Source: Plantactinospora soyae (GTDB taxonomy: Bacteria > Actinomycetota > Actinomycetes > Mycobacteriales > Micromonosporaceae). From it: a DNA stretch of 64,000 nt. The stretch covers positions 434,001 to 498,000 of the forward strand of contig NZ_JADBEB010000001.1 of the NCBI RefSeq assembly GCF_014874095.1, read 5' to 3'. A model generated the notes under the pieces. The model saw nothing but the letters and a program-made list of their open reading frames with translations. It was not told where the DNA came from and ran no database searches. Of the stretch, positions 1-64,000 are shown piece by piece (the stretch's first letter is position 1; each line of letters starts with the position of its first letter). The position numbers and the translations under genes are program-made.

Positions 1-2225
1 GTACGGGTGGTTCCGGTGCCGGTGAAGGTCTGCGGCGTCTGCGCCACGCCCCCGACGTACGGGGTGACCACGTACGAGAGGATCGGGCTGCCGCCGTTGC
101 TGGGCGCGGTCCAGGTCAGCGTGGCCGACGAGTCCCCCGCACTCGCCGCGGTGATCGTCGGCGTGCCGGGCAGCACGAACGGCACCACCGCGTTCGAGGC
201 GGGACTGGCCGAACCGGTGCCGATGGCGTTCACCGCCGCGACCGTGAAGGTGTAGGAGGCGCCGACGGTCAGGCCGGTGAGCGTACGGGTGGTGGTGGAG
301 GCGTCGTACGAGATCGGGGTCTGGGCCACCCCGTTCCTGGTGGGCGTGATGATGTAGCCGGTGATCGGGCTGCCGTTGCTCGACGGCGCCGTCCAGCTGA
401 CGGTGGCGCTGGACAGGCCGGCGGTCGCGGTGGGGGCCACCGGGGTGGCCGGGCGGTCGGTGTAGACATAGTTGGCGGCGGCGGCGACGCCCCGGGTGAC
501 GACGGTGACGGTCACCGTGGCAGCGCTGCCGCGGGCAGGCATCGAGGAGATGGCGAGGGTCCCGTCGCCGTTGACGGTGAAACAACCGGCCGCCGGCCCG
601 GACTGGCACGGCAGCAGCGTCACGGGCGTTCCGGCCCGCTGCTCGGCCGTGGTCCCGATCTCGATGGCGGTGGCGCCGGCGAGGTTGGTGCCCCCCACTG
701 TCACGGGGATGCCTCCGGCGATTGTGCTCGACGCCGGGGTGACGGTGATCCCGCTGGGCGTGGCCGGGACCGTCCCGATGACCGTCGTTGTGGAGATGCC
801 GGGGTTGGCATCGATCGAGGACGCGGTCGCCGTCGAGCCGGTCTGGATGAGGGCGGGGGTCACGCCGGTGCCGGTGACGATGCCGACCACCGTGATCGGG
901 GTCAGGGTGGATCCGTTCGAGAACGGGGCGTTGCTGTTGGTACACGTGATCCGCTGCCCGACCGGTGCCGCGCAGGTCCAACCCGACCCGAACGCGCCGA
1001 CCGGCACCACCCCGGTCGGTAGCGTCTCGGTCACCGACACCGGGGCGGTCTCGTCGGCCCCGGCGTCCACTCCCGCGACTACCGAATAGGTCACCGGATC
1101 ACCGGGCTGCGGCGTCGGACCGGTGTAGCTGGTCTGTGTCACGTTCAGGTCCGGCACCGGGTTGAAGGTGACCACCCTGACGTTGTCGACCTCGTGGTTG
1201 TCCACGACCGACCCGGTGGAGCCCACCCAGCCGAAGGCGAGCTGGCGCGGCACCCCGTTGCTGTTCAACCAGGTCGCCGAGGGGTACAGACCGGGGGCGA
1301 CCGCGGGTAGTGGACCTTCCAGGCTTCGCGCGGCCTGGCCGACGGGCGTGAACCGCACCAGATACCGGCCGGCCGCGACCACCAGCCCGGAGGCAGTGGT
1401 GAAGGACGACGTCGTCGGGTTGATGACCACCTCGACCGGTACGACCGACGCCGCGCGGGTGGCGGCCCGTAACGGGACCACCGGTGAGGAGGCGTTGGTG
1501 GCGGTGCTGTTCAGCCCGCAGTACCCGACCGTGCCCCGGCCCGGTCCCCGGACGACCACCTGGCCGGGGATCCTGGCACCGGACGAGATGAACGGCGGAT
1601 CGACGCAGCCACTGCCCTGGTACGTGCTGGTGCTGTAGTTCCCGTACACGTCGAACCCGATGCCCAGGTACCCGTTCGCGAGGCCGTTCAGGCTTCTGGT
1701 GCCCGAGTACCCCAGGTCGCCACCGGACTGGCCGAGGGGGGCCGGCGCGGTCGGATTGGCGGGGTCGACCGCAGCCAGGGCGAAGGCCATCCCGTCCGCG
1801 CCGAAGGTGGCGCTGCCCCACTGGTAGAGGTTGAACGTGACGTCCAGGCCCATCGAGGTGGGGACGCTCGCCGCACCGAAGACACCGCCGGTCTTGCCGG
1901 CAGCGGTGTCCGTGAGGCGCAGCTTGCCCGTGCCCTGTGGATCGGTGGCCCCCGCGCAACTGCGCAGCGGCCCCGTGGCGGCGTTGCCCGCTGCGGTCAG
2001 GCAGGCGGCGTTCGTCCCGGCCGTCGGGAGGGGCGGGAGGGTCACGGAGCCGAGACCGTCGGGCGTGTTGTTGTGGAAGGGCTGGTCGAACAGGGTCGTG
2101 CCGACCGCTGATGCCACGACCGGGTGTAGGACGGCCACCAGCGTCGTCAGCAACGAGACGATGACACCGTGCACGACGCCGCGTCGCCACCTGCGGCGGC
2201 CTGCTGACCCAGCTCCCGAGTTCAC
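1..2225 (-). CDS. Secreted lectin-like / DUF11 / IPT / fibronectin type III protein, 3' end beyond window
   Basis: The minus-strand frame is open from about 2225 to the window edge, so only the first ~740 residues are visible. The N-terminus is a basic stretch (GRRRWRRG) plus a hydrophobic segment ending VVASA, a signal peptide. Residues ~40-290 resemble an L-type (legume) lectin beta-sandwich (LFDQPFHNNT, GADGMAFAL, YLGIGFDVYGNY, WVGSTGSVVDNHEVDN). A DUF11-like repeat follows (GDPVTYSVVAGVD), then an IPT/TIG-like stretch (PASSTIAGGIPVTVGG), then at least two FN3 domains (SSATVSWTAPSSNGSPITGY and GDSSATLTWTAPSNGG). I chose GTG 2225 because the signal peptide follows directly; an in-frame ATG at 2279 adds 18 residues, and neither has a strong ribosome site. 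Likely an extracellular carbohydrate-binding or adhesion protein. It faces the FG-GAP-like array. Ligand unknown. Confidence 0.8.
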   Translation of the reverse strand, partial: MNSGAGSAGRRRWRRGVVHGVIVSLLTTLVAVLHPVVASAVGTTLFDQPFHNNTPDGLGSVTLPPLPTAGTNAACLTAAGNAATGPLRSCAGATDPQGTGKLRLTDTAAGKTGGVFGAASVPTSMGLDVTFNLYQWGSATFGADGMAFALAAVDPANPTAPAPLGQSGGDLGYSGTRSLNGLANGYLGIGFDVYGNYSTSTYQGSGCVDPPFISSGARIPGQVVVRGPGRGTVGYCGLNSTATNASSPVVPLRAATRAASVVPVEVVINPTTSSFTTASGLVVAAGRYLVRFTPVGQAARSLEGPLPAVAPGLYPSATWLNSNGVPRQLAFGWVGSTGSVVDNHEVDNVRVVTFNPVPDLNVTQTSYTGPTPQPGDPVTYSVVAGVDAGADETAPVSVTETLPTGVVPVGAFGSGWTCAAPVGQRITCTNSNAPFSNGSTLTPITVVGIVTGTGVTPALIQTGSTATASSIDANPGISTTTVIGTVPATPSGITVTPASSTIAGGIPVTVGGTNLAGATAIEIGTTAEQRAGTPVTLLPCQSGPAAGCFTVNGDGTLAISSMPARGSAATVTVTVVTRGVAAAANYVYTDRPATPVAPTATAGLSSATVSWTAPSSNGSPITGYIITPTRNGVAQTPISYDASTTTRTLTGLTVGASYTFTVAAVNAIGTGSASPASNAVVPFVLPGTPTITAASAGDSSATLTWTAPSNGGSPILSYVVTPYVGGVAQTPQTFTGTGTTR

Positions 2226-2488
2226 AAGATCACGTCGGATGATCGCGCCTGGCCAGCGGGCGTCTTGTGCAGCCGTCATCACGGTTTCGATGCCGCTGCG
2301 GCGGCGCCCGCACCGAAACCGAACAGAAGTCGCAACAGACACTCCCACCCCTAACATCCCAAACAGGATACGACGGATGAAAGCTCCAGATAGGGCATAC
2401 GGGATCTAGACGGGCATAACGCTCCATCTACCCACACGAGAAGTGGATCGAACACGCCCCTTGACCTGCGATAACTTCGAAAAGTAGC

Positions 2489-2505
2489 TGTCGGATCACG
2501 GTCAG
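2489..2505 (+). promoter_or_regulatory. Shared 17-bp upstream motif, copy 1
   Basis: TGTCGGATCACGGTCAG, differing in one base from a copy at 7202-7218. It ends 87 bases before the ATG of the first array gene; the other copy ends 86 bases before the fifth. It lies in the 366-bp gap between the divergent lectin-like gene and the array. Just upstream, TTGACC (2461) and TAGCTG, 18 bases apart, could be a weak sigma-70 promoter. The gap holds no other gene that I can support. Operator or conserved leader is inference. Confidence 0.45.
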
Positions 2506-2591
2506 GATCGGACCGATCTCCCCAAAAAGGTCTAGCGTCCGCAAATAGGGCCAGCGAGATGGCCAGATCCAATCGTCCCTTGGGGGCCGAG

Positions 2592-3710
2592 ATGTGGAAC
2601 AAGCGATGTGCCGCAGCCGTCGTGCTGATCACCATGGCCTCGGTGGGCGCAGTGGCGCCGGGGGCCCAGGCCGGTTACCGCGGCGACTCGCTGTACGGCG
2701 ACTACAACGCCGACGGATTCCTCGACACGGCCGTCCTCGGTGTCGTCGAACCCAATCTGTGCTCCACGATCGTCACGTTCGGCGCGGCGCCAGGCGTCTT
2801 CGTACCCCCGATCGCCTACACCTATCCGAAGCCCGGCGGCGGCACCGTCTTCACGGACTGCCCCGACATCGGCGTGGCGATCAACCTGGACGCCGACCCG
2901 AACGACGAACTCTGGGTCGGTTGGACGCCCGGTCCACCACCCCCGGCGACCTTCAGCCAGGTGGTGCTGCAACCCCCGACGTTCACCCCGGCCGCCACCT
3001 ATATATCCCAGATCGTCCAGCCCAGCTTCATCGACAAGGGCAGGTTCAGCGCCGGCGGCCGGTACAGCCCCTACCTGGTCGGGACGGGCGGGGTGCAGAA
3101 CTTCACCACCCTGGACGGCGTCACCTGGCGCCCCGGGCCGATCGACTACTGCTCGGAGGACGCCCCGACCGTCCAACTGGCCGACTGGACCCGCAACGGC
3201 ACCGACGGCACCCTGGTCGCCTACACCAGAGGCTGCGACGACAACAGCAACGGCGTCGTGCGGATCCGCGAGGACGGCAGCATCCAGCAACTGGAGATCG
3301 ACCTCACCGGCCGGACAACCTGGACAGCCCGGGTGGTCAACGCCAACGCTGACCGGTTCCCCGACGTGCGGACCACGAACCAGCTCACCGGGGCGGTCTC
3401 GACCTTCATCAACGACGCCACCAACGCCCCCGGACTGCTGATCCGGGCCCCGAAGGCGAACACCGACAGCGTCCAACTGGCCGTCAGCCGGGCGATCGCG
3501 ATCGACGTACTGGCCAACGACTTCGCGACCCGGGACGCCCGAGTGGTCGTCACGGTGCAGCCCCGGTACGGCACCACCCAGGTGCTCTCCGACCGTCGAG
3601 TGGTCTACCGGCCGAATCCGACCCACGGCCGCACCGACAGGTTCACCTACCAACTCGTTGATGAGGGCAGGCGGAGCAGCGCGAACGTCACCATCAGATT
3701 CCCGGCCTGA
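2592..3710 (+). CDS. Secreted FG-GAP/VCBS-like protein with C-terminal Big_9-type domain, paralogue 1 of 5
   Basis: 372 residues. The signal peptide ends GAQA. The body has FG-GAP/VCBS-style acidic loops (DYNADGFLD near residue 38, DADPNDE, NADRFPD), as in calcium-binding beta-propellers. The last ~75 residues match the bacterial cadherin-like Ig fold: VLANDFA, then VVYRPNPTHGRTDRFTYQL. ATG 2592 was chosen because all the clear paralogues begin MW-x-(K/R)-R or a basic equivalent; an in-frame ATG at 2559 adds 11 residues and spoils the signal peptide. There is no LPxTG motif or membrane tail, so the product is probably released or loosely wall-bound. It is the most divergent of the five and lacks the YEWTDQG signature of copies 3-5. 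Function unknown; adhesion or glycan binding is inference. Confidence 0.82.
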   Translation: MWNKRCAAAVVLITMASVGAVAPGAQAGYRGDSLYGDYNADGFLDTAVLGVVEPNLCSTIVTFGAAPGVFVPPIAYTYPKPGGGTVFTDCPDIGVAINLDADPNDELWVGWTPGPPPPATFSQVVLQPPTFTPAATYISQIVQPSFIDKGRFSAGGRYSPYLVGTGGVQNFTTLDGVTWRPGPIDYCSEDAPTVQLADWTRNGTDGTLVAYTRGCDDNSNGVVRIREDGSIQQLEIDLTGRTTWTARVVNANADRFPDVRTTNQLTGAVSTFINDATNAPGLLIRAPKANTDSVQLAVSRAIAIDVLANDFATRDARVVVTVQPRYGTTQVLSDRRVVYRPNPTHGRTDRFTYQLVDEGRRSSANVTIRFPA

Positions 3711-3746
3711 AGTCCGCCGGGCCGCTTCGAAACACGAGGAGACGCC

Positions 3747-4871
3747 ATGTGGCGCAAGCGGACAAGCATCGTGATCGTGATGGTGATCGTGGCCGCGATG
3801 AGCGGCACCGGGCTGATGGCGCCCTCCCCCGTCCTGGCGGGTGGCCGGGGCGAACCGATCTTCGGTGACGTGAACGGCGACGGCACCGTCGACCGGCTGA
3901 CGCTCGGCATCGTCCAGCCGGACCTCTGCTCCGTGATCACCGAGTACGGCCGTCCTGGAGGGGGCTATGCGCCCCCGGTGGCCGCGGTCTACCTGCGCCC
4001 CGGCGGCAGTGGGCTCGGCACCCGGTGCCCGGAGTTGGGCGTGGCCGTCGACCTGGACACCGACCACCAGCAGGAGCTGGTGGTGGGCTGGTTTCCCGGG
4101 CCCCCGCCGACCATCGAATACAACCTGCTGGTCCTGAACAACAACTTCCAGCCGTCGTTCGGCCTCGTGCAGGCACTCTTCTCGCCCTACTTCATCGGCA
4201 CCGCCGACTTCAACGCTGACGGACGGCAGGACGTCTACACGGTCACCGACCAGGGCCAGGGCATCGAGACCTACCTGAACCTGGGCGACGGCACGCTGGC
4301 GGCCGGCCCGGTGCAGTGGTGTGCCCGGCCCGTCGAGTACGCACTGCGGGACTTCGACCTGGACGGCGCGATGGACGTCGTCAGCAGCTACCTCGAGCGC
4401 TGCCTGTCGGCCTTCACCAGCGGGGTGGCGGTGGTCCTGGACGACGGCGCGGCCCAGGTGTTGCAGCACGACCCGAACGGCCTGGACACCTGGGTAACCC
4501 GGGTGGTAAATGCGAACGGCGACCGGATCCCGGACATCCGTACGGTGTCCCGGTTGACCGGGATCACCGACTACTTCATCGGCACCGCCAGCGGGCGGTT
4601 CGTCCTGTCGCCGAAGGCGAACAACGACACCGTCTCGATCACCGGCACCAGGGCGATAACCATCAACGTGAAGGCCAACGACCAGGCGACCAGCCAGGCG
4701 GTTGTCACCATCACCGTTCCACCGAGGTACGGGACCGCCCGGGTCATCAGCGGCGGCCGAATCGTCTACACCCCTCGGGCAAACCACGGCCTGACCGACG
4801 GGTTCACCTACCAACTGACCGAGGGCACTCGTCGGAGCAGCGCGGTCGTCCGAATCCGGTGGACCGGATAG
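3747..4871 (+). CDS. Secreted FG-GAP/VCBS-like protein, paralogue 2 of 5
   Basis: 374 residues, starting MWRKR after a GAGGAG ribosome site. The signal peptide ends SPVLA. Acidic repeat loops are DVNGDGTVD, DFNADGRQD, DFDLDGAMD and NANGDRIPD, spaced as in FG-GAP blades. Cysteine pairs around DLCSV/TRCPE and QWCAR/ERCLS correspond to those of the other copies and may form disulfides. The C-terminus (VKANDQATS, then IVYTPRANHGLTDGFTYQL) is the Big_9/cadherin-like domain. It lies 36 bases after copy 1 and 38 before copy 3, consistent with one transcript for copies 1-4. Ligand and role unknown. Confidence 0.83.
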   Translation: MWRKRTSIVIVMVIVAAMSGTGLMAPSPVLAGGRGEPIFGDVNGDGTVDRLTLGIVQPDLCSVITEYGRPGGGYAPPVAAVYLRPGGSGLGTRCPELGVAVDLDTDHQQELVVGWFPGPPPTIEYNLLVLNNNFQPSFGLVQALFSPYFIGTADFNADGRQDVYTVTDQGQGIETYLNLGDGTLAAGPVQWCARPVEYALRDFDLDGAMDVVSSYLERCLSAFTSGVAVVLDDGAAQVLQHDPNGLDTWVTRVVNANGDRIPDIRTVSRLTGITDYFIGTASGRFVLSPKANNDTVSITGTRAITINVKANDQATSQAVVTITVPPRYGTARVISGGRIVYTPRANHGLTDGFTYQLTEGTRRSSAVVRIRWTG

Positions 4872-4909
4872 CCCAACCCGCCGGGGTCAACGAGCCTGAG
4901 GAGCGGGCC

Positions 4910-6022
4910 GTGAAGGGAAGACGTGTCGCTGGAATCGCCGTGGCGGCGGCCGCCGCCACAGCCTGCGTGCTGGTCCTGGGATCGTCGATCGCCCTGGCAG
5001 GCAGGCCCGGGGAGCCGATCGTCGCTGATGTGAACGGGGACGGTCTGCCAGACCGGGCCGAGCTCGGCGCCGTCGTGGGAACCGGGACCGCCTGCCGGGT
5101 GGTCGTCAGGCTGGGTCTGGCCGGCGGCGGCCTCGGCCAACCGCAGGCGTACAGCTTCCTGTTCCTACCCGCCGCCGAGCCCAACTGCCCGGACATGGGG
5201 GTGGGGCTCGACCTCGACGGGGACGGCGCCGACGAGCTCGCGGTGGCCTGGTACGCCGGGCCGCCCACCACGATGACATACACGCTGCTGGTGCTCGACA
5301 ACTTCCGGGTCGCACGCGGGTTCGACACCATCTACCAGCCCAGCTACATCGGAACCGCCGACTTCAACGGTGACCGGCGGCAGGACATCTACGAGTGGAC
5401 CGACCAGGGTGAGGGGTTCGCCACCTACCTGAACACCGGCACCGGGCTGCTCGTGCCCGGTCCGGTGCGGTACTGTGCCGGACCGCTCACACCCCACCTC
5501 GCCAACTTCAACGGCAACGCGGCGATGGATGTCGTGATCGCGTACATCGAAGGGTGCGGCGGCTACTTCAGCGGCGTGGTCGTGGTGCTCGACGACGGCA
5601 GCCAGGTCAACCTGCAGCACGACCTGGACGGCTTGACGAGTTGGACTGTCGACGTAATCGACACCAACCACGACGGGCTTCCCGACGTGACCACCTATAA
5701 CCAGGTCACCGGCATGATCACCACCTTCATCAGTGTCGGCAACGGGACCTTCGTCAGATCGCCCGTCGCGATCCGGGACTACCCCACCGTCAGCGGGGTC
5801 AAGGCGACCGGCATCCAGGTGCTCGCCAACGACTACGCCACCGACCGGGCGAAGGTCACCATCTGGGCACCGCCCCGGTGGGGCACGGTCAAGGTCACCA
5901 CCAACCGGACCATCATCTACACCCCGAACCCGGTCCATGGCAGGACCGACGTGTTCATCTACCGGCTCACCCAGGACGGCAGAACCAGCAACGCCGCGGT
6001 CAGCCTCAAGATCATCGATTGA
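4910..6022 (+). CDS. Secreted FG-GAP/VCBS-like protein, paralogue 3 of 5
   Basis: 370 residues from GTG 4910, placed there because GAGGAG sits a few bases upstream and a signal peptide ending IALA follows; the frame is open much further upstream, but that stretch only overlaps copy 2 out of frame. Acidic loops are DVNGDGLPD, DLDGDGAD, DFNGDRRQD and DTNHDGLPD. The blade signature QDIYEWTDQGEGF is shared with copies 4 and 5. The C-terminus holds VLANDYATD and IIYTPNPVHGRTDVFIYRL (Big_9-like). It reads closest to copy 5 by eye (FDTIYQPSYIGTADF), suggesting that the array grew by unequal duplication. Function unknown. Confidence 0.83.
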   Translation: MKGRRVAGIAVAAAAATACVLVLGSSIALAGRPGEPIVADVNGDGLPDRAELGAVVGTGTACRVVVRLGLAGGGLGQPQAYSFLFLPAAEPNCPDMGVGLDLDGDGADELAVAWYAGPPTTMTYTLLVLDNFRVARGFDTIYQPSYIGTADFNGDRRQDIYEWTDQGEGFATYLNTGTGLLVPGPVRYCAGPLTPHLANFNGNAAMDVVIAYIEGCGGYFSGVVVVLDDGSQVNLQHDLDGLTSWTVDVIDTNHDGLPDVTTYNQVTGMITTFISVGNGTFVRSPVAIRDYPTVSGVKATGIQVLANDYATDRAKVTIWAPPRWGTVKVTTNRTIIYTPNPVHGRTDVFIYRLTQDGRTSNAAVSLKIID

Positions 6023-6067
6023 GCCGGCGGCGCCAGGCCGTACTGCCCGTACCCCCGAAGGAACGCC

Positions 6068-7168
6068 ATGTGGAGAAGACGGATCGCTGCGGTCGCCGCC
6101 TCGGCGACGGTTATCGCGACGGGCGCGGTGGCCCCGGCCGCCTGGGCCGACGGGCCAGGAGAGCCGCTGTACGGCTACCTGAACGCCGACACACTGCCCG
6201 ACCTCGCCTGGCTCGGCACCGCCCCACCGCGCAACTGTGCGGTACGGGTGCGGTTCGGCCGACCCGGCGGCGGCTACCTCGCCCCTCGTGAGTACACCTA
6301 CCGGGGACCGGGTGGCGGCGGGCCCGGCGCCTGCCCCGACCTGGGGGTGGCCGTGGATCTCGACGACTCGGGAACGGCGGAGTTGGTGTTGGGCTGGTAC
6401 GCCGGTCATCCCGGGAGGTCCGGCGACGATCTGCTGGTGCTGCGGAACTTCGCCCTGTCGGCCGGTCTCCAGGCCCTCCAGCGGCCCAATTTCCTCGGGC
6501 TGGCCGACTTCGACGGCGACCGGCGGCAGGACATCTACGAATGGACCGACCAGGGTGAGGGGTTCGCGACGTACCTCAACGACGGCACCGGGACGTTGCG
6601 CCCGGGCCCGGTGAGGTACTGCGCCGGTTCCCTCCAGTACAAGTTGGCCGACTTCGACCTCGACGGGGCGACGGACATGGCCATCGTCTATGTCGACAGG
6701 TGCGCCGACGGCGCACACGGCGTGGCGGTGGTGTTCGACGACGGAACGGTGACCGAGCTCCCGGGCGTGCCGGGCGGGGAGTGGAGCTGGACCATCAACG
6801 TGCTGGACGCGGACCACAACGGCGTTCCCGACGTGCTCACCTACTACCACCCGACCGGACTACACAACACCTTCCTCGGGGTCGGCGACGGCACGTTCGT
6901 CTCGTCACCGCTGGCGGTCCAGGACGCCGTCACGGTCAGCGGCACCGTTCCGACCAGCCTTCCGCTGCTGGCCAACGACTGGGTCAGCCGCCGGGCGAGG
7001 CTGAGCATCGTCACCCCGCCCATGTTCGGCACCCTACGGGTGACCGCCGGCCGGTCCGTCGTCTACACCCCGACCAGCGCACCCGGGGTGGCTGACCGGT
7101 TCGTCTATCAGGTCACCCAGGACGACCGGAGCAGCAACGCCACGGTCATTGTCAAGATCGCTCCGTGA
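6068..7168 (+). CDS. Secreted FG-GAP/VCBS-like protein, paralogue 4 of 5
   Basis: 366 residues, starting MWRRR after an AAGGA ribosome site. The signal peptide ends AAWA. It contains YLNADTLPD, DLDDSGTAE, DFDGDRRQD, DFDLDGATD and DADHNGVPD acidic loops, the EWTDQGEGF signature, and a C-terminal Big_9-like domain (LLANDWVSR, VVYTPTSAPGVADRFVYQV). It lies 45 bases after copy 3. A 135-bp gap with its own copy of the shared motif follows, so this is probably the last gene of the first transcription unit. No anchor is visible. Confidence 0.82.
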   Translation: MWRRRIAAVAASATVIATGAVAPAAWADGPGEPLYGYLNADTLPDLAWLGTAPPRNCAVRVRFGRPGGGYLAPREYTYRGPGGGGPGACPDLGVAVDLDDSGTAELVLGWYAGHPGRSGDDLLVLRNFALSAGLQALQRPNFLGLADFDGDRRQDIYEWTDQGEGFATYLNDGTGTLRPGPVRYCAGSLQYKLADFDLDGATDMAIVYVDRCADGAHGVAVVFDDGTVTELPGVPGGEWSWTINVLDADHNGVPDVLTYYHPTGLHNTFLGVGDGTFVSSPLAVQDAVTVSGTVPTSLPLLANDWVSRRARLSIVTPPMFGTLRVTAGRSVVYTPTSAPGVADRFVYQVTQDDRSSNATVIVKIAP

Positions 7169-7201
7169 TCCGGTACGCGAACCCGTCGTCCAGACACCCA
7201 G

Positions 7202-7218
7202 TGTCGGATCACAGTCAG
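7202..7218 (+). promoter_or_regulatory. Shared 17-bp upstream motif, copy 2
   Basis: TGTCGGATCACAGTCAG, the partner of 2489-2505 with one mismatch, ending 86 bases before the start of paralogue 5. Further downstream both leaders also share a CCAGC-(G/A)AGA-like patch. This suggests that paralogue 5 has its own promoter, copied together with the gene. Confidence 0.45.
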
Positions 7219-7303
7219 CACACATTAGATGACAATCAGTACGATCTACTTTCCAGCAGAGAGCCAGTCAGTCGGGGCGGCTGGCCCGGGCCGAGGAGGC
7301 ACC

Positions 7304-8395
7304 ATGTGGGGTCGGCGCATCGCCACCGTCGTCGTCGCGCTGACCGTGACGACGATCGGGATGACCGCACCCGCGGCCCAGGCCGGCTGGCAGGACGAGC
7401 CGATCGTCGCCGACGTGAACGGCGACGGGATCGCGGACCGGAACACCCTGGGTTTCCTGCCCGGCCCAGACCAGTGCGGAGTACTGGTCGAGATGGGTCT
7501 GCCCGGTGGCGGCTACCGTCCGGCGCAGTCCTATCCGTACCTGTCGGCGCTCTACTGCCCGGACATGGGCGTGGGCCTCAACCTCGACAACGACCCCGCA
7601 CTCGAACTCGCCGTCACCTGGTTCGCCGGTCCACCCCCGTCGGTCAGCGAAACCCTGCTGGTACTGGACGACTTCGCGGTTTCGGGCGGCTTCGACACCA
7701 TCTTCCAGCCCAGCTACATCGGCACCGCCGACTTCGACGGCGACGGACGCCAGGACATCTACGAATGGACCGACCAGGGTCACGGGTTCAGCACCTACCT
7801 CAACACCGGCACCGGCGCACTCGTGCCCGGCCCGGTGAAATACTGCTCCGGGCGACCGCAGTACCAGCTCGCCGACTTCGACCGGGACGGCGCGATGGAC
7901 GTGGTGATCGCCTACGCCGAAGGCTGCGGCAGCTACTTCACCGGCGTGGTCGTGGTGCTCGACGACGGCACGGTGGTGGATTTGCAGGGTGACGTCGGCG
8001 GCGACGACTACTGGACGGTCGCCGCCACGGACGTGAACGGCGACACGATCATGGACGTGGTCACCACCAGCGACCTGACCGGCGCCCAGACGATCTTCAT
8101 CGGTACCGGCACCGGCACCTTCGTTCCAGCCCCGAGGGCGATCCGGGACAATTCCCGGGTCAGCGGAGTCAGGGCAACCGGCATCCCGGTGCTGGCCAAC
8201 GACTTCGCCACGGGCAGGACGAAGCTCACCATCGTCACCCCGCCGACGCACGGCACCGTCCAGGTCACCACCGGGCGGACCGTCATCTACCGGCCGTACC
8301 CGAACCAGCAGGCCCGATCCGACCGGTTCGTCTACCGGCTCACCGAGGGTGGCCGGAGCAGCAACGCCGGGGTCAGCCTGCGTATCGCCCACTGA
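7304..8395 (+). CDS. Secreted FG-GAP/VCBS-like protein, paralogue 5 of 5
   Basis: 363 residues from ATG 7304 (MWGRR), preceded by GAGGAGG; the frame is open from 7229, but the paralogue alignment and ribosome site decide the start. The signal peptide ends AAQA. Acidic loops are DVNGDGIAD, DFDGDGRQD, DFDRDGAMD and DVNGDTIMD. The C-terminal Big_9-like domain carries VLANDFATG and QARSDRFVYRL. It stands apart from copies 1-4 by a 135-bp gap and has its own upstream motif. It converges with the dehydrogenase at 8402 with only 6 bases between stops. Confidence 0.83.
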   Translation: MWGRRIATVVVALTVTTIGMTAPAAQAGWQDEPIVADVNGDGIADRNTLGFLPGPDQCGVLVEMGLPGGGYRPAQSYPYLSALYCPDMGVGLNLDNDPALELAVTWFAGPPPSVSETLLVLDDFAVSGGFDTIFQPSYIGTADFDGDGRQDIYEWTDQGHGFSTYLNTGTGALVPGPVKYCSGRPQYQLADFDRDGAMDVVIAYAEGCGSYFTGVVVVLDDGTVVDLQGDVGGDDYWTVAATDVNGDTIMDVVTTSDLTGAQTIFIGTGTGTFVPAPRAIRDNSRVSGVRATGIPVLANDFATGRTKLTIVTPPTHGTVQVTTGRTVIYRPYPNQQARSDRFVYRLTEGGRSSNAGVSLRIAH

Positions 8396-8401
8396 GTCGG
8401 G

Positions 8402-10096
8402 TCACCGGTCGGGGTGCTCCCGGAAGCCGCGACCGGTGCCACGACCCAGATAGCCGGCGGTCACCAACTGCTCCAGCAACGGCGCCGGGGCGAAGCCGGG
8501 CTCCCGGAGTTCCCCGTAGAGCCTGCACTCGATGGCCAGCGCAACGTCCAGACCGATCGAGTCCAGCATCTCGAACGGGCCCGCCGGATAGCCGCAACCC
8601 AGCTTCATCGCATGGTCGATGTCGTCCGCCGTCGCGTACGACGCCTCCAGCATCCGCACCGCGTCGTTCAGGTACGGGAAGAGCAGTGCGTTGACGATGA
8701 ACCCGGCCCGGTCGTCGCAGACCACCCCGGTCCGGCCCAGCCCGGCGCAGAACGCCCGAGCGGTCGCGGTGGCCTCCGCCGACGTACGGATGGTGCTGAC
8801 GATCTCCACCAGCGGTAGGGCCGGCGCCGGGCCGGAGAAGTGCAACCCGAACACGTCCGCCGGGCGCCGGGTGGCCATCGCGAGTTCGATGACGGGAAGT
8901 ACGGAGGTCGTGGTGGCGAGCAGCGCTCCCGGCCTACAGACTTCGTCCAGCTCGCCGAAGAGGGCCCGCTTCGCGCTCAACTCCTCGGCCACCGCCTCGA
9001 CGACCAGGTCGACATCGGCCAACTCGTCCAACCCGCCGGGCTTGTCCGCCTCCCGGGACACCGCGACCACGTCGTACCCGGCCTCGGTGAAAACCTCGAC
9101 GATCGCGGCGGCTCTGTCGCCCGAACCGACCACCCCGACCTTGGCGACCGGGCGGGCGGCGTCGACAGGCGCCGCCGACGGGGTCTGCTCGTCGGGTACG
9201 ACGGTCGACGATCCGGGCCCGGCGTACCGGTAGAAGCCCTGACCGGACTTGCGGCCGAGCAGTCCCGCCGTGACCATCTGCCGGAGCAGCGGCACCGGGG
9301 CGTGCCGGCGATTCCGGCCACCCCGCCGGTACATGGTGTCCAAGATCTCGTACGCCGTGTCCAGACCGATCAGGTCCAGCAGTGCGAGCGGCCCCATCGG
9401 CAGCCCGCAGCCCGACTTCATCGCCGCGTCGATGTCCTCGCGGCTCGCGTACCGCGACTCGACCATCGCGATCGCCTGATTCAGGTAGCCGAAGAGCAGC
9501 GCGTTGGCGATGAAACCAGCCCGGTCGGCGATGGTCACGCCAACCTTGCCGAGCCGGGCACAGAGCCCCTCCACGGCATCGACCACCTCGGGTGCGGTCG
9601 TGACCGTCCGGACCACCTCGACCAGCTTCATCACCGGCGCGGGATTGAAGAAGTGCATCCCGATCACCTGGCTCGGCCGGCCGGTGGCGACGGCGATGTC
9701 GGTGACGCTCAACGAGGAGGTGTTGGTGGCCAGGATCGCGGCCGGTTTACAGATCCGGTCGAGTTCGCCGAAGAGCCGCCGCTTCAGGTCGAGCTGTTCC
9801 GGTACCGCCTCGATCACCAGGTCGACCTCGCCGAGCGCGGCCAGCCCGACGGCGAAGTCGATCCGGCCCAGCAACGCGTCCCGGTCGTCGGCGGTCAGCC
9901 GGCTCCGGGCCACGGCCCGCTCGGTGGAGCGGGTGAGCGTCGCCTGACCACGCTCCAGGGCGGCCGGAGTGATCTCGACGGCGACCACGTCGACACCGCT
10001 GCGGGCGAACACCTCGACGATGCCGGCGCCCATCGTGCCCAGCCCGACCACGCCGACACTCGAAACGGTGCCGTCGCCGGTGAACTCGCGTGCCAC
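8402..10096 (-). CDS. Two-unit 3-hydroxyacyl-CoA dehydrogenase, second unit degenerate
   Basis: 564 residues containing two complete-length 3-hydroxybutyryl-CoA dehydrogenase units in tandem. The first (to ~residue 290) has an intact NAD site GLGTMG, NTSSL and the active-site stretch GMHFFNPAP with the catalytic His, followed by the C-terminal helical domain ending GRKSGQGFYRY. After a linker the second unit repeats the fold (DRAGFIVNALLFPYLND, GRGTGRGF), but its dinucleotide motif reads GSGDRA, NTS has become TTS, and the His context is LHFSGPAP. The second unit may bind NAD poorly. Family role: reversible oxidation of 3-hydroxyacyl-CoA in fatty-acid or phenylacetate-type catabolism, in the cytoplasm. 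Start is GTG. A single-unit homologue lies at 35593. Confidence 0.85.
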   Translation of the reverse strand: MAREFTGDGTVSSVGVVGLGTMGAGIVEVFARSGVDVVAVEITPAALERGQATLTRSTERAVARSRLTADDRDALLGRIDFAVGLAALGEVDLVIEAVPEQLDLKRRLFGELDRICKPAAILATNTSSLSVTDIAVATGRPSQVIGMHFFNPAPVMKLVEVVRTVTTAPEVVDAVEGLCARLGKVGVTIADRAGFIANALLFGYLNQAIAMVESRYASREDIDAAMKSGCGLPMGPLALLDLIGLDTAYEILDTMYRRGGRNRRHAPVPLLRQMVTAGLLGRKSGQGFYRYAGPGSSTVVPDEQTPSAAPVDAARPVAKVGVVGSGDRAAAIVEVFTEAGYDVVAVSREADKPGGLDELADVDLVVEAVAEELSAKRALFGELDEVCRPGALLATTTSVLPVIELAMATRRPADVFGLHFSGPAPALPLVEIVSTIRTSAEATATARAFCAGLGRTGVVCDDRAGFIVNALLFPYLNDAVRMLEASYATADDIDHAMKLGCGYPAGPFEMLDSIGLDVALAIECRLYGELREPGFAPAPLLEQLVTAGYLGRGTGRGFREHPDR

Positions 10097-10202
10097 TGCT
10101 GGCCTCCCGCTTCGTCGCGAACGGCCGGCTGAACGGCCGCTAAGGAACCTGCGAGCGAGTCTGCCATGCGCCCCCTCGGCAACTCGGCCCCGCCCTGCGC
10201 AC

Positions 10203-10260
10203 GGTTAGGAGGGGGCCCTTCTTCTACAGAAAACGATAAGAAGGGGCCCTTCCTTACACC
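10203..10260 (-). repeat. 3'-end palindromic repeat, copy 1
   Basis: An imperfect inverted repeat whose arms contain AAGGAAGGGGCCC and its complement, joined by a core reading CTACAGAAAACGATA on the plus strand. Read on the minus strand it starts GTGTAAGGAAGG, and the TAA is the stop codon of the hydrolase at 10254. It can fold into a long GC-rich hairpin and so could terminate transcription of that gene, although no U-run follows. Other copies: 15747, 16707, 21218 and 58948. Confidence 0.8.
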
Positions 10261-11303
10261 AGGTCCAGCAGGGCGGCGACGAACTCGGCCGGACGCTCGA
10301 TGTTCGGCGAATGGCCGCAGCCGGGAAGAACGATCTCCCGGTAACTGCCGCCGGCGGCCGCGTAGCGGTCCAGCACCGCGCGGGTCTGCCCGATCATCGG
10401 CTGGGGCGGGCACGCTTCCGCGCCGGGCCAGCCCGGGACGACACCGAGCTGACCGAGGTACGCCAGGTCGAAGAGGGAGGTGTCCGAGACGATCACGTCG
10501 GCGTCGCCGCGTACCCAGGTGATCGGCGGTTTGGTCGACACGGCGACCAGCTCGTCGGCGATCCGGAAGTGCTTCGGGGCCAAGGTGTTGAGCACGCCCC
10601 GGTCCCCCGGCGCCATGCCCGGCCAGTTCCCGGTCTGTTCGCTGTTGCCTGGGTAGTTGTCGTCGCCGGTCGCGGTGGAGAGCACGGAGTCGAGCAGCAG
10701 TTCCTCGTCCTCGCCCAGCGATGCCGGATCGGCCACGTAGGCGGTACGCAGCACGTTGCGCGGGCTGGTCCGTGCGTCGGTACCCCGCTCGGCGGCGGCC
10801 AGCCGGCGGACGAAGTCGGCGCCCGCCGTTCCGCCTCCGGTGCCGGCGAAGTCGGGCGTGGTCGGGGTGCCGGCCAGATCCCGGGTGCCACCGAACCCGT
10901 ACGGCGAGACCGGCGCCGCCAGCAGCAGCCCGGCCACCCGGTCGGGGTGGCCGATCAGGAGGGACATCGCCACTCCCCCGCCCAGCGAGTGCCCGACCAG
11001 CACCGGCCGGGGGTCCGCCGTGCCGAACAGCGCCGGCTCGTCGAGCAGCGCGGCGACGTCGTCGGCGAAGACGCGCAGGCCACGGGTCGCATCCACCGGC
11101 GCGACCTGGGTGCCGCCGTACCCGCGCAGGTCGGGGGCGACCAGGCGCAGGGTGGCCGGCAGTCGGCGGATCAGCGGCTGCCAGAAGTCGGCGGACGAGC
11201 AGTTGCCGTGGATCAACAGCACCGGGATGCCGTCCTCGGGACCGGCCACCAGCACCCGCTGCCGGATGCCGTTGGCAAGGATCTCGTGTCGTCGGATCTC
11301 CAT
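10254..11303 (-). CDS. Alpha/beta hydrolase
   Basis: 349 residues of the alpha/beta-hydrolase fold. The oxyanion loop is HGNCSS (residues 32-37), the nucleophile elbow is GHSLGGG (Ser106), the acid is probably in RGDADV, and the catalytic His is in GCGHSPN near the C-terminus. A ~100-residue cap lies between the elbow and the acid. No signal peptide, so cytoplasmic. The start is ATG 11303; ATG 11315 is in frame and adds four residues. Substrate cannot be told from sequence; haloperoxidase or esterase relatives are possible. The stop codon falls inside the palindromic repeat at 10203-10260, so the last residues and the stop are shared with that element. Confidence 0.8.
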   Translation of the reverse strand: MEIRRHEILANGIRQRVLVAGPEDGIPVLLIHGNCSSADFWQPLIRRLPATLRLVAPDLRGYGGTQVAPVDATRGLRVFADDVAALLDEPALFGTADPRPVLVGHSLGGGVAMSLLIGHPDRVAGLLLAAPVSPYGFGGTRDLAGTPTTPDFAGTGGGTAGADFVRRLAAAERGTDARTSPRNVLRTAYVADPASLGEDEELLLDSVLSTATGDDNYPGNSEQTGNWPGMAPGDRGVLNTLAPKHFRIADELVAVSTKPPITWVRGDADVIVSDTSLFDLAYLGQLGVVPGWPGAEACPPQPMIGQTRAVLDRYAAAGGSYREIVLPGCGHSPNIERPAEFVAALLDLV

Positions 11304-11483
11304 CCGGGCGATCATGCCAGCCGACCCAGACCCGGGCCATGTGGCCGCTCGCCACATCCCGACGCCGACCGAAGGTATCAATAAACAGGGGCGTTTTAGG
11401 GGTTAGGATCACTCATATCCCGGGACGTGCGATTATAGGAATATAGTCCGTATTGCTAGACATCGAGCTTCCCGAGGAAACCC

Positions 11484-12656
11484 ATGGCAGCCTTTGGCCT
11501 CACGGGCACCTCCCCCAGGATGGCCCGGGTGACTTCCGCCCTGACGCTGATATTTGCGACGACCGCGCTGATCGGCGTGGTCGGGTCGCCCAGCGCGAAC
11601 GCGGCCACGTTGCCGGTAGAACTGGGCGCCGCCGCGGACTTCGCGGTTCTCGCCGGCACGACGGTCACGAACACCGGGTTCACCGAGGTCGACGGCGATA
11701 TCGGCGTGAGCCCGGGCACCGCGGTGACCGGATTTCCTCCTGGTGAGCTGACCGGAGCCATATACAGCGGCGACGACGGCCCCGCAGTGGCGGCACAAAG
11801 TGATCTGGCCCTCGCCTACGGCGACGCCGCAGGGCGCACCCCCACCGGCACCGTCTCGGGGGATCTCGGCGGAACCACCAGGACCACCGGCGTGTACAAC
11901 TCCGCCTCGGGTACGTTCGGAATCGCCGGAACGCTGACCCTCGACGCCGAGGGCGACCCGAACGCCGTCTTCATCTTCAAGGCCGTCTCCACGCTCATCA
12001 CGGCCGCCGACAGTGAGGTGAACCTGGTCAACGGTGCCCAGTCGTGCAACGTCTTCTGGCAGGTCGGTAGTTCCGCGACACTCGGAGCCAACTCCACGCT
12101 TCGGGGTGACGTCCTCGCTTTCACCTCGATCACCGTCGGTGCGGGAATTGAGGTCGACGGCCGAACGCTGGCGATCAATGGCGCGGTCACCCTCGACACC
12201 GACTCGATAACCGCATCGACCTGCGCTGAACCGGGTGAGTTGTCGATCAGCGCGCCGGAGACGGCCGACCTGGGCACTGCCAGGCCCGGCGGAACGGTTT
12301 CGGCGAACTTGGGCCCGGTAACGGTGACGGATGAACGCCTACTGTCGGAGGCGGCGTGGACCGCGACGGCGGTCGCGACGGGCTTCGTCCTCGACGGCTC
12401 GAGCCACACCATCTCCAATGTCAACGTCTCCTACTGGTCGGGTACGGCGAGCTCGACCACCGGTATCGGCGACTTCGACTCGGGCCAGCCGACAGCGGAC
12501 GACGCGGAGATCATCAATGTCCCGCGTACCGCGTACAGCCTCACGGACGGCATCGGCAACAACGCTGCGACCTGGGACCCGGTCGTTACAGTCCAGATTC
12601 CCCTGTCGGCCGTCGCGGGCGAATACACCGGAACGGTGACCTTCTCCGTCTCGTGA
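11484..12656 (+). CDS. Secreted DUF3494 (ice-binding-like) protein
   Basis: 390 residues. The signal peptide ends SANA (~residue 38). Residues ~42-245 match the DUF3494/ice-binding-like beta-helix: LGAAADFAVLAG, VDGDIGVSPG, then VFIFKAVSTL, NVFWQVGSSATLG and GRTLAINGAVTLDTD. The last ~140 residues are a separate beta domain starting ELSISAPETADLG and ending GEYTGTVTFSVS, similar in style to WxL-type or other surface sandwich domains. Some family members bind ice, but many actinobacterial ones are presumed adhesins, so antifreeze activity should not be assumed. GAGGAAA precedes the ATG, and the leader at 11410-11460 is AT-rich, a plausible promoter. Stands alone between oppositely oriented neighbours. 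Confidence 0.85.
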   Translation: MAAFGLTGTSPRMARVTSALTLIFATTALIGVVGSPSANAATLPVELGAAADFAVLAGTTVTNTGFTEVDGDIGVSPGTAVTGFPPGELTGAIYSGDDGPAVAAQSDLALAYGDAAGRTPTGTVSGDLGGTTRTTGVYNSASGTFGIAGTLTLDAEGDPNAVFIFKAVSTLITAADSEVNLVNGAQSCNVFWQVGSSATLGANSTLRGDVLAFTSITVGAGIEVDGRTLAINGAVTLDTDSITASTCAEPGELSISAPETADLGTARPGGTVSANLGPVTVTDERLLSEAAWTATAVATGFVLDGSSHTISNVNVSYWSGTASSTTGIGDFDSGQPTADDAEIINVPRTAYSLTDGIGNNAATWDPVVTVQIPLSAVAGEYTGTVTFSVS

Positions 12657-12733
12657 AAGCTGCCGCAGTTCCCCTGCCGCAGTGCCTCAGCCGGCGGCCC
12701 GCCTCGAACGCGCCGGCGGGCTGGCGTCTCCTC

Positions 12734-13261
12734 CTACTGGAAGGCGAGATAGGCCCAGGTCACCCAGCCGGCGAGTGCCACGCAGCCGCCGATCATCAAC
12801 AGCATCCGGCGGGAGCGCTGGGGCGGACCCATCAGCTGGGTCGGCGCGGTCAGCGCGCTGACCGCCGGCCCTGGAGCACGGGCCGGGGCCGGGGTGGGCG
12901 GCACCAGCGCCTGGTAGCGCAGCGTCGTCAACTGGTAGGTCGCCGCGGCACCGGGATCGAAGAATCGCAGTTCCACGTGCCCGAGCCGGAGCCGGTCCCC
13001 GTCGTGCAGCTCGGTAAGGCCGGAGAGCCGCCGGTCGTTCAGCCAGGTTCCATTGGTCGATCCGGTGTCGGTCAGCAGCACCCGGCCGTCGACGAGTTCG
13101 ACGGTGGCGTGCCGGCGGCTGACCTTGGGATCGTCCAACAGCACGTCGACGCCGTCCTCCCGGCCGATCTGGCGCAGTCCCGGCCGGAGCCGGAAGCTCG
13201 CGCCCTGCAACGGTCCGCTGGTCACCGTCAGTAGCGGTAACAGATCCAGCTCGTCGGACAT
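12734..13261 (-). CDS. FHA-domain protein with C-terminal membrane anchor
   Basis: 175 residues. An FHA domain fills residues ~10-105: IGREDGVDVLLDDPKVSRRH carries the phosphothreonine-binding Arg and the Ser-Arg-Arg-His turn, and TGSTNGTWLNDRRL the conserved Asn. A Pro/Ala linker follows, then a basic patch and one membrane helix (MLLMIGGCVALAGWVTWAYL) at the extreme C-terminus. The FHA domain therefore faces the cytoplasm and is tethered at the membrane, probably reading Ser/Thr-kinase phosphorylation. ATG 13261 begins at the first conserved residues; the frame is open to 13459, but that upstream part lacks family features. No kinase gene is visible nearby. Confidence 0.8.
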   Translation of the reverse strand: MSDELDLLPLLTVTSGPLQGASFRLRPGLRQIGREDGVDVLLDDPKVSRRHATVELVDGRVLLTDTGSTNGTWLNDRRLSGLTELHDGDRLRLGHVELRFFDPGAAATYQLTTLRYQALVPPTPAPARAPGPAVSALTAPTQLMGPPQRSRRMLLMIGGCVALAGWVTWAYLAFQ

Positions 13262-13282
13262 GGATCGCCCCCATCGGCGTTG

Positions 13283-13334
13283 CCCCGAGCCGACGCGGCA
13301 ACGCCGGCCCCCGAACCGACGCGGCAACGCCGGC
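13283..13334. repeat. Two tandem copies of a 26-bp unit
   Basis: CCCCGAGCCGACGCGGCAAC and six more bases are repeated at once with one mismatch (G to A at the sixth base), just upstream of the FHA gene. The 242-bp gap between the FHA gene and the divergent aldehyde dehydrogenase holds nothing else clear. Replication slippage is the simplest explanation. Confidence 0.6.
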
Positions 13335-13503
13335 CCCCGCAGGTCAGCTTCCCATCCGCTCCCGGCCGGACTCCACGTCCTGCCGGACCGTGTCGCCGTG
13401 TCCGGGTAGGGGATCCAGCCTCGCCGCTTCGGCGGATGAACGGCGCCGATCATGCTCATTCACGCACCTACCCGCGAGTAATATTCGGGTTTAGACTCGC
13501 GGC

Positions 13504-15000
13504 ATGACGACCGTGAACGCACCCGGTGTGCCCGCGATCGAGGACGGCGAGCTGACCTCGACCAATCCCGCGACCGGGGAGCTGGCGGGCCGGTTCCCGA
13601 TCGCGGACCCGGACGACGTCGCCCGGATGGTCGGGCGGGCCCGGCTGGCGGCGAAATGGTGGGCCGGGCTCGGCTTCGCCGGTCGCCGAACCCGGCTGCT
13701 GCGCTGGCGGTCGCTGCTCGCCAACCGGATCACCGAACTCGCCGCACTGTCCCATCTGGAGACCGGCAAACCGATCGCCGACGCTGTCGTCGAGGCCGTG
13801 AGCGCGATCGACCACCTCGACTGGGCGGCCCGGAACGCGAAGCGGGTGCTCGGACCCCGCCGGGTACGCGGCCGGCTCGTCATCGCCGAGTTCTCCGCCC
13901 ACCTCGAATACCAGCCGTACGGCGTCGTCGCGATGATCGCGCCCTGGAACTATCCCGTGCTGACCCCGGTCGGCGCGTTCGGGTACGCCCTGGCCGCCGG
14001 AAACGCCGTGATACTCAAGCCCAGCGAGTACACCCCGGCGGTCGGGCAGTGGCTGGTCGACACCTTCGCCGAGGTGGTGCCGGAACACCCCGTCCTCCAG
14101 GCGGTACACGGTCTCGGCGACGTCGGCGCCACACTGTGCCGCTCCGGCGTCGACAAGGTCGCCTTCACCGGCTCCACCGCCACGGCCAAGAAGGTGATGG
14201 CCACCTGCGCCGAGACCCTCACCCCGGTCGTCCTGGAGGCCGGCGGCAAGGACGCGATGATCGTCGACTCCGACGCCGACCTCGACTCCGCCGCCGAAGC
14301 CTGCGTCTGGGGCGCCCTCACCAACGCCGGCCAGACCTGCATCGGCATCGAACGCGCGTACGTGGTCGAGCCGGTCTACGACGCCTTCGTGGCCAAGGTG
14401 GTGGCGAAGGCGTCCCGGCTGACCGTCGGAGCCGAGGACACCGACCTCGGCCCGATCACCATGCCGGGCCAGATCGAGGTGATCCGACGGCACATCGACG
14501 ACGCGATCGCGCGCGGCGGACGGGCCGTACTCGGTGGACCGGATGCCGTGCAGCCGCCGTACGTCCGGCCGACCATCCTGGTGGACGTACCCGAGGACGC
14601 CGCTGCGGTGCGCGAGGAGACCTTCGGGCCAACCCTCACGATCGCCCGGGTCGCCGACGCGGACGAGGCCGTCACCCGGACCAACGCGGTGTCGTACGGC
14701 CTGGGCGCGTCCGTCTTCGGCCGGCGCCGCGCCGTCGAGATCGCCGGCCGGATCCGCTCCGGAATGGCCGCTGTCAACTCCAGCCTCACCTTCGTCGGAA
14801 TGTCGACACTCCCGTTCGGCGGTATCGGCGACTCCGGCTTCGGCCGCATCCACGGCGCGGACGGACTGCGCGAGTTCGGGCGGAGCAAGGCGGTGACCAG
14901 ACGGCGCGGACCCTCGGTGCTGCCCTCGATGACGTTCGAACGGACGTCCGCGCAGGTCGAGCGCATCATCAAGGCAGCGAAAATTATGTACGGGCGGTGA
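13504..15000 (+). CDS. NAD(P)-dependent aldehyde dehydrogenase
   Basis: 498 residues, a full-length ALDH-superfamily enzyme oxidising an aldehyde to the acid in the cytoplasm. NPATGE lies near the N-terminus. The cofactor region is APWNYP with KPSEYTP, and FTGST is the turn over the dinucleotide. The catalytic base is Glu245 in LEAGGKD and the nucleophile Cys279 in GQTCIG. The C-terminal PFGGIGDSGFGR motif is present. The Ser of the usual KPSE is kept. By style it resembles succinate-semialdehyde or benzaldehyde-type members, but the substrate cannot be set from sequence. It is divergent from the FHA gene, and the methyltransferase 80 bases downstream may be co-transcribed. Confidence 0.88.
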   Translation: MTTVNAPGVPAIEDGELTSTNPATGELAGRFPIADPDDVARMVGRARLAAKWWAGLGFAGRRTRLLRWRSLLANRITELAALSHLETGKPIADAVVEAVSAIDHLDWAARNAKRVLGPRRVRGRLVIAEFSAHLEYQPYGVVAMIAPWNYPVLTPVGAFGYALAAGNAVILKPSEYTPAVGQWLVDTFAEVVPEHPVLQAVHGLGDVGATLCRSGVDKVAFTGSTATAKKVMATCAETLTPVVLEAGGKDAMIVDSDADLDSAAEACVWGALTNAGQTCIGIERAYVVEPVYDAFVAKVVAKASRLTVGAEDTDLGPITMPGQIEVIRRHIDDAIARGGRAVLGGPDAVQPPYVRPTILVDVPEDAAAVREETFGPTLTIARVADADEAVTRTNAVSYGLGASVFGRRRAVEIAGRIRSGMAAVNSSLTFVGMSTLPFGGIGDSGFGRIHGADGLREFGRSKAVTRRRGPSVLPSMTFERTSAQVERIIKAAKIMYGR

Positions 15001-15079
15001 GCGCGAACTGACCGATCGTAGGGACAAAAGGACGACTAAGACATCCCTGGTCGCCTCCCGCATCGGTAGCGTTCGCCAA

Positions 15080-15742
15080 ATGGGGCTGCACGCGTTGCGA
15101 TTTCGCCTGGTTGACAGCGAAAATTCCTGGGGCGCCAAGCGGCGGCAGCGCCGAGCCGGCTGGCTCGCCGAAACCTTTCCAGATCTGGCGCAGATGTCCG
15201 TGATCGATCTCGGCGGCCGGGTGAGTACCTGGGCGCAGAGCGCGGTACGGCCGAAGCACGTACACGTGGTGAACCTGGAGGACGCCCCGGCCGACGTACC
15301 GGAGTGGGCGGAGGTCGACCGCGGCGACGCGTGCGCGCTGCCCCGGCACATCGCCAGCCGCCGCTACGACCTGGTCTTCTCCAACTCGGTGCTGGAGCAC
15401 GTGGGTGGGCACGAGCGCCGGCTACGGTTCGCCGAGACGGTGCACGCGCTAGCCGACGCACACTGGGTGCAGACCCCGTACCGCTACTTCCCGATCGAGC
15501 CACACTGGATCGCCCCCGGGATGCAGTTCACCCCGGTCCGGCTGCGGGTGGCGGTGGCCCGCCGATGGCCGCTGGCGCACACCCGCCCCGACTGCCGGGA
15601 GAAGGCGATCCAACAGGTGCTCTGGACCGAGCTGGTGGACCGGTCACAGATGCGGCACTACTTCCCACACTCGCAGATCCGGGCCGAGCGGCTGGCCGGT
15701 CTGATCAAGTCACTGATCGCCGTCCAGACCGGCCGCGCCTGA
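15080..15742 (+). CDS. Class I SAM-dependent methyltransferase
   Basis: 220 residues. The Rossmann SAM-binding start is VIDLGGRVSTW (residues ~40-50), the acidic loop is VNLED, and YDLVFSNSVLEHVGGHER is the motif IV/V region typical of Methyltransf_11. After it comes WVQTPYRYFPIEPHW, a Trp/Tyr-rich stretch seen in enzymes acting on lipid- or sugar-linked substrates. No membrane segment. Substrate unknown. The palindromic repeat at 15747 follows its TGA by four bases and probably ends the transcript. Confidence 0.78.
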   Translation: MGLHALRFRLVDSENSWGAKRRQRRAGWLAETFPDLAQMSVIDLGGRVSTWAQSAVRPKHVHVVNLEDAPADVPEWAEVDRGDACALPRHIASRRYDLVFSNSVLEHVGGHERRLRFAETVHALADAHWVQTPYRYFPIEPHWIAPGMQFTPVRLRVAVARRWPLAHTRPDCREKAIQQVLWTELVDRSQMRHYFPHSQIRAERLAGLIKSLIAVQTGRA

Positions 15743-15746
15743 CCAA

Positions 15747-15806
15747 GGTGTAAGGAAGGGCCCCTTCTTATCGTTTTCTGTAGAAGAAGGGGCCCTTCCT
15801 AACACC
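15747..15806 (+). repeat. 3'-end palindromic repeat, copy 2
   Basis: The cleanest copy, 60 bp, with near-perfect arms: GGTGTAAGGAAGGGCCCC at the left and GGGGCCCTTCCTAACACC at the right around TTATCGTTTTCTGTAGAA. It lies between the convergent methyltransferase and MauE-like genes, oriented with the methyltransferase. Confidence 0.85.
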
Positions 15807-15817
15807 TCTGCGCGGGG

Positions 15818-16681
15818 TCAGCCGGCGTACGCCGGATCCGCCCGGCTCGCCGGATCTGCCAGGCTCAGCAGCGTGGCGCCGGTCGAGTCGTCCACCAGGG
15901 CGACCCGGACCCGTTCCGGTGCCGCCCCGGCCGCCGGTACGGCGAAGATCGCGGTCGCCGGTCGTCCCTGGTAGCGGGCCGAGTAGCAGACCATCCGCCA
16001 GGACTGCTCCAGCCAGTGTTCCCGGACGTCCGAGGTGAGCAACGCGGCGACCTGCCGGTACGCCCCACTGAGCTGGAGTTGTTGGACGCTGGCCAGCAAC
16101 GGGACGCCGGAGCCGCCCCGCAGTGGATGGGTGAGCCGGGCCCGGAGCCGGCGCAGTGGCAGCAGCCAGGCCGCGTCGAACTCGGGCGACAGGGCGACCA
16201 GTACCGCCACCTCGGCGAGGAGCAGCGCGATCGAGGCGGCCGGTTGGTCGACCAGGGCCGGCAGCCAGTGCCCACCGCCGGCGGCGACGGCACCGAACAG
16301 ACCGGCCAGGGCCAGCCCTCCGGCACGGACGATGCTCCGCCCGGTGACCGGGGTGGCCTTGGCGCTCAGGCAGCCGCACGACGAGCCGGGCGCGGTGCGG
16401 CGGGCGTACCAGAGATAGCCGACGAAGCCGGCGGCGAGCGCGGTGGCCGCGACCGGCTCGGCCACCGGGGCCGGCGGGACCACCAGCAGGATCCCGAGCG
16501 CCAGTTCGACACCGCCGAGGAGCCGGTACGCCGGCACCGCCCGGTCGGCACCGAGCAGCGTGCCGAGCGCCGACGTGCCGACCAGGTCGGCCGCGCGCCG
16601 GTCGAACAGTTTGATCCGGGCGGACCAGATCAGTACGACGCCGATCAGCAGGGACTGGAGTGCCGCCATCGACTGGAGCAT
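15818..16681 (-). CDS. MauE/DoxX-like redox-associated membrane protein with cytoplasmic tail
   Basis: 287 residues. Four to five membrane helices fill residues 1-165 in the MauE/DoxX pattern (LLIGVVLIWSARIKLFD, AYRLLGGVELALGILLVV). A SSCGCLS motif (Cys102, Cys104) lies where MauE-type proteins place their redox cysteines. The last ~115 residues are soluble, an extra domain not usual in MauE (WRMVCYSARYQGR, RVRVALVDDSTGATLLSL). MauE is required for maturation of the disulfide-rich methylamine dehydrogenase light chain; here the likely client is the Cys-rich protein at 17383, encoded upstream in the same direction. No mauA, mauB, mauD or mauG homologue is seen, so methylamine use is not implied. 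Confidence 0.75.
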   Translation of the reverse strand: MLQSMAALQSLLIGVVLIWSARIKLFDRRAADLVGTSALGTLLGADRAVPAYRLLGGVELALGILLVVPPAPVAEPVAATALAAGFVGYLWYARRTAPGSSCGCLSAKATPVTGRSIVRAGGLALAGLFGAVAAGGGHWLPALVDQPAASIALLLAEVAVLVALSPEFDAAWLLPLRRLRARLTHPLRGGSGVPLLASVQQLQLSGAYRQVAALLTSDVREHWLEQSWRMVCYSARYQGRPATAIFAVPAAGAAPERVRVALVDDSTGATLLSLADPASRADPAYAG

Positions 16682-16706
16682 TGTGCCCTCCTCTCTTCCC
16701 GGGAGA

Positions 16707-16766
16707 GGTGTTAGGAAGGGCCCCCGCTACAACAGAAAACGATAGGAAGGGGCCCTTCCTTACACC
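16707..16766 (-). repeat. 3'-end palindromic repeat, copy 3
   Basis: 60 bp between the Tat-protein gene and the MauE-like gene, both on the minus strand, so it lies inside an apparent three-gene operon. The core keeps CAGAAAACGATA; one arm is altered to CCCCCGCTACAA. Read on the minus strand it follows the TGA of the Tat protein at once. It may reduce read-through to the MauE-like gene or protect the upstream messenger. Confidence 0.82.
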
Positions 16767-17369
16767 TCAGTTGGCGGCGTAGACCGTGGCGATGCTGATC
16801 TCGTTGGTGTCGGGATGCCAGGCACCGATGATCTGTACGTGCCCGCCGACCCGGAGCAGCGAGACGTCGGAGATGGCCGGGGTGCCGTTGTAGACGGCGG
16901 CGGTCGTGCCGGGTACGACGTGCCCGATCAGCCGCCTCCCGTGGTGGTCGAGGTGCAGCACGTTGCGGCCGACCGACGCGATGTGCGCGGTCAGATTGAC
17001 GATGTTGGCCCAGAGCGAGTCGGCGGCGAGCGTGCCGTCGGGGAGCCGGACGCCCCGGACGTACATGCCGTCGCCCTTTTCGAGCCGGTCGAAGGTGGTC
17101 GGCTGGAACTTCCAGATGCTCGTACCGTTGGTGACCTGGATGCGGTGCAGTGCGCCGTCCGAGCCGGCGAGCAGCACCACGCTGCCGTTGATCGTGGTGA
17201 CCCGGCCCTCGGCGAAGTTCGGGTCGGGTTGGCCGGGTACGACCTTGACCGGTTCGGCGGCGAAGGCGGCCTCCGGGGCCAGTGAGCCGAGTGCGGTCGC
17301 GCCGGCGATGCCGGCCCCACCGAGTACGGCGGTGCTGAGCAGTCGGCGTCGGTCCATGGTGTTCGCCAT
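16767..17369 (-). CDS. Tat-exported beta-rich protein of unknown function
   Basis: 200 residues. The N-terminus has a twin-arginine signal (DRRRLLSTAVLGGAGIAGATA) ending AAFA, so the folded protein crosses the membrane by Tat. The mature part is rich in beta strands: GRVTTINGSVVLLAGSD, then HVVPGTTAAVYNG and LLRVGGHVQIIGA, in the style of DUF5666/OB-like repeats. No cysteines are seen in the mature part, in contrast to the neighbour 13 bases upstream. It is the middle gene of a Cys-rich / Tat / MauE-like set. A Tat passenger next to a leaderless Cys-rich protein suggests co-export as a complex; this is inference. Confidence 0.72.
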   Translation of the reverse strand: MANTMDRRRLLSTAVLGGAGIAGATALGSLAPEAAFAAEPVKVVPGQPDPNFAEGRVTTINGSVVLLAGSDGALHRIQVTNGTSIWKFQPTTFDRLEKGDGMYVRGVRLPDGTLAADSLWANIVNLTAHIASVGRNVLHLDHHGRRLIGHVVPGTTAAVYNGTPAISDVSLLRVGGHVQIIGAWHPDTNEISIATVYAAN

Positions 17370-17382
17370 CGTGGAGCCCTCC

Positions 17383-17793
17383 CTAGACCGAGTCGACCGA
17401 GCAGGGCCGCAGCCCCGTGGAGAGGCTGGCGATCGCGCTGTACGCCGCCGGGGTCAGGTCGATGATCCGGTTCGTTCCGCAGGACGAGCCGCAGCAGGCG
17501 CGCTCGCCGCAGAAGAGATCGGTCTGCGGTCCACAGTCGGCGATCGAGGTGCCGACCCGTGCACCGTTGCAGAGGTTCGTGGTGTAGTGCACGAACCCAC
17601 AGGTCCGCCGGCTGAGGCTGGTGCCGCAGGTATCCGGTCGGGTGATCGCGAGACAGGCTGCCGAGGCGTTCGGCCAGGCGTGCTGGTAGTTGCCGGAGGT
17701 GCAGGTTCCGCAGGCGCCTCGGCCGGTCGACGCGCACGGGCCCCAGGCACTGCCGCAACAGAACCAGGACACCTCTCCGGTCACAGCTGCCAT
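17383..17793 (-). CDS. Small cysteine-rich protein, 15 Cys, no signal peptide
   Basis: 136 residues with 15 cysteines (FCC, GPC, GAC, GTC, ACC and others) and Trp10, Trp17 and Trp40; the last 25 residues are nearly Cys-free. A GGGAGGA ribosome site precedes the ATG, and there is no hydrophobic leader, so secretion would have to be with a partner. The Cys density recalls the methylamine dehydrogenase light chain, which has six disulfides and also depends on MauE, but I do not see the two tryptophylquinone-forming Trp contexts of that family. It could instead be a metal-binding or antimicrobial protein. First gene of the set, behind an AT-rich leader. Function unknown. Confidence 0.7.
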   Translation of the reverse strand: MAAVTGEVSWFCCGSAWGPCASTGRGACGTCTSGNYQHAWPNASAACLAITRPDTCGTSLSRRTCGFVHYTTNLCNGARVGTSIADCGPQTDLFCGERACCGSSCGTNRIIDLTPAAYSAIASLSTGLRPCSVDSV

Positions 17794-17833
17794 GATCGGT
17801 CCTCCCTTCGAGGATTAAGGGAAACGACGTTGA

Positions 17834-17843
17834 TCAATATTGA
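17834..17843. promoter_or_regulatory. AT-rich leader with TCAATATTGA palindrome
   Basis: The 140 bases before the Cys-rich gene are far richer in A+T than the surroundings. They contain a perfect 10-bp palindrome overlapping TTGATCAA, about 41 bases before the start codon. A promoter with a repressor site is likely; the regulator is not known. The WYL gene next door is a candidate. Confidence 0.35.
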
Positions 17844-17933
17844 CGCCAATTATTACGGCGGAAAACCACGGAGTCAATCAAGTCTCTGAAAGTTTTCTTC
17901 AGGCGTCCGGCTCGTCGCCGAGGACCCCGGAGG

Positions 17934-18902
17934 TCACGATGAGCTGGTATCGGTGGCCCGGCTGGCCCGGGCTCCCAACGCACGGAGGTAGTCGATCAGC
18001 TCCGGCGGCTCGTGCACCTCGAACTCGCAACCGAGGGTGGCCAGCCGCAACGCCAGCCACTCCAGCGTGTCGGTGTGGCTGCGCAGCCGGCAACTGTGCT
18101 CGTCGATCGGTTCCAGATCGCCGGGCGCGTCGCCGACCCGACCCGCGACCTGCGCGATCGGCACGTGCAGCGTCGCCACCGCCCGGTACGTCGGGGTGAA
18201 CGCGTAGAGCTTCCGGGTGACGAACTCGGCGGCGTCGTCGGCCGGCAGTTCGCGGGGCGGCACCCGGACACCGGTACGGCGCGGCTCGGTGATCCGGTCG
18301 ACCCGGAAGATCCGCCAGTCCGCCCGGTCGGTGTCGTAGGCCACGAGATACCAGCGGCGACCGGCCGAGACCAGCCGGTTCGGCTCCACGAGGCGGGCGC
18401 TGTCGCCGCCAGAGTGCGACCGGTACCCGAAGCGCAGCCGCTCATGACCCGCGATCGCCGCCGCCAGCACGGTCAGGGTCTCCGGGTCCACGGTCGGCCG
18501 GCCCCAGGTCAGCATCGGTACGGTGGCCGCGCTCAGCGCACCGACCCGGTACCGTAGCCGGGACGGCAGCACCTGTTCGAGCTTGGCGAGCGCCCGTACC
18601 GACGCCTCCTCGATTCCGGCGACCGCGTGCCCGGCGGCCGTACGCAGCCCGACCGCGATCGCCACCGCCTCCTCGTCGTCGAGCAGCAGGGGCGGCATCG
18701 CGGCGCCGGCGACCAGCCGATATCCCCCGATCGCCCCCATCGACGCCTCGACCGGATAGCCGAGCCCCCGCAGCCGCTCGACGTCGCGCCGGACGGTGCG
18801 CAGGCTGACCTGGAGGCGCTCGGCCAGCTCACTGCCGGGCCACTCGCGCGGGGTCTGGAGCAGGGAGAGCAGCGTGAGCAGTCGCCCTGGGGTGTCGGTC
18901 AT
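17934..18902 (-). CDS. WYL-domain transcriptional regulator
   Basis: 322 residues. The N-terminal helix-turn-helix (HTH_11) is LLTLLSLLQTPREWPGSELA followed by RTVRRDVERLRGLGYPV. A wing with GGYRL follows. The WYL domain lies near residues 150-215, with RLVEPNRLVSAGRRWYLVAY including the WYL-type signature, and a WCX-type C-terminal domain ends the protein. Such proteins sense ligands, often nucleic acid or nucleotides, and control adjacent genes; some respond to DNA damage. It is divergent from the epoxide hydrolase with 63 bases between start codons and a perfect 12-bp palindrome in the middle. ATG 18902 was chosen; ATG 18923 is also in frame. Confidence 0.85.
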   Translation of the reverse strand: MTDTPGRLLTLLSLLQTPREWPGSELAERLQVSLRTVRRDVERLRGLGYPVEASMGAIGGYRLVAGAAMPPLLLDDEEAVAIAVGLRTAAGHAVAGIEEASVRALAKLEQVLPSRLRYRVGALSAATVPMLTWGRPTVDPETLTVLAAAIAGHERLRFGYRSHSGGDSARLVEPNRLVSAGRRWYLVAYDTDRADWRIFRVDRITEPRRTGVRVPPRELPADDAAEFVTRKLYAFTPTYRAVATLHVPIAQVAGRVGDAPGDLEPIDEHSCRLRSHTDTLEWLALRLATLGCEFEVHEPPELIDYLRALGARASRATDTSSS

Positions 18903-18938
18903 CCCAGCCAGGATGCCAGCCATGTGTGACAGGATCTG

Positions 18939-18950
18939 ACCTATATAGGT
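18939..18950. promoter_or_regulatory. 12-bp palindrome between divergent WYL and epoxide hydrolase genes
   Basis: ACCTATATAGGT is perfectly self-complementary. It lies 37 bases from the WYL start and 16 from the epoxide hydrolase start. The position suits an operator at which the WYL protein controls both genes; it also contains TATATA, which could be a promoter element. Confidence 0.45.
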
Positions 18951-18965
18951 TCTAGCGTTCCCGGC

Positions 18966-20087
18966 ATGACGCCATTTCACATCGACGTGCCCCAGACGGA
19001 CCTCGACGACCTGCGCGACCGGCTGGCCCGGACCCGCTGGCCCCGGCCGCTGCCCGGCGACGGCTGGACCCGTGGCGTCCCGGTCGACTACCTGCGGGAC
19101 CTCGCCGACTACTGGCGAGGCGGGTACGACTGGCGCGTGCACGAGGCCCGGCTCAACGAGTTTCCCCAGTTCCGTACCGAGATCGACGGACAGGACATCC
19201 ACTTCCTGCACGTACGCTCGCCGGAGCCGGACGCCCTGCCGCTGATCCTCACCCACGGCTGGCCGAACTCGATCGTCGAGTTCACGAACCTGATCGGCCC
19301 GCTGACCGACCCCCGGGCGTACGGCGGCGACCCCGGCCAGGCGTTCCACGTGGTCGCCCCGTCCGTGCCCGGGTTCGGATTCTCCGCGCCACCGGCCCAG
19401 ACCGGCTGGACCGTCGGACGGGTGGCCCGGATCTGGGCCGGGCTGATGAGCCGGCTCGGCTACGAGCACTACGGCACCATGGGCGGCGACCTCGGCGCGT
19501 ACGTCGCCCCGGAGGTCGCCATCGCCGACCCGGACCGGGTGGTCGGGGTGTACGTGATCGGCGGACTCGGCTTTCCCACCGAGTCCGACGTGCCGGAGCT
19601 GACCGAGGCCGAGCAGGCCGCCTTCGCGAGCCTCCAGCAGGCGGACTGGATGAACGGCGTCGACCACCACGCCCTGCTCCGCGCCGCCCCGCAGACCTTC
19701 GCCTACGGGTGGCAGGACTCTCCGGCGGCGGCACTGGCCTGGATGATGCAGAAGTTCCACGAGTTCAACACCGACCCGAGGCCGGTGGAGCAGGTTCTCG
19801 ACCGTGACCTCATCCTCACCAACCTGAGCCTCTACTGGTTCACCGGGACGTTCGGATCCTCCTCCTGGTTCATGTACGACAGCACCGCCTTCGCGTGGCC
19901 GCAGGGGCAGACCGCCGCGCCGACAGGCGTCTACAGTGGCCCGCCCGGAATCCGCCGGCTCGCCGAGCGGCACAACACGATCCTGCACTGGCCGGAGAGC
20001 AACTCCGCCGGCCACCATTTCGTGGCCATGGAGCAGCCGGACGCGTTCGCCGCCGATCTCCGTACCTTCTTCGCTAAGGTCCGCTGA
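18966..20087 (+). CDS. Epoxide hydrolase (EHN-type alpha/beta hydrolase)
   Basis: 373 residues. The N-terminal EHN region (FHIDVPQTDLDDLRDRLART, DYLRDLADYWRGGYDWRVHE) is diagnostic of microsomal-type epoxide hydrolases. The core has HGWP (oxyanion, residues 97-100), the nucleophile Asp175 in GGDLGAYV, lid tyrosines, and the charge-relay His in SAGHHFVAMEQ near the C-terminus. It would open epoxides to diols in the cytoplasm. Its TGA overlaps the ATG of the next gene by one base (TGATG), so the two proteins are probably made together. It also looks co-controlled with the divergent WYL gene. Confidence 0.88.
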   Translation: MTPFHIDVPQTDLDDLRDRLARTRWPRPLPGDGWTRGVPVDYLRDLADYWRGGYDWRVHEARLNEFPQFRTEIDGQDIHFLHVRSPEPDALPLILTHGWPNSIVEFTNLIGPLTDPRAYGGDPGQAFHVVAPSVPGFGFSAPPAQTGWTVGRVARIWAGLMSRLGYEHYGTMGGDLGAYVAPEVAIADPDRVVGVYVIGGLGFPTESDVPELTEAEQAAFASLQQADWMNGVDHHALLRAAPQTFAYGWQDSPAAALAWMMQKFHEFNTDPRPVEQVLDRDLILTNLSLYWFTGTFGSSSWFMYDSTAFAWPQGQTAAPTGVYSGPPGIRRLAERHNTILHWPESNSAGHHFVAMEQPDAFAADLRTFFAKVR

Positions 20088-21217
20088 TGCGTCAACTGTC
20101 GTTCGCGCAGGTGTGCGCCCGGCGTCTGGACCGGCAGGGGCTGGTCTCACCGCTGCCCGGGGCCGCGGCCGTGGCAGCCCGGCTCGGCGGGGTGCACGCC
20201 CAGGTGCTCTCCGCCGCCGAACTCTCGATCGGGCTGCGCACCCGCGACAGCACCCGGGTCGACGTACGGGAGGCGCTGTGGGCCGAACGCAGCCTGGTCA
20301 AGACGCGCGGCCCCCGCTTCACCGTGCACCTGTTGGCCACCGAGGACCTGCCGATCTGGACCGGCGCCCTGTCGGCCCTGCCGATCCAGCCGCACAAGCT
20401 GCTCACCGAGGAGCAGGCCGAGCAGGTCGTCGCGGCGATCGCGGACGCGCTCCGCGACGCCGAGCTGACCACCGACGAGTTGACCGAGGCGGTCGTGGCG
20501 CGTACCGGAGCGTGGGCGGGTGACCGGGTGATGGACGCGTTCCAGGACAAGTGGCCGCGCTGGATCGAGGGGATGTCGCTCGCCACCCGGCGTGGTGCGA
20601 TGTGCTTCGGCCCGAACCGGGGTCGCCAGATCACGTACACCAACCCGACCCGGTGGCTGCCCGGGTTCCAGCCCGCCGAGGCCCGAACGGCACTCGCCGA
20701 GGTCGTCCGGCGTTACCTGTACGCGTACGGCCCGGCCACACCGGCACACTTCGCCCAGTGGCTGGCCGCGCCGAGGCGCTGGGCGACGGAGCTGTTCGAC
20801 TCGCTCGGGGCAGAGCTGGAGCAGGTCTCGGTGGCCGGCACCGCCGCCTGGGTGGTGGCGGGCGACACCGCCGCCCCGACCGGGTTGCCGGACGGGGTAC
20901 GGCTGTTGCCGTACTTCGACGCGTACTCGGTCGGCTGCTTTCCGCGCGAGCACGTCTTTCCCGGCCGGGCCGCCGAGCGGGCGTTGGCGGGCGGCCAGGC
21001 CGGCAACTATCCGGTGCTGCTCGTCGACGGGGTGGTGGCCGGAGTCTGGCACCAACGCCGCTCCGGCCGCCGCATCGACGTCACGGTGGAGCCCTTGGGC
21101 CGGCTCACCGCCCCGCAACGACGCAACCTCGACGACCAGGTACACCGTATCGGCGAAATCCTCGAAGCCACCCCGCGACTCACCATCGGCGAAGTGACCG
21201 TCGGCCCACACGCCTGA
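20087..21217 (+). CDS. Winged-helix (HTH_42) protein of the AlkZ/YcaQ DNA glycosylase superfamily
   Basis: 376 residues, full length for the HTH_42 (DUF1006) family. The N-terminal winged helix contains ARLGGVHAQVLSAAELSIGL; in AlkZ-type glycosylases the equivalent loop carries the catalytic QxQ, and here residues 37-39 read HAQ. The middle has GPRFTVHLLATEDLP; the C-terminal part has LLPYFDAYSVGCFPREHV and VVAGVWHQRRSGRRIDV, conserved in the family. AlkZ unhooks azinomycin B adducts and crosslinks; many relatives are uncharacterised and the His form may differ in activity. Coupling to an epoxide hydrolase suggests a joint defence against an epoxide genotoxin, which is inference. Confidence 0.75.
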   Translation: MRQLSFAQVCARRLDRQGLVSPLPGAAAVAARLGGVHAQVLSAAELSIGLRTRDSTRVDVREALWAERSLVKTRGPRFTVHLLATEDLPIWTGALSALPIQPHKLLTEEQAEQVVAAIADALRDAELTTDELTEAVVARTGAWAGDRVMDAFQDKWPRWIEGMSLATRRGAMCFGPNRGRQITYTNPTRWLPGFQPAEARTALAEVVRRYLYAYGPATPAHFAQWLAAPRRWATELFDSLGAELEQVSVAGTAAWVVAGDTAAPTGLPDGVRLLPYFDAYSVGCFPREHVFPGRAAERALAGGQAGNYPVLLVDGVVAGVWHQRRSGRRIDVTVEPLGRLTAPQRRNLDDQVHRIGEILEATPRLTIGEVTVGPHA

Positions 21218-21276
21218 CTGCAAGGAAGGGCCCCTTCTTATCGCATTCTGTAGATGCGGGGGCCCTTCCTAACACT
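21218..21276 (+). repeat. 3'-end palindromic repeat, copy 4
   Basis: Begins at once after the TGA of the HTH_42 gene: CTGCAAGGAAGGGCCCC, core TTATCGCATTCTGTAG, right arm GGGGGCCCTTCCTAACACT. The changes in the core are partly compensating (GCAT/ATGC), so a stem is kept, which argues that structure matters. It lies between convergent genes. Confidence 0.82.
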
Positions 21277-21286
21277 TCACTCCGGT

Positions 21287-22882
21287 TCAGGAGGCGGCGG
21301 GCGGCGGCCCGAACGGTGTCGCCGGGTACGGCGGCTCGGCTCTCGGGACCGGCGGCTCGGTGTTCGGCAGTGGGGGCCGGCCGAAGCGGTGGCCGAGCCA
21401 ACCGGCGGCGGCGATGCCGACCAAGGCGCAGGCCGAGCCGAGGAGTGCCGCGTTCCGGTAGCCGATCGCGCCGTTCGCCCAGGCGACGAACGGCGCGAGC
21501 CAGCCGACACCGCTCGCCAGTCCGATCAGGATGATCAGCAGTAGCCAGCGGACCGGCAGCGCCCGTCCGGCGAAGACGAGGATTCCGACCGCACCGGTCA
21601 GCGCCATCAGCGGCCCCAGCACGACCAGAAGTCGGCCGAGGACGGCGATCACCTCGTCGCTGCCCATCCCCGGGATGCCGACGAGTCCGCCCACGCAACC
21701 CAGGACCAGCGGGATCCCGAACCAGATGACGGTGACCCTCCCCCGCCGGGCCGCCAGCCAACCACCCAGGCCCATCACCGCCAGCGCGACCAGCAGCGCG
21801 AGCACGATCTCCCGGGCGAGCGCGCCGGGATCGATTCCCGACGGGTCGGCCCGGCGGGCCGCCCCGCCGTAGCCGTCGAACCCGACCCGGGTCCACCGAC
21901 CATCCGGGTCGCGAACGGCGACACCGTCCCGACCGTTGGCCACCACGACGACGTGACCGGCACTCGTCGGATGCACGATCAACGCCTGGGAGGAGAGGTA
22001 GACCTCCAGGTCACCGAGGTCGTCGTAGGACCGGATGAGATAGCGGCGTACCTCGTCCGGCACCTCCCAACTCGTACGCCAGGTGGTGCCGGTGTCGGTG
22101 CTCTCCTCGACCCGCAGTTGTCCCGACACGACGCGATAGCAGTGCGCCGGTTCACCCGGCACGCAGCCCTGGCCCGTCCCGACCGGTAGCCCGGACCGCT
22201 CGGCCTCCAGGGCCGTCTCCTCGGCCGGCTCCAACCGCCGCCAGCCACGACCGTCCCGCTCGCTGAGCCACCATGTCTCGGGCTGCCGGTCACCGGCGTG
22301 GTAGGCGTTGGCCTGGCCCACCACGATCTGGTTCCGCCAGACCGTGACCGCGACCGTGTCCGGATAGCTCGGCGCGCTGGTGGCCACCACCGCGAGTACG
22401 GCGCCCGGCAGCAACACGAGCACGCCGAACCGACGTACCGCCCGGCGCGTGGCCGGACGTCGCCGGGCCCGGGTCCACACCCAGCCGGCGATGCCGAGCA
22501 TCGGCAGGGCGGCGAGGTCGGTCCGGTCGGCCAGGATCACCGACGGCCCGGTGAGCCCGCTCCACAGCGCGGAGGCCGCGGTCGCCCCGGCAGCGGTCGC
22601 CTTGACCACGGTGAAGGCGAGCCCGGTGACGCCGAGACTGGCGAGCGCCACCGAGGTTCCGGGCAGCCTCGGGGCGAGCACGGCGAGCACGGTGGCGAGC
22701 AACGGCGCCACGACGAGCAGGCCGGCGAAGTCACTGAGCTTCCCGGTGACCAGTCCCGGGTACGCGGCCTTGAGTAGGTGGTCGTTGACCACGAGCACGA
22801 CGATCGCCAGCACGGTCACCGGATGACCGAACCAGGCGAGCATCACCGGTGGGGTGGGCCGGGTGCGGCTGTCGTCGTCCAT
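21287..22882 (-). CDS. Polytopic membrane protein with extracytoplasmic BNR-like region
   Basis: 531 residues. Five N-terminal helices (residues ~15-175) include NDHLLKAAYPGLVTGKLSDF, a signature seen in an uncharacterised bacterial membrane family. A soluble ~190-residue loop follows, probably outside the cell: WRNQIVVGQANAY, ESTDTGTTWRTSWEVPDE (BNR/Asp-box style), then HVVVVANGRDGVAVRDPDG, like two or three propeller blades. Four to five more helices (~345-500) and a Pro-rich cytoplasmic tail end the protein. Function unknown; the mixed architecture suggests sensing or display. Its 3' end meets the repeat at 21218-21276. Confidence 0.7.
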   Translation of the reverse strand: MDDDSRTRPTPPVMLAWFGHPVTVLAIVVLVVNDHLLKAAYPGLVTGKLSDFAGLLVVAPLLATVLAVLAPRLPGTSVALASLGVTGLAFTVVKATAAGATAASALWSGLTGPSVILADRTDLAALPMLGIAGWVWTRARRRPATRRAVRRFGVLVLLPGAVLAVVATSAPSYPDTVAVTVWRNQIVVGQANAYHAGDRQPETWWLSERDGRGWRRLEPAEETALEAERSGLPVGTGQGCVPGEPAHCYRVVSGQLRVEESTDTGTTWRTSWEVPDEVRRYLIRSYDDLGDLEVYLSSQALIVHPTSAGHVVVVANGRDGVAVRDPDGRWTRVGFDGYGGAARRADPSGIDPGALAREIVLALLVALAVMGLGGWLAARRGRVTVIWFGIPLVLGCVGGLVGIPGMGSDEVIAVLGRLLVVLGPLMALTGAVGILVFAGRALPVRWLLLIILIGLASGVGWLAPFVAWANGAIGYRNAALLGSACALVGIAAAGWLGHRFGRPPLPNTEPPVPRAEPPYPATPFGPPPAAS

Positions 22883-23020
22883 TCTGACGACGATTCCGCC
22901 CCGGCATCACGGTCCCGGCACCGCCGCATCGCGATCTTGTGCCGATCGGGACACCGCCAGGTCGCGGAAAGGCGACAATCCGGTACGACGCTTCGGCCCG
23001 ACAACCATCCGGGCCGGACC

Positions 23021-23106
23021 GAGCGTCAGCAGCCCCGCGCGACGCCGATCAGAGGAGCGTCAGCTGTCCCGCGCGACTCCGCTCAGAAGAGGGTCATCTC
23101 GTCCCG
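23021..23106. repeat. Two and a half tandem copies of a 34-bp unit at the nucS 3' end
   Basis: Copies at 23021-23054 and 23055-23088, with a partial third at 23089-23106. The unit begins GAGCGTCAGC and includes CCCGCGCGAC. The partial copy lies inside the coding end of nucS, so the C-terminal clamp-binding-type codons seem to have been copied beyond the stop. The rest of the 200-bp gap to 22882 shows nothing. Confidence 0.55.
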
Positions 23107-23742
23107 GACGATGCCACGCAGCCGGTCGTAGTTGACCGCCACGCACCGGATCCCCCGGTCGGCGGCGAGCACCCGGGCCTGTGGCTTGATCTCCTGCGCG
23201 GCGAAGACGCCGTGGACCGGCGTGAGCAGCGGATCACGGTTGAGCAACTCCAGGTAGCGGGTGAGCTGCTCCACCCCGTCGATCTCGCCTCGCCGTTTGA
23301 TCTCCACGGCCACCGCCGCCCCGGCACCGTCCCGGCAGAGCAGGTCGACCGGCCCGATCGCGGTCGGGTACTCCCGACGGACCAGCGTGAAGCCGGCGCC
23401 CAGCTCGGTGGGGTTGGCGGCCAGCAACTCCTGGAGGTGCGCCTCCACACCGTCCTTACGCAACCCGGGATCGACACCCAACTCGTACGACGAGTCCTGG
23501 AAGATCTCCTCCAGGGTGATCCGCAGTTCCTCACCGGCCTTGTTGACCACCCGCCACACGCCGGGAGCCTCCTCCAGCCGGCAGGGCGGGCTCATCCAGT
23601 TGAGTGGCTTGTAGGCCCGGTCGTCGGCATGGATCGAGACCGATCCGTCGGCCTTGACCATCAGCAACCGGGTCGCCAGCGGCAGGTGTGCCGAAAGCCG
23701 TCCGACGTAGTCCACGGAGCACCGCGCTATCACCAACCGCAC
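23083..23742 (-). CDS. nucS: Mismatch-specific endonuclease NucS/EndoMS
   Basis: 219 residues, close to the usual actinobacterial length of ~220-225. The N-terminal DNA-binding domain begins [15 protein letters not shown] and includes [16 protein letters not shown]. The C-terminal RecB-like nuclease domain has GPVDLLCRD and [17 protein letters not shown], giving the Asp and the ExK pair that hold the metal. The tail DEMTLF resembles the clamp-interaction end of mycobacterial NucS. It makes double-strand cuts at mismatches and replaces MutS/MutL in these bacteria. GTG 23742 aligns with the family start; the longer in-frame ATG at 23832 overlaps the promoter region of the divergent DUF4126 gene. 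The 3' end is part of a tandem repeat. Confidence 0.92.
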
Positions 23743-23815
23743 CCGACGAGGGTAGCGGAGCGGCCGGAGTACGCCCGACGGGCCATGCTGGCGAGTCGGT
23801 GCCATCCTGGAACCC

Positions 23816-24448
23816 GTGCTGGAAGCCCTCACCGGAACCGGTCTCGCCGCATCGGCCGGACTGAACGCCTACATTCCCCTGCTCACCATGGCTCTGCTCG
23901 CCCGGTTCACCGAACTCGTCAATCTGCCGAGCGGCTGGAACTGGCTCTCCAACGGCTGGACGATCGCGATTCTGGCGGTGCTGCTGGCCGTCGAGGTGGT
24001 CGCCGACAAGGTGCCGGTGGTCGACCACGTCAACGACGTGGTGCAGACGGTCGTCCGGCCGACGGCGGGCGGACTCGCGTTCGGCGCGGGATCCGGCTCG
24101 GAAACGGTGACGGTCAGTGACCCCGGCCAGTTCTTCGGATCCCACCAGTGGGTGCCGATCGCGATCGGGGTGATCATCGCGCTCGGCGTACACGGGGTGA
24201 AGGCCGCCGCCCGGCCGGTGATCAACGCCGGTACGGCCGGCTTCGGCGCCCCGGTGGCGAGCACCGCCGAGGACGCGACGAGCGTGTTCGTCTCCCTGGC
24301 GGCAATTCTGCTTCCGGTGCTGGTACTGGTCTTCCTGCTCGGGGTGCCGTTCCTCGTGATGTGGGTCGTCCGGCGACGTCGGCGCCGCCGGCAGCAGCGG
24401 CGGGCCGCCCGGCTCGGCCAAACCGAGACCATGGTGGACCAGTACTGA
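23816..24448 (+). CDS. DUF4126 membrane protein
   Basis: 210 residues, four or five membrane helices. The N-terminus [17 protein letters not shown] is the DUF4126 signature; [32 protein letters not shown] and a Gly/Ala-rich middle follow. The C-terminus ends in a helix and a strongly basic tail ([14 protein letters not shown]), placing the tail in the cytoplasm. Start is GTG 23816, 73 bases from the divergent nucS start. No function is known for the family. Confidence 0.8.
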
Positions 24449-24512
24449 CCGCTCCCCGCTGGTCCGGACGTGTTCCGGCACAGCGGGACCACGGCACTGG
24501 ACCGGGACTGGC

Positions 24513-25496
24513 ATGCTCGGCCAGGTGTTCGCGAAGGTATTTCGGATCGGCCTGATCTCCGTCGCCGCTGCCGCGCTCGTCGGAGCCCTCGTCCTGGTGG
24601 TGGCCGTCGTACGCGGCGGCGCCACCTCGGCCACCCCGGAGGCGGGGACGGTGCCGTCCTGGGCCGGCGGCCCGGCCGGACCGGCGGACGGCACCCCGGG
24701 GGCCGGTTCGGCGACGGCCACGGCACCGCACCCGACCGGGCCGGCGACACCGTCGACCGCCCCGACCCGGACGTCCTCGCCGTCGGCGAACGAGCGGCCC
24801 GGGGCGACCCGGCCCGGTACCCGTCCACCGGTGGTCGGGCACGGTCCCCGCTCCGGGAACCTGGTCGCGCTCACCTTCGACGCCGACATGACCGACTCGA
24901 TGCTCGCCAACCTGCGCAACGGGCGGGTGCGGTCGTACGCCAACCTGCGGATCATCGAGCTGCTGGAACGGGAACGGATCCCGGCGACGTTCTTCCTGAC
25001 CGGCAAGTGGGTGGAGCGCTATCCGGACCTGACCCGGCGGCTGGCCGGCAATTCCCGCTTCGAGCTGGCCAACCACACGTACGGGCACCTGGCGTTCACC
25101 CCGAACTGCTACGGCCTGCCCCGGGTGCCGAGCAGCCGGATGACCGAGGACGTGGCGCGGACCTTCCGGCTGATCGAGCCGTACGGCGGCCGGCAGACCC
25201 GCTACTTCCGCTTTCCCGGCCTGTGCCACGACGGTGCCTCGTTGTCCGCCCTCGCGCCGCTGGGGGTAACCGTGGTCGACGGAGACGTGGTCAGCGGGGA
25301 CCCGTTCGCCACCGCCTGGCGGCCGATCGTGAACGCGGTGCTGTCGAAGGTCAAGCCCGGCTCGGTCGTCGTCCTGCACGTGACCGAGGCGAACGCGGCA
25401 ATGACCGACGAGGCGCTGCCGCACATCCTGCGCGGGCTGCGCGAGCGCGGGCTCTCCCCGGCGCCCCTCTCCGAGGTGCTGTCCGGCGCCAGGTGA
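24513..25496 (+). CDS. Membrane-anchored polysaccharide deacetylase (NodB domain)
   Basis: 327 residues. One N-terminal helix (~10-33) acts as a signal-anchor, then a Pro/Thr/Ala linker to ~112 spans the wall. The NodB homology domain follows: TFDAD (Asp123 base, Asp125 metal), HTYGH (His188 and His192 metal), then RYFRFPGL and VVDGDVVSGDPF, and the final LHVTEAN motif. Family enzymes remove acetyl groups from peptidoglycan or other GlcNAc polymers outside the cell. It may act on the wall and lysozyme sensitivity; the precise substrate is unknown. Predicted divalent-metal dependence comes from the conserved Asp-His-His set. Confidence 0.87.
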   Translation: MLGQVFAKVFRIGLISVAAAALVGALVLVVAVVRGGATSATPEAGTVPSWAGGPAGPADGTPGAGSATATAPHPTGPATPSTAPTRTSSPSANERPGATRPGTRPPVVGHGPRSGNLVALTFDADMTDSMLANLRNGRVRSYANLRIIELLERERIPATFFLTGKWVERYPDLTRRLAGNSRFELANHTYGHLAFTPNCYGLPRVPSSRMTEDVARTFRLIEPYGGRQTRYFRFPGLCHDGASLSALAPLGVTVVDGDVVSGDPFATAWRPIVNAVLSKVKPGSVVVLHVTEANAAMTDEALPHILRGLRERGLSPAPLSEVLSGAR

Positions 25497-25547
25497 TCCA
25501 CCGGCCCCGCCGGCCGGTCCCACCGGTCCGTCACGCATAGTGTTCCC

Positions 25548-26396
25548 ATGGATGATTCGCTCGCGATCTCCGTTCGAGGGTTACGCAAGGCGTACGGCGA
25601 GACCACAGCGGTAGACGGCGTCGACCTGGCGGTGTCCCGGGGCGAGGTTTTCGCCCTGCTCGGCCCGAACGGGGCCGGAAAGACCACCACGATCGAAATC
25701 CTCGAGGGCTACCGCCGCCGGGACGCGGGCGAGGTCAGTGTGCTCGGCATCGACCCGGATCGCGCCGACGACCAGTGGCGGACCCGGGTCGGCATCGTCC
25801 TCCAGGGCACCGGCGAGTTCGACGACCTCACCGTGGCCGAGGTGGTGCACCACTTCGCCGGCTTCTACCCCGAGCCGGATGACCCGGACAAGGTCATCGA
25901 CCGGGTCGGCCTGGCCGACAAGGCGAAGGCCCGGACCCACGCCCTGTCCGGCGGGCAGAAGCGGCGGCTGGACGTGGCGCTGGGCATCATCGGCCGCCCC
26001 GAACTGCTGTTCCTGGACGAGCCGACCACCGGCTTCGACCCGGAGGCCCGCCGCGAGTTCTGGGAGCTGATCCGCGACCTGGCCGCCGCCGGCACCACCA
26101 TCGTGCTGACCACGCACTACCTCGACGAGGCCGAGGCGCTCGCCGACCGGGTCGGCGTGATCACCGGCGGCCGGCTGGTCGAGGTGGCCGCCCCGGCCCG
26201 ACTCGGCAACCGGGAGAACGCGTTGACCACCGTCTCCTGGCGTACCCCGGAGGGCGGGGTGGAACGCGCGGAGAGCGCGACGCCGACGGCGCTGGTCGCC
26301 GAGTTGGCCGCGCGGTTCGGCGGCGAGGTACCGGGGCTGACCGTGACCCGGCCCACCCTGGAAGACGTCTACCTGCAGATGATCGGGCACCGATGA
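25548..26396 (+). CDS. ABC transporter ATP-binding protein (ABC-2 exporter)
   Basis: 282 residues. Walker A is GPNGAGKT, the Q-loop lies in VGIVLQGTGEFDDLTV, the signature is LSGGQKRRLD, Walker B is LLFLDEPTTGFDPEAR, and the H-loop is LTTHYLDEAEAL. The C-terminal DrrA-type extension (LAARFGGEVPGLTVTRPTLED) is typical of drug or lipid exporters. The stop overlaps the permease start by four bases (ATGA), so the pair is translationally coupled. It energises export through the neighbouring permease; the cargo is unknown. Confidence 0.92.
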   Translation: MDDSLAISVRGLRKAYGETTAVDGVDLAVSRGEVFALLGPNGAGKTTTIEILEGYRRRDAGEVSVLGIDPDRADDQWRTRVGIVLQGTGEFDDLTVAEVVHHFAGFYPEPDDPDKVIDRVGLADKAKARTHALSGGQKRRLDVALGIIGRPELLFLDEPTTGFDPEARREFWELIRDLAAAGTTIVLTTHYLDEAEALADRVGVITGGRLVEVAAPARLGNRENALTTVSWRTPEGGVERAESATPTALVAELAARFGGEVPGLTVTRPTLEDVYLQMIGHR

Positions 26397-27241
26397 CCAC
26401 AGCATCGCGCACTCTCGACAGCCCGGCGACGACGGTCACCGGCCGCCGCCTCGGCCCGGCCACCCTCGCCCTCCGCCAGGGTCGCCTGGAACTCCGGCAG
26501 TTCCTGCGCAGCCGCGAGTCGGTCGTCTTCACGATGGCGTTCCCGGTCGTCCTACTCCTGATCTTCGCCTCGGTCTTCCGCGACGAAATCGGCGGCGGCG
26601 TACGGTTCACCCAGTACTTCGTGACCGGGATGATCGCCTCCGGTCTGGTAGCGGTCGGCTTCCAGAACCTGGCGATCCAGATCCCGGGTGAGCGGGACCG
26701 GGGCATCCTCAAGCGGCTGCGCGGCACCCCGATGCCGCAGTGGGTCTACTTCGCCGGCAAGGTGATCATGGTCGGGGTGATCGCCCTGGCCGAGACCGCA
26801 CTACTGCTCGGCACCGCGACCCTCTTCTTCGATCTCCAACTGCCGACGACCGCCGCCAAGTGGTTCACCTTCGGCTGGGTCTCGCTGCTCGGCATCACCG
26901 CCTGCACCCTCCTCGGCATCGCCTTCTCCTCCCTCGCCCAGACCGGCCGAGGCGCCTCGGCCACCGCCACCCCGGTCGCCCTGATCCTCCAGTTCATCTC
27001 CGGCGTCTTCATCGTCTTCACCCAACTGCCGAGCTGGATGCAGCAGGTGGCGGCGCTCTTCCCCCTCAAGTGGATGTGCCAGGGCCTTCGCTCGGTCTTC
27101 CTCCCCTCCTCCTTCGCCGCCCAGGAACCAGCCGGCTCCTTCGAACTGGGCCGGGTCGCCCTCGTCCTGTCCATCTGGTGCGTCCTCGGCCTCGTCCTCT
27201 GCCTGACCACCTTCCGCTGGACCACCCGCCGCGACGGCTGA
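26393..27241 (+). CDS. ABC-2 type permease
   Basis: 282 residues with six membrane helices, of the ABC-2/DrrB type. A cytoplasmic N-terminus (QGRLELRQFLRSRESVVFT) leads into the first helix. The family signature region is GERDRGILKRLRGTPMPQWVYF between helices 2 and 3. LPSWMQQVAALFPLKWMCQGLRSVF near the C-terminus is the conserved extracytoplasmic helix of DrrB relatives. Works with the ATPase at 25548. The TGA is followed at once by a half copy of the palindromic repeat. Confidence 0.92.
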   Translation: MTTASRTLDSPATTVTGRRLGPATLALRQGRLELRQFLRSRESVVFTMAFPVVLLLIFASVFRDEIGGGVRFTQYFVTGMIASGLVAVGFQNLAIQIPGERDRGILKRLRGTPMPQWVYFAGKVIMVGVIALAETALLLGTATLFFDLQLPTTAAKWFTFGWVSLLGITACTLLGIAFSSLAQTGRGASATATPVALILQFISGVFIVFTQLPSWMQQVAALFPLKWMCQGLRSVFLPSSFAAQEPAGSFELGRVALVLSIWCVLGLVLCLTTFRWTTRRDG

Positions 27242-27259
27242 AGTGCACGGAAGGGCCTC
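27242..27259 (+). repeat. Half copy of the 3'-end palindromic repeat
   Basis: AGTGCACGGAAGGGCCTC matches the left arm GGTGTAAGGAAGGGCCCC at 14 of 18 positions and begins directly after the permease TGA, the usual place and orientation. The core and the right arm are absent. Probably truncated by the event that created the gene-poor stretch that follows. Confidence 0.5.
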
Positions 27260-27906
27260 ATGCGGGTCTTGGTGCGTAGCCGGCACTTGGGTAGCAGGTT
27301 GGCCAAGCCCCCAGGTGATCATTTCGTACCGCAGGAGCGTGACCGGCAGCCTGTTCTTCGATGCCAGTCGGGGCGGCAGTGTGCCTGATTCGGCTCGCCC
27401 GCTCCAGCAGCAACTACCGCGTTTACTCCACGAGCACCACGCTGCGGTGACTCGCCTCCCGCATCGACATGGACGCCGACGCGGCCAGACAGGGACTCAT
27501 CCTGCTCCAGCAGTTGCGCCCCGCACTGACCACGCAGCAGGGTGAGCCGGTCGACCCAGCGCACGTACGGGTGACGCTTGGGATCCTGCTGCTCCTGCAT
27601 CACATCGAGCTCGAGTAACCGGCGCTTGCCCTGCCGGGCCTGCGATCCGGTTCGGCTTGCCACCGAACGACCCGCAACCATCTGCGCCGTGCTCGTCCAT
27701 TGCCCCACCGGCTCCTCGGAAGCGAGATCACACCCTGGCATTGCCGATGTCGGCGGAGGCGCCAGTGACGTAGCAACGCACACCCACCCGGCCGGACACA
27801 GCGCCGCGAGGGTGATGGGCGACGTGCCGTGGCGCCTCCGGCAGGGCAGCACCGGCGCGGCCGGGTGTCTCGTAAACCGGGACGCTGGCTGCACCCCGCC
27901 CGATAG
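27260..27906. other. Gene-poor stretch, ~650 bp
   Basis: No full-length gene can be supported on either strand. Overlapping frames exist, but their amino acid composition looks like that of shadow frames, and third-position GC bias is weak. The only protein-like segment is the short frame at 27469-27618. It separates the ABC exporter from the collagen operon and may be the scar of an insertion or deletion. Confidence 0.5.
27469..27618 (+). pseudogene. Possible relic of a small protein gene
   Basis: 49 codons reading MDADAARQGLILLQQL onward to LGILLLLHHIELE and a TAA. The composition is protein-like and amphipathic, but there is no ribosome site, and the upstream frame is closed by a TGA at about 27448. 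Could be the end of a broken gene or chance. Not recognised as any family. Confidence 0.25.
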
Positions 27907-29184
27907 TCATATGTTCAGCAGGCCGCCGTTGCGTAGGGCGTCGTCCTTGATCGCGATGAGATTCGCGGAGACGTACGGGATGTTATGCGTCTGGTGCCAT
28001 TCGCTCGGGAAGTACGTGACCAACCGCGACGCCTGGAATCGGCATTTGATTTCAGGCACGAACCGAGAATAGTTGGCGTCCGTGAAATACCAGAACGAGT
28101 TTTCGTTGTAGAACGCCACATGCGTCGGATCCTGGTAGGCACCCCGACCGTCGGTGCTAGGTGTCAGCGACAACAGCATCCCGTTCGGCGCAAGCAGCCG
28201 GTACAACTCGTTGAACAGTGCAATTTTGTCCGGAATGTGTTCCAGGAAATCCACAGCCCGAATGACTCCGACGCTGTTGTCCGGCAGATCGACACCCTTC
28301 GTTACATCGCAGACCATGTCGACGCCCGACCCATCGTGGTAGTCCAGACCGAGATATCCTTCCGGCTTGCTGTGGGCCGCACCCAGGTCGAGCGCCAGGA
28401 GTCCCTGCCGCCGTGACCAGGTCAGCACATTTTGTTGAATGTTCCGGTCGTAGATCTCCACCGTACGCTGCTGGATACGGGCGTTGAGATCCGGAACGCG
28501 CTGCGTGTTCTTGGCATGCATGCGCTGCAGGTACAGGCATTTCTCAATGTGATGAAACTCGCTCACCTGATAGATCCGGGCCATCAGATCGGCGTCGTCC
28601 GCGACGTCGAACGACTCGTCGTATCCGCCGACCTTCTCGTAGATGTCCCGACGGAAGGCCCGCACATGGTTCGGTGCGTACCAGATGTAGCTCACATTGT
28701 GCGGCGTCGGCGGCAACGCCCGGCATACCAGCACCTCGCGGCCGTCCACCTTATCGTCGTAGTGCCGCCAGCCGAATGAACTCGCGAAGCGGTCTTCGCA
28801 GCGGCTGCCGTCCTCCTGGATCTGCGCGGTGTCGCTGTAGACGAACCCCACCTCCGGGTTGGAGTCGAAGGCGTCGACGATCTCTTGCAGACAGTCGCTG
28901 CTGAGCAGATCGTCGTCGTCAAGCTCGACCAGGATGTCCCCGGCAGCCTCGGCGCAGGCGTACCCCTTCACAGCGCCAACGCCGTTCAGGTTGTCCTGGA
29001 CAATGAGCCGGATCCGATCGTCGTGCCTCTCAGGCCGCCAACGAGACCCCTGGTTGAGAACGACTACCCATTCCCAGTCGGTGAAGGTCTGCGCGACCAG
29101 TGATCGGAAACATTCGTCGATGAAACGGGTGCGGTTGCTCCCCGTGAAGACCGTTACGCGCGGTGTACGCATTGAACCGATCAC
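27907..29184 (-). CDS. GT2 glycosyltransferase fused to a SAM-dependent methyltransferase
   Basis: 425 residues with two enzymes in one chain. Residues ~5-235 are a GT-A glycosyltransferase family 2 domain: VTVFTGSNRTRFIDECFRSL, then LVELDDDDLLSSD with the metal-binding DxD (89-92), and VGGYDESFDVADDADLMARI as the acceptor-side motif. Residues ~255-425 are a methyltransferase: LALDLGAAHSKPEGYLGLDY, AVDFLEHIPDK, and GMLLSLTPSTDGRGAYQDPT. It would add a sugar and methylate it or its target in the cytoplasm. GTG 29184 overlaps the TPR gene stop by four bases (GTGA); ATG 29172 is also possible. GC is visibly lower than in its neighbours, which suggests transfer. The likely target is the collagen-like protein, by inference. 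Confidence 0.85.
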   Translation of the reverse strand: MIGSMRTPRVTVFTGSNRTRFIDECFRSLVAQTFTDWEWVVVLNQGSRWRPERHDDRIRLIVQDNLNGVGAVKGYACAEAAGDILVELDDDDLLSSDCLQEIVDAFDSNPEVGFVYSDTAQIQEDGSRCEDRFASSFGWRHYDDKVDGREVLVCRALPPTPHNVSYIWYAPNHVRAFRRDIYEKVGGYDESFDVADDADLMARIYQVSEFHHIEKCLYLQRMHAKNTQRVPDLNARIQQRTVEIYDRNIQQNVLTWSRRQGLLALDLGAAHSKPEGYLGLDYHDGSGVDMVCDVTKGVDLPDNSVGVIRAVDFLEHIPDKIALFNELYRLLAPNGMLLSLTPSTDGRGAYQDPTHVAFYNENSFWYFTDANYSRFVPEIKCRFQASRLVTYFPSEWHQTHNIPYVSANLIAIKDDALRNGGLLNI

Positions 29185-29813
29185 CTACCCGCCGGACCCG
29201 AGGACCGAGTGGTCGGGACCCCGCGGTACTTCGCCGGAACGGCTGAGGTGAGCCCCTTGTCCAGCCGGATCGCCGCCTTGAAGGCGTCCCGCGCTGCCGC
29301 GTTGTCACCGGATTGGGACAGCAGCATGCCCAGCCGGAGGTAGGCGGTTGACGACTTGTTGTCGATCGACACGACCTTGCGGTAGATGTCCATCGACGTC
29401 GTCGGGGCTTTACTTTCCAGTGCAATCGCCTTGTTGTAAAGGGCCGGCTTGTAGTTGGCGTCGGCCGCCAATGCCTTATCGTAGTTGCTGATCGCCTCGT
29501 CTGCCTGGTTGCGCGACTGGGCGATGAAGCCCAGATTGAACCAGGCGAACTTGTTGTTGGCTTCGACGGCCAGCAGCTTCTCGAAGGTGGCCTTCGCCGC
29601 GTCGAAGTTGCCGGCCTGGCCCTGCTCGACACCGAGCTTCAGCAGATCCGCCGGCGCGGTTCCGGTGTTGGTGCCGCCATTCGTCTTGTCGCTTTTGCTG
29701 TCACCGGAGTTGCTCGTCTGCGGCTTGTCAGCAGGCTTCTCGCTGCATGCCGCGACTCCGGTCAGCAGGACCGCACCACAGGCGAGTGACCCGAATATCT
29801 GACGCATGCTCAT
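29181..29813 (-). CDS. TPR lipoprotein
   Basis: 210 residues. A type II signal peptide with lipobox TGVAAC places lipid-modified Cys23 at the outer face of the membrane. A Ser/Thr/Gly/Lys-rich linker (~24-52) leads to at least four TPR units: ADLLKLGVEQGQAGNFDAAK, FAWFNLGFIAQSRNQADEA, PALYNKAIALESK and STAYLRLGMLLSQSGDNAAA. Such repeats hold protein partners. The ATG overlaps the collagen-gene stop (ATGA) and the stop overlaps the GT-methyltransferase GTG, so it is the middle of a strictly coupled three-gene operon. It may anchor or assemble the collagen-like fibre at the cell surface (inference). Confidence 0.85.
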   Translation of the reverse strand: MSMRQIFGSLACGAVLLTGVAACSEKPADKPQTSNSGDSKSDKTNGGTNTGTAPADLLKLGVEQGQAGNFDAAKATFEKLLAVEANNKFAWFNLGFIAQSRNQADEAISNYDKALAADANYKPALYNKAIALESKAPTTSMDIYRKVVSIDNKSSTAYLRLGMLLSQSGDNAAARDAFKAAIRLDKGLTSAVPAKYRGVPTTRSSGPAGR

Positions 29814-32533
29814 TTCTCCTCCTTGACGGTAGCGGGGCGCTCCGACTTGCTGTTCGGCCGGCTGGCCTTGCTACTGTTGGCCGTCCCCCGGCCCGACTTG
29901 TTGGCCGGAGCCGTTAACGCCACCGGCGTGGCGGGCGAGATGCAGGACACCCAGATGTCGGCGCCTCCGCCGGTAAAGGTGAACTGGTAGCCACTGATCG
30001 AGAGCGGCTGGATCAGCACCGGGTTGACGCCCGCGCCCGAGAGCTGGTACCCGGTTCCGACAGCAATGTCTCCGGGCACACACCCGAAATTAACGGGGGT
30101 GTCCGCAATCACGGTAAGCGGGCCCTGAATGTAGGCGGCCTGGATTCCGTTGCCCGCCAATCCCTGCGCGCCCTGGGCGCCCGCGTCGCCCTGCGGTCCT
30201 TGTACGCCCTGCAAACCCAGCGCACCTTGGGCGCCCTGGGCACCTTGAGTACCCGTGTCGCCCTGGGCCCCCTGGAAACCTTGCGCACCCTGAATTCCCT
30301 GGGCTCCTATGTCGCCTTGAGGACCTTGAGTGCCCACGTCGCCCTGGGCACCTTGAACGCCCACGTCGCCCTGGGCGCCCTGGAAACCTTGAACGCCCTG
30401 GGCACCCACGTCGCCCTGCGCACCCTGAATTCCCTGGGCACCTTGAACACCCACGGCACCCTGAACGCCCGCATCGCCCTGAGCACCCTGAGCACCCTGA
30501 ACACCCGCATCGCCCTCGGCGCCCTGGAAACCTTGGAAACCTTGAACGCCCACGTCGCCCTGGGCGCCCTGCGCACCCTGAACTCCCTGGGCACCTTGAA
30601 CACCCACGTCGCCCTGGACACCTTGGGCGCCCTGGGCACCTTGAACACCCACATCGCCTTGGGTGCCCTGGGCACCTTGCGCACCTTCAACGCCCCCGTC
30701 ACCCTGGGCGCCCTGGAAACCTTGGAAACCTTGAACGCCCACGTCGCCCTGGGCGCCCTGGGCACCTTGAGCACCTTGAACGCCCTCGCCCACGTCGCCC
30801 TGCGCACCCTGAATTCCCTGGGCACCTTGAACACCCACGGCACCCTGAACGCCCGCATCGCCCTGAGCACCTTGGAAACCTTGAACGCCCTGGGCTCCTA
30901 TATCGCCCTGGGCACCTTGAGTACCCACGCCGCCCTCGGCACCTTGAGCGCCCACGTCGCCCTGGGCACCTTGAGCGCCCACGTCGCCCTGGGCACCTTG
31001 AGCGCCCACGGCACCCTGGGCACCTTGAACGCCCTCGCCCACCTCGCCCTGCGCACCCTGAACTCCCTGAGCACCTTGAACACCCACGGCACCCTGAACG
31101 CCCGCATCGCCCTGAGCACCTTGGAAACCTTGAACGCCCTGGGCTCCTATATCGCCCTGGGCACCTTGAGTACCCACGCCGCCCTCGGCACCTTGAACGC
31201 CTTCAACGCCCTGGACACCTTGAGCACCCACGTCGCCTTGAGCACCTTGAGCACCTTGAGCACCTTGAGCACCTTGAGCACCTTGAACGCCCTCGCCCAC
31301 GTCACCCTGCGCACCCTGAACTCCCTGAGCACCTTGAACACCCACGGCACCCTGAACGCCCGCATCGCCCTGAGCACCTTGGAAACCTTGAGCACCTTGA
31401 ACGCCCTGGGCTCCTATATCGCCCTGAGCACCTTGAGTACCCACGCCACCCTCGGCACCTTGAACGCCCTGGACACCTTGAGCGCCCACGTCGCCCTGGA
31501 CACCCTGGGTACCTTGCGCACCTTGAACGCCCTCGCCCACCTCGCCCTGCGCACCCTGAACTCCCTGAGCACCTTGAACACCCACGGCACCCTGAACGCC
31601 CGCATCGCCCTGAGCACCTTGGAAACCTTGAACGCCCTGGGCTCCTATATCGCCCTGGGCACCTTGAGCACCCACGTCGCCCTGGGCACCTTGAGCACCT
31701 TGAACGCCCTCGCCCACGTCACCCTGCGCACCCTGAATTCCCTGAGCACCCTGAATTCCCTGAGCACCTTGAATACCCACGGCACCCTGAACGCCCGCAT
31801 CGCCCTGAGCACCTTGGAAACCTTGAACGCCCTGGGCTCCTATATCGCCCTGGGCACCTTGAGTACCCACGCCGCCCTCGGCACCTTGAGCACCTTCAAC
31901 GCCCTGGACACCTTGAACGCCTTCAACGCCCTGCACACCTTGAACGCCCACGTCGCCCTGGGCACCCTGGGCACCTTGAGCACCTTGAGCGCCCTCGGCA
32001 CCCTGAACGCCCGCATCGCCCTGAGCACCTTGGAAACCTTGAACACCCTCGCCCACGCCGCCCCGCGCACCCTGAATTCCCCGCGCACCCTGAATTCCCT
32101 GGGCACCCTGAATTCCCTGGGCGCCCTGAATTCCCTGGGCACCCTGGGCGCCCTGGGCACCTTGAGCGCCCTGGGCGCCATGCGAGCCGTGCGGGTAGTC
32201 CGATTTCGGCGGCCCGCCCTCGTGGTGCCCATCCCACGGGCCCTGCCAGCCCTGGGGGCCGTAGTCCGGGGTCCTTCCTGGGTAGCCGTCCCACGAATCG
32301 TCAGGTCCACCGCCGTCGTCGCGGACAGTCGACCAGGACAACGGCCACCCGCCGTACTGGCCGAGCGGGCCGGGCGTACCGATGTGCACGCCCTGGGCAG
32401 ACGATTTCGCTTCCACCGGTTGCGCTGCGGCTGCGGGCCCACCCGTCATCCCGACTGCCAGCAGGACAGAGCTCAGCCCTGAAGCGGCGCGGCCTTGCTT
32501 CAGCCCTCGCCGCAGCCGTCGGTTGTTGCTCAT
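29810..32533 (-). CDS. Large secreted collagen-like protein, proline-poor Gly-X-Gln repeats
   Basis: 907 residues from ATG 32533, which has GGAGGGG upstream; an in-frame ATG at 32563 lacks a ribosome site. The signal peptide ends PAAAA (~37). Residues 38-118 are Gly/Pro/Trp/Asp-rich. Residues ~119-793 are about 225 Gly-X-Y triplets, overwhelmingly Gly-Ala-Gln, Gly-Val-Gln, Gly-Asp-Val/Ile/Ala and Gly-Phe-Gln; only two prolines are seen in this stretch. Six near-identical interruptions read GEGVQ, each removing one residue from the phase. The C-terminal ~114 residues form a globular domain with two Cys (FGCVPG, WVSCIS) and a basic Ser/Lys-rich tail. There is no LPxTG motif. Probably a surface fibre assembled by trimerisation. 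Confidence 0.88.
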   Translation of the reverse strand: MSNNRRLRRGLKQGRAASGLSSVLLAVGMTGGPAAAAQPVEAKSSAQGVHIGTPGPLGQYGGWPLSWSTVRDDGGGPDDSWDGYPGRTPDYGPQGWQGPWDGHHEGGPPKSDYPHGSHGAQGAQGAQGAQGAQGIQGAQGIQGAQGIQGARGIQGARGGVGEGVQGFQGAQGDAGVQGAEGAQGAQGAQGAQGDVGVQGVQGVEGVQGVQGVEGAQGAEGGVGTQGAQGDIGAQGVQGFQGAQGDAGVQGAVGIQGAQGIQGAQGIQGAQGDVGEGVQGAQGAQGDVGAQGAQGDIGAQGVQGFQGAQGDAGVQGAVGVQGAQGVQGAQGEVGEGVQGAQGTQGVQGDVGAQGVQGVQGAEGGVGTQGAQGDIGAQGVQGAQGFQGAQGDAGVQGAVGVQGAQGVQGAQGDVGEGVQGAQGAQGAQGAQGAQGDVGAQGVQGVEGVQGAEGGVGTQGAQGDIGAQGVQGFQGAQGDAGVQGAVGVQGAQGVQGAQGEVGEGVQGAQGAVGAQGAQGDVGAQGAQGDVGAQGAEGGVGTQGAQGDIGAQGVQGFQGAQGDAGVQGAVGVQGAQGIQGAQGDVGEGVQGAQGAQGAQGDVGVQGFQGFQGAQGDGGVEGAQGAQGTQGDVGVQGAQGAQGVQGDVGVQGAQGVQGAQGAQGDVGVQGFQGFQGAEGDAGVQGAQGAQGDAGVQGAVGVQGAQGIQGAQGDVGAQGVQGFQGAQGDVGVQGAQGDVGTQGPQGDIGAQGIQGAQGFQGAQGDTGTQGAQGAQGALGLQGVQGPQGDAGAQGAQGLAGNGIQAAYIQGPLTVIADTPVNFGCVPGDIAVGTGYQLSGAGVNPVLIQPLSISGYQFTFTGGGADIWVSCISPATPVALTAPANKSGRGTANSSKASRPNSKSERPATVKEEK
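30776..31720 (-). repeat. Long in-frame DNA repeats inside the collagen-like gene
   Basis: A DNA landmark reading TTGAACGCCCTCGCCCAC on the plus strand occurs at 30776, 31025, 31283, 31523 and 31700, with a variant near 32040. Spacings of the first five are 249, 258, 240 and 177, each equal to a whole number of Gly-X-Y triplets plus two codons. Modules are nearly identical at DNA level over 150 bases or more, so copy number should change easily by recombination. They are coding and not CRISPR: no constant-length spacers. Confidence 0.8.
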
Positions 32534-32579
32534 GACCCCTCCAGAGAGCCGCCCCAGATGCACCCAGAGCTACTTACCA

Positions 32580-32712
32580 GTGACACAAAGTCACTTCATG
32601 GGCGATTTGTAGCGTATCCGACCATTTCCTGCAATGAGGAGGTTTTAGCTTCCGCTAGGCGAATCTCAAATAAAGTGGATTTTCTTCGTGCAATTAGACA
32701 AACACGTTTGTC
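32580..32712. promoter_or_regulatory. AT-rich leader of the collagen operon with two inverted repeats
   Basis: The 32590-32720 stretch is markedly AT-rich against the local background. It holds GTGAC-5-GTCAC at 32580-32594, 47 bases before the collagen ATG, and GACAAAC-2-GTTTGTC at 32697-32712. The second overlaps the 3' end of a questionable minus-strand frame. A promoter region with regulator sites is likely; the regulator is unknown. Confidence 0.4.
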
Positions 32713-32999
32713 AAATTACACACCGCCCGCCCGTTCTGCTCGACGGTCGCCCCCAGCCAGTCGAGGCCGCTCTCCGTACCGTGGTGGAGTTCCTCGACCG
32801 TGACCACCACATCGCCGCCGGGCGGCAGGTAATCGCCGCGCCGGAGCTTGACGACCCGGGGCAACAAACCCCGGGGTACGCCGGGCGGCAGCACCGCCAG
32901 GATGTTGCGAACGCGGCGCCAGTCCTGCGGCGTCAGCGGGTTAGCCCTCCCTGGCCCCACCTGGCGGACCTCGTCCCGCTCCACCAACACCGGCGGCAA
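32694..32999 (-). CDS. Hypothetical protein, doubtful
   Basis: Up to 101 residues, with protein-like content in its second half (LTPQDWRRVRNILAVLPPGV, GGDVVVTVEELHHGTESGLD). It begins on the strand opposite to DUF397 and overlaps it by up to ~100 bases; a later GTG at 32960 would cut the overlap. No family recognised. It could be a real small gene whose end is AT-rich and runs into an inverted repeat, or a relic. I keep it because its composition is unlike that of the usual shadow frames. Confidence 0.3.
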   Translation of the reverse strand: MPPVLVERDEVRQVGPGRANPLTPQDWRRVRNILAVLPPGVPRGLLPRVVKLRRGDYLPPGGDVVVTVEELHHGTESGLDWLGATVEQNGRAVCNLTNVFV

Positions 33000-33162
33000 C
33001 TGTGTCGAGGTGGCGGATGACCTGGCTGACCGCGTACTGGTCCGGGACTCGAAGGACCGGCCGGGACCGGTGCTGACGTTCGGGCCGACTGCCTGGACGG
33101 CGTTCGTGACCGAGGTGTCCCGGGTACGGCAGCGGTCAGGAGAGCGGGCCGGTTTCCCGTAG
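32902..33162 (+). CDS. DUF397 domain protein
   Basis: 86 residues. The DUF397 domain begins near residue 20: TWRTSSRSTNTGGNCVEVAD, then VLVRDSKDRPGPVLTFGP and WTAFVTEV. DUF397 proteins are small actinobacterial partners usually encoded after an Xre-type regulator with which they act as a switch; no such regulator is seen here, so this is an orphan. Upstream codons include TTA, rare in this DNA, so the N-terminal ~20 residues may not be native. ATG 32902 is the best start available. The 3' end overlaps the sigma factor gene tail-to-tail by 27 bases. Confidence 0.65.
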   Translation: MLRTRRQSCGVSGLALPGPTWRTSSRSTNTGGNCVEVADDLADRVLVRDSKDRPGPVLTFGPTAWTAFVTEVSRVRQRSGERAGFP

Positions 33163-34395
33163 CCGGTCGGTCAGGAACTCCTGTTCGGCGGCGTTGTCGC
33201 TGAGCGCCAGCGCCGTCCGGTACGCCTCGGCGGCCTCCGCGTACCGGCCCAGCCGGCGTAGCAGATCCGCCCTGGTCGCCGGCAGATAGCGATAACCTGC
33301 CAGCCGGCCGTCGCGCTCGATCGCCTCGACCTCGGCCAGTGCCGCCGCCGGTCCGTCCACCATGGACACCGCCACCGCCCGGTTGAGCGCGACCACGGGC
33401 GACGGCCAGATCCGCAGCAGTTCGTCATAGAGGGTACGGATCTGCGGCCAGTCGGTCTCCGGATAGCTCGGCGCCTGCGCGTGCAGTGCGGCGATCGCCG
33501 CCTGCAGGGTGAACCGACCGGGTGGGCCGGCCCGGAGCGCGGCCACCACCAGCCGATCCGCCTCGGCGATCAGCTCTCGGTCCCACGCCGACCGGTCCTG
33601 TTCCTCGATCCGTAGCAGCCGACCATCGGCATCGGTCCGAGTGGCCCGCCGCGCCTGGTGCACCAGCAGCAGGGCCAGCAGCCCGGCGACCTCGCGGTCG
33701 GCCGGCAACAGCAGCCGGAGCATCCGGGCCAGGTCGAGAGCCCGGTCGGTGAGTTCGTCGCGTACCAGATTCTCGCCGGACCAGGCGGTGTGCCCGGCGG
33801 TGTAGAGCAGGTGGACCACGGTGAGCGCCGCGCCGACCCGATCGGGCAGCTCGGCGCTCGACGGGACCCGGTACGGGATCCGGGCCGCGCTGATCTTCTT
33901 CTTGGCCCGGGTCAGCCGGGCGGCCATCGTCGGCTCGGGGACCAGGAACGCGTACGCGATGTCCGGTGTGGCGAGCCCACACACCAGTCGCAGGGTCAGC
34001 GCCACCCGTGCCTCCAGGGCAAGTGCCGGATGGCAGCAGGTGAAGACCAGGCGGAGTCGGTCGTCGGGAATCGTGTCCGGCTGATCCATCTCGGCCTCCT
34101 CCTCCGGCCCGAGCAGCAACGGCAGTTTGGCGTCGAGCGTCTGGCGTCGGCGCATCGCGTTCAGCGCGGTACGTCGGGCCGCCGTGGTCAGCCAGGCCCC
34201 GGGCCGATCGGGTACGCCGTCGCGTGGCCAGGTCCGCAACGCCTGGACGTACGCCTCCTGCACGGCCTCCTCGGCGGCGTCGAGATCGCGGGTCACCCGC
34301 ACCGTCGCGGCGAGCACCCAGGCCCACTCGCGGCGGTGCGCGTCAGCGACGCTCTGGGCGACCGTGCGTCCGCCTGTGCCTCCGACCGTGCTCAG
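33136..34395 (-). CDS. ECF42-type RNA polymerase sigma factor with C-terminal TPR-like extension
   Basis: 419 residues if started at CTG 34395. Region 2 is LDAAEEAVQEAYVQALRTWP, with PGAWLTTAARRTALNAMRRR after it. Region 4 includes LTLRLVCGLATPDIAYAFLV. The long C-terminal part (DUF6596 and TPR-like: LALNRAVAVSMVDGPAAALA, RRLGRYAEAAEAYRTALAL) marks the ECF42 group, whose members are encoded beside DGPF/YCII proteins, as here. No anti-sigma gene is expected. Family members begin about 26 residues before the first GTG (34317); the only in-frame codon at that place is CTG 34395, which overlaps the YCII stop (CTGA) and has GGAG five bases upstream. Start from CTG is inference. Confidence 0.85.
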   Translation of the reverse strand: MSTVGGTGGRTVAQSVADAHRREWAWVLAATVRVTRDLDAAEEAVQEAYVQALRTWPRDGVPDRPGAWLTTAARRTALNAMRRRQTLDAKLPLLLGPEEEAEMDQPDTIPDDRLRLVFTCCHPALALEARVALTLRLVCGLATPDIAYAFLVPEPTMAARLTRAKKKISAARIPYRVPSSAELPDRVGAALTVVHLLYTAGHTAWSGENLVRDELTDRALDLARMLRLLLPADREVAGLLALLLVHQARRATRTDADGRLLRIEEQDRSAWDRELIAEADRLVVAALRAGPPGRFTLQAAIAALHAQAPSYPETDWPQIRTLYDELLRIWPSPVVALNRAVAVSMVDGPAAALAEVEAIERDGRLAGYRYLPATRADLLRRLGRYAEAAEAYRTALALSDNAAEQEFLTDRLRETGPLS

Positions 34396-34742
34396 TTCGG
34401 CTCCAGGAGCTCGAAGCCGATCAGCGGCCGGACCTCCACACCGCCGCTGACGACCGGCGTCAGCCGGGCCAGCGCCAGCGCGTGGTCGAGATCCCGCGCC
34501 TCGATCACGAAGACGCCGGCCAGCGCCTCCTTGGTCTCGATGAACGGACCGTCGGTCAGCAGGTCGCCCCGGATCGCGGTCGCCGTGGTCGACGGTTCCA
34601 GCGCCAACCCGGCGACGATCCGGCCACCCAGTTCGGCGATCCGCCCCGGCAACTCCTCGTGCGCCCGCATGACCTCCGGCGGGATGTCTGCCACGCCGCC
34701 AGGGGTCTCGCGCTCGAAGATCAGCACCGCGTACTGGGGCAT
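34392..34742 (-). CDS. DGPF/YCII-type protein
   Basis: 116 residues of the YCII-related (DGPF) family: MPQYAVLIFERE, HEELPGRIAELGGRIV, LTDGPFIETKEALAGVFVIE with the name-giving DGPF, and LARLTPVVSGGVEVRPL. A ferredoxin-like fold acting in the cytoplasm. These proteins accompany ECF42 sigma factors and may be targets or co-sensors; the reaction is not known. Its ATG overlaps the stop of the SRPBCC gene by one base (TGATG), and its TGA overlaps the proposed sigma factor start. Confidence 0.88.
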   Translation of the reverse strand: MPQYAVLIFERETPGGVADIPPEVMRAHEELPGRIAELGGRIVAGLALEPSTTATAIRGDLLTDGPFIETKEALAGVFVIEARDLDHALALARLTPVVSGGVEVRPLIGFELLEPN

Positions 34743-35479
34743 CAGGCCACCGCCCCGGACGGGGCCAGTGCGGCGGTCAGCCACGCCTGCCAGGTGGACG
34801 CCTCCGCCGCCTCGTCCACGCCCTCGGCGAACAGGTGGTGCGCCACCCCGACCGGCCAGCCCCAGGCGTCCCGGCCGTAGAACCGGTAGAGCGCGTCGGC
34901 ACCGCGTACCCCGAGAAAGGCGTACGTGGCGTAGTCGACCGTGCCCTCGATCGGCGTCAGGCCGGCCGGCGTCAGCCGGACCCGGTCGCCGACGGCGACG
35001 TCCGGGCCGACGCCCAGGGCCCGGCGCAGCGCGGCGAAGCCGCCCCGCGCGGAGGTCTCCGGCCCGCCCGCGGAGACGTAGGCCGCGTCGTGGCCGGCGA
35101 AATGCCGCAGGTACTCCCCGAACGTGTGCTGGTAGAACGCCGTGTGCTGCCGGCAGGCGTCCAACTCACGCTCGTAGTCCCCGGCGATCACCCCACGGTG
35201 TACGTAGCGCAGGTAGGACCCCGTGCCACGCGGCTCGACCCGGTAGTCGAGTTCGTTGACGCCGTCCCCGTCCACCGCCCGGGTCACGAACCGGTTCGGC
35301 GGATCCCAGACCGTGACCGTGCCGCCGGAGCCGCTCAGCCCCCGCTCGGCCCCGCCGACCCGTGGCTCGTAGTCGATTTTCCAGAGCCAGCCGGAGGTGT
35401 GCGCGGTGAACGCCTCCCACACCTCCGACGGGCTCGCGGACAACTCGCTCTCCCAGCGCACCTCGAACTGCCTACCCAT
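34742..35479 (-). CDS. SRPBCC (AHSA1-like) domain protein
   Basis: 245 residues. Residues 1-~125 are a START/SRPBCC helix-grip fold: FEVRWESELSASPSEVWEAF, WLWKIDYEPRVGG, GTVTVWDPPNRFVTRAV, ending in a helix with YQHTFGEYLRHF. A second ~110-residue part has TPAGLTPIEGTVDYATYAFL and a Trp-rich end. It probably binds a hydrophobic ligand. First gene of a coupled operon with the DGPF protein and the ECF42 sigma factor. ATG 35479 is used because GGAGG lies upstream at good spacing; ATG 35494 is in frame. Confidence 0.8.
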   Translation of the reverse strand: MGRQFEVRWESELSASPSEVWEAFTAHTSGWLWKIDYEPRVGGAERGLSGSGGTVTVWDPPNRFVTRAVDGDGVNELDYRVEPRGTGSYLRYVHRGVIAGDYERELDACRQHTAFYQHTFGEYLRHFAGHDAAYVSAGGPETSARGGFAALRRALGVGPDVAVGDRVRLTPAGLTPIEGTVDYATYAFLGVRGADALYRFYGRDAWGWPVGVAHHLFAEGVDEAAEASTWQAWLTAALAPSGAVA

Positions 35480-35592
35480 CTCAGCTGCCTCCATCGCTGT
35501 CGCTGAGCCTCGCGGCTCTCTCTACCTCACCGACAAGCGACATCCGACGGAATCGACAGCGGCCCGGAAATTTTTCTCCGGCGGTGGATGGG

Positions 35593-36441
35593 TCAGTACG
35601 AGTAGAAGCCCTTGCCGGTCTTCCGGCCCAGGTCACCGGCGGCGGCCATCCGTTGCAGCAGCTCCGGTGGGAAGAACTTCTCGTCGGCGGTGTCGGCGTA
35701 GATGTTCTTGGTGGCGTTCAACAGCACGTCGATGCCGGTCAGGTCGGTGGTGGCCAGCGGACCCATGGCATGGCCGAAGCCCAGCTTGCAGGCGGTGTCC
35801 AGGTCCTCCGGCGAGATCACCCCGGACTCGACGAGCTTGATGGCCTCCATCACCAGTGCGGTGATCAGCCGGGTGGTGACGAAGCCGGCGATGTCCCGGT
35901 TGACCACCACGCAGGTCTTGCCGATCTCCTCGGCGAAGGCCCGGGCGGTCGCCAGCGTCCCGTCGCTGGTCTTGTAGCCGCGTACCAGCTCACAGAGCTT
36001 CATCATCGGTACGGGCGAGAAGAAGTGCGTACCCACGACCGACTCCGGCCGCTCGGTCACCGCCGCGATCTGGGTGACCGGGATGGCCGAGGTGTTGGTC
36101 GCCAGCACCGTACCGGGGGCGCAGATCTTGTCCAGGGCCCGGAACACCTCGTGCTTGAGTTCCAGCTTCTCGAAGACCGCCTCGACCACGATGTCGGCGT
36201 CGCCGACCGCCTCCAGCTCGGTGGTCGGGGTGATCCGGGCGAGCGTCGCCTCGACGTCGCCGGCCTCGATGGTGCCCTTGGCCGCGAACTTCTCCAACGA
36301 GGTACGGATCCCGGACATGCCGCGCCGGGTGGCGGCGTCGTCGATGTCGCGGAGCGTCACCTGCCAGCCCGCCCGCGCGGCGACCTGGGCGATGCCCGAA
36401 CCCATCAGACCGGCCCCGACGACCGCGAGTCGACCCGCCAT
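35593..36441 (-). CDS. 3-hydroxybutyryl-CoA dehydrogenase
   Basis: 282 residues, the normal size for the single-unit enzyme. NAD site GAGLMGSG (residues ~9-16), NTSAIPVTQIA, active-site His and Glu in GTHFFSPVPMMKLCELV, then DIAGFVTTRLITALVMEAIK and the C-terminal GRKTGKGFYSY. It interconverts (S)-3-hydroxybutyryl-CoA and acetoacetyl-CoA in the cytoplasm for fatty-acid oxidation, butanoate metabolism or polymer precursors. GAGGGAG precedes the ATG. It is complete, unlike the second unit of the didomain protein at 8402. Monocistronic by spacing. Confidence 0.9.
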   Translation of the reverse strand: MAGRLAVVGAGLMGSGIAQVAARAGWQVTLRDIDDAATRRGMSGIRTSLEKFAAKGTIEAGDVEATLARITPTTELEAVGDADIVVEAVFEKLELKHEVFRALDKICAPGTVLATNTSAIPVTQIAAVTERPESVVGTHFFSPVPMMKLCELVRGYKTSDGTLATARAFAEEIGKTCVVVNRDIAGFVTTRLITALVMEAIKLVESGVISPEDLDTACKLGFGHAMGPLATTDLTGIDVLLNATKNIYADTADEKFFPPELLQRMAAAGDLGRKTGKGFYSY

Positions 36442-36572
36442 GTGCTCACTCCCTCGGCTGGATTGTGTCCGTCCCGAGCACCATAACGGTCGTCCTCAGC
36501 ATCGACCGACGCCGGCCGCGAGGGCATGCTCGCGGCCGGCGTCGGTGCTGTGGATCGGTGAACGTACCCGGA

Positions 36573-37136
36573 TCAGCTCGCGGCACGCAGCGGAGCGAGC
36601 GCCGTGCTCCAGGCCACCGTCTGGTCGAGCGTGGTGTTCAGGGCGTCCCGGTGGAAGTCGTTGGGCTTGAAGACGCTGAAGTTCTCGAAGTCGGTGTGCA
36701 GCGACAGCGCCACCTGGGACCGTACGTCGGCCATCATCAGCTCGCCGGCGATCAGGCGCAGGTGCTCCACCGCGCGGGCGCCGCCGACCGAGCCGTAGCT
36801 GACGAAGCCGACGGCCTTGTTGTTCCACTCGGCGAACAGGAAGTCGATCGCGTTCTTCAGGGCACCGGAGGTGGAGTGGTTGTACTCCGGCGTCACGATC
36901 ACGAACCCGTCGAACGAGGCGATCTTGGCGGCCCACTCCAGCGTGTGCGGCTGGGAGTACTGCCCCATCGACGGCGGAATGGCCTCGTCGAGGTGCGGCA
37001 GCTTGTAGTCGAGCAGGTCGATCAGCTCGTAGTCCGCGTCGCTGCGCTGCGTGGCGATATCGAGCACCCAGCGGGCCACCTGCTCGCCGTTGCGGCCGGG
37101 ACGAGTGCTGCCAAGAATGATGCCAATCCTGGTCAT
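36573..37136 (-). CDS. NADPH-dependent FMN reductase
   Basis: 187 residues of the flavodoxin-like FMN_red family. The phosphate loop is GSTRPGRNGEQVARW (residues ~8-22); the flavin edge is VTPEYNHSTSGALKNAIDFL, with the family PEYN motif; SYGSVGGARAVEHL follows. It reduces flavin, quinone or azo compounds with NADPH in the cytoplasm. ATG 37136 was chosen over the longer in-frame GTG at 37172, because the latter would run across an operator. It is divergent from a MarR gene and shares two inverted repeats with it, so quinone or electrophile induction through MarR is likely. Confidence 0.88.
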   Translation of the reverse strand: MTRIGIILGSTRPGRNGEQVARWVLDIATQRSDADYELIDLLDYKLPHLDEAIPPSMGQYSQPHTLEWAAKIASFDGFVIVTPEYNHSTSGALKNAIDFLFAEWNNKAVGFVSYGSVGGARAVEHLRLIAGELMMADVRSQVALSLHTDFENFSVFKPNDFHRDALNTTLDQTVAWSTALAPLRAAS

Positions 37137-37176
37137 TTCTGTAATTTCCCCTCTGAAGTTCGCAGCACTCACGTGC

Positions 37177-37220
37177 TTGCTCGGTCAAGCAAATATTCGG
37201 ATTGTTGCTTTGTCAAGCAA
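37177..37220. promoter_or_regulatory. Two MarR-type operators
   Basis: TTGCTCGGTCAAGCAA at 37177-37192 and TTGCTTTGTCAAGCAA at 37205-37220. The second is a perfect six-base inverted repeat around four bases; the first has one mismatch. Centres are 28 bp apart, in the AT-rich gap between the FMN reductase and MarR genes. Both spacing and position suit a MarR dimer at each site. Confidence 0.65.
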
Positions 37221-37242
37221 CTGCCGTGTTAGTGTGTTCTCC

Positions 37243-37731
37243 ATGACAGCCGCGCCAACCCCGCTGAGCAGCGACGAGGAGGCGTTCGTCCGGGCCCTGG
37301 GCCGGGCGATCATCGTCGTTCCCCGGGCCCTGGACGCCGAGCTGATGCGCGAGCAGCGCATCTCGATGAACGAGTACGCGGCCCTCATGCACCTCTCCGA
37401 GGCGCCCGACCGGCGGATGCGGATGAGCGAACTGGCGAGCGCCTGCGACCTCTCGCTGAGCGGGATGACCCGGATCGTCACCCGGCTGGAGCAGCAGCGC
37501 TTCGTCGAACGGATCAGATGCCCCGAGGACGCCCGAGGCTGGAACGCGGTCCTCACCGACGCCGGGCTGACCCGGCTGGAGCAGGCGTACCCGGCGCACC
37601 TCGCCAGCGTCCGCCGGCACATCGTCGACCACGCCGCCGGGCTGGACCTGCCCCGGATCACCGAGGCCCTGCGACGCTTCGCCACCACGGGCGTGTGCGC
37701 GGAACACGCTACCGACAGCTCGACCGCCTGA
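37243..37731 (+). CDS. MarR family transcriptional regulator
   Basis: 162 residues. The dimerisation helix is FVRALGRAIIVVPRALD; the winged helix-turn-helix is MRMSELASACDLSLSGMTRIVTRLEQQRFVERIRCPEDARGWNAVL, whose last part is the wing with the family Asp-Arg region (here EDARG). The C-terminal helix ends HIVDHAAGLDLPRITEAL. A homodimeric repressor that releases DNA on binding phenolics, quinones or oxidants. The two inverted repeats upstream are its likely targets, controlling itself and the divergent FMN reductase. Confidence 0.88.
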   Translation: MTAAPTPLSSDEEAFVRALGRAIIVVPRALDAELMREQRISMNEYAALMHLSEAPDRRMRMSELASACDLSLSGMTRIVTRLEQQRFVERIRCPEDARGWNAVLTDAGLTRLEQAYPAHLASVRRHIVDHAAGLDLPRITEALRRFATTGVCAEHATDSSTA

Positions 37732-37751
37732 GCCGGCCCGCCGCCCGCCGG

Positions 37752-39284
37752 TCATAGCGTGAAGGCCGGCTCTTCCGGCGCGGTCGCCCGCTCCACCTCG
37801 ACCCCCAGCGTCCGCAGGTCGGCGATGAAGTCCGGATAGCCGCGGTCCACGTGGTGCACGTGCGAGACCTCGGTGACGCCGTCGGCGCAGAGACCGGCGA
37901 TCACCAGTCCGGCACCGGCCCGGATGTCGGTGGCCCGGACCGGGGCGCTGGAGAGCCGTTCCCGACCCCGGACCACCGCGTGGTGCCCGTCCGTCTTGAT
38001 GTCCGCGCCCAGCCGGGCCATCTCGTTCACGAACATGAACCGGCCGTCGAAGATGTTCTCGGTGACCAGCGAGGCCCCCTCGCTCACCGAGGCCAACGCG
38101 ATCGCCATCGGCAACAGGTCGGTGGCGAACCCGGGGAACGGCAGCGTCACCACGTCGACCGCCGACGGCCGCCGGTCCAGTTGCACCCGGAACGCGTCGG
38201 CCCGGGTCTCCACCAGGCAGCCGGCGGAGACCAGCTTGTCCAGCGCGATCTCCAGGAAGGCCGGACTCGCACCGGTCACCGTCACGTCGCCCTGGGTCAT
38301 CGCCGCCGCGAACGCCCAGGTACCGGCGACGATCCGGTCCCCCACCGTGGCATGGCGGACCGGATGCAGCTCGGCTACGCCCTCGATCCGCAGGGTGGAG
38401 GTGCCGGCGCCCTCGATCCGGGCCCCCATCTGGGACAGCATCGTGCAGATGTCCACGATCTCCGGTTCCCGGGCGGCGTTGTCGATCTCGGTGACGCCCC
38501 GGGCCAGCACCGCCGCCATCACCAGGTTCTCGGTGGCACCGACGCTGGGGAAGTCGAGCCAGATCGTCGCGCCGCGCAGGCCGTTCGGCGCCGACGCGAT
38601 GACGAAGCCGTGCTCGCCGGAGATCTCCGCACCCATCCGGGCCAACCCGGCGACGTGCATGTCCAGCCCCCGGGAGCCGATGGCGTCCCCGCCGGGGTGG
38701 GCGACCCGGACGTACCCGCGCCGGGCCAGCAGCGGCCCGAGCACGCAGATCGACGCCCGGAGCCGGCGTACCAGGTCGTAGTCCGCCTCCGTACCGGGCG
38801 CGTCCGGCACCTCGATGGTGACCGAACAGGACCGGGCCACGCCCTCGGGACCACCTGCCGCCGCGACCCCGGCGCGCTCGGCGGACGGAACCGGTTCGTC
38901 ATCGGCGAACGAGACCTGGCAGCCGAGTCGGCGCAGCACCTCGCCCATGATCGCGATATCGGTGATCCGGGGAACGTTGGTGATCACACTCCGCCCCGGC
39001 GCCAGCAGGGCCGCGGCCATCAGCTTCAGCGCGGAATTCTTGGCACCCACGACGTGCACCTGGCCGGCCAGCCGGGCACCGCCGCTCACCCTGATCACAT
39101 CCACGTCGCAGATCGTAGAGTCGTCGGCCCCACCCGGCCCGGCGCCGCTGGTCCAGCCGCCGTCCGGCCCCACCGCCGACTCCGACCCCGTCGCCTCCGA
39201 CCCCGCCGCCTCCGCCGCCGGCCCCGAGCCCGGCGCGCTTTCCGGGTCCGCACCGGGCCGCGCGGGCGCGATCGACGTCGACAT
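37752..39284 (-). CDS. murA: UDP-N-acetylglucosamine 1-carboxyvinyltransferase MurA, Asp in place of the catalytic Cys
   Basis: MurA transfers enolpyruvate from PEP to UDP-GlcNAc, the first step of peptidoglycan synthesis, in the cytoplasm. The core starts [34 protein letters not shown] holds the conserved Lys-Asn pair. The loop that normally has PGGC reads [10 protein letters not shown] (Asp200), the same change as in mycobacterial MurA that gives fosfomycin resistance. With ATG 39284 there is a 60-residue Ala/Gly/Pro/Ser-rich extension of coding-like composition, but GTG 39104 would give the usual length. A 25-residue insertion ([20 protein letters not shown]) lies before the Asp loop. Divergent from the adenosyltransferase; with ATG 39284 only 16 bases would separate the starts. 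Confidence 0.88.
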
Positions 39285-39300
39285 CCGTACGCTGTGCGTC

Positions 39301-39873
39301 ATGGCCGTCCACCTCACCCGCATCTACACCAGGGCCGGCGACGCCGGCACGACCAGGCTGAGCAACAACGAGAAGGTCGCCAAGACGGATCCGCGGATCG
39401 CCGCGTACGCCGACGTCGACGAGTGCAACGCGGCCATCGGAGTGGCGCTGGCGCTCGGCCAACTCGACGAGGGCCTCCGGTCGGTGCTGGGCACGATCCA
39501 GAACGACCTCTTCGACGTCGGCGCCGACCTGTCCAACCCGGTCGAGCCGGAGCCGGCGTACCCGCCGTTGCGGGTCACCGAGGAGTACGTGCTCCGGCTG
39601 GAGGGCTGGTGCGACGAGTACAACGCGGAGCTGGCCAAACTCGACTCCTTCATTCTTCCCGGCGGGACCCCCGGAGCGGCGCTGCTGCACGTGGCGCGCA
39701 CGATCGCCCGGCGTGCGGAGCGCTCGGCATGGGCGCTGCTCAGTGCCGAACCAGATCGAACCAGTACCCTTCCGGCAAAGTATCTCAACCGTCTCTCGGA
39801 TCTGCTGTTCATCCTGGGAAGAACGGCGAATCCGGACGGCGACGTGCTATGGGTCCCCGGCGCTAACCGGTAG
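39301..39873 (+). CDS. ATP:cob(I)alamin adenosyltransferase, PduO type
   Basis: 190 residues. [25 protein letters not shown] carries the N-terminal ATP-binding motif; [14 protein letters not shown] follows; [28 protein letters not shown] is the diagnostic PduO motif, and [18 protein letters not shown] the C-terminal helix. It makes adenosylcobalamin from cob(I)alamin and ATP in the cytoplasm. Placement between murA and the DUF2550/atp block is conserved in actinobacteria as far as I know. The next gene starts six bases after its stop. Confidence 0.92.
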
Positions 39874-39879
39874 CCCCCG

Positions 39880-40284
39880 GTGGGCGGGTTGCACCATGTC
39901 GAGGTCTGGGTACCCGACCTCGGCCGCGCCGAACGTAGCTGGGGCTGGCTCCTCGGCGAGCTGGGCTGGACCCCGGAGCAGAGCTGGCCGGCCGGGCGCT
40001 CCTGGCGACTCGGGCCGACGTACCTGGTGCTGGAGGAGTCCACCGCGCTGTCGTCCCGGCGGCACGACCGGCTCGCCCCGGGCCTCAATCACCTGGCCTT
40101 CCACGCCGGCCCGCCGGCCGCGGTGGACCGGCTGGTCGCCGGGTCGTCGGCGTACGGCTGGTCGCTGCTCTTCGCCGACCGCCACCCGTACGCCGGTGGG
40201 CCGGACAACTACGCCGGTTACCTGACCGACGAGTCCGGATTCGAGGTGGAACTCTGCGCCTCAGTCCCCACTCCCGGGGACTGA
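39880..40284 (+). CDS. VOC family (glyoxalase/dioxygenase-like) protein
   Basis: 134 residues with two beta-alpha-beta-beta-beta modules. GGLHHVEVWVPDLGRAERSW gives the first metal His; GLNHLAFHAGPPAAVDRLV the second module; SGFEVELCA holds the last acidic ligand. Metal sites thus look complete (His, His, Glu), so an isomerase, dioxygenase or antibiotic-modifying role is possible. GTG start six bases after the adenosyltransferase stop suggests one operon. Its last 24 bases overlap the end of the small minus-strand gene. Confidence 0.8.
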   Translation: MGGLHHVEVWVPDLGRAERSWGWLLGELGWTPEQSWPAGRSWRLGPTYLVLEESTALSSRRHDRLAPGLNHLAFHAGPPAAVDRLVAGSSAYGWSLLFADRHPYAGGPDNYAGYLTDESGFEVELCASVPTPGD

Positions 40285-40614
40285 CCGTCCGGTGGTTCCC
40301 CGGCCGACCGGAAAGGGTCGCCGGGTTCCCGGACCGGCCGGCCGGTGCGGTTGCCCCAACGGTGAGCCGCTCCTGCGCCGGAGGCGCCGCCGACGCAGCG
40401 GGGCGGGTACGGGCACCGGCGTGGGAACGGATGGGCTGGGCGGCGGGCCGCTGGCGTCGTACCCGATGACAGCGGACCGGGCCCGGAGCCGGCGCCCGAG
40501 CCACAGCCCGGCCAGCAGCCCCACCTCGACGGCCAGCAACGCCCCGGCGGCCAGGTACAGCCAGCCGGGCAGCAGTCCGCTGAGACGGTCGACGAGCACG
40601 ACGACGGGGTCCAC
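40261..40614 (-). CDS. Small membrane protein, hypothetical
   Basis: 117 residues. The first ~40 contain one helix (GWLYLAAGALLAVEVGLLAGLWLG) followed by basic residues (RRLRARS), so the N-terminus faces out and the tail is cytoplasmic. The tail is Pro/Arg/Ser-rich and low complexity. Start GTG. Conserved function not recognised. The 3' end overlaps the convergent VOC gene, which lowers confidence. Confidence 0.5.
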   Translation of the reverse strand: MDPVVVLVDRLSGLLPGWLYLAAGALLAVEVGLLAGLWLGRRLRARSAVIGYDASGPPPSPSVPTPVPVPAPLRRRRLRRRSGSPLGQPHRPAGPGTRRPFPVGRGTTGRSVPGSGD

Positions 40615-40717
40615 CGGTCAACCGTGCCGGGCGGGGCGGGCGCTCAGCCTCGTACCGTCAGCCACCCGGGCTCCGTCGACTGGCCGGCCGGCACCCTAGG
40701 GGCCGGACGGGCCGGGT

Positions 40718-41428
40718 TCAGGGTCGCCCCTCGGCGTCGTGCGGGTCGATCGGCTGGAAGGCGTCGTCGACCAGGCCGAGGCGGTGCGCGACCACCGCGG
40801 CCTGGACCCGGTTGCGGAGCCCGAGCTTGTCCATCGCGGCCGAGACGTGCGTCTTGACCGTGGTGATGCCCAGGTGCATCCGCGCGGCGATCTCGGCGTT
40901 GGAGAGCCCGGCCCCGACCAGGGCCAGCACCTCGCGCTCCCGGCCGCTGAGCAGCCGCCGCCCCGAGGGGCGCAGGTTGTCGACCTCCCGCTCGGCCTCC
41001 CGGGTGTGCGCCAGCAACGCACGGTTGACGATCCGGGCCAGTACCGCCGGGGCCAGCAGTGGTTCGCCCCGGGCCGCCCGCCCCACGGCCTCCACCAGGT
41101 CCTCCGGGGCACCGTCCTTGACCAGGTAGCCGATCGCACCGGCACCGAGCGCCCCATAGATGTTGGCGTCGTCGGCGAAGGTGGTGAGCACCAGTACCCG
41201 GGTGGCCGGATGCTGGTCGAGGATCCTCCGGGTCGCCTCGATGCCGTCCATCCGGGGCATCCGCAGATCCATCAGTACGACGTCCGGGCGCAGCCGTTCG
41301 GCCAGCCGGACCGCCTCGCGGCCGTCACCCGCCTCGCCGACGATGTCGAACCCGCCGGCGGTACGCAGCAGCAGCGTGACACCGGCCCGGACCAGGGCCT
41401 GGTCGTCCACCACGAGTACCCGGATCAT
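40718..41428 (-). CDS. NarL/LuxR-type response regulator
   Basis: 236 residues. The receiver domain has the acidic pocket DDQ (residues 8-10), phospho-acceptor Asp54 in LMDLRMP, and Lys in GYLVKDGAPEDL. The C-terminal LuxR helix-turn-helix begins LSGREREVLALVGAGLSNAE and includes GITTVKTHVSAAMDKLGLRN. The start overlaps the histidine kinase stop (ATGA), so the pair forms one two-component system. A short acidic tail follows the HTH. Target genes unknown. Confidence 0.92.
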   Translation of the reverse strand: MIRVLVVDDQALVRAGVTLLLRTAGGFDIVGEAGDGREAVRLAERLRPDVVLMDLRMPRMDGIEATRRILDQHPATRVLVLTTFADDANIYGALGAGAIGYLVKDGAPEDLVEAVGRAARGEPLLAPAVLARIVNRALLAHTREAEREVDNLRPSGRRLLSGREREVLALVGAGLSNAEIAARMHLGITTVKTHVSAAMDKLGLRNRVQAAVVAHRLGLVDDAFQPIDPHDAEGRP

Positions 41429-42780
41429 CGCCCGGACCGCCCGGCACGCTCGGCACGCTCGGCCTCGACCGGCCGGTTGAGGACCTTCTCCCGGAGCTGG
41501 CCGGTGGCGGTCTTCTCCCTGTTCTGGCCGGGTTGGCCGGACGTCTTCTCCGCGATCGGGCCGGTGGCCGCCTTCTCCCTGATCGGCAGGTGCGCGGCCA
41601 GGCGCCAGCCGCCGCTGCCGGTAGGGCCGGCGAGCAGCGTCCCGCCGAGCAGCCGGACCCGTTCCCGCATTCCCGCCAGTCCGTGCCCGGACGGCGGCAG
41701 CAGGGACGGCCGGGGGTGCTCCGGCCCGGTGTCGAGCACCTCGACCAGCAGCCCCGTGCCATCGGGCCGGATGTCCACCGAGGCGGTCGCGCCGGGGCCG
41801 GCGTGCTTGAGGGTGTTGGTCAGCCCCTCCTGGACCACCCGGGCGGCGGTGGTCCGCACCACCAGCGGGGCGTCGCCGACATCGGGGGCCAGGTTCATCT
41901 CGACCGCCACGCCGGCCGCCCGGACCCGCTGCTCCGCGTCGGTGATCAGCTGCTCGGGCTCGATCGGCGGTCCGCCCGCGGTCACCGCGTCGGGATCACG
42001 CAGCACCTCCAGCAACGCCCGCAGCTCGTCGAGCACCTGGCCGGCGGTGACCCGCAGGTCACCGAGCGCGTGCACGGCGTCGTCCACCCGGCCGGTACGG
42101 CGGGCGGCGTACTGGGCCGCGCCCGCCTGTAGCGCGATGGCCCCCACGTGGTGCGCGACGATGTCGTGCAGGTCCCGGGCGATGGCGGCGCGCTCGGCCA
42201 GCCGCGCGGCCCGGGTCTGGATCTCCTGCTGTGCCTCCACGTCGCGGGCCCGCTCCTCGGCCAACTGGGCCACCCGGCGTACCCCGCTGAGGTAGCGGGC
42301 GAGGGCGACCGGGGCGATGACGAAGCCGGCGAACCCGGCGAGCTGGATGAACCCCTGCTGTCCGGGCAGCAGCCCGTCGCTGCCGGGCCCGACCAGATGG
42401 ACCAGTGAGGCGGCGTACGCCAGCCCCAGCGCCGCGCCGACGAACGGCCACCTGGCGGTGAAGGCGACGAGGCCCACCGCGACCAGCGCCCCGAACTGGG
42501 CGACGTCCCCGGCCCACGGCGCGGTCCAGTTGGCGACCGCCAGCAGCAGACACTCGACCACCAGCACCGGCCAGGGCCATCGGCGGGCACCGACCAGGAT
42601 CAGCCCGGCGGTCACCGTGACCGCGAGCGCGAGCGGGCGGGTCTCTACCACCGGCCAGCCGAGCTTGGTCAGTCCCAAGCCACCGCCGACCAGCCCGAGC
42701 AGCACATCCGGCCACCAACTTCGCTGATCCCGCACGATCGCAACGATACGGAGCGGATCCGCGACCGGCGAACTGGCCAT
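41425..42780 (-). CDS. Histidine kinase (HisKA_3 type)
   Basis: 451 residues. Five or six N-terminal helices (residues ~20-165) form the sensor, then a coiled coil (QLAEERARDVEAQQEIQTRA). The dimerisation box DLHDIVAHHVGAIA holds phospho-His205. The ATPase domain has TRNTLKHA-type NTLKHAGPGA, DTGPEHPRPS and GHGLAGMRERV. After residue ~398 a tail repeats REKAATG / AEKTSGQ / REKTATG / REKVLNRP, unusual and probably disordered. It phosphorylates the coupled LuxR-type regulator. Signal unknown; the many helices without a periplasmic loop suggest membrane or envelope sensing. ATG 42780; upstream open frame ignored. Confidence 0.88.
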   Translation of the reverse strand: MASSPVADPLRIVAIVRDQRSWWPDVLLGLVGGGLGLTKLGWPVVETRPLALAVTVTAGLILVGARRWPWPVLVVECLLLAVANWTAPWAGDVAQFGALVAVGLVAFTARWPFVGAALGLAYAASLVHLVGPGSDGLLPGQQGFIQLAGFAGFVIAPVALARYLSGVRRVAQLAEERARDVEAQQEIQTRAARLAERAAIARDLHDIVAHHVGAIALQAGAAQYAARRTGRVDDAVHALGDLRVTAGQVLDELRALLEVLRDPDAVTAGGPPIEPEQLITDAEQRVRAAGVAVEMNLAPDVGDAPLVVRTTAARVVQEGLTNTLKHAGPGATASVDIRPDGTGLLVEVLDTGPEHPRPSLLPPSGHGLAGMRERVRLLGGTLLAGPTGSGGWRLAAHLPIREKAATGPIAEKTSGQPGQNREKTATGQLREKVLNRPVEAERAERAGRSGR

Positions 42781-42864
42781 TCGCCGGGCCGCCTCCTCCA
42801 ACTGGCCGATACACCGACCGGCAGGACGACATCGAAAGAAGATCAGCTCGCCTAGCTTCGGTCC

Positions 42865-43545
42865 GTGCCTACCGAAATGATCTCGTTTTTGACCCAGTTG
42901 GCCCGCAGCCCTCGGGCAGTCGGCGCGATCGCGCCCAGCGGAATCCCACTGGCCGAACGGATCACCGCGACGATCCCCCGGACCGGCGAGCCGTTGGTGG
43001 TCGAACTCGGGCCCGGCACCGGAGCCTTCACCCGAGTGATCCAGCGCCGCCTGGCCGGCCAGGGCAGGCATCTCGCCCTGGAGATCAACCCGATCTTCGC
43101 CGACCGTCTGGCCCGGGACCATCCCGCGGTCGACGTGCTCCAGGCCGATGCCGGGAACCTGGCCGACCTGCTCAGCGAGCGGAACCTTCCCCGTGCCGAG
43201 GCGATCGTCAGCGGTCTGCCCTGGGCGGTGTTCACCGCGGAACGGCAGCGGGAGATCCTCGGTGCCGTCGTCGCGGCTCTCGCCGACGACGGCGCGTTCA
43301 CCACGTTCGCGTACCAGCACGCCCGGTGGGCACCCCCGGCGCGCCGGCTGCACCGGACCCTGCGCGAGCTGTTCGAGGAGGTCGTCGTCGGCGGAACGGT
43401 GTGGGCGAACCTACCTCCGGCGGTGGTCTACCACTGTCGCCGACCGGTCCGGAAGCCCCTGCTGGAGGAGGCCGGTACGGCGAAGGTCGCCCGTCAGCCG
43501 TCGTCGGTCCGGCCGCTGAACCTGCCCCACCCGGTCCAGTCCTGA
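42865..43545 (+). CDS. SAM-dependent methyltransferase, phospholipid N-methyltransferase-like
   Basis: 226 residues. The N-terminus FLTQLARSPRAVGAIAPSG resembles PmtA-type phosphatidylethanolamine N-methyltransferases and their rRNA-dimethylase-like relatives. The SAM site is VVELGPGTGAFTRVI, the acidic residue LEINPIF, and motif IV AIVSGLPWAVF, where rRNA dimethylases have N-L-P-Y. HARWAPPARRLHRTLRELFE is basic and amphipathic, as for binding the membrane surface. It could methylate a lipid head group; an RNA target is less likely. Divergent from the histidine kinase by 84 bases. Confidence 0.75.
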   Translation: MPTEMISFLTQLARSPRAVGAIAPSGIPLAERITATIPRTGEPLVVELGPGTGAFTRVIQRRLAGQGRHLALEINPIFADRLARDHPAVDVLQADAGNLADLLSERNLPRAEAIVSGLPWAVFTAERQREILGAVVAALADDGAFTTFAYQHARWAPPARRLHRTLRELFEEVVVGGTVWANLPPAVVYHCRRPVRKPLLEEAGTAKVARQPSSVRPLNLPHPVQS

Positions 43546-43559
43546 CGCTTGAGGGGTCT

Positions 43560-44000
43560 TCAGTCCCGGAGCATCAAATGCGAAACCGCCCCGGGAGGGG
43601 CGGATTCAAGCCAGGAGAGGAAGCCGGTGACCGTGGACTTCGCCATCGCGATCTCCACGGGCGCCTGGTGGCTCACACATCGCAGGATCACCCAGTCCGC
43701 CGGCATGATCAGTCGTTCCTGACCCTCGGGGAGTCGCCGTCGTTCCACCGCTAGCCCGCGCCGGGTCAGCACCCGTTTCGGCCCGAACGAGAGGCTGAAC
43801 ATCCGGTACCACCGGAGTTCGGTCTCGGCGAACCGGGCGAAGCCCGGCGACCAGCCCCGCCCGTCGAGCATGGTCGAGACCCGCACGCTGAGTCGGATGA
43901 TGCCGCCGGACCGGGCGACCAGGGCCCGCCGGAGGAAGAGCGCCCCGACCGCGAGGAGGAATACCAGAACGCCGATCCCGATCCAACGCAGAACCAGCAT
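43560..44000 (-). CDS. DUF2550 membrane-anchored protein
   Basis: 146 residues. One N-terminal helix (LRWIGIGVLVFLLAVGALFL) and a cytoplasmic beta-rich domain: GWSPGFARFAETELRWYRMF, RLIMPADWVILRC, VEIAMAKSTVTGFLSWLESA. The family regularly follows atpC in actinobacteria, as here, 11 bases after it, so co-expression with the epsilon subunit is expected. Function unknown. Confidence 0.88.
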   Translation of the reverse strand: MLVLRWIGIGVLVFLLAVGALFLRRALVARSGGIIRLSVRVSTMLDGRGWSPGFARFAETELRWYRMFSLSFGPKRVLTRRGLAVERRRLPEGQERLIMPADWVILRCVSHQAPVEIAMAKSTVTGFLSWLESAPPGAVSHLMLRD

Positions 44001-44011
44001 CGACGTCTCGG

Positions 44012-44293
44012 TCAGCGCGTCGCGGACTCGGTTACCGGGCTGGCGCTCTCGGCCAGGACCGTGACACCGTCGCCGGTCACCGACAGGAATCCGCCGGTCA
44101 CCTCGTAGGTGAGCTGCTCGCCACCGGCCAGCTTGATGCGTACCTGGCCGGGCTCGGCGAGCTGACCCAGCAGCGGCGCGTGTCCCGGCAGCACTCCGAG
44201 CTCACCTTCGGTCGTCCGCGCGACGACCATCTCGGCGTCACCCGTCCAGATCTTCTCCTCGACGGATACGAGCTCGACCTGAAGCTGTGCCAC
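44012..44293 (-). CDS. atpC: F1Fo ATP synthase epsilon subunit
   Basis: 93 residues. The beta-sandwich domain is clear: VELVSVEEKIWTGDAEMVVA, TTEGELGVLPGHAPLLGQL, TYEVTGGFLSVTGDGVTVLA. The C-terminal helical hairpin of longer epsilon subunits is missing; the protein ends ESATR. Short forms occur in some actinobacteria; loss of the hairpin would weaken epsilon-type inhibition of ATP hydrolysis (inference). It is separated from atpD by two LCP genes and a terminator, so it must have its own promoter or depend on the LCP transcript. Confidence 0.92.
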   Translation of the reverse strand: MAQLQVELVSVEEKIWTGDAEMVVARTTEGELGVLPGHAPLLGQLAEPGQVRIKLAGGEQLTYEVTGGFLSVTGDGVTVLAESASPVTESATR

Positions 44294-44383
44294 GCTGTCT
44301 CCTTGCTGCGGCGGCGGGATTGGGGCAAGTCTAATCCGGCTCCCGCCGCCGCACCCAGCCGGGTGGCCCAGTTCGCGATCAGG

Positions 44384-45652
44384 TCACTTGACCTTGTTCA
44401 GCAACTCCGGGTTCGAGATCACGAAGGTGTCGACGGTGCCGGCCCGGAGCGCCTCGAAGAACTCGGCGGCGATCGGTTGGAACCGCTCACCCTTGTAGTC
44501 GCTGCCGGTGCCGACGCCACCGCCGGGCAGCTTGATCATCTGGATCGAGTCCGACCGCAGGTTGCGCAGCGCGAAGCCGAAGTCGATCAACTTGTGCCCC
44601 CGACCGCTGAAGATCAAGGACTTCCCCGCCGCCCGCAGTACGGAGTCCATCTTGATCGGGTTGGTCACCACGTCCTTGCTCAGCGCCTGGTCGGCCATTG
44701 CCCGGACGAACTGCTGCTGGTGCCGCTGGCGGCCGTAGTCGCCGTCGACGACCCCGCTGCTCGGGTAGCGCTGCCGGACGTAGTCCAGCGCCTGCCAGCC
44801 CTTCAGGTGCCGGGTGCCCTTCTTGTACTGGGCCTGCGGGCCGACGTAACCCTGGCCGACGGACTTGTGCGTCCGGTGTGAGCCGTCCGGCCGACGGTGC
44901 TCCGACTTCACGTTCTGGTCGATGTACATCGTGACGCCACCCATGGCGTCGACGATCTTCAGGAATCCGCCGAAGTTGATGATCCCGCCGGCGTCGAACC
45001 GCTTGATCCCGGTCACCTTGGAGACCGTCAGGGAGAGCAGTTCGAAGCCCTGCGCCGCGTCCGGGAGCTTCTTGCCGGGCACCCGGCTGCCAAACGCCAT
45101 CGCGGCGTTCAGCTTCGTCTTCTCGCCCGAGAAGTCGGCCTTGGGGAAGCGGGGGATGTCGACCAGCAGGTCCCGGGGCATCGAGAAGAGGTACGCCGAG
45201 TCGAGCGCCTGGTTCACGTGCAGCACCATGATCGAGTCAGCCAGTGGCGGCGTCTCCGGCTGCCGTGGGTCGATGCCGACCAGCAGGATGTTCAGCGGTC
45301 CCTTGATGTCCGACTTCTTCTCCGTGGCCGCCGCTCCGGCAGCCTCGTCGCCGAAGAGGTCCTCCTGGGCCACCGCGCCCTCGTAGCGGGCGAGCATCGC
45401 CTCGAAGCCGACCAGCACCGCCCCGCTGAGCAGCACCAGCACCGCCCCGAAGATGGTGCAGAGCCGGGCCCAGGTCGGCACGTTGGACTTCCGGCGGCGG
45501 CCCTCCTTGACCGGCCGCCCGGTGCCCAGATAGCCGACCTCCGAGTCGCCGCCGACCGCCCCGGCACCACCGGACCGCCCTCTTCCGGCTCGGCCCGCAC
45601 GCTTGTTGGACCGGCCAGCATCCTCGCCGTCCTCGATCACCAGCATCTCCAT
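44384..45652 (-). CDS. LytR-CpsA-Psr (LCP) family protein 1
   Basis: 422 residues. A Gly/Arg-rich cytoplasmic tail (1-60), one membrane helix (ARLCTIFGAVLVLLSGAVLV) and an outer LCP domain. ILLVGIDPR, PLADSIMVLHVN, and YLFSMPRDLLVDIP carry the conserved Asp and Arg residues that bind the polyprenyl pyrophosphate; LNAAMAFG and ALDYVRQRY follow. LCP enzymes ligate wall glycopolymers such as teichoic acid or arabinogalactan to peptidoglycan. The C-terminal ~50 residues end FVISNPELLNKVK. Nearly a twin of the next gene. Placed between atpC and atpD, which is not the usual order. Confidence 0.92.
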   Translation of the reverse strand: MEMLVIEDGEDAGRSNKRAGRAGRGRSGGAGAVGGDSEVGYLGTGRPVKEGRRRKSNVPTWARLCTIFGAVLVLLSGAVLVGFEAMLARYEGAVAQEDLFGDEAAGAAATEKKSDIKGPLNILLVGIDPRQPETPPLADSIMVLHVNQALDSAYLFSMPRDLLVDIPRFPKADFSGEKTKLNAAMAFGSRVPGKKLPDAAQGFELLSLTVSKVTGIKRFDAGGIINFGGFLKIVDAMGGVTMYIDQNVKSEHRRPDGSHRTHKSVGQGYVGPQAQYKKGTRHLKGWQALDYVRQRYPSSGVVDGDYGRQRHQQQFVRAMADQALSKDVVTNPIKMDSVLRAAGKSLIFSGRGHKLIDFGFALRNLRSDSIQMIKLPGGGVGTGSDYKGERFQPIAAEFFEALRAGTVDTFVISNPELLNKVK

Positions 45653-45680
45653 CCGTAGCGCCCATCCGAGCGTCGCGTCC

Positions 45681-45720
45681 GTGAATAAGGACGGACCCGC
45701 CGGGGCGGAACGTTGCAGAG
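45681..45720 (-). promoter_or_regulatory. Leader block shared by the two LCP genes, copy 1
   Basis: The sequence from GTGAATAAGGACGGACCC to AACGTTGCAGAG closely matches 47194-47234 upstream of the second LCP gene, including AAGGACGG and CGTTGCAGA. It was probably duplicated with the gene and likely contains its promoter or a leader element. The rest of the 256-bp gap to the second LCP gene shows nothing else. Confidence 0.45.
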
Positions 45721-45908
45721 ATCAAGGACGAGTTCCGTGAACGTTGGATGGATCGGCGATGAAATCCGCCGGTCGACACCGACGGGTGCCGACGCTTCCC
45801 GCAAGGTTGCCAGGTCAGCCGTACTGCACGCGGGTGCCCGCGTTCCGGGCACAGCGACGGACGGTGGGCCGTGGGCCGTAGATCAACGGTCGGCAGTCCG
45901 CGATCGGC

Positions 45909-47147
45909 TCACTTGACCTTGTTCAGCAGCTCCGGGTGGGAGATCACGAAGGTGTCGATGGTGCCGTCCTGCAGGGCATCGAAGAAGTCCGCCGCGACCG
46001 GCTTGAACGCCTCGCCCTTGTAGTCGCCGTCCTCGACCACGCCGCCGCCCGGCAGTTTGATCATCTGGATCGAGTCCGACCGCAGCCCCCGCATGGCGAA
46101 GCCGAAGTCGATGAGGTCGTGCCCCCGACCGTTGAAGATCAGCGCCTTACCGGCCGCCCGCAGGACGGCGTCGAGCTTGATCGGATTGGTCACCACGTCC
46201 TTGCTCAGCGCCTGGTCGGCCATTGCCCGGACGAACTGCTGCTGGTGGCGCTGCCGGTCGTAGTCGCCGTTCGGCAGGCCGTACCGCTGCCGGACGTAGT
46301 CCAGCGCCTGCCAGCCCTTCAGGTGGGCGTTGCCCTTCTTGTACTGCGCCTGCGGGCCGAGATAGCCGTTCCCACCGGGCTTGAGCGTACGGGCGTTGCC
46401 GTTCGGCTGCTTGTGCTCCGACTTGACGTTGGAGTCGATGTACATGTCGACGCCACCCATCGCGTCGACGATCTTCTGAAAGCCGCTGAAGTTGATGATC
46501 GCTCCGGCGTCGAACCGCTCGATCCCGGTCAGCTTGCTGACGGTGAGCGAGAGCAACTCGAACCCACGGTTGGCGTCCGGCAGCTTGGCCCCCGGCACCT
46601 TGCTGCCGTGCGACATGGCGGCGTTCAGCTTCTCGGTCCCACCCGAGTAGTCGGCCTTGGGGAAGGCCGGGATCTGCACCAGGAGATCCCGGGGCATCGA
46701 GAAGAGGTACGCCGAGTCGAGCGTCTCGTTGACGTGCAGCACCATGATCGAGTCGGCCAACGGCGACCACTCCGGCGTACGCGGGTCGATCCCCACCAGC
46801 AGGATGTTCAACGGGCCCTTGATGTCCGACTTCTTCTCCGGCAGTGCCCCGGCGGCCTCGTCGCCGAAGAGGTCGCCCTCCTGCACGGCACCGGAGTAGC
46901 GGGCGAGAACCGCCTCGAACCCGACCAGCGCGGTTCCGCTGACGAAGACCAGCACCGCCCCGAAGATGGTGCAGATCCGGGCCCAGCGCGGCACCCGTGA
47001 CCTGCGTCGCTGCCGCCGGCCCGGACCGGCCTGGTCGGCACCCGGGCGGTCCGATCCCGGCGGCCCGCCACCCGGACGACTCGGATCCGCGTGCCTGCGG
47101 CGCGCTCTCCTGCTCGGCCGGTCAGCGCCCTTGCCGCCTCCACCCAC
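45909..47147 (-). CDS. LytR-CpsA-Psr (LCP) family protein 2
   Basis: 412 residues from GTG 47147, chosen because GGAG lies eight bases upstream and a basic cytoplasmic tail follows; the frame is open to 47345. The tail is Arg/Pro/Gly-rich (RPSRRARRRHADPSRPGG), then one helix (ICTIFGAVLVFVSGTALVGF), then the LCP domain with ILLVGIDPRTPEW, DSIMVLHVNETLDSAY, SMPRDLLVQIP, and the same FVISHPELLNKVK end. Most residues agree with LCP protein 1 outside the tail, so this is a recent tandem duplication. Wall polymer ligation by family knowledge. Confidence 0.92.
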   Translation of the reverse strand: MGGGGKGADRPSRRARRRHADPSRPGGGPPGSDRPGADQAGPGRRQRRRSRVPRWARICTIFGAVLVFVSGTALVGFEAVLARYSGAVQEGDLFGDEAAGALPEKKSDIKGPLNILLVGIDPRTPEWSPLADSIMVLHVNETLDSAYLFSMPRDLLVQIPAFPKADYSGGTEKLNAAMSHGSKVPGAKLPDANRGFELLSLTVSKLTGIERFDAGAIINFSGFQKIVDAMGGVDMYIDSNVKSEHKQPNGNARTLKPGGNGYLGPQAQYKKGNAHLKGWQALDYVRQRYGLPNGDYDRQRHQQQFVRAMADQALSKDVVTNPIKLDAVLRAAGKALIFNGRGHDLIDFGFAMRGLRSDSIQMIKLPGGGVVEDGDYKGEAFKPVAADFFDALQDGTIDTFVISHPELLNKVK

Positions 47148-47158
47148 CAGACATCTCC

Positions 47159-47234
47159 GTTCGTAGCGCCCTGTGAAGTTCGTAGCGCCCTGTCGTGCAG
47201 AAGGACGGGCCCACGGGGCACAGACGTTGCAGAA
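47159..47234 (-). promoter_or_regulatory. Leader of LCP gene 2: shared block and 19-bp tandem duplication
   Basis: 47194-47234 matches the leader of LCP gene 1 (AAGGACGG, CGTTGCAGA). Between it and the start codon, GTTCGTAGCGCCCTGT occurs twice with a 19-bp period at 47159 and 47178, absent from gene 1, which has one CGTAGCGCCC. The duplication lengthens the leader by about one unit. Confidence 0.45.
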
Positions 47235-47359
47235 AACGCTGGATATGCGGACCGCCAACGACGGTACCCGGCCAATCCGGGTAACCAAAGCACCGGAACC
47301 AGGTAAAAATCGGTGAAATCGGCTCGGATGTCCTCCCGGCGGCACCCGCGCGGAAACGA

Positions 47360-47393
47360 CAGAACCGCACCGGCCGATGCCGGTGCGGTTCTG
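47360..47393 (-). terminator. Strong hairpin terminator after atpD
   Basis: CAGAACCGCACCGG, six-base loop CCGATG, CCGGTGCGGTTCTG: a perfect 14-bp stem 22 bases past the atpD stop. No clear U-run, as is common in actinobacteria. It should end the main atp transcript before the LCP genes. Confidence 0.8.
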
Positions 47394-47414
47394 TGCCGTT
47401 ACGTGCCGGGCGAA

Positions 47415-49783
<2,369 letters not shown>

Positions 49784-49792
49784 CGGTCAGCC

Positions 49793-51448
49793 CTACTGCT
49801 TCTCGGCCGAGGCGGACTCGCCGCCCTCGCGGTACCGGGTGACCTTCTCGCGGTCCTGCTCGCCCTCCATCGGCCGGGCAGCCGCGTCGTTGACCCGCAC
49901 CTCGTCTTCCTTGCCAAGGAACATCTGCTTAAACCGCTCAACGGCCTCGTTCAGGGCGTTGACGATGTCGTCGTCCCAGTTGTTGTCCGCGATCGACTGC
50001 AACGTCGGCTTGTACTGGTGGCGGAGGAACTCCAGGAACTCGTTCTCGAACCGGCGGACCTCACCGATCGCGATGTCGTCCAGCTTGCCCTCGGTGCCGA
50101 TCCAGACCGCGACGACCTGCTCGTGCACCGGCAGCGGCGCGTAGTTCGTCTGCTTCAGCAGCTCGACAAGCCGGGCGCCCCGGCTGAGCTGGTCCTGCGA
50201 GGCCCGGTCCAGGTCCGAGGCCAGCGCGGCGAACGCCTCCAGCTCGCGGTACTGGGCCAGGTCCAGGCGGAGCCGGCCGGCCACCTTCCGCATCGGCTTC
50301 ACCTGGGCGGCGCCGCCGACCCGGGAGACCGAGGTACCGACGTTGATCGCCGGCCGGACACCCTGGTTGAACAGGTCCGTTTCCAGGAAGATCTGGCCGT
50401 CGGTGATCGAGATCACGTTCGTCGGGATGAACGCCGAGATGTCGTTGCCCTTGGTCTCGATGATCGGCAGGCCGGTCATCGAGCCGCCGCCCATCTCGTC
50501 CGAGAGCTTCGCGCAGCGCTCCAGCAGCCGGGAGTGCAGGTAGAAGACGTCACCCGGGTACGCCTCACGGCCCGGCGGGCGACGCAGCAGCAGCGAGACC
50601 GCCCGGTACGCCTCCGCCTGCTTGGTCAGGTCGTCGAAGACGATCAGGACGTGCTTGCCGGCGTACATCCAGTGCTGGCCGATGGCCGAGCCGGTGTACG
50701 GGGCGATGTACTTGAAGCCGGCCGGGTCCGAGGCCGGCGAGGCGACGATGGTGGTGTACTCCATCGCGCCGTGCTCCTCCAGCAGCCCCTTCACCGAGGC
50801 GATGGTGGAGCCCTTCTGGCCGATCGCGACGTAGATGCAGCGGACCTGCTTGGCCGGGTCGCCGGAGCGCCAGTTGTCCCGCTGGTTCAGGATCGTGTCC
50901 AGCGCGACGGTGGTCTTGCCGGTCCGCCGGTCACCGATGATCAGCTGCCGCTGACCCCGGCCGATCGCGGTCATCGCGTCGATGGCCTTGATCCCGGTCT
51001 GCAACGCCTCGCTGACGCTCTGCCGGGCCATCACGTTCGGAGCCTGCAGCTCCAGCTCGCGGTAGCCCTCGTTGGCGAGGTCACCCAGACCGTCGATCGG
51101 GTTGCCGAGCGCGTCGACGACGCGGCCGAGGAACGCGTCGCCGACCGGCGCCGAGAGCACCCGGCCGGTCCGCTTGACCCGCTGGCCCTCCTCGATGCCG
51201 GAGTAGTCGCCGAGCACCACGACGCCGATGTCCCGGACGTCGAGGTTCAGCGCCAGTCCGAGAGTGCCGTCCTCGAACTCCAGCAGCTCGTTGGTCATGG
51301 TCGAGGGCAGGCCCTCGACGTGGGCGATGCCGTCACCGGCGTCGGCGACGGTGCCGACCTCCTCACGGGAGACGTCGGGCGAATAGGAGGAGACGTAGCG
51401 CTCCAGCGCGCCGCGGATCTCCTCCGACGAGATGGTCAGCTCGGCCAT
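49793..51448 (-). CDS. atpA: F1Fo ATP synthase alpha subunit
   Basis: 551 residues. Non-catalytic nucleotide-binding subunit. [18 protein letters not shown] includes the P-loop; [20 protein letters not shown] is the Walker B region; [19 protein letters not shown] is highly conserved. The C-terminal tail ([20 protein letters not shown] onward) extends past the usual end, as in other actinobacteria. The 84-bp gap upstream of its start is the largest inside the F1 genes. Confidence 0.97.
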
Positions 51449-51532
51449 CCTCTTCTTCCTCTATTCAGGGCCCGGTTAACCGGAACGGCGGTGAATGTCT
51501 GCTCGGCGCTCGGCGCGGGCGTCAGGATGTGC

Positions 51533-52354
51533 TCAACGCTTCGCGAGCGCGTTTCGGGTGTCGGTGAGGCGGCGCAGGATCGTGCCGTCGTAGAGATCGG
51601 ATCCGATCTGGACGCTCAGCCCGCCGAGTACCGCCGGATCCACCGTCTGCTTGACGGTGACGTCTCGACCGTATAGCTCGGCGAGCTTGCTCCCCAGCCG
51701 TTGCTCTTCCTGCTCGGTGAGCGGGGCCGCGACGGTGACGTAGGCCACCTGACGGTCCCGCCGATCGGCGGCCAGCTCCACCAGTCGGGTCAGTGCCCCG
51801 GTGAAGGAGCGCCCACCGAACCCGGCGAGCGCCACCTCGACCAGCCGGATGGTCACCGCGCTGGCCTTGCCGGACAGCAGCGAGCCGGTCAGCTCGGCCC
51901 GCTGCGCGATCGGCGCGATCGGGTCGGAGAGCACGTTGCTCAGCTCCGGGTCCGCGGCGACGACCTGCCCGAAGCGGAACAGCTCGTCCTCCACCTCGCC
52001 CAGGTCCCCGGCGCGGTCGGCGCTGGCCAGCAGCGCCTCCACACCCAGCCGCTCGGTGGCTTGGAGCAGCTCGGACGGCGTCGACCAACGGCCGGTCACC
52101 AGAACGCCGAGCAGTTCCTTGGCGTCCGCACCGATCTTGCTTCCGAGCATGGTGTCGAGCAGGCCGGCCCGGTCCTCACCACTGCGGGCCGGGTCGGACA
52201 GGGCCCGACGCAACCGCGGCTCGCGCCGCAGCACCCCGGACACCAGGCCGATCTCGTCACCGGTGGTGGCGATCCGGGACGCCTCGGCGTCCCGGGCGTA
52301 CGCGTCGAGACGCTGCCCCGCGGCCGCGTACGACTCCCGGCTGGCGGCCTGCAT
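51533..52354 (-). CDS. atpH: F1Fo ATP synthase delta subunit
   Basis: 273 residues, about 90 longer than E. coli delta, which is usual for actinobacteria. The N-terminal part (SRESYAAAGQRLDAYARDAE) and the OSCP-like C-terminal domain (VTVAAPLTEQEEQRLGSKLA, VDPAVLGGLSVQIGSDLYDG) are clear. It links the stator to F1. The ATG overlaps the atpF stop (TGATG). Confidence 0.94.
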   Translation of the reverse strand: MQAASRESYAAAGQRLDAYARDAEASRIATTGDEIGLVSGVLRREPRLRRALSDPARSGEDRAGLLDTMLGSKIGADAKELLGVLVTGRWSTPSELLQATERLGVEALLASADRAGDLGEVEDELFRFGQVVAADPELSNVLSDPIAPIAQRAELTGSLLSGKASAVTIRLVEVALAGFGGRSFTGALTRLVELAADRRDRQVAYVTVAAPLTEQEEQRLGSKLAELYGRDVTVKQTVDPAVLGGLSVQIGSDLYDGTILRRLTDTRNALAKR

Positions 52355-52929
52355 CAGCTCGCCCGCACGGCGGAGCCGTTGGCCGAACCGTTGCCGGCAC
52401 CGACGGTCTCCAGGTCGGCCAGGAACCGCTCGACCGTGCCCTTGCGACGGGCCTCGTCGGCCAGCGACTCACCGACGATCCGGCTGGCCAGGTCGACCGC
52501 GATCGTGCCGACCTCGGTACGCAGTTCGCGCACGATGGTCGCCCGTTCCGCCGCGAGCTGGTCCTTGCCGGCCGCGATGATCCGGTCCGACTCCTCCCGG
52601 GCCTTGGCGAGGACGTCCGACCGGATGCCCTCGGCGTCGGCCCGCGCATCGTCGCGGATCTTCGCCGCGTCGGTACGCGCCTCGGCGAGCTGGGCGCGGT
52701 ACTGCTCCAGCACCTGGTTGGCCTCGGCCTGGGCGGCCTCGGCGCGCTTGATACCGCCCTCGATCGCGTCGACCCGGGCCTGGAAGGTCTGCTCCATGCG
52801 CGGGAAGACGTACTTCATCAGCATGAAGCAGAGGATGGCGAAGGCCACCGAGCCGACCACGATCTCCTGCCACAGCGGGATGATCGGGTTGTGCTCGGTA
52901 GCGCCCTCCGCGGCGAGAATGGCGAACAT
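52354..52929 (-). CDS. atpF: F1Fo ATP synthase b subunit
   Basis: 191 residues. One N-terminal helix (EIVVGSVAFAILCFMLMKYV) and a long charged coiled coil (RVDAIEGGIKRAEAAQAEAN to RDDARADAEGIRSDVLAK) forming the peripheral stalk. The C-terminus DLASRIVGESLADEARRK contacts delta. Single b gene; no b' seen. Confidence 0.95.
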   Translation of the reverse strand: MFAILAAEGATEHNPIIPLWQEIVVGSVAFAILCFMLMKYVFPRMEQTFQARVDAIEGGIKRAEAAQAEANQVLEQYRAQLAEARTDAAKIRDDARADAEGIRSDVLAKAREESDRIIAAGKDQLAAERATIVRELRTEVGTIAVDLASRIVGESLADEARRKGTVERFLADLETVGAGNGSANGSAVRAS

Positions 52930-52955
52930 CGGAACCTCCCGTTCGAGGGGTACGG

Positions 52956-53192
52956 CTAGTTACCGAAGGCGTAGCCGAAGGCGATGCCGAGCAGGGCCAG
53001 CAGCTCGATGACGGCGAAGCCGATCCAGACGTACGGCAGGGTCAGCCGGGACGACTCGGGCTGGCGGGCGGTCGAGTTGATGTAGGCGGCGAAGACCAGG
53101 CCGACACCGATACCCGGGCCGATGGCCGCGAGGCCGTAGCCGATGGCGCTGAGGCTGCCGGTAATTTCGACGGCGGCAAGGGACGTCATCAT
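52956..53192 (-). CDS. atpE: F1Fo ATP synthase c subunit
   Basis: 78 residues, two helices. GYGLAAIGPGIGVGLVFA is the Gly-rich helix 1, ARQPE the polar loop, and FAVIELLALLGIAFGYAF helix 2 with the proton-carrying Glu. No sodium-site residues (the Gln/Ser set of Na+ types) are evident, so proton-driven. This is also the subunit targeted by diarylquinolines in mycobacteria. Confidence 0.96.
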   Translation of the reverse strand: MMTSLAAVEITGSLSAIGYGLAAIGPGIGVGLVFAAYINSTARQPESSRLTLPYVWIGFAVIELLALLGIAFGYAFGN

Positions 53193-53260
53193 TGGTTGGT
53201 TCCTCCTGAAATCACGCGTGACGGTTCACGCGGGACGACAACGGTGTGCGGTTGTGTAGG

Positions 53261-54061
53261 TCAGTGTTCGTCGGCGAGCGCACCCTGCACGTAGCTCGCG
53301 GTCAGCACGGTGAAGATGTAGGCCTGCAGGACGATCACCAGTGCCTCAAGGAAGGTGATCGCGATCGACACCGCCCAGGAGAGCAGCGAGATCGGCTTGA
53401 GGAAGAGCGAGTCGGCGTTCAGCAGGACGAAGCCGCCCAGCGTGAAGACCAGCAGGATGATGTGTCCGGCGAACAGGTTCGCGAACAACCGCAGCGCCAG
53501 CGACACCGGCCGGGCGACGAACGTCGAGAAGAGTTCGATCGGGATCAGCAGCGGCTGCATGAACAACGGCGCCGGCGGCATCAGGGAATGCTTGAAGAAC
53601 TTGCCGAAACCGTGGTGCCGGATGCCGACCCAGATGAACATCACGTAGCTGATGATCGCCAGAATCGCCGGGAACGCGATGTGTGCCATCGGCGAGATCT
53701 GGACGAACGGAATGATCTGCCACAGGTTGTTCACGAAGATGAAAACAAACAGCGTGGTGAGGTACGGCGCGAAGGCGACACCGCGGTGGCCGATCATGTC
53801 GACCGCGATGTTGTTCCGGACGAAGCCGTAGATCGACTCGGCGATCCACTGCTTCTTCGTCGGCACCAGCTTCGGGTTCCGGTAGGTCACCAGGAAGAAG
53901 ATGATGGTCGCCGCGACGCCCAACCAGATCAGTACCGTGAACTTCGTGATCCAGTAGGAGTTGTGCTCTCCCCACGGATAGATGCTCGGCAGGAAGAAGT
54001 CCTCCACGCTGGGTGGAAACGGTACTTCGCCCTCCGCGAGGACGACCGACTGTCCGATCAC
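53261..54061 (-). CDS. atpB: F1Fo ATP synthase a subunit
   Basis: 266 residues, five to six membrane helices. The essential Arg is in SLALRLFANLFAGHIIL, and HRGVAFAPYLTTLFVFIFVN and FLEALVIVLQAYIFTVL are typical. It forms the proton channel against the c ring. GTG start after AGGAAGG. The first gene of the structural set after the small AtpZ-like gene, 11 bases away. Confidence 0.96.
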   Translation of the reverse strand: MIGQSVVLAEGEVPFPPSVEDFFLPSIYPWGEHNSYWITKFTVLIWLGVAATIIFFLVTYRNPKLVPTKKQWIAESIYGFVRNNIAVDMIGHRGVAFAPYLTTLFVFIFVNNLWQIIPFVQISPMAHIAFPAILAIISYVMFIWVGIRHHGFGKFFKHSLMPPAPLFMQPLLIPIELFSTFVARPVSLALRLFANLFAGHIILLVFTLGGFVLLNADSLFLKPISLLSWAVSIAITFLEALVIVLQAYIFTVLTASYVQGALADEH

Positions 54062-54072
54062 CGCGTCCCTTC

Positions 54073-54303
54073 CTACCTAGGGGTGCCGAGCCGGCGGATG
54101 ACCAGGTAGACGCCCCCGGCCCCGCCGAGCAGGAACCCGATCCCGGTGGCGAGGCCATCGGTTTCGAGCCACTGGTCGACCAACCAACCGATGAATCCCC
54201 ACACCGACAGACCTCCAATGAGGTATGCCAGCGCAGTCCAGCCCTCGCCGGCCTCGGGCGTGCCCGAGTCACCTGCGGGTTGGGGGGTTTGGTCACCGGT
54301 CAT
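54073..54303 (-). CDS. AtpZ/AtpI-like small membrane protein
   Basis: 76 residues, two helices: GWTALAYLIGGLSVWGFIGW and LATGIGFLLGGAGGVYLVI, with VDQWLETDG between, the AtpZ/AtpI_like pattern. Such proteins help assemble the c ring or carry Mg/Ca. First gene of the atp operon by position, behind a gap with a strong palindrome. Confidence 0.85.
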   Translation of the reverse strand: MTGDQTPQPAGDSGTPEAGEGWTALAYLIGGLSVWGFIGWLVDQWLETDGLATGIGFLLGGAGGVYLVIRRLGTPR

Positions 54304-54456
54304 GACGGCCGAACGATATCAGCCGGGGATACGAGGCTGTGCCACACCCCCCGCACAACGTGGTTGTGTGGGCCTCTTGGCGGGCGCGTCGTCTGTGGGC
54401 ACGCTACTCCCGTTCCGCCCACGGGAAAATGACCGATCACTGACAGTTTTCTGTGT

Positions 54457-54474
54457 AGTCCCGTGCACGGGACT
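54457..54474. promoter_or_regulatory. 18-bp perfect palindrome upstream of the atp operon
   Basis: AGTCCCGTGCACGGGACT is perfectly self-complementary and lies in the 207-bp gap between atpI-like and atpZ-like genes, 154 bases before the atp operon start. ACAG-TTTT-CTGT lies just beside it at 54444. It may be an operator of the atp promoter or the terminator of the glyA unit. Confidence 0.5.
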
Positions 54475-54510
54475 TACCGCAGGTCCGAAGCGGTCAGGAA
54501 GTGGGGCGCG

Positions 54511-55038
54511 TCAGCGTTGGACGGCGCGGCGCAGCCGGGCCTGGTGCACCGTGGTGACCCACCAGATGTTCGCCCCGGTCCAGGCGATCACCCCGGCCAC
54601 CACCGCCCAGCCGAACGTTGCCAGGCCGGCCCAGCCGCTGTCGTCGACGCCGGCCATCACCACGCCGATCACGGTGAACTTGGCGACGTACATCGCCACG
54701 CCGAAGGGGAGCACGAGACTGGAGTGGACCGAGTCGGCCCAGGCGATCACCAGGGTCGACGACAGGTAGCTCACGGTGACCAGACCCACCCCGGCCGCCG
54801 CGCCGGCCGCGCCGGCACCGCCGCCGACCAGTCCGCCGAGCACGGTGGCGAGGACCAGCAGGCCCAGCGAGGCGCCGAGAACCGCCGGCAGGTGCGCCAA
54901 CCGCCAGTGCCGGTCCGGATCCACCGCCCCGGCGCCGTCGGCCGCCTCGGTGGCCCCGGCACCCTGCTGCGGCGACACCGCCGGCTCGGTCTCGGCGCGC
55001 TCCGCCACCTCGACCGACCGGTCCGCCGGCTCAGCCAC
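54511..55038 (-). CDS. ATP synthase protein I-like membrane protein
   Basis: 175 residues. An acidic N-terminal segment (~50 residues), then four helices: LGASLGLLVLATVLGGLVGG, AAGVGLVTVSYLSSTLVIAW, VLPFGVAMYVAKFTVIGVVM and FGWAVVAGVIAWTGANIWWV. Topology and position match AtpI of actinobacterial atp clusters. GTG 55038 overlaps the last eight bases of glyA, so it is probably translated from the glyA transcript. Confidence 0.8.
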   Translation of the reverse strand: MAEPADRSVEVAERAETEPAVSPQQGAGATEAADGAGAVDPDRHWRLAHLPAVLGASLGLLVLATVLGGLVGGGAGAAGAAAGVGLVTVSYLSSTLVIAWADSVHSSLVLPFGVAMYVAKFTVIGVVMAGVDDSGWAGLATFGWAVVAGVIAWTGANIWWVTTVHQARLRRAVQR

Positions 55039-56338
55039 GGGGGTACGCCGGGAAGGCGGCCACCAGGTCGGCGACCTCGACGGCGAGGCCGGCGAGCACG
55101 TCCGAACCACCGGGGGCGGTCGGATCGGTCCGCACCGCACGCGAGATGAACCCGGCGACCCGGCGCATCTCCTCCGCACCCATGCCCTGGGTGGTGACGC
55201 TCGGGGTGCCGACCCGGATACCCGAGGCGGTCATCGGCTTCAGCGGGTCGTACGGGATCGCGTTCTTGTTCAGGGTGATCGCGGCGGCGTCGCAGCGCGC
55301 CTCGGCGTCCCGGCCGGTCACACCGACCTCCCGCAGGTCGATCAGGGCGAGGTGGGTGTCGGTGCCGCCGGAGACCGGGCGCATTCCCTCCGCCGCGAGT
55401 GCGGCGGCGAGCGCCTGCGCGTTGTGAACCACCTGGGCAGCGTACGCCTGGTACGCGGGCGACGCCGCTTCGCGCAGCGCGACCGCCTTGGCCGCGACCG
55501 AGTGCATCATCGGCCCGCCCTGGGTGAACGGGAAGACCGCCTTGTCGATCCGGTCGGCGAGTGACCCGCGGCACAGGATGATGCCACCACGCGGCCCCCG
55601 CAGCACCTTGTGGGTGGTGGCGCAGACCACGTCGGCGTACGGCACCGGTGACGGGACCGCCCGGCCCGCAACCAGCCCGATGAAGTGCGCGGCGTCCACC
55701 ATCAGGTACGCGTCGACCTCGTCCGCGATCTCCCGGAACCGGGCGAAGTCGATCAGCCGGGGATAGGCGGTCGCCCCACAGATGATCATCTTGGGCCGGT
55801 GCGCCAGGGCCAGGTCCCGTACCTCGTCGTAGTCGATCAGCTCGGTGTCCCGGCGCACCTGGTACCCGACCGGGGCGAACCACTTGCCGGAGAAGTTGAC
55901 CCGGCTGCCGTGGGTCAGGTGGCCGCCGTGCGGAAGGTCCATCGCCAGCACCGTGTCGCCGGGCTGCACCAGCGCGGCGTACGCGGCCAGGTTGGCACTC
56001 GCCCCGGAGTGCGGTTGCAGGTTGGCGTGCTCGGCGCCGAACAGCTCCTTCGCCCGGTCGATGCCGATCTGCTCGGCCCGGTCCACCTCGGCACACCCGC
56101 CGTAGTAGCGGCGCCCCGGATAGCCCTCGGCGTACTTGTTGCTCAGCGTCGAGCCGAGCGCCGCCAGCACCGCCGGTGAGGTCAGGTTCTCGCTGGCGAT
56201 CAACTGCAACCCGCCGCGCACCCGGTCGAGTTCGCCGAGCACCACCGCCGCGATCTCCGGGTCGGTCTCGGCCAGCTCGTCGAAGTCCGGCCCCCAGAAG
56301 GGCGTCGACGTTCCGCTCTGCTCGCTCATGCCGGACAC
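55031..56338 (-). CDS. glyA: Serine hydroxymethyltransferase
   Basis: 435 residues. PLP enzyme making glycine and methylene-tetrahydrofolate from serine. SENLTSPAVLAALGSTLSNK is the N-terminal motif; HSGASANLAAY binds the cofactor; DAAHFIGLVAG holds the ring-stacking Asp; the PLP Lys is in TTHKVLRGPRGG. Start GTG 56338 has GAGGGG five bases upstream; ATG 56329 is also possible. It overlaps the AtpI-like gene downstream. Confidence 0.95.
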   Translation of the reverse strand: MSGMSEQSGTSTPFWGPDFDELAETDPEIAAVVLGELDRVRGGLQLIASENLTSPAVLAALGSTLSNKYAEGYPGRRYYGGCAEVDRAEQIGIDRAKELFGAEHANLQPHSGASANLAAYAALVQPGDTVLAMDLPHGGHLTHGSRVNFSGKWFAPVGYQVRRDTELIDYDEVRDLALAHRPKMIICGATAYPRLIDFARFREIADEVDAYLMVDAAHFIGLVAGRAVPSPVPYADVVCATTHKVLRGPRGGIILCRGSLADRIDKAVFPFTQGGPMMHSVAAKAVALREAASPAYQAYAAQVVHNAQALAAALAAEGMRPVSGGTDTHLALIDLREVGVTGRDAEARCDAAAITLNKNAIPYDPLKPMTASGIRVGTPSVTTQGMGAEEMRRVAGFISRAVRTDPTAPGGSDVLAGLAVEVADLVAAFPAYPRG

Positions 56339-56454
56339 GTCCCCTCGTCACCTTCGCCGTCGGGCCGGGTCCGAGTTTAGGGGCGTACCCGGGTCACGGC
56401 CGGCCGACCTGCCGGCGGCCGGCACCGGCGGGTGGCGCGGACCGCCCGACGGGC

Positions 56455-58806
56455 TCAGGGCCGCAGGACGAGACCCGGCAGGGTCGGCTCCGGCAGGACG
56501 GGACGGGGCACGACCGGGCCGGGCGGCGTCCGGACCGGCGGGGTCGTCGGCGGCTTCACCGGCGGGTTCGTCGGAACCGGCGGGGTGGGACGGGGAACGA
56601 CGAAGACCGGCGGGGTCGGGACCGGCGTGCTACCGGGGGCCGGGGCGGTCGGGGCCGGAGCCGGCACGGACGGAACCGGAACGACCGGCCGGGGGCCCAG
56701 GTCACCCGCGCTCTCCCCGAAGGCGATCTCCCGGCCGGGCGGGGTGAAGTCCCGCCGTGGCTTGCCCCGCAACGCCGAGGCCATGGTGGTGGCCACGGCG
56801 GCGATGACGTTGCGCTGCACCGCCGCGCCGACCGCGTCGCTCGGGTCGTCCGGGTTCGCGGCGATGGCCGCCGCCGCGATTTGCGGGGTGAAGGCGACGA
56901 ACGTCTCGCTGGTGTACCCCTCCGCGCTGCCGGTCTTGCCGGCCACCGGCTGCGCGCCGAGGATCCTGGTCACCTCGGGCGCGCTGCCGCCGTCACACTG
57001 CTGGTACGCCGACTGGTTGCCGACCGGGCAGCGGGCCGCGTCCGTCGCCGCCCGGGCCACCTCGGGCCGGAGCATCCGGCCACAGCTCGGCGCGCCGGCC
57101 GGTACCGCCCGACCGGCGGCGTCGACGACGGAGAGCACCGGCAACGGCTTGCAGTACGTCCCGTCGGCGGCCAACGTCGCGTACGCGTTGGCCAGGTCGA
57201 GCGGGGTGGTGGCGGCGACGCCGAGGGTGAACGCGCCCCAGCCGCGCGCCCCGTACGTCGCCAGTCGGGCGTCGCCCTCGGCCCGGAACACGATGCCCAG
57301 CCGCTCGGCCATCTTCACCGCCTCGTCCGCGCCGACCCGCTGCTCCAGCGCCACGAAGTAGGTGTTCACCGAGCGCCCGAAGCCGGTCCACATGTTGCGG
57401 TAGCCGTCCATCCAGGCCGGGTTGGCGTTGGCCGGACACCAGTAACCGGCACAGCTGTTCGGCCCGCTGACCGGATAACTGGTCAACAGCCGGGACGGCG
57501 CGACGTAACCCGAGCTGAGCGGCATCCCGGACTCCAGCGCGGCGAGCATGGTGAACATCTTGAACGTCGAACCGGCCTGGTAGCCGTCGATGTCCCCGCC
57601 GCCGGCGACCAACTGGTTGACCGTGTTCGGATAGTTCTCCTGCCCAGGGGGATTCGGGTCGAGCCCGTACCGCCGGTTCACCGCGAGCGCCAGGACCCGA
57701 CCGCTGCCGGGCTGGACCACCGCCATCGGCATGGCCCGGCGGTCGGAGTAGGCGTACACCTTGAGGGTCTCTTGCAGCGCGGTTGCCTGGATGGCCGGGT
57801 CGAGCGAGCTGACGATCCGGTAACCGCCCCGGCGGAGCGCCTGCTGCCGCTGGTCGACCGTGTGTCCGAAGGCCGGGTTGGCGGTCCACCAACGCCGGAA
57901 GTAGTCGCAGAAGAAGCCCCAGTCGGAACGCCCGTCGACGATGTCGGCACAGTCGTTCGGTTCGGCGCCGGGCCGCAGCACCAACCGCTCCGCCTGGGTC
58001 CGGGTCGCCGTCTCCGCCGAGATCGCCCCCGTGCCGGCCAGCTGGCGCAGCACGTACCAGCGGCGGGCCAGCGCCGCTTCCTCGTCGCCGCCGATCGGGC
58101 TGTCCGTCTCCGGCGACCGCACCAGACCGGCGAGCAGGGCGGACTCGGCCAGGTTCAGTTGCCGGGCCGGCTTCGAGAAGTACCGCTGGCTGGCGGCGGC
58201 GATGCCGTACGCCCCGGCACCGAAGTAGGCGATGTTCAGGTAGCGGCTCAGGATCTCGTCCTTGGACAGCCGCCGTTCCAGCGCCAGCGCGTACCGCATC
58301 TCCTGGAGCTTGCGCCCCGGGGTGGTGGCGACGGCCTCGGCGCGCTGTTCGTCGGTCAGGCTGGGATCGCTCTTGAGCACGTTGCGGACGTACTGCATGG
58401 TCAGCGTCGAGGCGCCCTGCCGCACCTCCCCGCCCACCTTGTTGGCGACGAACGCGCGGAGCACGCCGCGTACGTCGACACCGCCGTGCTCGTAGAACCG
58501 GGAGTCCTCGGCCGCCACCGTGGCCTGCCGCATCACCAGGGACACCTGCGCCAGCGGCACGTTGGTCCGGTTCTCGTCGTAGAACGAGGTGATCAGCGTC
58601 CGGCCGTCAGCGGCGTAGAGGTAGGAGCGCTGGGCGGTCGCCGGGGTACGCAGGTCCTGAGGCAGGTCCTCGTACCGCGCCCCGGCCGACTTCAGCCCCA
58701 CCGCCAGCAGCACGTACGCCGGCAGCGCCGCCGCCGCCAGAATGGTGCCGGCGAGCACTCCGGCCAGAAAGAGGGTCCAGAGTTGATTCAGCCGCAGCCG
58801 GAGCAT
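56455..58806 (-). CDS. Class A penicillin-binding protein (transglycosylase/transpeptidase)
   Basis: 783 residues. N-terminal membrane helix (~10-35). The GT51 domain includes ATVAAEDSRFYEHGGVDVRG with the catalytic Glu, and GASTLTMQYVRN. The transpeptidase domain has the Ser nucleophile in AGSTFKMFTML, the SVN triad motif in GRSVNTYFVAL, and KTGS in AGKTGSAEGYT. The last ~110 residues are a Pro/Thr/Val-rich tail (PTPPVFVVPRPTPPVPTNPP) like that of mycobacterial PonA. It polymerises and crosslinks peptidoglycan outside the membrane. Between glyA and the phosphatase gene, with 116 bases to glyA. Confidence 0.94.
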   Translation of the reverse strand: MLRLRLNQLWTLFLAGVLAGTILAAAALPAYVLLAVGLKSAGARYEDLPQDLRTPATAQRSYLYAADGRTLITSFYDENRTNVPLAQVSLVMRQATVAAEDSRFYEHGGVDVRGVLRAFVANKVGGEVRQGASTLTMQYVRNVLKSDPSLTDEQRAEAVATTPGRKLQEMRYALALERRLSKDEILSRYLNIAYFGAGAYGIAAASQRYFSKPARQLNLAESALLAGLVRSPETDSPIGGDEEAALARRWYVLRQLAGTGAISAETATRTQAERLVLRPGAEPNDCADIVDGRSDWGFFCDYFRRWWTANPAFGHTVDQRQQALRRGGYRIVSSLDPAIQATALQETLKVYAYSDRRAMPMAVVQPGSGRVLALAVNRRYGLDPNPPGQENYPNTVNQLVAGGGDIDGYQAGSTFKMFTMLAALESGMPLSSGYVAPSRLLTSYPVSGPNSCAGYWCPANANPAWMDGYRNMWTGFGRSVNTYFVALEQRVGADEAVKMAERLGIVFRAEGDARLATYGARGWGAFTLGVAATTPLDLANAYATLAADGTYCKPLPVLSVVDAAGRAVPAGAPSCGRMLRPEVARAATDAARCPVGNQSAYQQCDGGSAPEVTRILGAQPVAGKTGSAEGYTSETFVAFTPQIAAAAIAANPDDPSDAVGAAVQRNVIAAVATTMASALRGKPRRDFTPPGREIAFGESAGDLGPRPVVPVPSVPAPAPTAPAPGSTPVPTPPVFVVPRPTPPVPTNPPVKPPTTPPVRTPPGPVVPRPVLPEPTLPGLVLRP

Positions 58807-58947
58807 GCGGTACCTCCCGGGCGAAACGGCGCAACCCGGACGAGCACGTCGGGTTCAGGACTCAGTCAGCCTGACGCCATATTCGGCCCACCGCCTCCGA
58901 TTTGCCCTAATCCGCACCAAATTCACGAATGAGGGACGGTGCGGGCA

Positions 58948-59003
58948 GGTGTTAGGCGGGGGCCCTTCTTCTACCGAAAGCGATAGGAAGGGGCCCTTCC
59001 TTA
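58948..59003 (-). repeat. 3'-end palindromic repeat, copy 5
   Basis: GGTGTTAGGCGGGGGCCC, core TTCTTCTACCGAAAGCGATA, right arm GAAGGGGCCCTTCCTTA. The last TTA is the complement of the phosphatase stop codon, as in copy 1. The loop changes (A to C, A to G) leave the stem intact. It lies between the phosphatase end and the PBP promoter. Confidence 0.8.
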
Positions 59004-59633
59004 CGGCAGCAGGACGGCCGCGAGGGGCCGTACCGCCTCCTCGATCTCGTCGGCGACGCGGCTGAAGCACTGGTCGCCACGGCCCCACGGATCGTCGAGA
59101 TCGTCGGTGGGGAGCGGGGAGGACGAGCCCCGGCGGGCCTTCTCCACGGCGGCCACCAGGGCGACGCCTCGGGCGTAGAGGGTGTCCGGGTCCGGCGTGT
59201 CGGTGACCGGCGGCAGCGTCGAGATGTCCAGGCCGGCCAGGAGGCGGCCGAACTCGCCCAGCACGAACGTGCGGCCGGCCGCGTCCGGGCGCAACGCCAC
59301 CACGTACTCCTGCTGGTCGGCGGTGGCGGTCAACACCAGATCGGCCGCGTCGATGTGCTCGGATCGGAGCTTGCGGGCGCCGAACTCGTCGGCGTCGCCG
59401 CCCCGGGACCGCACCTGACGGGCGGCCGGCGGGTTCATCTCCTCACCGGCGTGCCAGGCACCGGTACCGGCGCTGTGGCTGTGCACCAGGTGGTCCGCCG
59501 CCCCGGCGTCAATCGCCGTACCGGCCGAGCGCCGCGCCAGCCGTTCCCGTACCGCCAGCGAGAGCAGCCGTTCCGCCATCGGGGACCGGCAGATGTTGCC
59601 CATGCAGACGTGCAGCACCGTGAACGGCGGCAC
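59001..59633 (-). CDS. Low-molecular-weight protein tyrosine phosphatase
   Basis: 210 residues. P-loop CMGNICRS (C-x5-R) near residues 10-17 and the general acid Asp in LDDPWGRG. Length is greater than the ~160 usual, owing to an inserted segment after the P-loop (LAVRERLARRSAGTAIDAGA) and a longer middle. It dephosphorylates tyrosine on proteins, in actinobacteria often of wall or capsule pathways. GTG start one base after the sua5 stop, thus translated with it. The stop codon is part of repeat copy 5. Confidence 0.88.
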   Translation of the reverse strand: MPPFTVLHVCMGNICRSPMAERLLSLAVRERLARRSAGTAIDAGAADHLVHSHSAGTGAWHAGEEMNPPAARQVRSRGGDADEFGARKLRSEHIDAADLVLTATADQQEYVVALRPDAAGRTFVLGEFGRLLAGLDISTLPPVTDTPDPDTLYARGVALVAAVEKARRGSSSPLPTDDLDDPWGRGDQCFSRVADEIEEAVRPLAAVLLP

Positions 59634-59634
59634 G

Positions 59635-60279
59635 TCAGTACTCCTCGCTCTGGATCTCCGGTACCACGTCGCGCAGCTTCTCCAGCGGGATCGCGCCCTG
59701 GCGCAGCAACCGGGGCACCTCGCCGGTCACGTCGACGATGGTGCTCGGCACCGGCTCGGGGCAGACCCCCGCCTCTAGGTACGCCCGCACCGCGTAGCCC
59801 AGGTGCTCCCGGGCCTCCTCGGCGGTGACCGCCGGAGGCTGCCCGGTCTTGTTCGCCGACGAGACGGCCATCGGCCCGGTCTCGCGGAGCACCTCCAGGG
59901 CGACCGGATGCAGCGGCATCCGTACCGCCACCGTGCCGGCGGTCTCGCCGATGTCCCACTGCAGGCTGGGCGAGTGCTCGACCACGATGGTCAGCGCACC
60001 GGGCCAGAACGCGTCGGCCAGCTCGCGGGCGGCGGTCGGCAGCATGAAGACGAGCCCGTCGAGGGTGCGCCGGGAACCCACCAGCACCGGCGGAGGATGC
60101 TGCCGGTCCCGCCCCTTCGCGTTCAGCAGCGCCTTGACGGCATAGGGCGTGAAGGCGTCCGCGCCGACCCCGTAGACCGTGTCGGTCGGCATGACGACCA
60201 GCTCGCCATTCTTGACCGCCTCGATCGCCGCGGCAATGCCTCGGTCACGGTCAGCGAGTGACCGGCAGTCGTAGAGCAT
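59635..60279 (-). CDS. L-threonylcarbamoyladenylate synthase (Sua5/YrdC/YwlC)
   Basis: 214 residues. EAVKNGELVVMPTDTVYGVG is the Sua5/YrdC nucleotide loop; KGRDRQHPPPVLVGS has the Lys-x-Arg pair; FWPGALTIVVE and VAVRMPLHPVALEVLRETGP follow; VSSANKTGQPPAVTAEEA is the SxN motif. It makes threonylcarbamoyl-AMP for tRNA t6A37. ATG 60279 fits the family start; an in-frame start at 60300 adds seven residues. Placed after prmC, the usual order. Confidence 0.93.
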   Translation of the reverse strand: MLYDCRSLADRDRGIAAAIEAVKNGELVVMPTDTVYGVGADAFTPYAVKALLNAKGRDRQHPPPVLVGSRRTLDGLVFMLPTAARELADAFWPGALTIVVEHSPSLQWDIGETAGTVAVRMPLHPVALEVLRETGPMAVSSANKTGQPPAVTAEEAREHLGYAVRAYLEAGVCPEPVPSTIVDVTGEVPRLLRQGAIPLEKLRDVVPEIQSEEY

Positions 60280-60386
60280 CACGAGGAGCCAGTCTGCCAC
60301 GCCGGAGCGCCCATCGTGGCACGGGTACTTGGCCGCCGTTCCCGGCCGCCCCGCCCGGTGGCTCCGCCGGCCGACATCGGGGCGGG

Positions 60387-61484
60387 TCAGGGCGTGGCGC
60401 CGGCCCGGTGGGCGGTGGCGAACCGGGGCCGGCCGACCAGGTCCGGATGGTCGGCGACATCGACGAACCGGCCGTCGGCACGCAGCAGGTCGGGAACGAC
60501 CGTGCCATGCGTGTCGTCGTGCTCGATGCCCAGGGCGCCACCCGGACGCAGCAGCCGGGCCGCCCGGTCCAGCACGAGCCGGATCACCGCGAGCCCGTCC
60601 GGGCCGCCGAAGACCGCGTCCGCCGGATCGTGGCCGGCCACCTCCGGGGGTACGACGGTGCCGTCCGGGACGTACGGCGGGTTGCAGAGCAGCACGTCCA
60701 CCCGGCCGGCGAGGTCGTCGAGCAGACCCGGGTCCGCGACGTCACCGGCGACGACCTCGATCGGCGGGCTGCCCGCCCCGGCCTGCTCGTCGGCGTTGCG
60801 GCGCAACCAGGCCAGCGCGGCGGCGGCCCGCTCGACCGCGAACACCCGTGCTCCCGGCACCTCGTCGGCGACGGAGAGCGCGATCGCGCCCGTGCCGCTG
60901 CACAGGTCGACCACGATCGCCGTCCGCCGCTGCCCGATGCCGGCAACCGCCGGACCGAGGCGGGCGTCGGGCGCCGAGGCCGGACCGGACCGGTCGTCGG
61001 GCGGCGGGCCGGACCGGTCGTCGGGTGCCGGGACCGGACCGGGGCGGGCGTCGGCTACCGGGGCCACCGGGCCGGTCTCGCCGGCCAGGTCTCCCCCGCC
61101 CGGCTCGACCCGGCCGACCCGACGGGCCTGCACGATGCCCCAGCCGGCGAGCAGTTCGGTTTCCGGGCGCGGCACGAACACGCCGGGCCCGACCGCGAGT
61201 TCGAGGTGCCGGAACGCCGCCGTGCCGAGCAGGTGCTGCAACGGCTCGTGCCGGGACCGCCGGTCGACGAGATCACGGAGTCGGGCGAGTTGTCCGGGGG
61301 TGAGCGGGTCGGCCAGGGCCAGCTCACCGCGCCGTACCCCGAGGACGTACGCCACCAGCAGCTCCGCCTCGGTCCGGGCCGGGCCGACCCCGGATCGGGC
61401 CAGTTCGGTCGCCGCGAACGTGGCCGCGATCGATGGCCGGGTCCGTTCTGTCCCTTCATCGGGATGCTGGGGAATGCGTGTCAC
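60387..61484 (-). CDS. prmC: Release-factor glutamine methyltransferase PrmC/HemK, with a repeat-rich insertion
   Basis: 365 residues, about 70 longer than usual. The N-terminal helical domain has ARTEAELLVAYVLGVRRGEL and HEPLQHLLGTAAFRHLELAV. The catalytic domain has VVDLCSGTGAIALSVADEVP and the substrate motif NPPYVP, which methylates the Gln of the GGQ motif in release factors. Between them (~residues 130-185) is a Pro/Asp/Ala/Gly insertion in which DDRSGP-like units repeat (DDRSGPPPDDRSGPASAPDA). The usual neighbour prfA lies beyond a GGDEF gene. Confidence 0.93.
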   Translation of the reverse strand: MTRIPQHPDEGTERTRPSIAATFAATELARSGVGPARTEAELLVAYVLGVRRGELALADPLTPGQLARLRDLVDRRSRHEPLQHLLGTAAFRHLELAVGPGVFVPRPETELLAGWGIVQARRVGRVEPGGGDLAGETGPVAPVADARPGPVPAPDDRSGPPPDDRSGPASAPDARLGPAVAGIGQRRTAIVVDLCSGTGAIALSVADEVPGARVFAVERAAAALAWLRRNADEQAGAGSPPIEVVAGDVADPGLLDDLAGRVDVLLCNPPYVPDGTVVPPEVAGHDPADAVFGGPDGLAVIRLVLDRAARLLRPGGALGIEHDDTHGTVVPDLLRADGRFVDVADHPDLVGRPRFATAHRAGATP

Positions 61485-61652
61485 GACATAATCATGAAAC
61501 GTCGGCCGGGGATCATGCTGTTACGGGTGCGTTTCCGCTCCGGAACGGCGGGGTGCGCCGACCGGTCGGACGACCGGAACGGACGTCCCGCCGGGTCGAC
61601 GGGACCGCTGTAGGGACTTACGGGGCCGCTGGCGAGGCGATGGAGGTTGTGC

Positions 61653-63212
61653 GTGAGTTGGCTCGACCGGGTCGGAGACCGGGCCGAGGAGTTGATGCAC
61701 GCCCACGCCCTCATGGAGAGCAGCCGGTCCGCCGAGGCGTGTCTGATCCTCGAGCAGGTCATCAACACCACCGACGACCCCTACTCCCGGGCGGACGCGC
61801 TGTTGCAGCGGCTCTCCGCCATCCTCAACCTGGGTCGTACGGCCGAGTACACCAGGGCGGTCGAGCAGGCGTTCGACGCGGCCCGGGACCTGCCGGACCC
61901 GTACCTGCACGGGCACCTGCACGCCCTCGCCGCGCTGGCGGCGCACAACCAGGGCGCGCTGGACCGCTGCGTCACCCACCTGGTGCGGGGCTCCCGGGCG
62001 CTGGGCTCGGTGGAGGACCCGGACCGGGAGACCGCCTGGGGCTGGCACGACCTGGCGATGGCCTACTCGTACCTCAGCTTCCACGGGTACGCCCTCGGGG
62101 CCATCGAGCGGGCCCGTCGGCTGGGGCTCACCTCGGGGATTCCGGAGGAGACCTTCGCCGCCCCGGGCATCCGGCTCCGCAACGCCGTCGCGCTGGACCA
62201 TCACGGGGACAGCGACGGCTGCCTGCGGGTACTCCGGGACGTCGGCGGTGACCTGGAACGCTTCGTCCGGGCCGGTACGGCCGGACAACTGCGCCCGAGC
62301 AGCCGGGCGGCGTACGGGTACGCGCTGGCCCGCCGGGCCGCCCTCGGCGCGGCGGCCGACCGGCCGGAGGTGCCGGAACTCGATCCGGCGTGGTTGCTGG
62401 CCAACGGCGGGGACAGCACCCGTACCCGGGACATGCGTCAACTCGGCGGGGCGTGCCTGGCCATCGCCGCCGGCCGTCCGGCGGAGGCGATAACCCGGCT
62501 CGAATCGATCCAGATCTCGGCGGAGACGCTGGGCGCGGCGGAACACGCCCGGCTCTCCAGCCTGGCGTACGCGGGGATCGGCGACCACGCCGCCGCGCAC
62601 CGGGCCGACCGGTACGCGTTCCGGTTGGCGACCCAGCGCAACGACCGGCTCCGGGACGTCTACGTGGACGGCATCGCGGCGCGGATCGAGCACGAGGAGA
62701 TGCGCCGGGAGGCCGCCCGGTACGAGGGCGAGGCGCTGACCGATCCGCTCACCGGGCTGCCGAACCGGCGCCGGCTGGAGCGGTACGTGGCCGGGATGGT
62801 CAGCCGGGGCGAACCGGCGGTGATCGGCGTGGTCGACCTGGACGGCTTCAAGGCGGTGAACACGGCGCACGGGCACCACTCCGGTGACCTGGTGTTGCAG
62901 CGGATCGCCGGGGTGATCAACCGGGTGATGCGCCGGGGTGACTTCGTGGCCCGGTACGGCGGTGACGAGTTCGTCGTGGTGCTGCCCGGCGCCGGGATGG
63001 CCGAGGCCGGCGAGGTGGGCCGGCGGATCGGTGCGGCGGTCGCCGCCGAGGACTGGGAGTCGCTGGTCCCGGGCACCCCGGTCGGGGTGAGCGTCGGCTT
63101 CGCCGAGGTACGGGCCTCGGGCACCGGCCTACGGGACGCGCTGGGCACCGCGTTCGAACTCGCCGACCGGGAGATGCTGCGGGCCAAGGCCCGGATCCAC
63201 GCGGCCCCCTGA
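61653..63212 (+). CDS. GGDEF diguanylate cyclase with N-terminal helical repeats
   Basis: 519 residues. Residues 1-~345 are alpha-helical repeats of TPR type (SSRSAEACLILEQVI, EYTRAVEQAFDAA, ALAALAAHNQGALDRCVTHL). The GGDEF domain spans ~355-519: LTDPLTGLPNRRRL, VVDLDGFKAVNTAHGHHSGD, active site GGDEF (436-440), and an RxxD inhibitory site (R427, D430) five residues before it. It makes cyclic di-GMP, with product feedback likely. No transmembrane segment. GTG 61653 follows GGAGG by six bases. It lies on the opposite strand between prfA and prmC. Confidence 0.9.
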   Translation: MSWLDRVGDRAEELMHAHALMESSRSAEACLILEQVINTTDDPYSRADALLQRLSAILNLGRTAEYTRAVEQAFDAARDLPDPYLHGHLHALAALAAHNQGALDRCVTHLVRGSRALGSVEDPDRETAWGWHDLAMAYSYLSFHGYALGAIERARRLGLTSGIPEETFAAPGIRLRNAVALDHHGDSDGCLRVLRDVGGDLERFVRAGTAGQLRPSSRAAYGYALARRAALGAAADRPEVPELDPAWLLANGGDSTRTRDMRQLGGACLAIAAGRPAEAITRLESIQISAETLGAAEHARLSSLAYAGIGDHAAAHRADRYAFRLATQRNDRLRDVYVDGIAARIEHEEMRREAARYEGEALTDPLTGLPNRRRLERYVAGMVSRGEPAVIGVVDLDGFKAVNTAHGHHSGDLVLQRIAGVINRVMRRGDFVARYGGDEFVVVLPGAGMAEAGEVGRRIGAAVAAEDWESLVPGTPVGVSVGFAEVRASGTGLRDALGTAFELADREMLRAKARIHAAP

Positions 63213-63262
63213 CGCCCGCCCTTCCACCCCGGCCGGGGTCGACCGGCGGCGGGACGGTTCGG

Positions 63263-64000
63263 TCAGCGACGGGACAGTTCGGTCTCCCCGGCCAGCCGTG
63301 CCGACCGGTCCGCCTCGGCCAGCGCGTCGAGTACGCCGTCCAGGTCACCGGCCAGCGCCAGGTCCAGGTTGTACGCCGTGTACCCGATCCGATGGTCGGT
63401 GATCCGGTTCTGCGGGAAGTTGTACGTCCGGATCCGCTCGGACCGGTCGACGGTGCGTACCTGCGACCGTCGGGCGTCCGAGGCCGCCGCGTCGGCCTGC
63501 TCCTGCGCGTTGGCGAGCAGTCGGGCGCGCAGGATCCGCATCGCCTGCTCCCGGTTCTGCAACTGGGACTTCTCGTTCTGGCAGGAGACCACGATCCCGG
63601 TCGGCAGGTGGGTGATCCGGACCGCCGAGTCGGTGGTGTTGACCGACTGGCCACCCGGTCCCGACGAGCGGAACACGTCGATCCGCAGTTCGTTGGGGTC
63701 GATCGTGACGTCGACGTCCTCGGCCTCGGGCAGCACGAGTACGCCGGCCGCGCTGGTGTGGATCCGGCCCTGGGACTCGGTGACCGGCACCCGCTGCACC
63801 CGGTGCACCCCGCCCTCCCACTTCAGCCGGGACCAGACCCCGTTGCCGCCCTCCGGCACACCCCGGGCCTTCACCGCGAGCGAGACGTCCTTGACTCCGC
63901 CGAGGTCGGAGTCCTGCGCGTCGAGCACCTCGGTCGCCCAGCCGTGCCGCTCGGCGTACCGCAGGTACATCCGGAGCAGGTCACCGGCGAACAGCGCCGA
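63263..64000 (-). CDS. prfA: Peptide chain release factor 1, 5' part outside window
   Basis: 245 C-terminal residues are visible, running off the right edge. [20 protein letters not shown], then the peptidyl-tRNA hydrolysis motif [20 protein letters not shown], and [20 protein letters not shown]. The C-terminal [20 protein letters not shown] is typical of RF1. The codon-recognition tripeptide lies outside the window. It releases peptides at UAA and UAG; its GGQ Gln is the substrate of PrmC, encoded two genes downstream. Confidence 0.95.

What the first reader, a model, noticed from the sequence alone, without database searches (positions are those of the whole stretch)
27907..32533. Coupled operon: collagen-like fibre, TPR lipoprotein, GT2-methyltransferase fusion
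All three genes overlap by four bases (ATGA and GTGA). A secreted 907-residue Gly-X-Y protein, a surface TPR lipoprotein and a single chain with glycosyl- and methyl-transfer domains look like a self-contained system that makes, modifies and anchors a fibre. Methylated-sugar decoration of bacterial collagens is known for spore BclA, but this gene set is different.
Basis: partly seen in the sequence, partly recalled or inferred. Interest (0 to 1): 0.7.

Follow-up and report, generated by a model that had tools for sequence, protein, structure and literature searches.

The report
Bacterial collagen fibre with dedicated sugar-methyl enzyme
Soil actinobacteria, and many freshwater phages, carry a two-headed sugar-and-methyl transferase gene that keeps company with an unusual glutamine-rich collagen fibre gene, which suggests a so far undescribed way of modifying collagen in microbes.

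Summary
In detail: three minus-strand genes with 4-base overlaps encode a secreted Gly-X-Y protein (907 aa), a TPR lipoprotein and a GT2-methyltransferase fusion. The link is not chance: 76 of 81 bacterial fusion loci (80 fetched plus the window) have a collagen-like frame in the held DNA. In 15 Streptomyces loci all four rmlABCD genes (dTDP-L-rhamnose) lie beside it, in 13 with the collagen gene between rmlB and rmlC, so the sugar is probably rhamnose. The TPR gene is not universal (directly upstream in 53 of 81). Partner stalks share one signature: Gln at the Y position (median 0.67, against 0.16 in 40 collagens from genomes without the fusion); Ser/Thr does not differ, and the window's 678-residue stalk has 0 Ser, 9 Thr and 160 Gln. 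That argues against plain BclA-type Thr glycosylation and makes Gln a candidate acceptor. The fusion is also common in phage contigs; 24 of 44 virus records searched whole also encode collagen repeats, Gln-rich in the loci read, cultured cyanophage S-CRM01 among them. Best reading: the fusion modifies the collagen chain before export, probably with O-methylated rhamnose. No chemistry was tested. Nine text searches found no description in print.

The parts
29810..32533 (-). collagen-like protein, 907 aa from ATG (917 from the upstream GTG at 32563)
   Evidence: Pfam Collagen 300 bits
30146..32179 (-). Gly-X-Y stalk, 678 residues: Y position 69% Gln in the scored runs; 0 Ser, 9 Thr, 0 Lys, 2 Pro, 160 Gln
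   Evidence: coordinates worked out from the residue numbers
29924..30145 (-). C-terminal beta domain (74 aa) shared with many, not all, partner collagens; invariant C22, G32, P47, C68 in 26 sequences
29181..29813 (-). TPR lipoprotein, 210 aa, signal-like start with a lipobox-like LTGVAAC
   Evidence: homologue directly upstream of the fusion in 53 of 81 loci
27907..29184 (-). GT2-methyltransferase fusion, 425 aa, no signal sequence seen
28480..29184 (-). GT2 (GT-A) half, about residues 1-235; invariant D89, D91, D92 and D196, D197
27910..28407 (-). class I methyltransferase-like half, about residues 260-425; invariant D266, G268, D281 and a conserved block around TPSTDGRGA, DPTH and YNEN

Best explanation
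A fibre system in which the fusion protein is the dedicated modifying enzyme of the collagen-like chain. Steps: (1) the Gly-X-Gln chain is made in the cytoplasm (shown: the gene and a signal-like N-terminus); (2) the GT2 half transfers a sugar, most likely L-rhamnose from dTDP-rhamnose, to the chain or to a sugar on it (donor inferred from rmlABCD linkage in Streptomyces; transfer inferred); (3) the methyltransferase half O-methylates that sugar, as a fused methyltransferase domain does to rhamnose in PBCV-1 A064R (inferred); (4) the chain is exported, trimerises, perhaps with the help of its C-terminal beta domain, and forms an uncharged, Pro-poor stalk that the modification stabilises or hides (inferred); (5) the TPR lipoprotein, where present, sits outside the membrane and helps assembly or attachment (inferred, weak). 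Phages carry the same enzyme together with Gln-rich collagen repeats, some of them in tail-fibre modules. The attachment residue is open; the candidates are Gln at Y, scattered Thr/Ser, or residues outside the stalk.
Against: No chemistry tested. 5 of 81 bacterial loci show no collagen frame (L064, L067, L078, L091, L095; L064, L091 and L095 are cut short by contig ends); 66 of 80 viral flanks show none and 20 of 44 virus records searched whole neither. Among virus records of 30 kb or more, 19 of 22 with the fusion against 5 of 10 controls have a collagen match, p 0.07. G177 has the fusion beside a Thr-rich stalk with Y-Gln 0.06; L054, L077, L080 and L117 are below 0.4. One viral control without the fusion in its fragment has Y-Gln 0.80. 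Full rml sets were seen only in Streptomyces (a lone rmlD-like frame in L045, Micromonospora lupini); in the window's genome the one rmlB match is at 6.80 Mb, far from the window at 0.46 Mb. Co-occurrence fits a shared surface structure as well as an enzyme-substrate pair.
Confidence: 0.55

Rival explanations
1. The fusion builds a methylated-rhamnose cell-surface polysaccharide or glycolipid to which the fibre binds or with which it is co-expressed; the collagen chain itself is not glycosylated. The Y-Gln is then a purely structural choice.
Against: In the 22 loci whose neighbours I read by eye no flippase, polymerase or further glycosyltransferase recurs in most (not a systematic search); a second, SunS-like GT2 is in 8 of 81. 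Phages, which build no cell wall, carry the fusion together with Gln-rich collagen repeats. Stalk composition tracks the enzyme.
Confidence: 0.22
2. A sub-case of the best explanation: the fusion glycosylates the collagen protein at Ser/Thr in the stalk, the N-terminal linker or the tail, as BclA is glycosylated; Gln at Y merely supports the helix by hydration without Pro or charge.
For: Gln and Thr are both common at Y in Gram-positive collagens (PMC3368898 Table 4: 18.4% and 48.3%). Several partner stalks also have Thr at Y (0.18-0.39 in L042, L055, L092 and L115). The window tail is Ser/Thr-rich. G177 has a GATGAT stalk.
Against: Ser/Thr share does not differ between partner and control stalks (0.10 v 0.12, p 0.37), while Gln does. 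Termini are not conserved across all partners.
Confidence: 0.3
3. Gln at Y is a cross-linking site for a transglutaminase and the fusion acts on something else.
For: Gln-rich fibre with a Lys-bearing tail.
Against: No Transglut_prok match in the window's genome, but the control rang nowhere, so this is uninformative. No transglutaminase was noticed among the genes read near the loci (not searched for).
Confidence: 0.05

Closest known systems
BclA spore collagen of the Bacillus cereus group with its rhamnose-rich, O-methylated oligosaccharide
   Same: Collagen-like surface protein; rhamnose; an O-methylated terminal sugar (PMC7793302, passages read; PMC6222408, only the start of the abstract in the listing)
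   Different: BclA sugars are reported on the collagen region (title of a 2004 study, seen in reference lists), at Thr (recalled); here stalks can lack Ser/Thr. Single GT-MT chain instead of separate genes (recalled); different C-terminal domain (recalled).
PBCV-1 A064R (GT-GT-MT protein of a chlorovirus)
   Same: Glycosyltransferase and methyltransferase domains in one chain; rhamnose is transferred and then O-methylated (PMC9614988, section 47 read)
   Different: Three domains, builds the end of an N-glycan; homology to the present fusion not tested.
Mimivirus L230 collagen lysyl hydroxylase-glucosyltransferase
   Same: Bifunctional enzyme acting on a collagen-like protein (PMC9614988 and PMC8968730, passages read)
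   Different: Hydroxylates Lys and adds glucose; no methyltransferase (latter recalled).
Glycosyltransferases and collagen-like proteins of freshwater actinophages E7 and F5
   Same: Phages of freshwater actinobacteria encode glycosyltransferases and collagen-like proteins (PMC10202952, passages read)
   Different: The passages propose DNA protection or superinfection exclusion and do not link the two; whether those enzymes are this fusion was not checked.
Streptococcal Scl1/Scl2 collagen-like adhesins
   Same: NCBIfam SclB model matches the stalk over its cut-off
   Different: No LPXTG anchor here; no GT-MT partner in that system (latter recalled).

Membership tests
Collagen-like (Gly-X-Y) proteins, Pfam PF01391 | Long Gly-X-Y repeats over the gathering score | tested here: met
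   300 bits against 27.2
Collagen-like (Gly-X-Y) proteins, Pfam PF01391 | Forms a triple helix | not testable with these tools
   needs circular dichroism or structure
LPXTG collagen adhesins SclA/SclB | C-terminal LPXTG sorting signal | tested here: not met
   C-terminus ends SERPATVKEEK, no LPXTG, though the SclB model scores 434.9 against 325 on the stalk
BclA-type Thr-glycosylated collagens | Thr-rich stalk as sugar acceptor (recalled) | tested here: not met
   9 Thr, 0 Ser in 678 stalk residues; Ser/Thr not raised in partners
BclA-type Thr-glycosylated collagens | Rhamnose supply genes beside the collagen gene (recalled) | tested here: inconclusive
   all four in 15 of 81 loci, Streptomyces only; not beside the window's operon
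GT2 / GT-A glycosyltransferases | Family fold with acidic donor-binding motif and catalytic acid | tested here: met
Class I SAM methyltransferases | Rossmann fold with motif I | tested here: inconclusive
   Methyltransf_11 28.5 against 21.2 bits; D266-L-G268 kept, but the GCG of many sugar methyltransferases (recalled) is GAA; only one weak PDB profile match, 20.7 bits; SAM binding untested
PrmC/HemK glutamine N-methyltransferases | NPPY-type motif (recalled) | tested here: not met
   the stretch taken as its counterpart reads RAVDFLEH in the alignment, and I saw no NPPY in the window protein

The most novel reading that the evidence does not exclude
The fusion modifies the Y-position glutamines of the stalk: a sugar (rhamnose, O-methylated) linked to the Gln side-chain amide, or Gln N-methylation, making a microbial counterpart of the Y-position hydroxyproline and glycosyl-hydroxylysine chemistry of animal collagen, shared between actinobacteria and phages. 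Basis: Gln at Y is the one compositional feature found to rise with the enzyme, in cells and high in phages too; and two stalks, L104 (44 triplets; residues A, P, Y, Q, R, I besides Gly) and L110 (17 triplets, a contig-end fragment; Q, N, P, A, V), share no residue with a reactive side chain except Gln. This holds only if the stalk is what is modified.
Probability: 0.2. Interest if true: 0.9.

Novelty: new variant of a known kind. Interest (0 to 1): 0.72.

Why it matters
Bacterial collagens are of biotechnological interest and are described as mostly unmodified (PMC8968730, passages). Here is a widespread gene pair, in soil actinobacteria, Frankia (nodule symbionts, recalled) and phages, in which stalk composition goes with one enzyme. 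It gives a direct, cheap test of how microbes stabilise or disguise collagen without hydroxyproline, and it offers a specific alternative to the DNA-protection role suggested for glycosyltransferases of freshwater actinophages (PMC10202952). If Gln is the acceptor it would be a new kind of protein modification.

Tried and rejected

Limits of the controls: the 40 control collagens (L159-L198) were picked from the strongest PF01391 matches and some are not convincing collagens; with 20 triplets or more the contrast holds (62 of 67 partners at Y-Gln 0.5 or more, 0 of 35 controls). Same-genome other collagens were mixed: of 13 stretches 12 had a run and four of these (L205 0.50, L208 0.38, L209 0.81, L210 0.53) are Gln-rich; they may be broken-off partners or second substrates. 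In one search, 50 stretches were read and 32 had a usable stalk (14 with the fusion, 18 without; the other 18, all without the fusion, had none). Viral: only 43 of the 80 fusion contigs plus S-CRM01 were searched whole, and only 26 of the 80 phoH contigs served as controls. Loci are not independent (many are near relatives; viral loci include near-copies). Only the best 80 of 163 bacterial and of 209 viral relatives were kept by the tool.

Full report
WHAT IS THERE. The three genes lie on the minus strand at the stated place with 4-base overlaps. Pfam confirms the collagen repeats, the TPRs and a GT2 plus methyltransferase chain. The stalk of the collagen-like protein is 678 residues, without Ser and Lys, with 9 Thr, 2 Pro and 160 Gln; Gln fills 69% of Y positions in the scored runs. 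The window lies in a single-contig genome of 9.7 Mb; in the tree (near-copies over 95% left out) the fusion sits among Micromonospora copies, and a 96% identical copy comes from Plantactinospora.

LINKAGE IN BACTERIA. A scan of genome contigs found 163 stretches encoding relatives of the fusion; the best 80 loci were kept: Micromonospora, Plantactinospora, Frankia, Streptomyces, Kitasatospora, and MAGs or genomes of Acidimicrobiia, Solirubrobacterales and Micrococcales among others. With the window, 76 of 81 have a Gly-X-Y frame in the held DNA, median gap 688 bases, 53 within 1 kb. In 41 the collagen frame is directly upstream on the same strand and in 33 of those the full order collagen-TPR-fusion holds; a TPR homologue is directly upstream in 53. 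In the 22 loci whose neighbours I read the flanks differ, so this looks like a self-contained cassette. Many contigs end inside the collagen gene, as expected of repeats. 27 control loci around other GT or MT homologues (92 kb) and the rest of the window (1-27000 and 33501-64000) have no such frame. In an evenly drawn class sample, 18 of 394 genomes carry the fusion; 17 of these 18 have a collagen match against 148 of 376 others; at the loci, 15 of the 17 genomes besides the window's have the collagen gene near the fusion (not seen in G364 and G080).

WHICH SUGAR. In 15 of 81 loci, all Streptomyces, rmlA, rmlB, rmlC and rmlD homologues are all present, and in 13 of the 15 the collagen gene lies between rmlB and rmlC. 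Representatives from L112 (rmlB, C, D) and L109 (rmlA) exceed the NCBIfam equivalog cut-offs, rmlC narrowly (156.8 against 155.75). In 8 of 81 loci there is a second GT2 gene weakly like the peptide S-glycosyltransferase SunS (48 bits, cut-off 350). The window's own genome has one rmlB match, at 6.80 Mb. So dTDP-L-rhamnose is the likely donor in Streptomyces; for the window this is by analogy.

STALK SIGNATURE. Y-position Gln: median 0.67 in 76 partner stalks, 0.16 in 40 collagens of genomes without the fusion, p 4e-18; Ser/Thr 0.10 against 0.12, not different; Pro is lower in partners, 0.08 against 0.28. The control value agrees with published means of 13-18% for E. coli prophage, viral and Gram-positive collagens (PMC3368898, section 6 with Table 4, read). 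Within collagens that share one C-terminal domain, genomes with the fusion have 0.66 (14 stalks) and without 0.23 (18 stalks), p 1e-4. Medians per group lie between 0.39 and 0.79. Exceptions: G177 at 0.06 beside a fusion copy 51% identical to the window's; L054, L077, L080 and L117 below 0.4; Gln-rich stalks elsewhere in fusion-bearing genomes.

PHAGES. The fusion is common in IMG/VR contigs: 209 relatives, 80 kept. 14 of 80 held flanks show a collagen frame, some directly adjacent within what look like tail-fibre or baseplate modules, others not. Searching 44 records whole (43 contigs over 12 kb plus S-CRM01), 24 have a collagen match, 22 over the cut-off; of the 22 records of at least 30 kb, 19. 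Control records chosen by phoH: 5 of 26 in all and 5 of 10 at 30 kb or more, none with a fusion match (whose answer warns that nothing rang in it; the same kind of query does ring in bacterial genomes); p 0.005 overall, 0.07 for the long ones. Habitat is not matched: by metagenome number the fusion contigs seem mostly freshwater and the controls marine (recalled, not looked up). 24 collagen loci from fusion-bearing viruses have Y-Gln 0.45-0.89, median 0.68; two of these, L365 and L366, were not tied to a named record in that script. Of three usable control stalks two have 0.00 and one 0.80. The cultured cyanophage S-CRM01 has a full-length fusion (39% identity), annotated as methyltransferase and glycosyl transferase, away from its collagen repeats, with Y-Gln 0.67. 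A tree of 113 fusion rows needs 7 changes between viral and bacterial labels, at least four forced by well supported branches (quick method, some long branches); some MAG contigs may themselves be viral.

THE ENZYME. The 34-row alignment averages 67% column identity, with donor and catalytic acids and much of a methyltransferase block invariant. The model is confident (pLDDT 92, pTM 0.90; residues 349-355 low). By fold the GT half is an ordinary GT2 enzyme near chondroitin polymerase, dTDP-bound SpsA, TDP-rhamnose RmlT and peptide GalNAc transferases. There is no signal sequence or membrane segment by eye, so action before export is the simplest reading (inference). A fused glycosyltransferase-methyltransferase that adds and O-methylates rhamnose is known in chlorovirus A064R (PMC9614988, section 47 read).

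READING. Linkage, rhamnose supply and the Gln signature together make modification of the collagen chain the best explanation (0.55). Whether the acceptor is Gln (0.2) is the interesting open point; the Ser/Thr rival is a sub-case of the same explanation, so the odds overlap. A co-expressed surface polysaccharide remains possible (0.22).

NOT IN PRINT, AS FAR AS SEARCHED. Nine text searches gave no listing on this pair; subscription papers are mostly not held. PMC10202952 (passages) reports glycosyltransferases and collagen-like proteins in actinophages E7 and F5 without linking them.

Noticed in passing
L109 (-2153 to -1017 from the fusion), L082, L079, L085, L099, L102, L110, L114: A second GT2 gene, weakly like the SunS peptide S-glycosyltransferase (48 bits for the L109 copy), lies near the fusion in 8 of 81 loci.
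   Followed up: partly
L055 (2850-4091 downstream of the fusion start) and the same contigs as G227 and G155: Two fusion paralogues (67-68% and 51-53% identical to the window's) lie in one locus with a TPR gene and a collagen gene in two Frankiaceae MAGs.
   Followed up: partly
L043 and L103, same contig of Micromonospora parva: Two separate cassettes (fusions 94% and 76% identical to the window's) on one contig.
   Followed up: no
L053:8001-9260: The fusion frame of Micromonospora tulbaghiae as fetched contains one stop codon; described only.
   Followed up: no
window 29924-30145 and 58 of 394 class genomes: An unnamed 74-residue all-beta domain with two invariant Cys and a GGG...GW pattern caps collagen-like proteins and recurs in other open frames of actinobacteria; no Pfam hit in the window copy.
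   Followed up: partly
window 33136-34317 (-): Sigma-70-like factor with DUF6596 and a TPR_2 match upstream of the operon.
   Followed up: no
window 24513-27241 (+): Polysaccharide deacetylase followed by a DrrA/DrrB-like ABC transporter pair downstream of the operon; not noticed beside the fusion in the other loci that I read.
   Followed up: no
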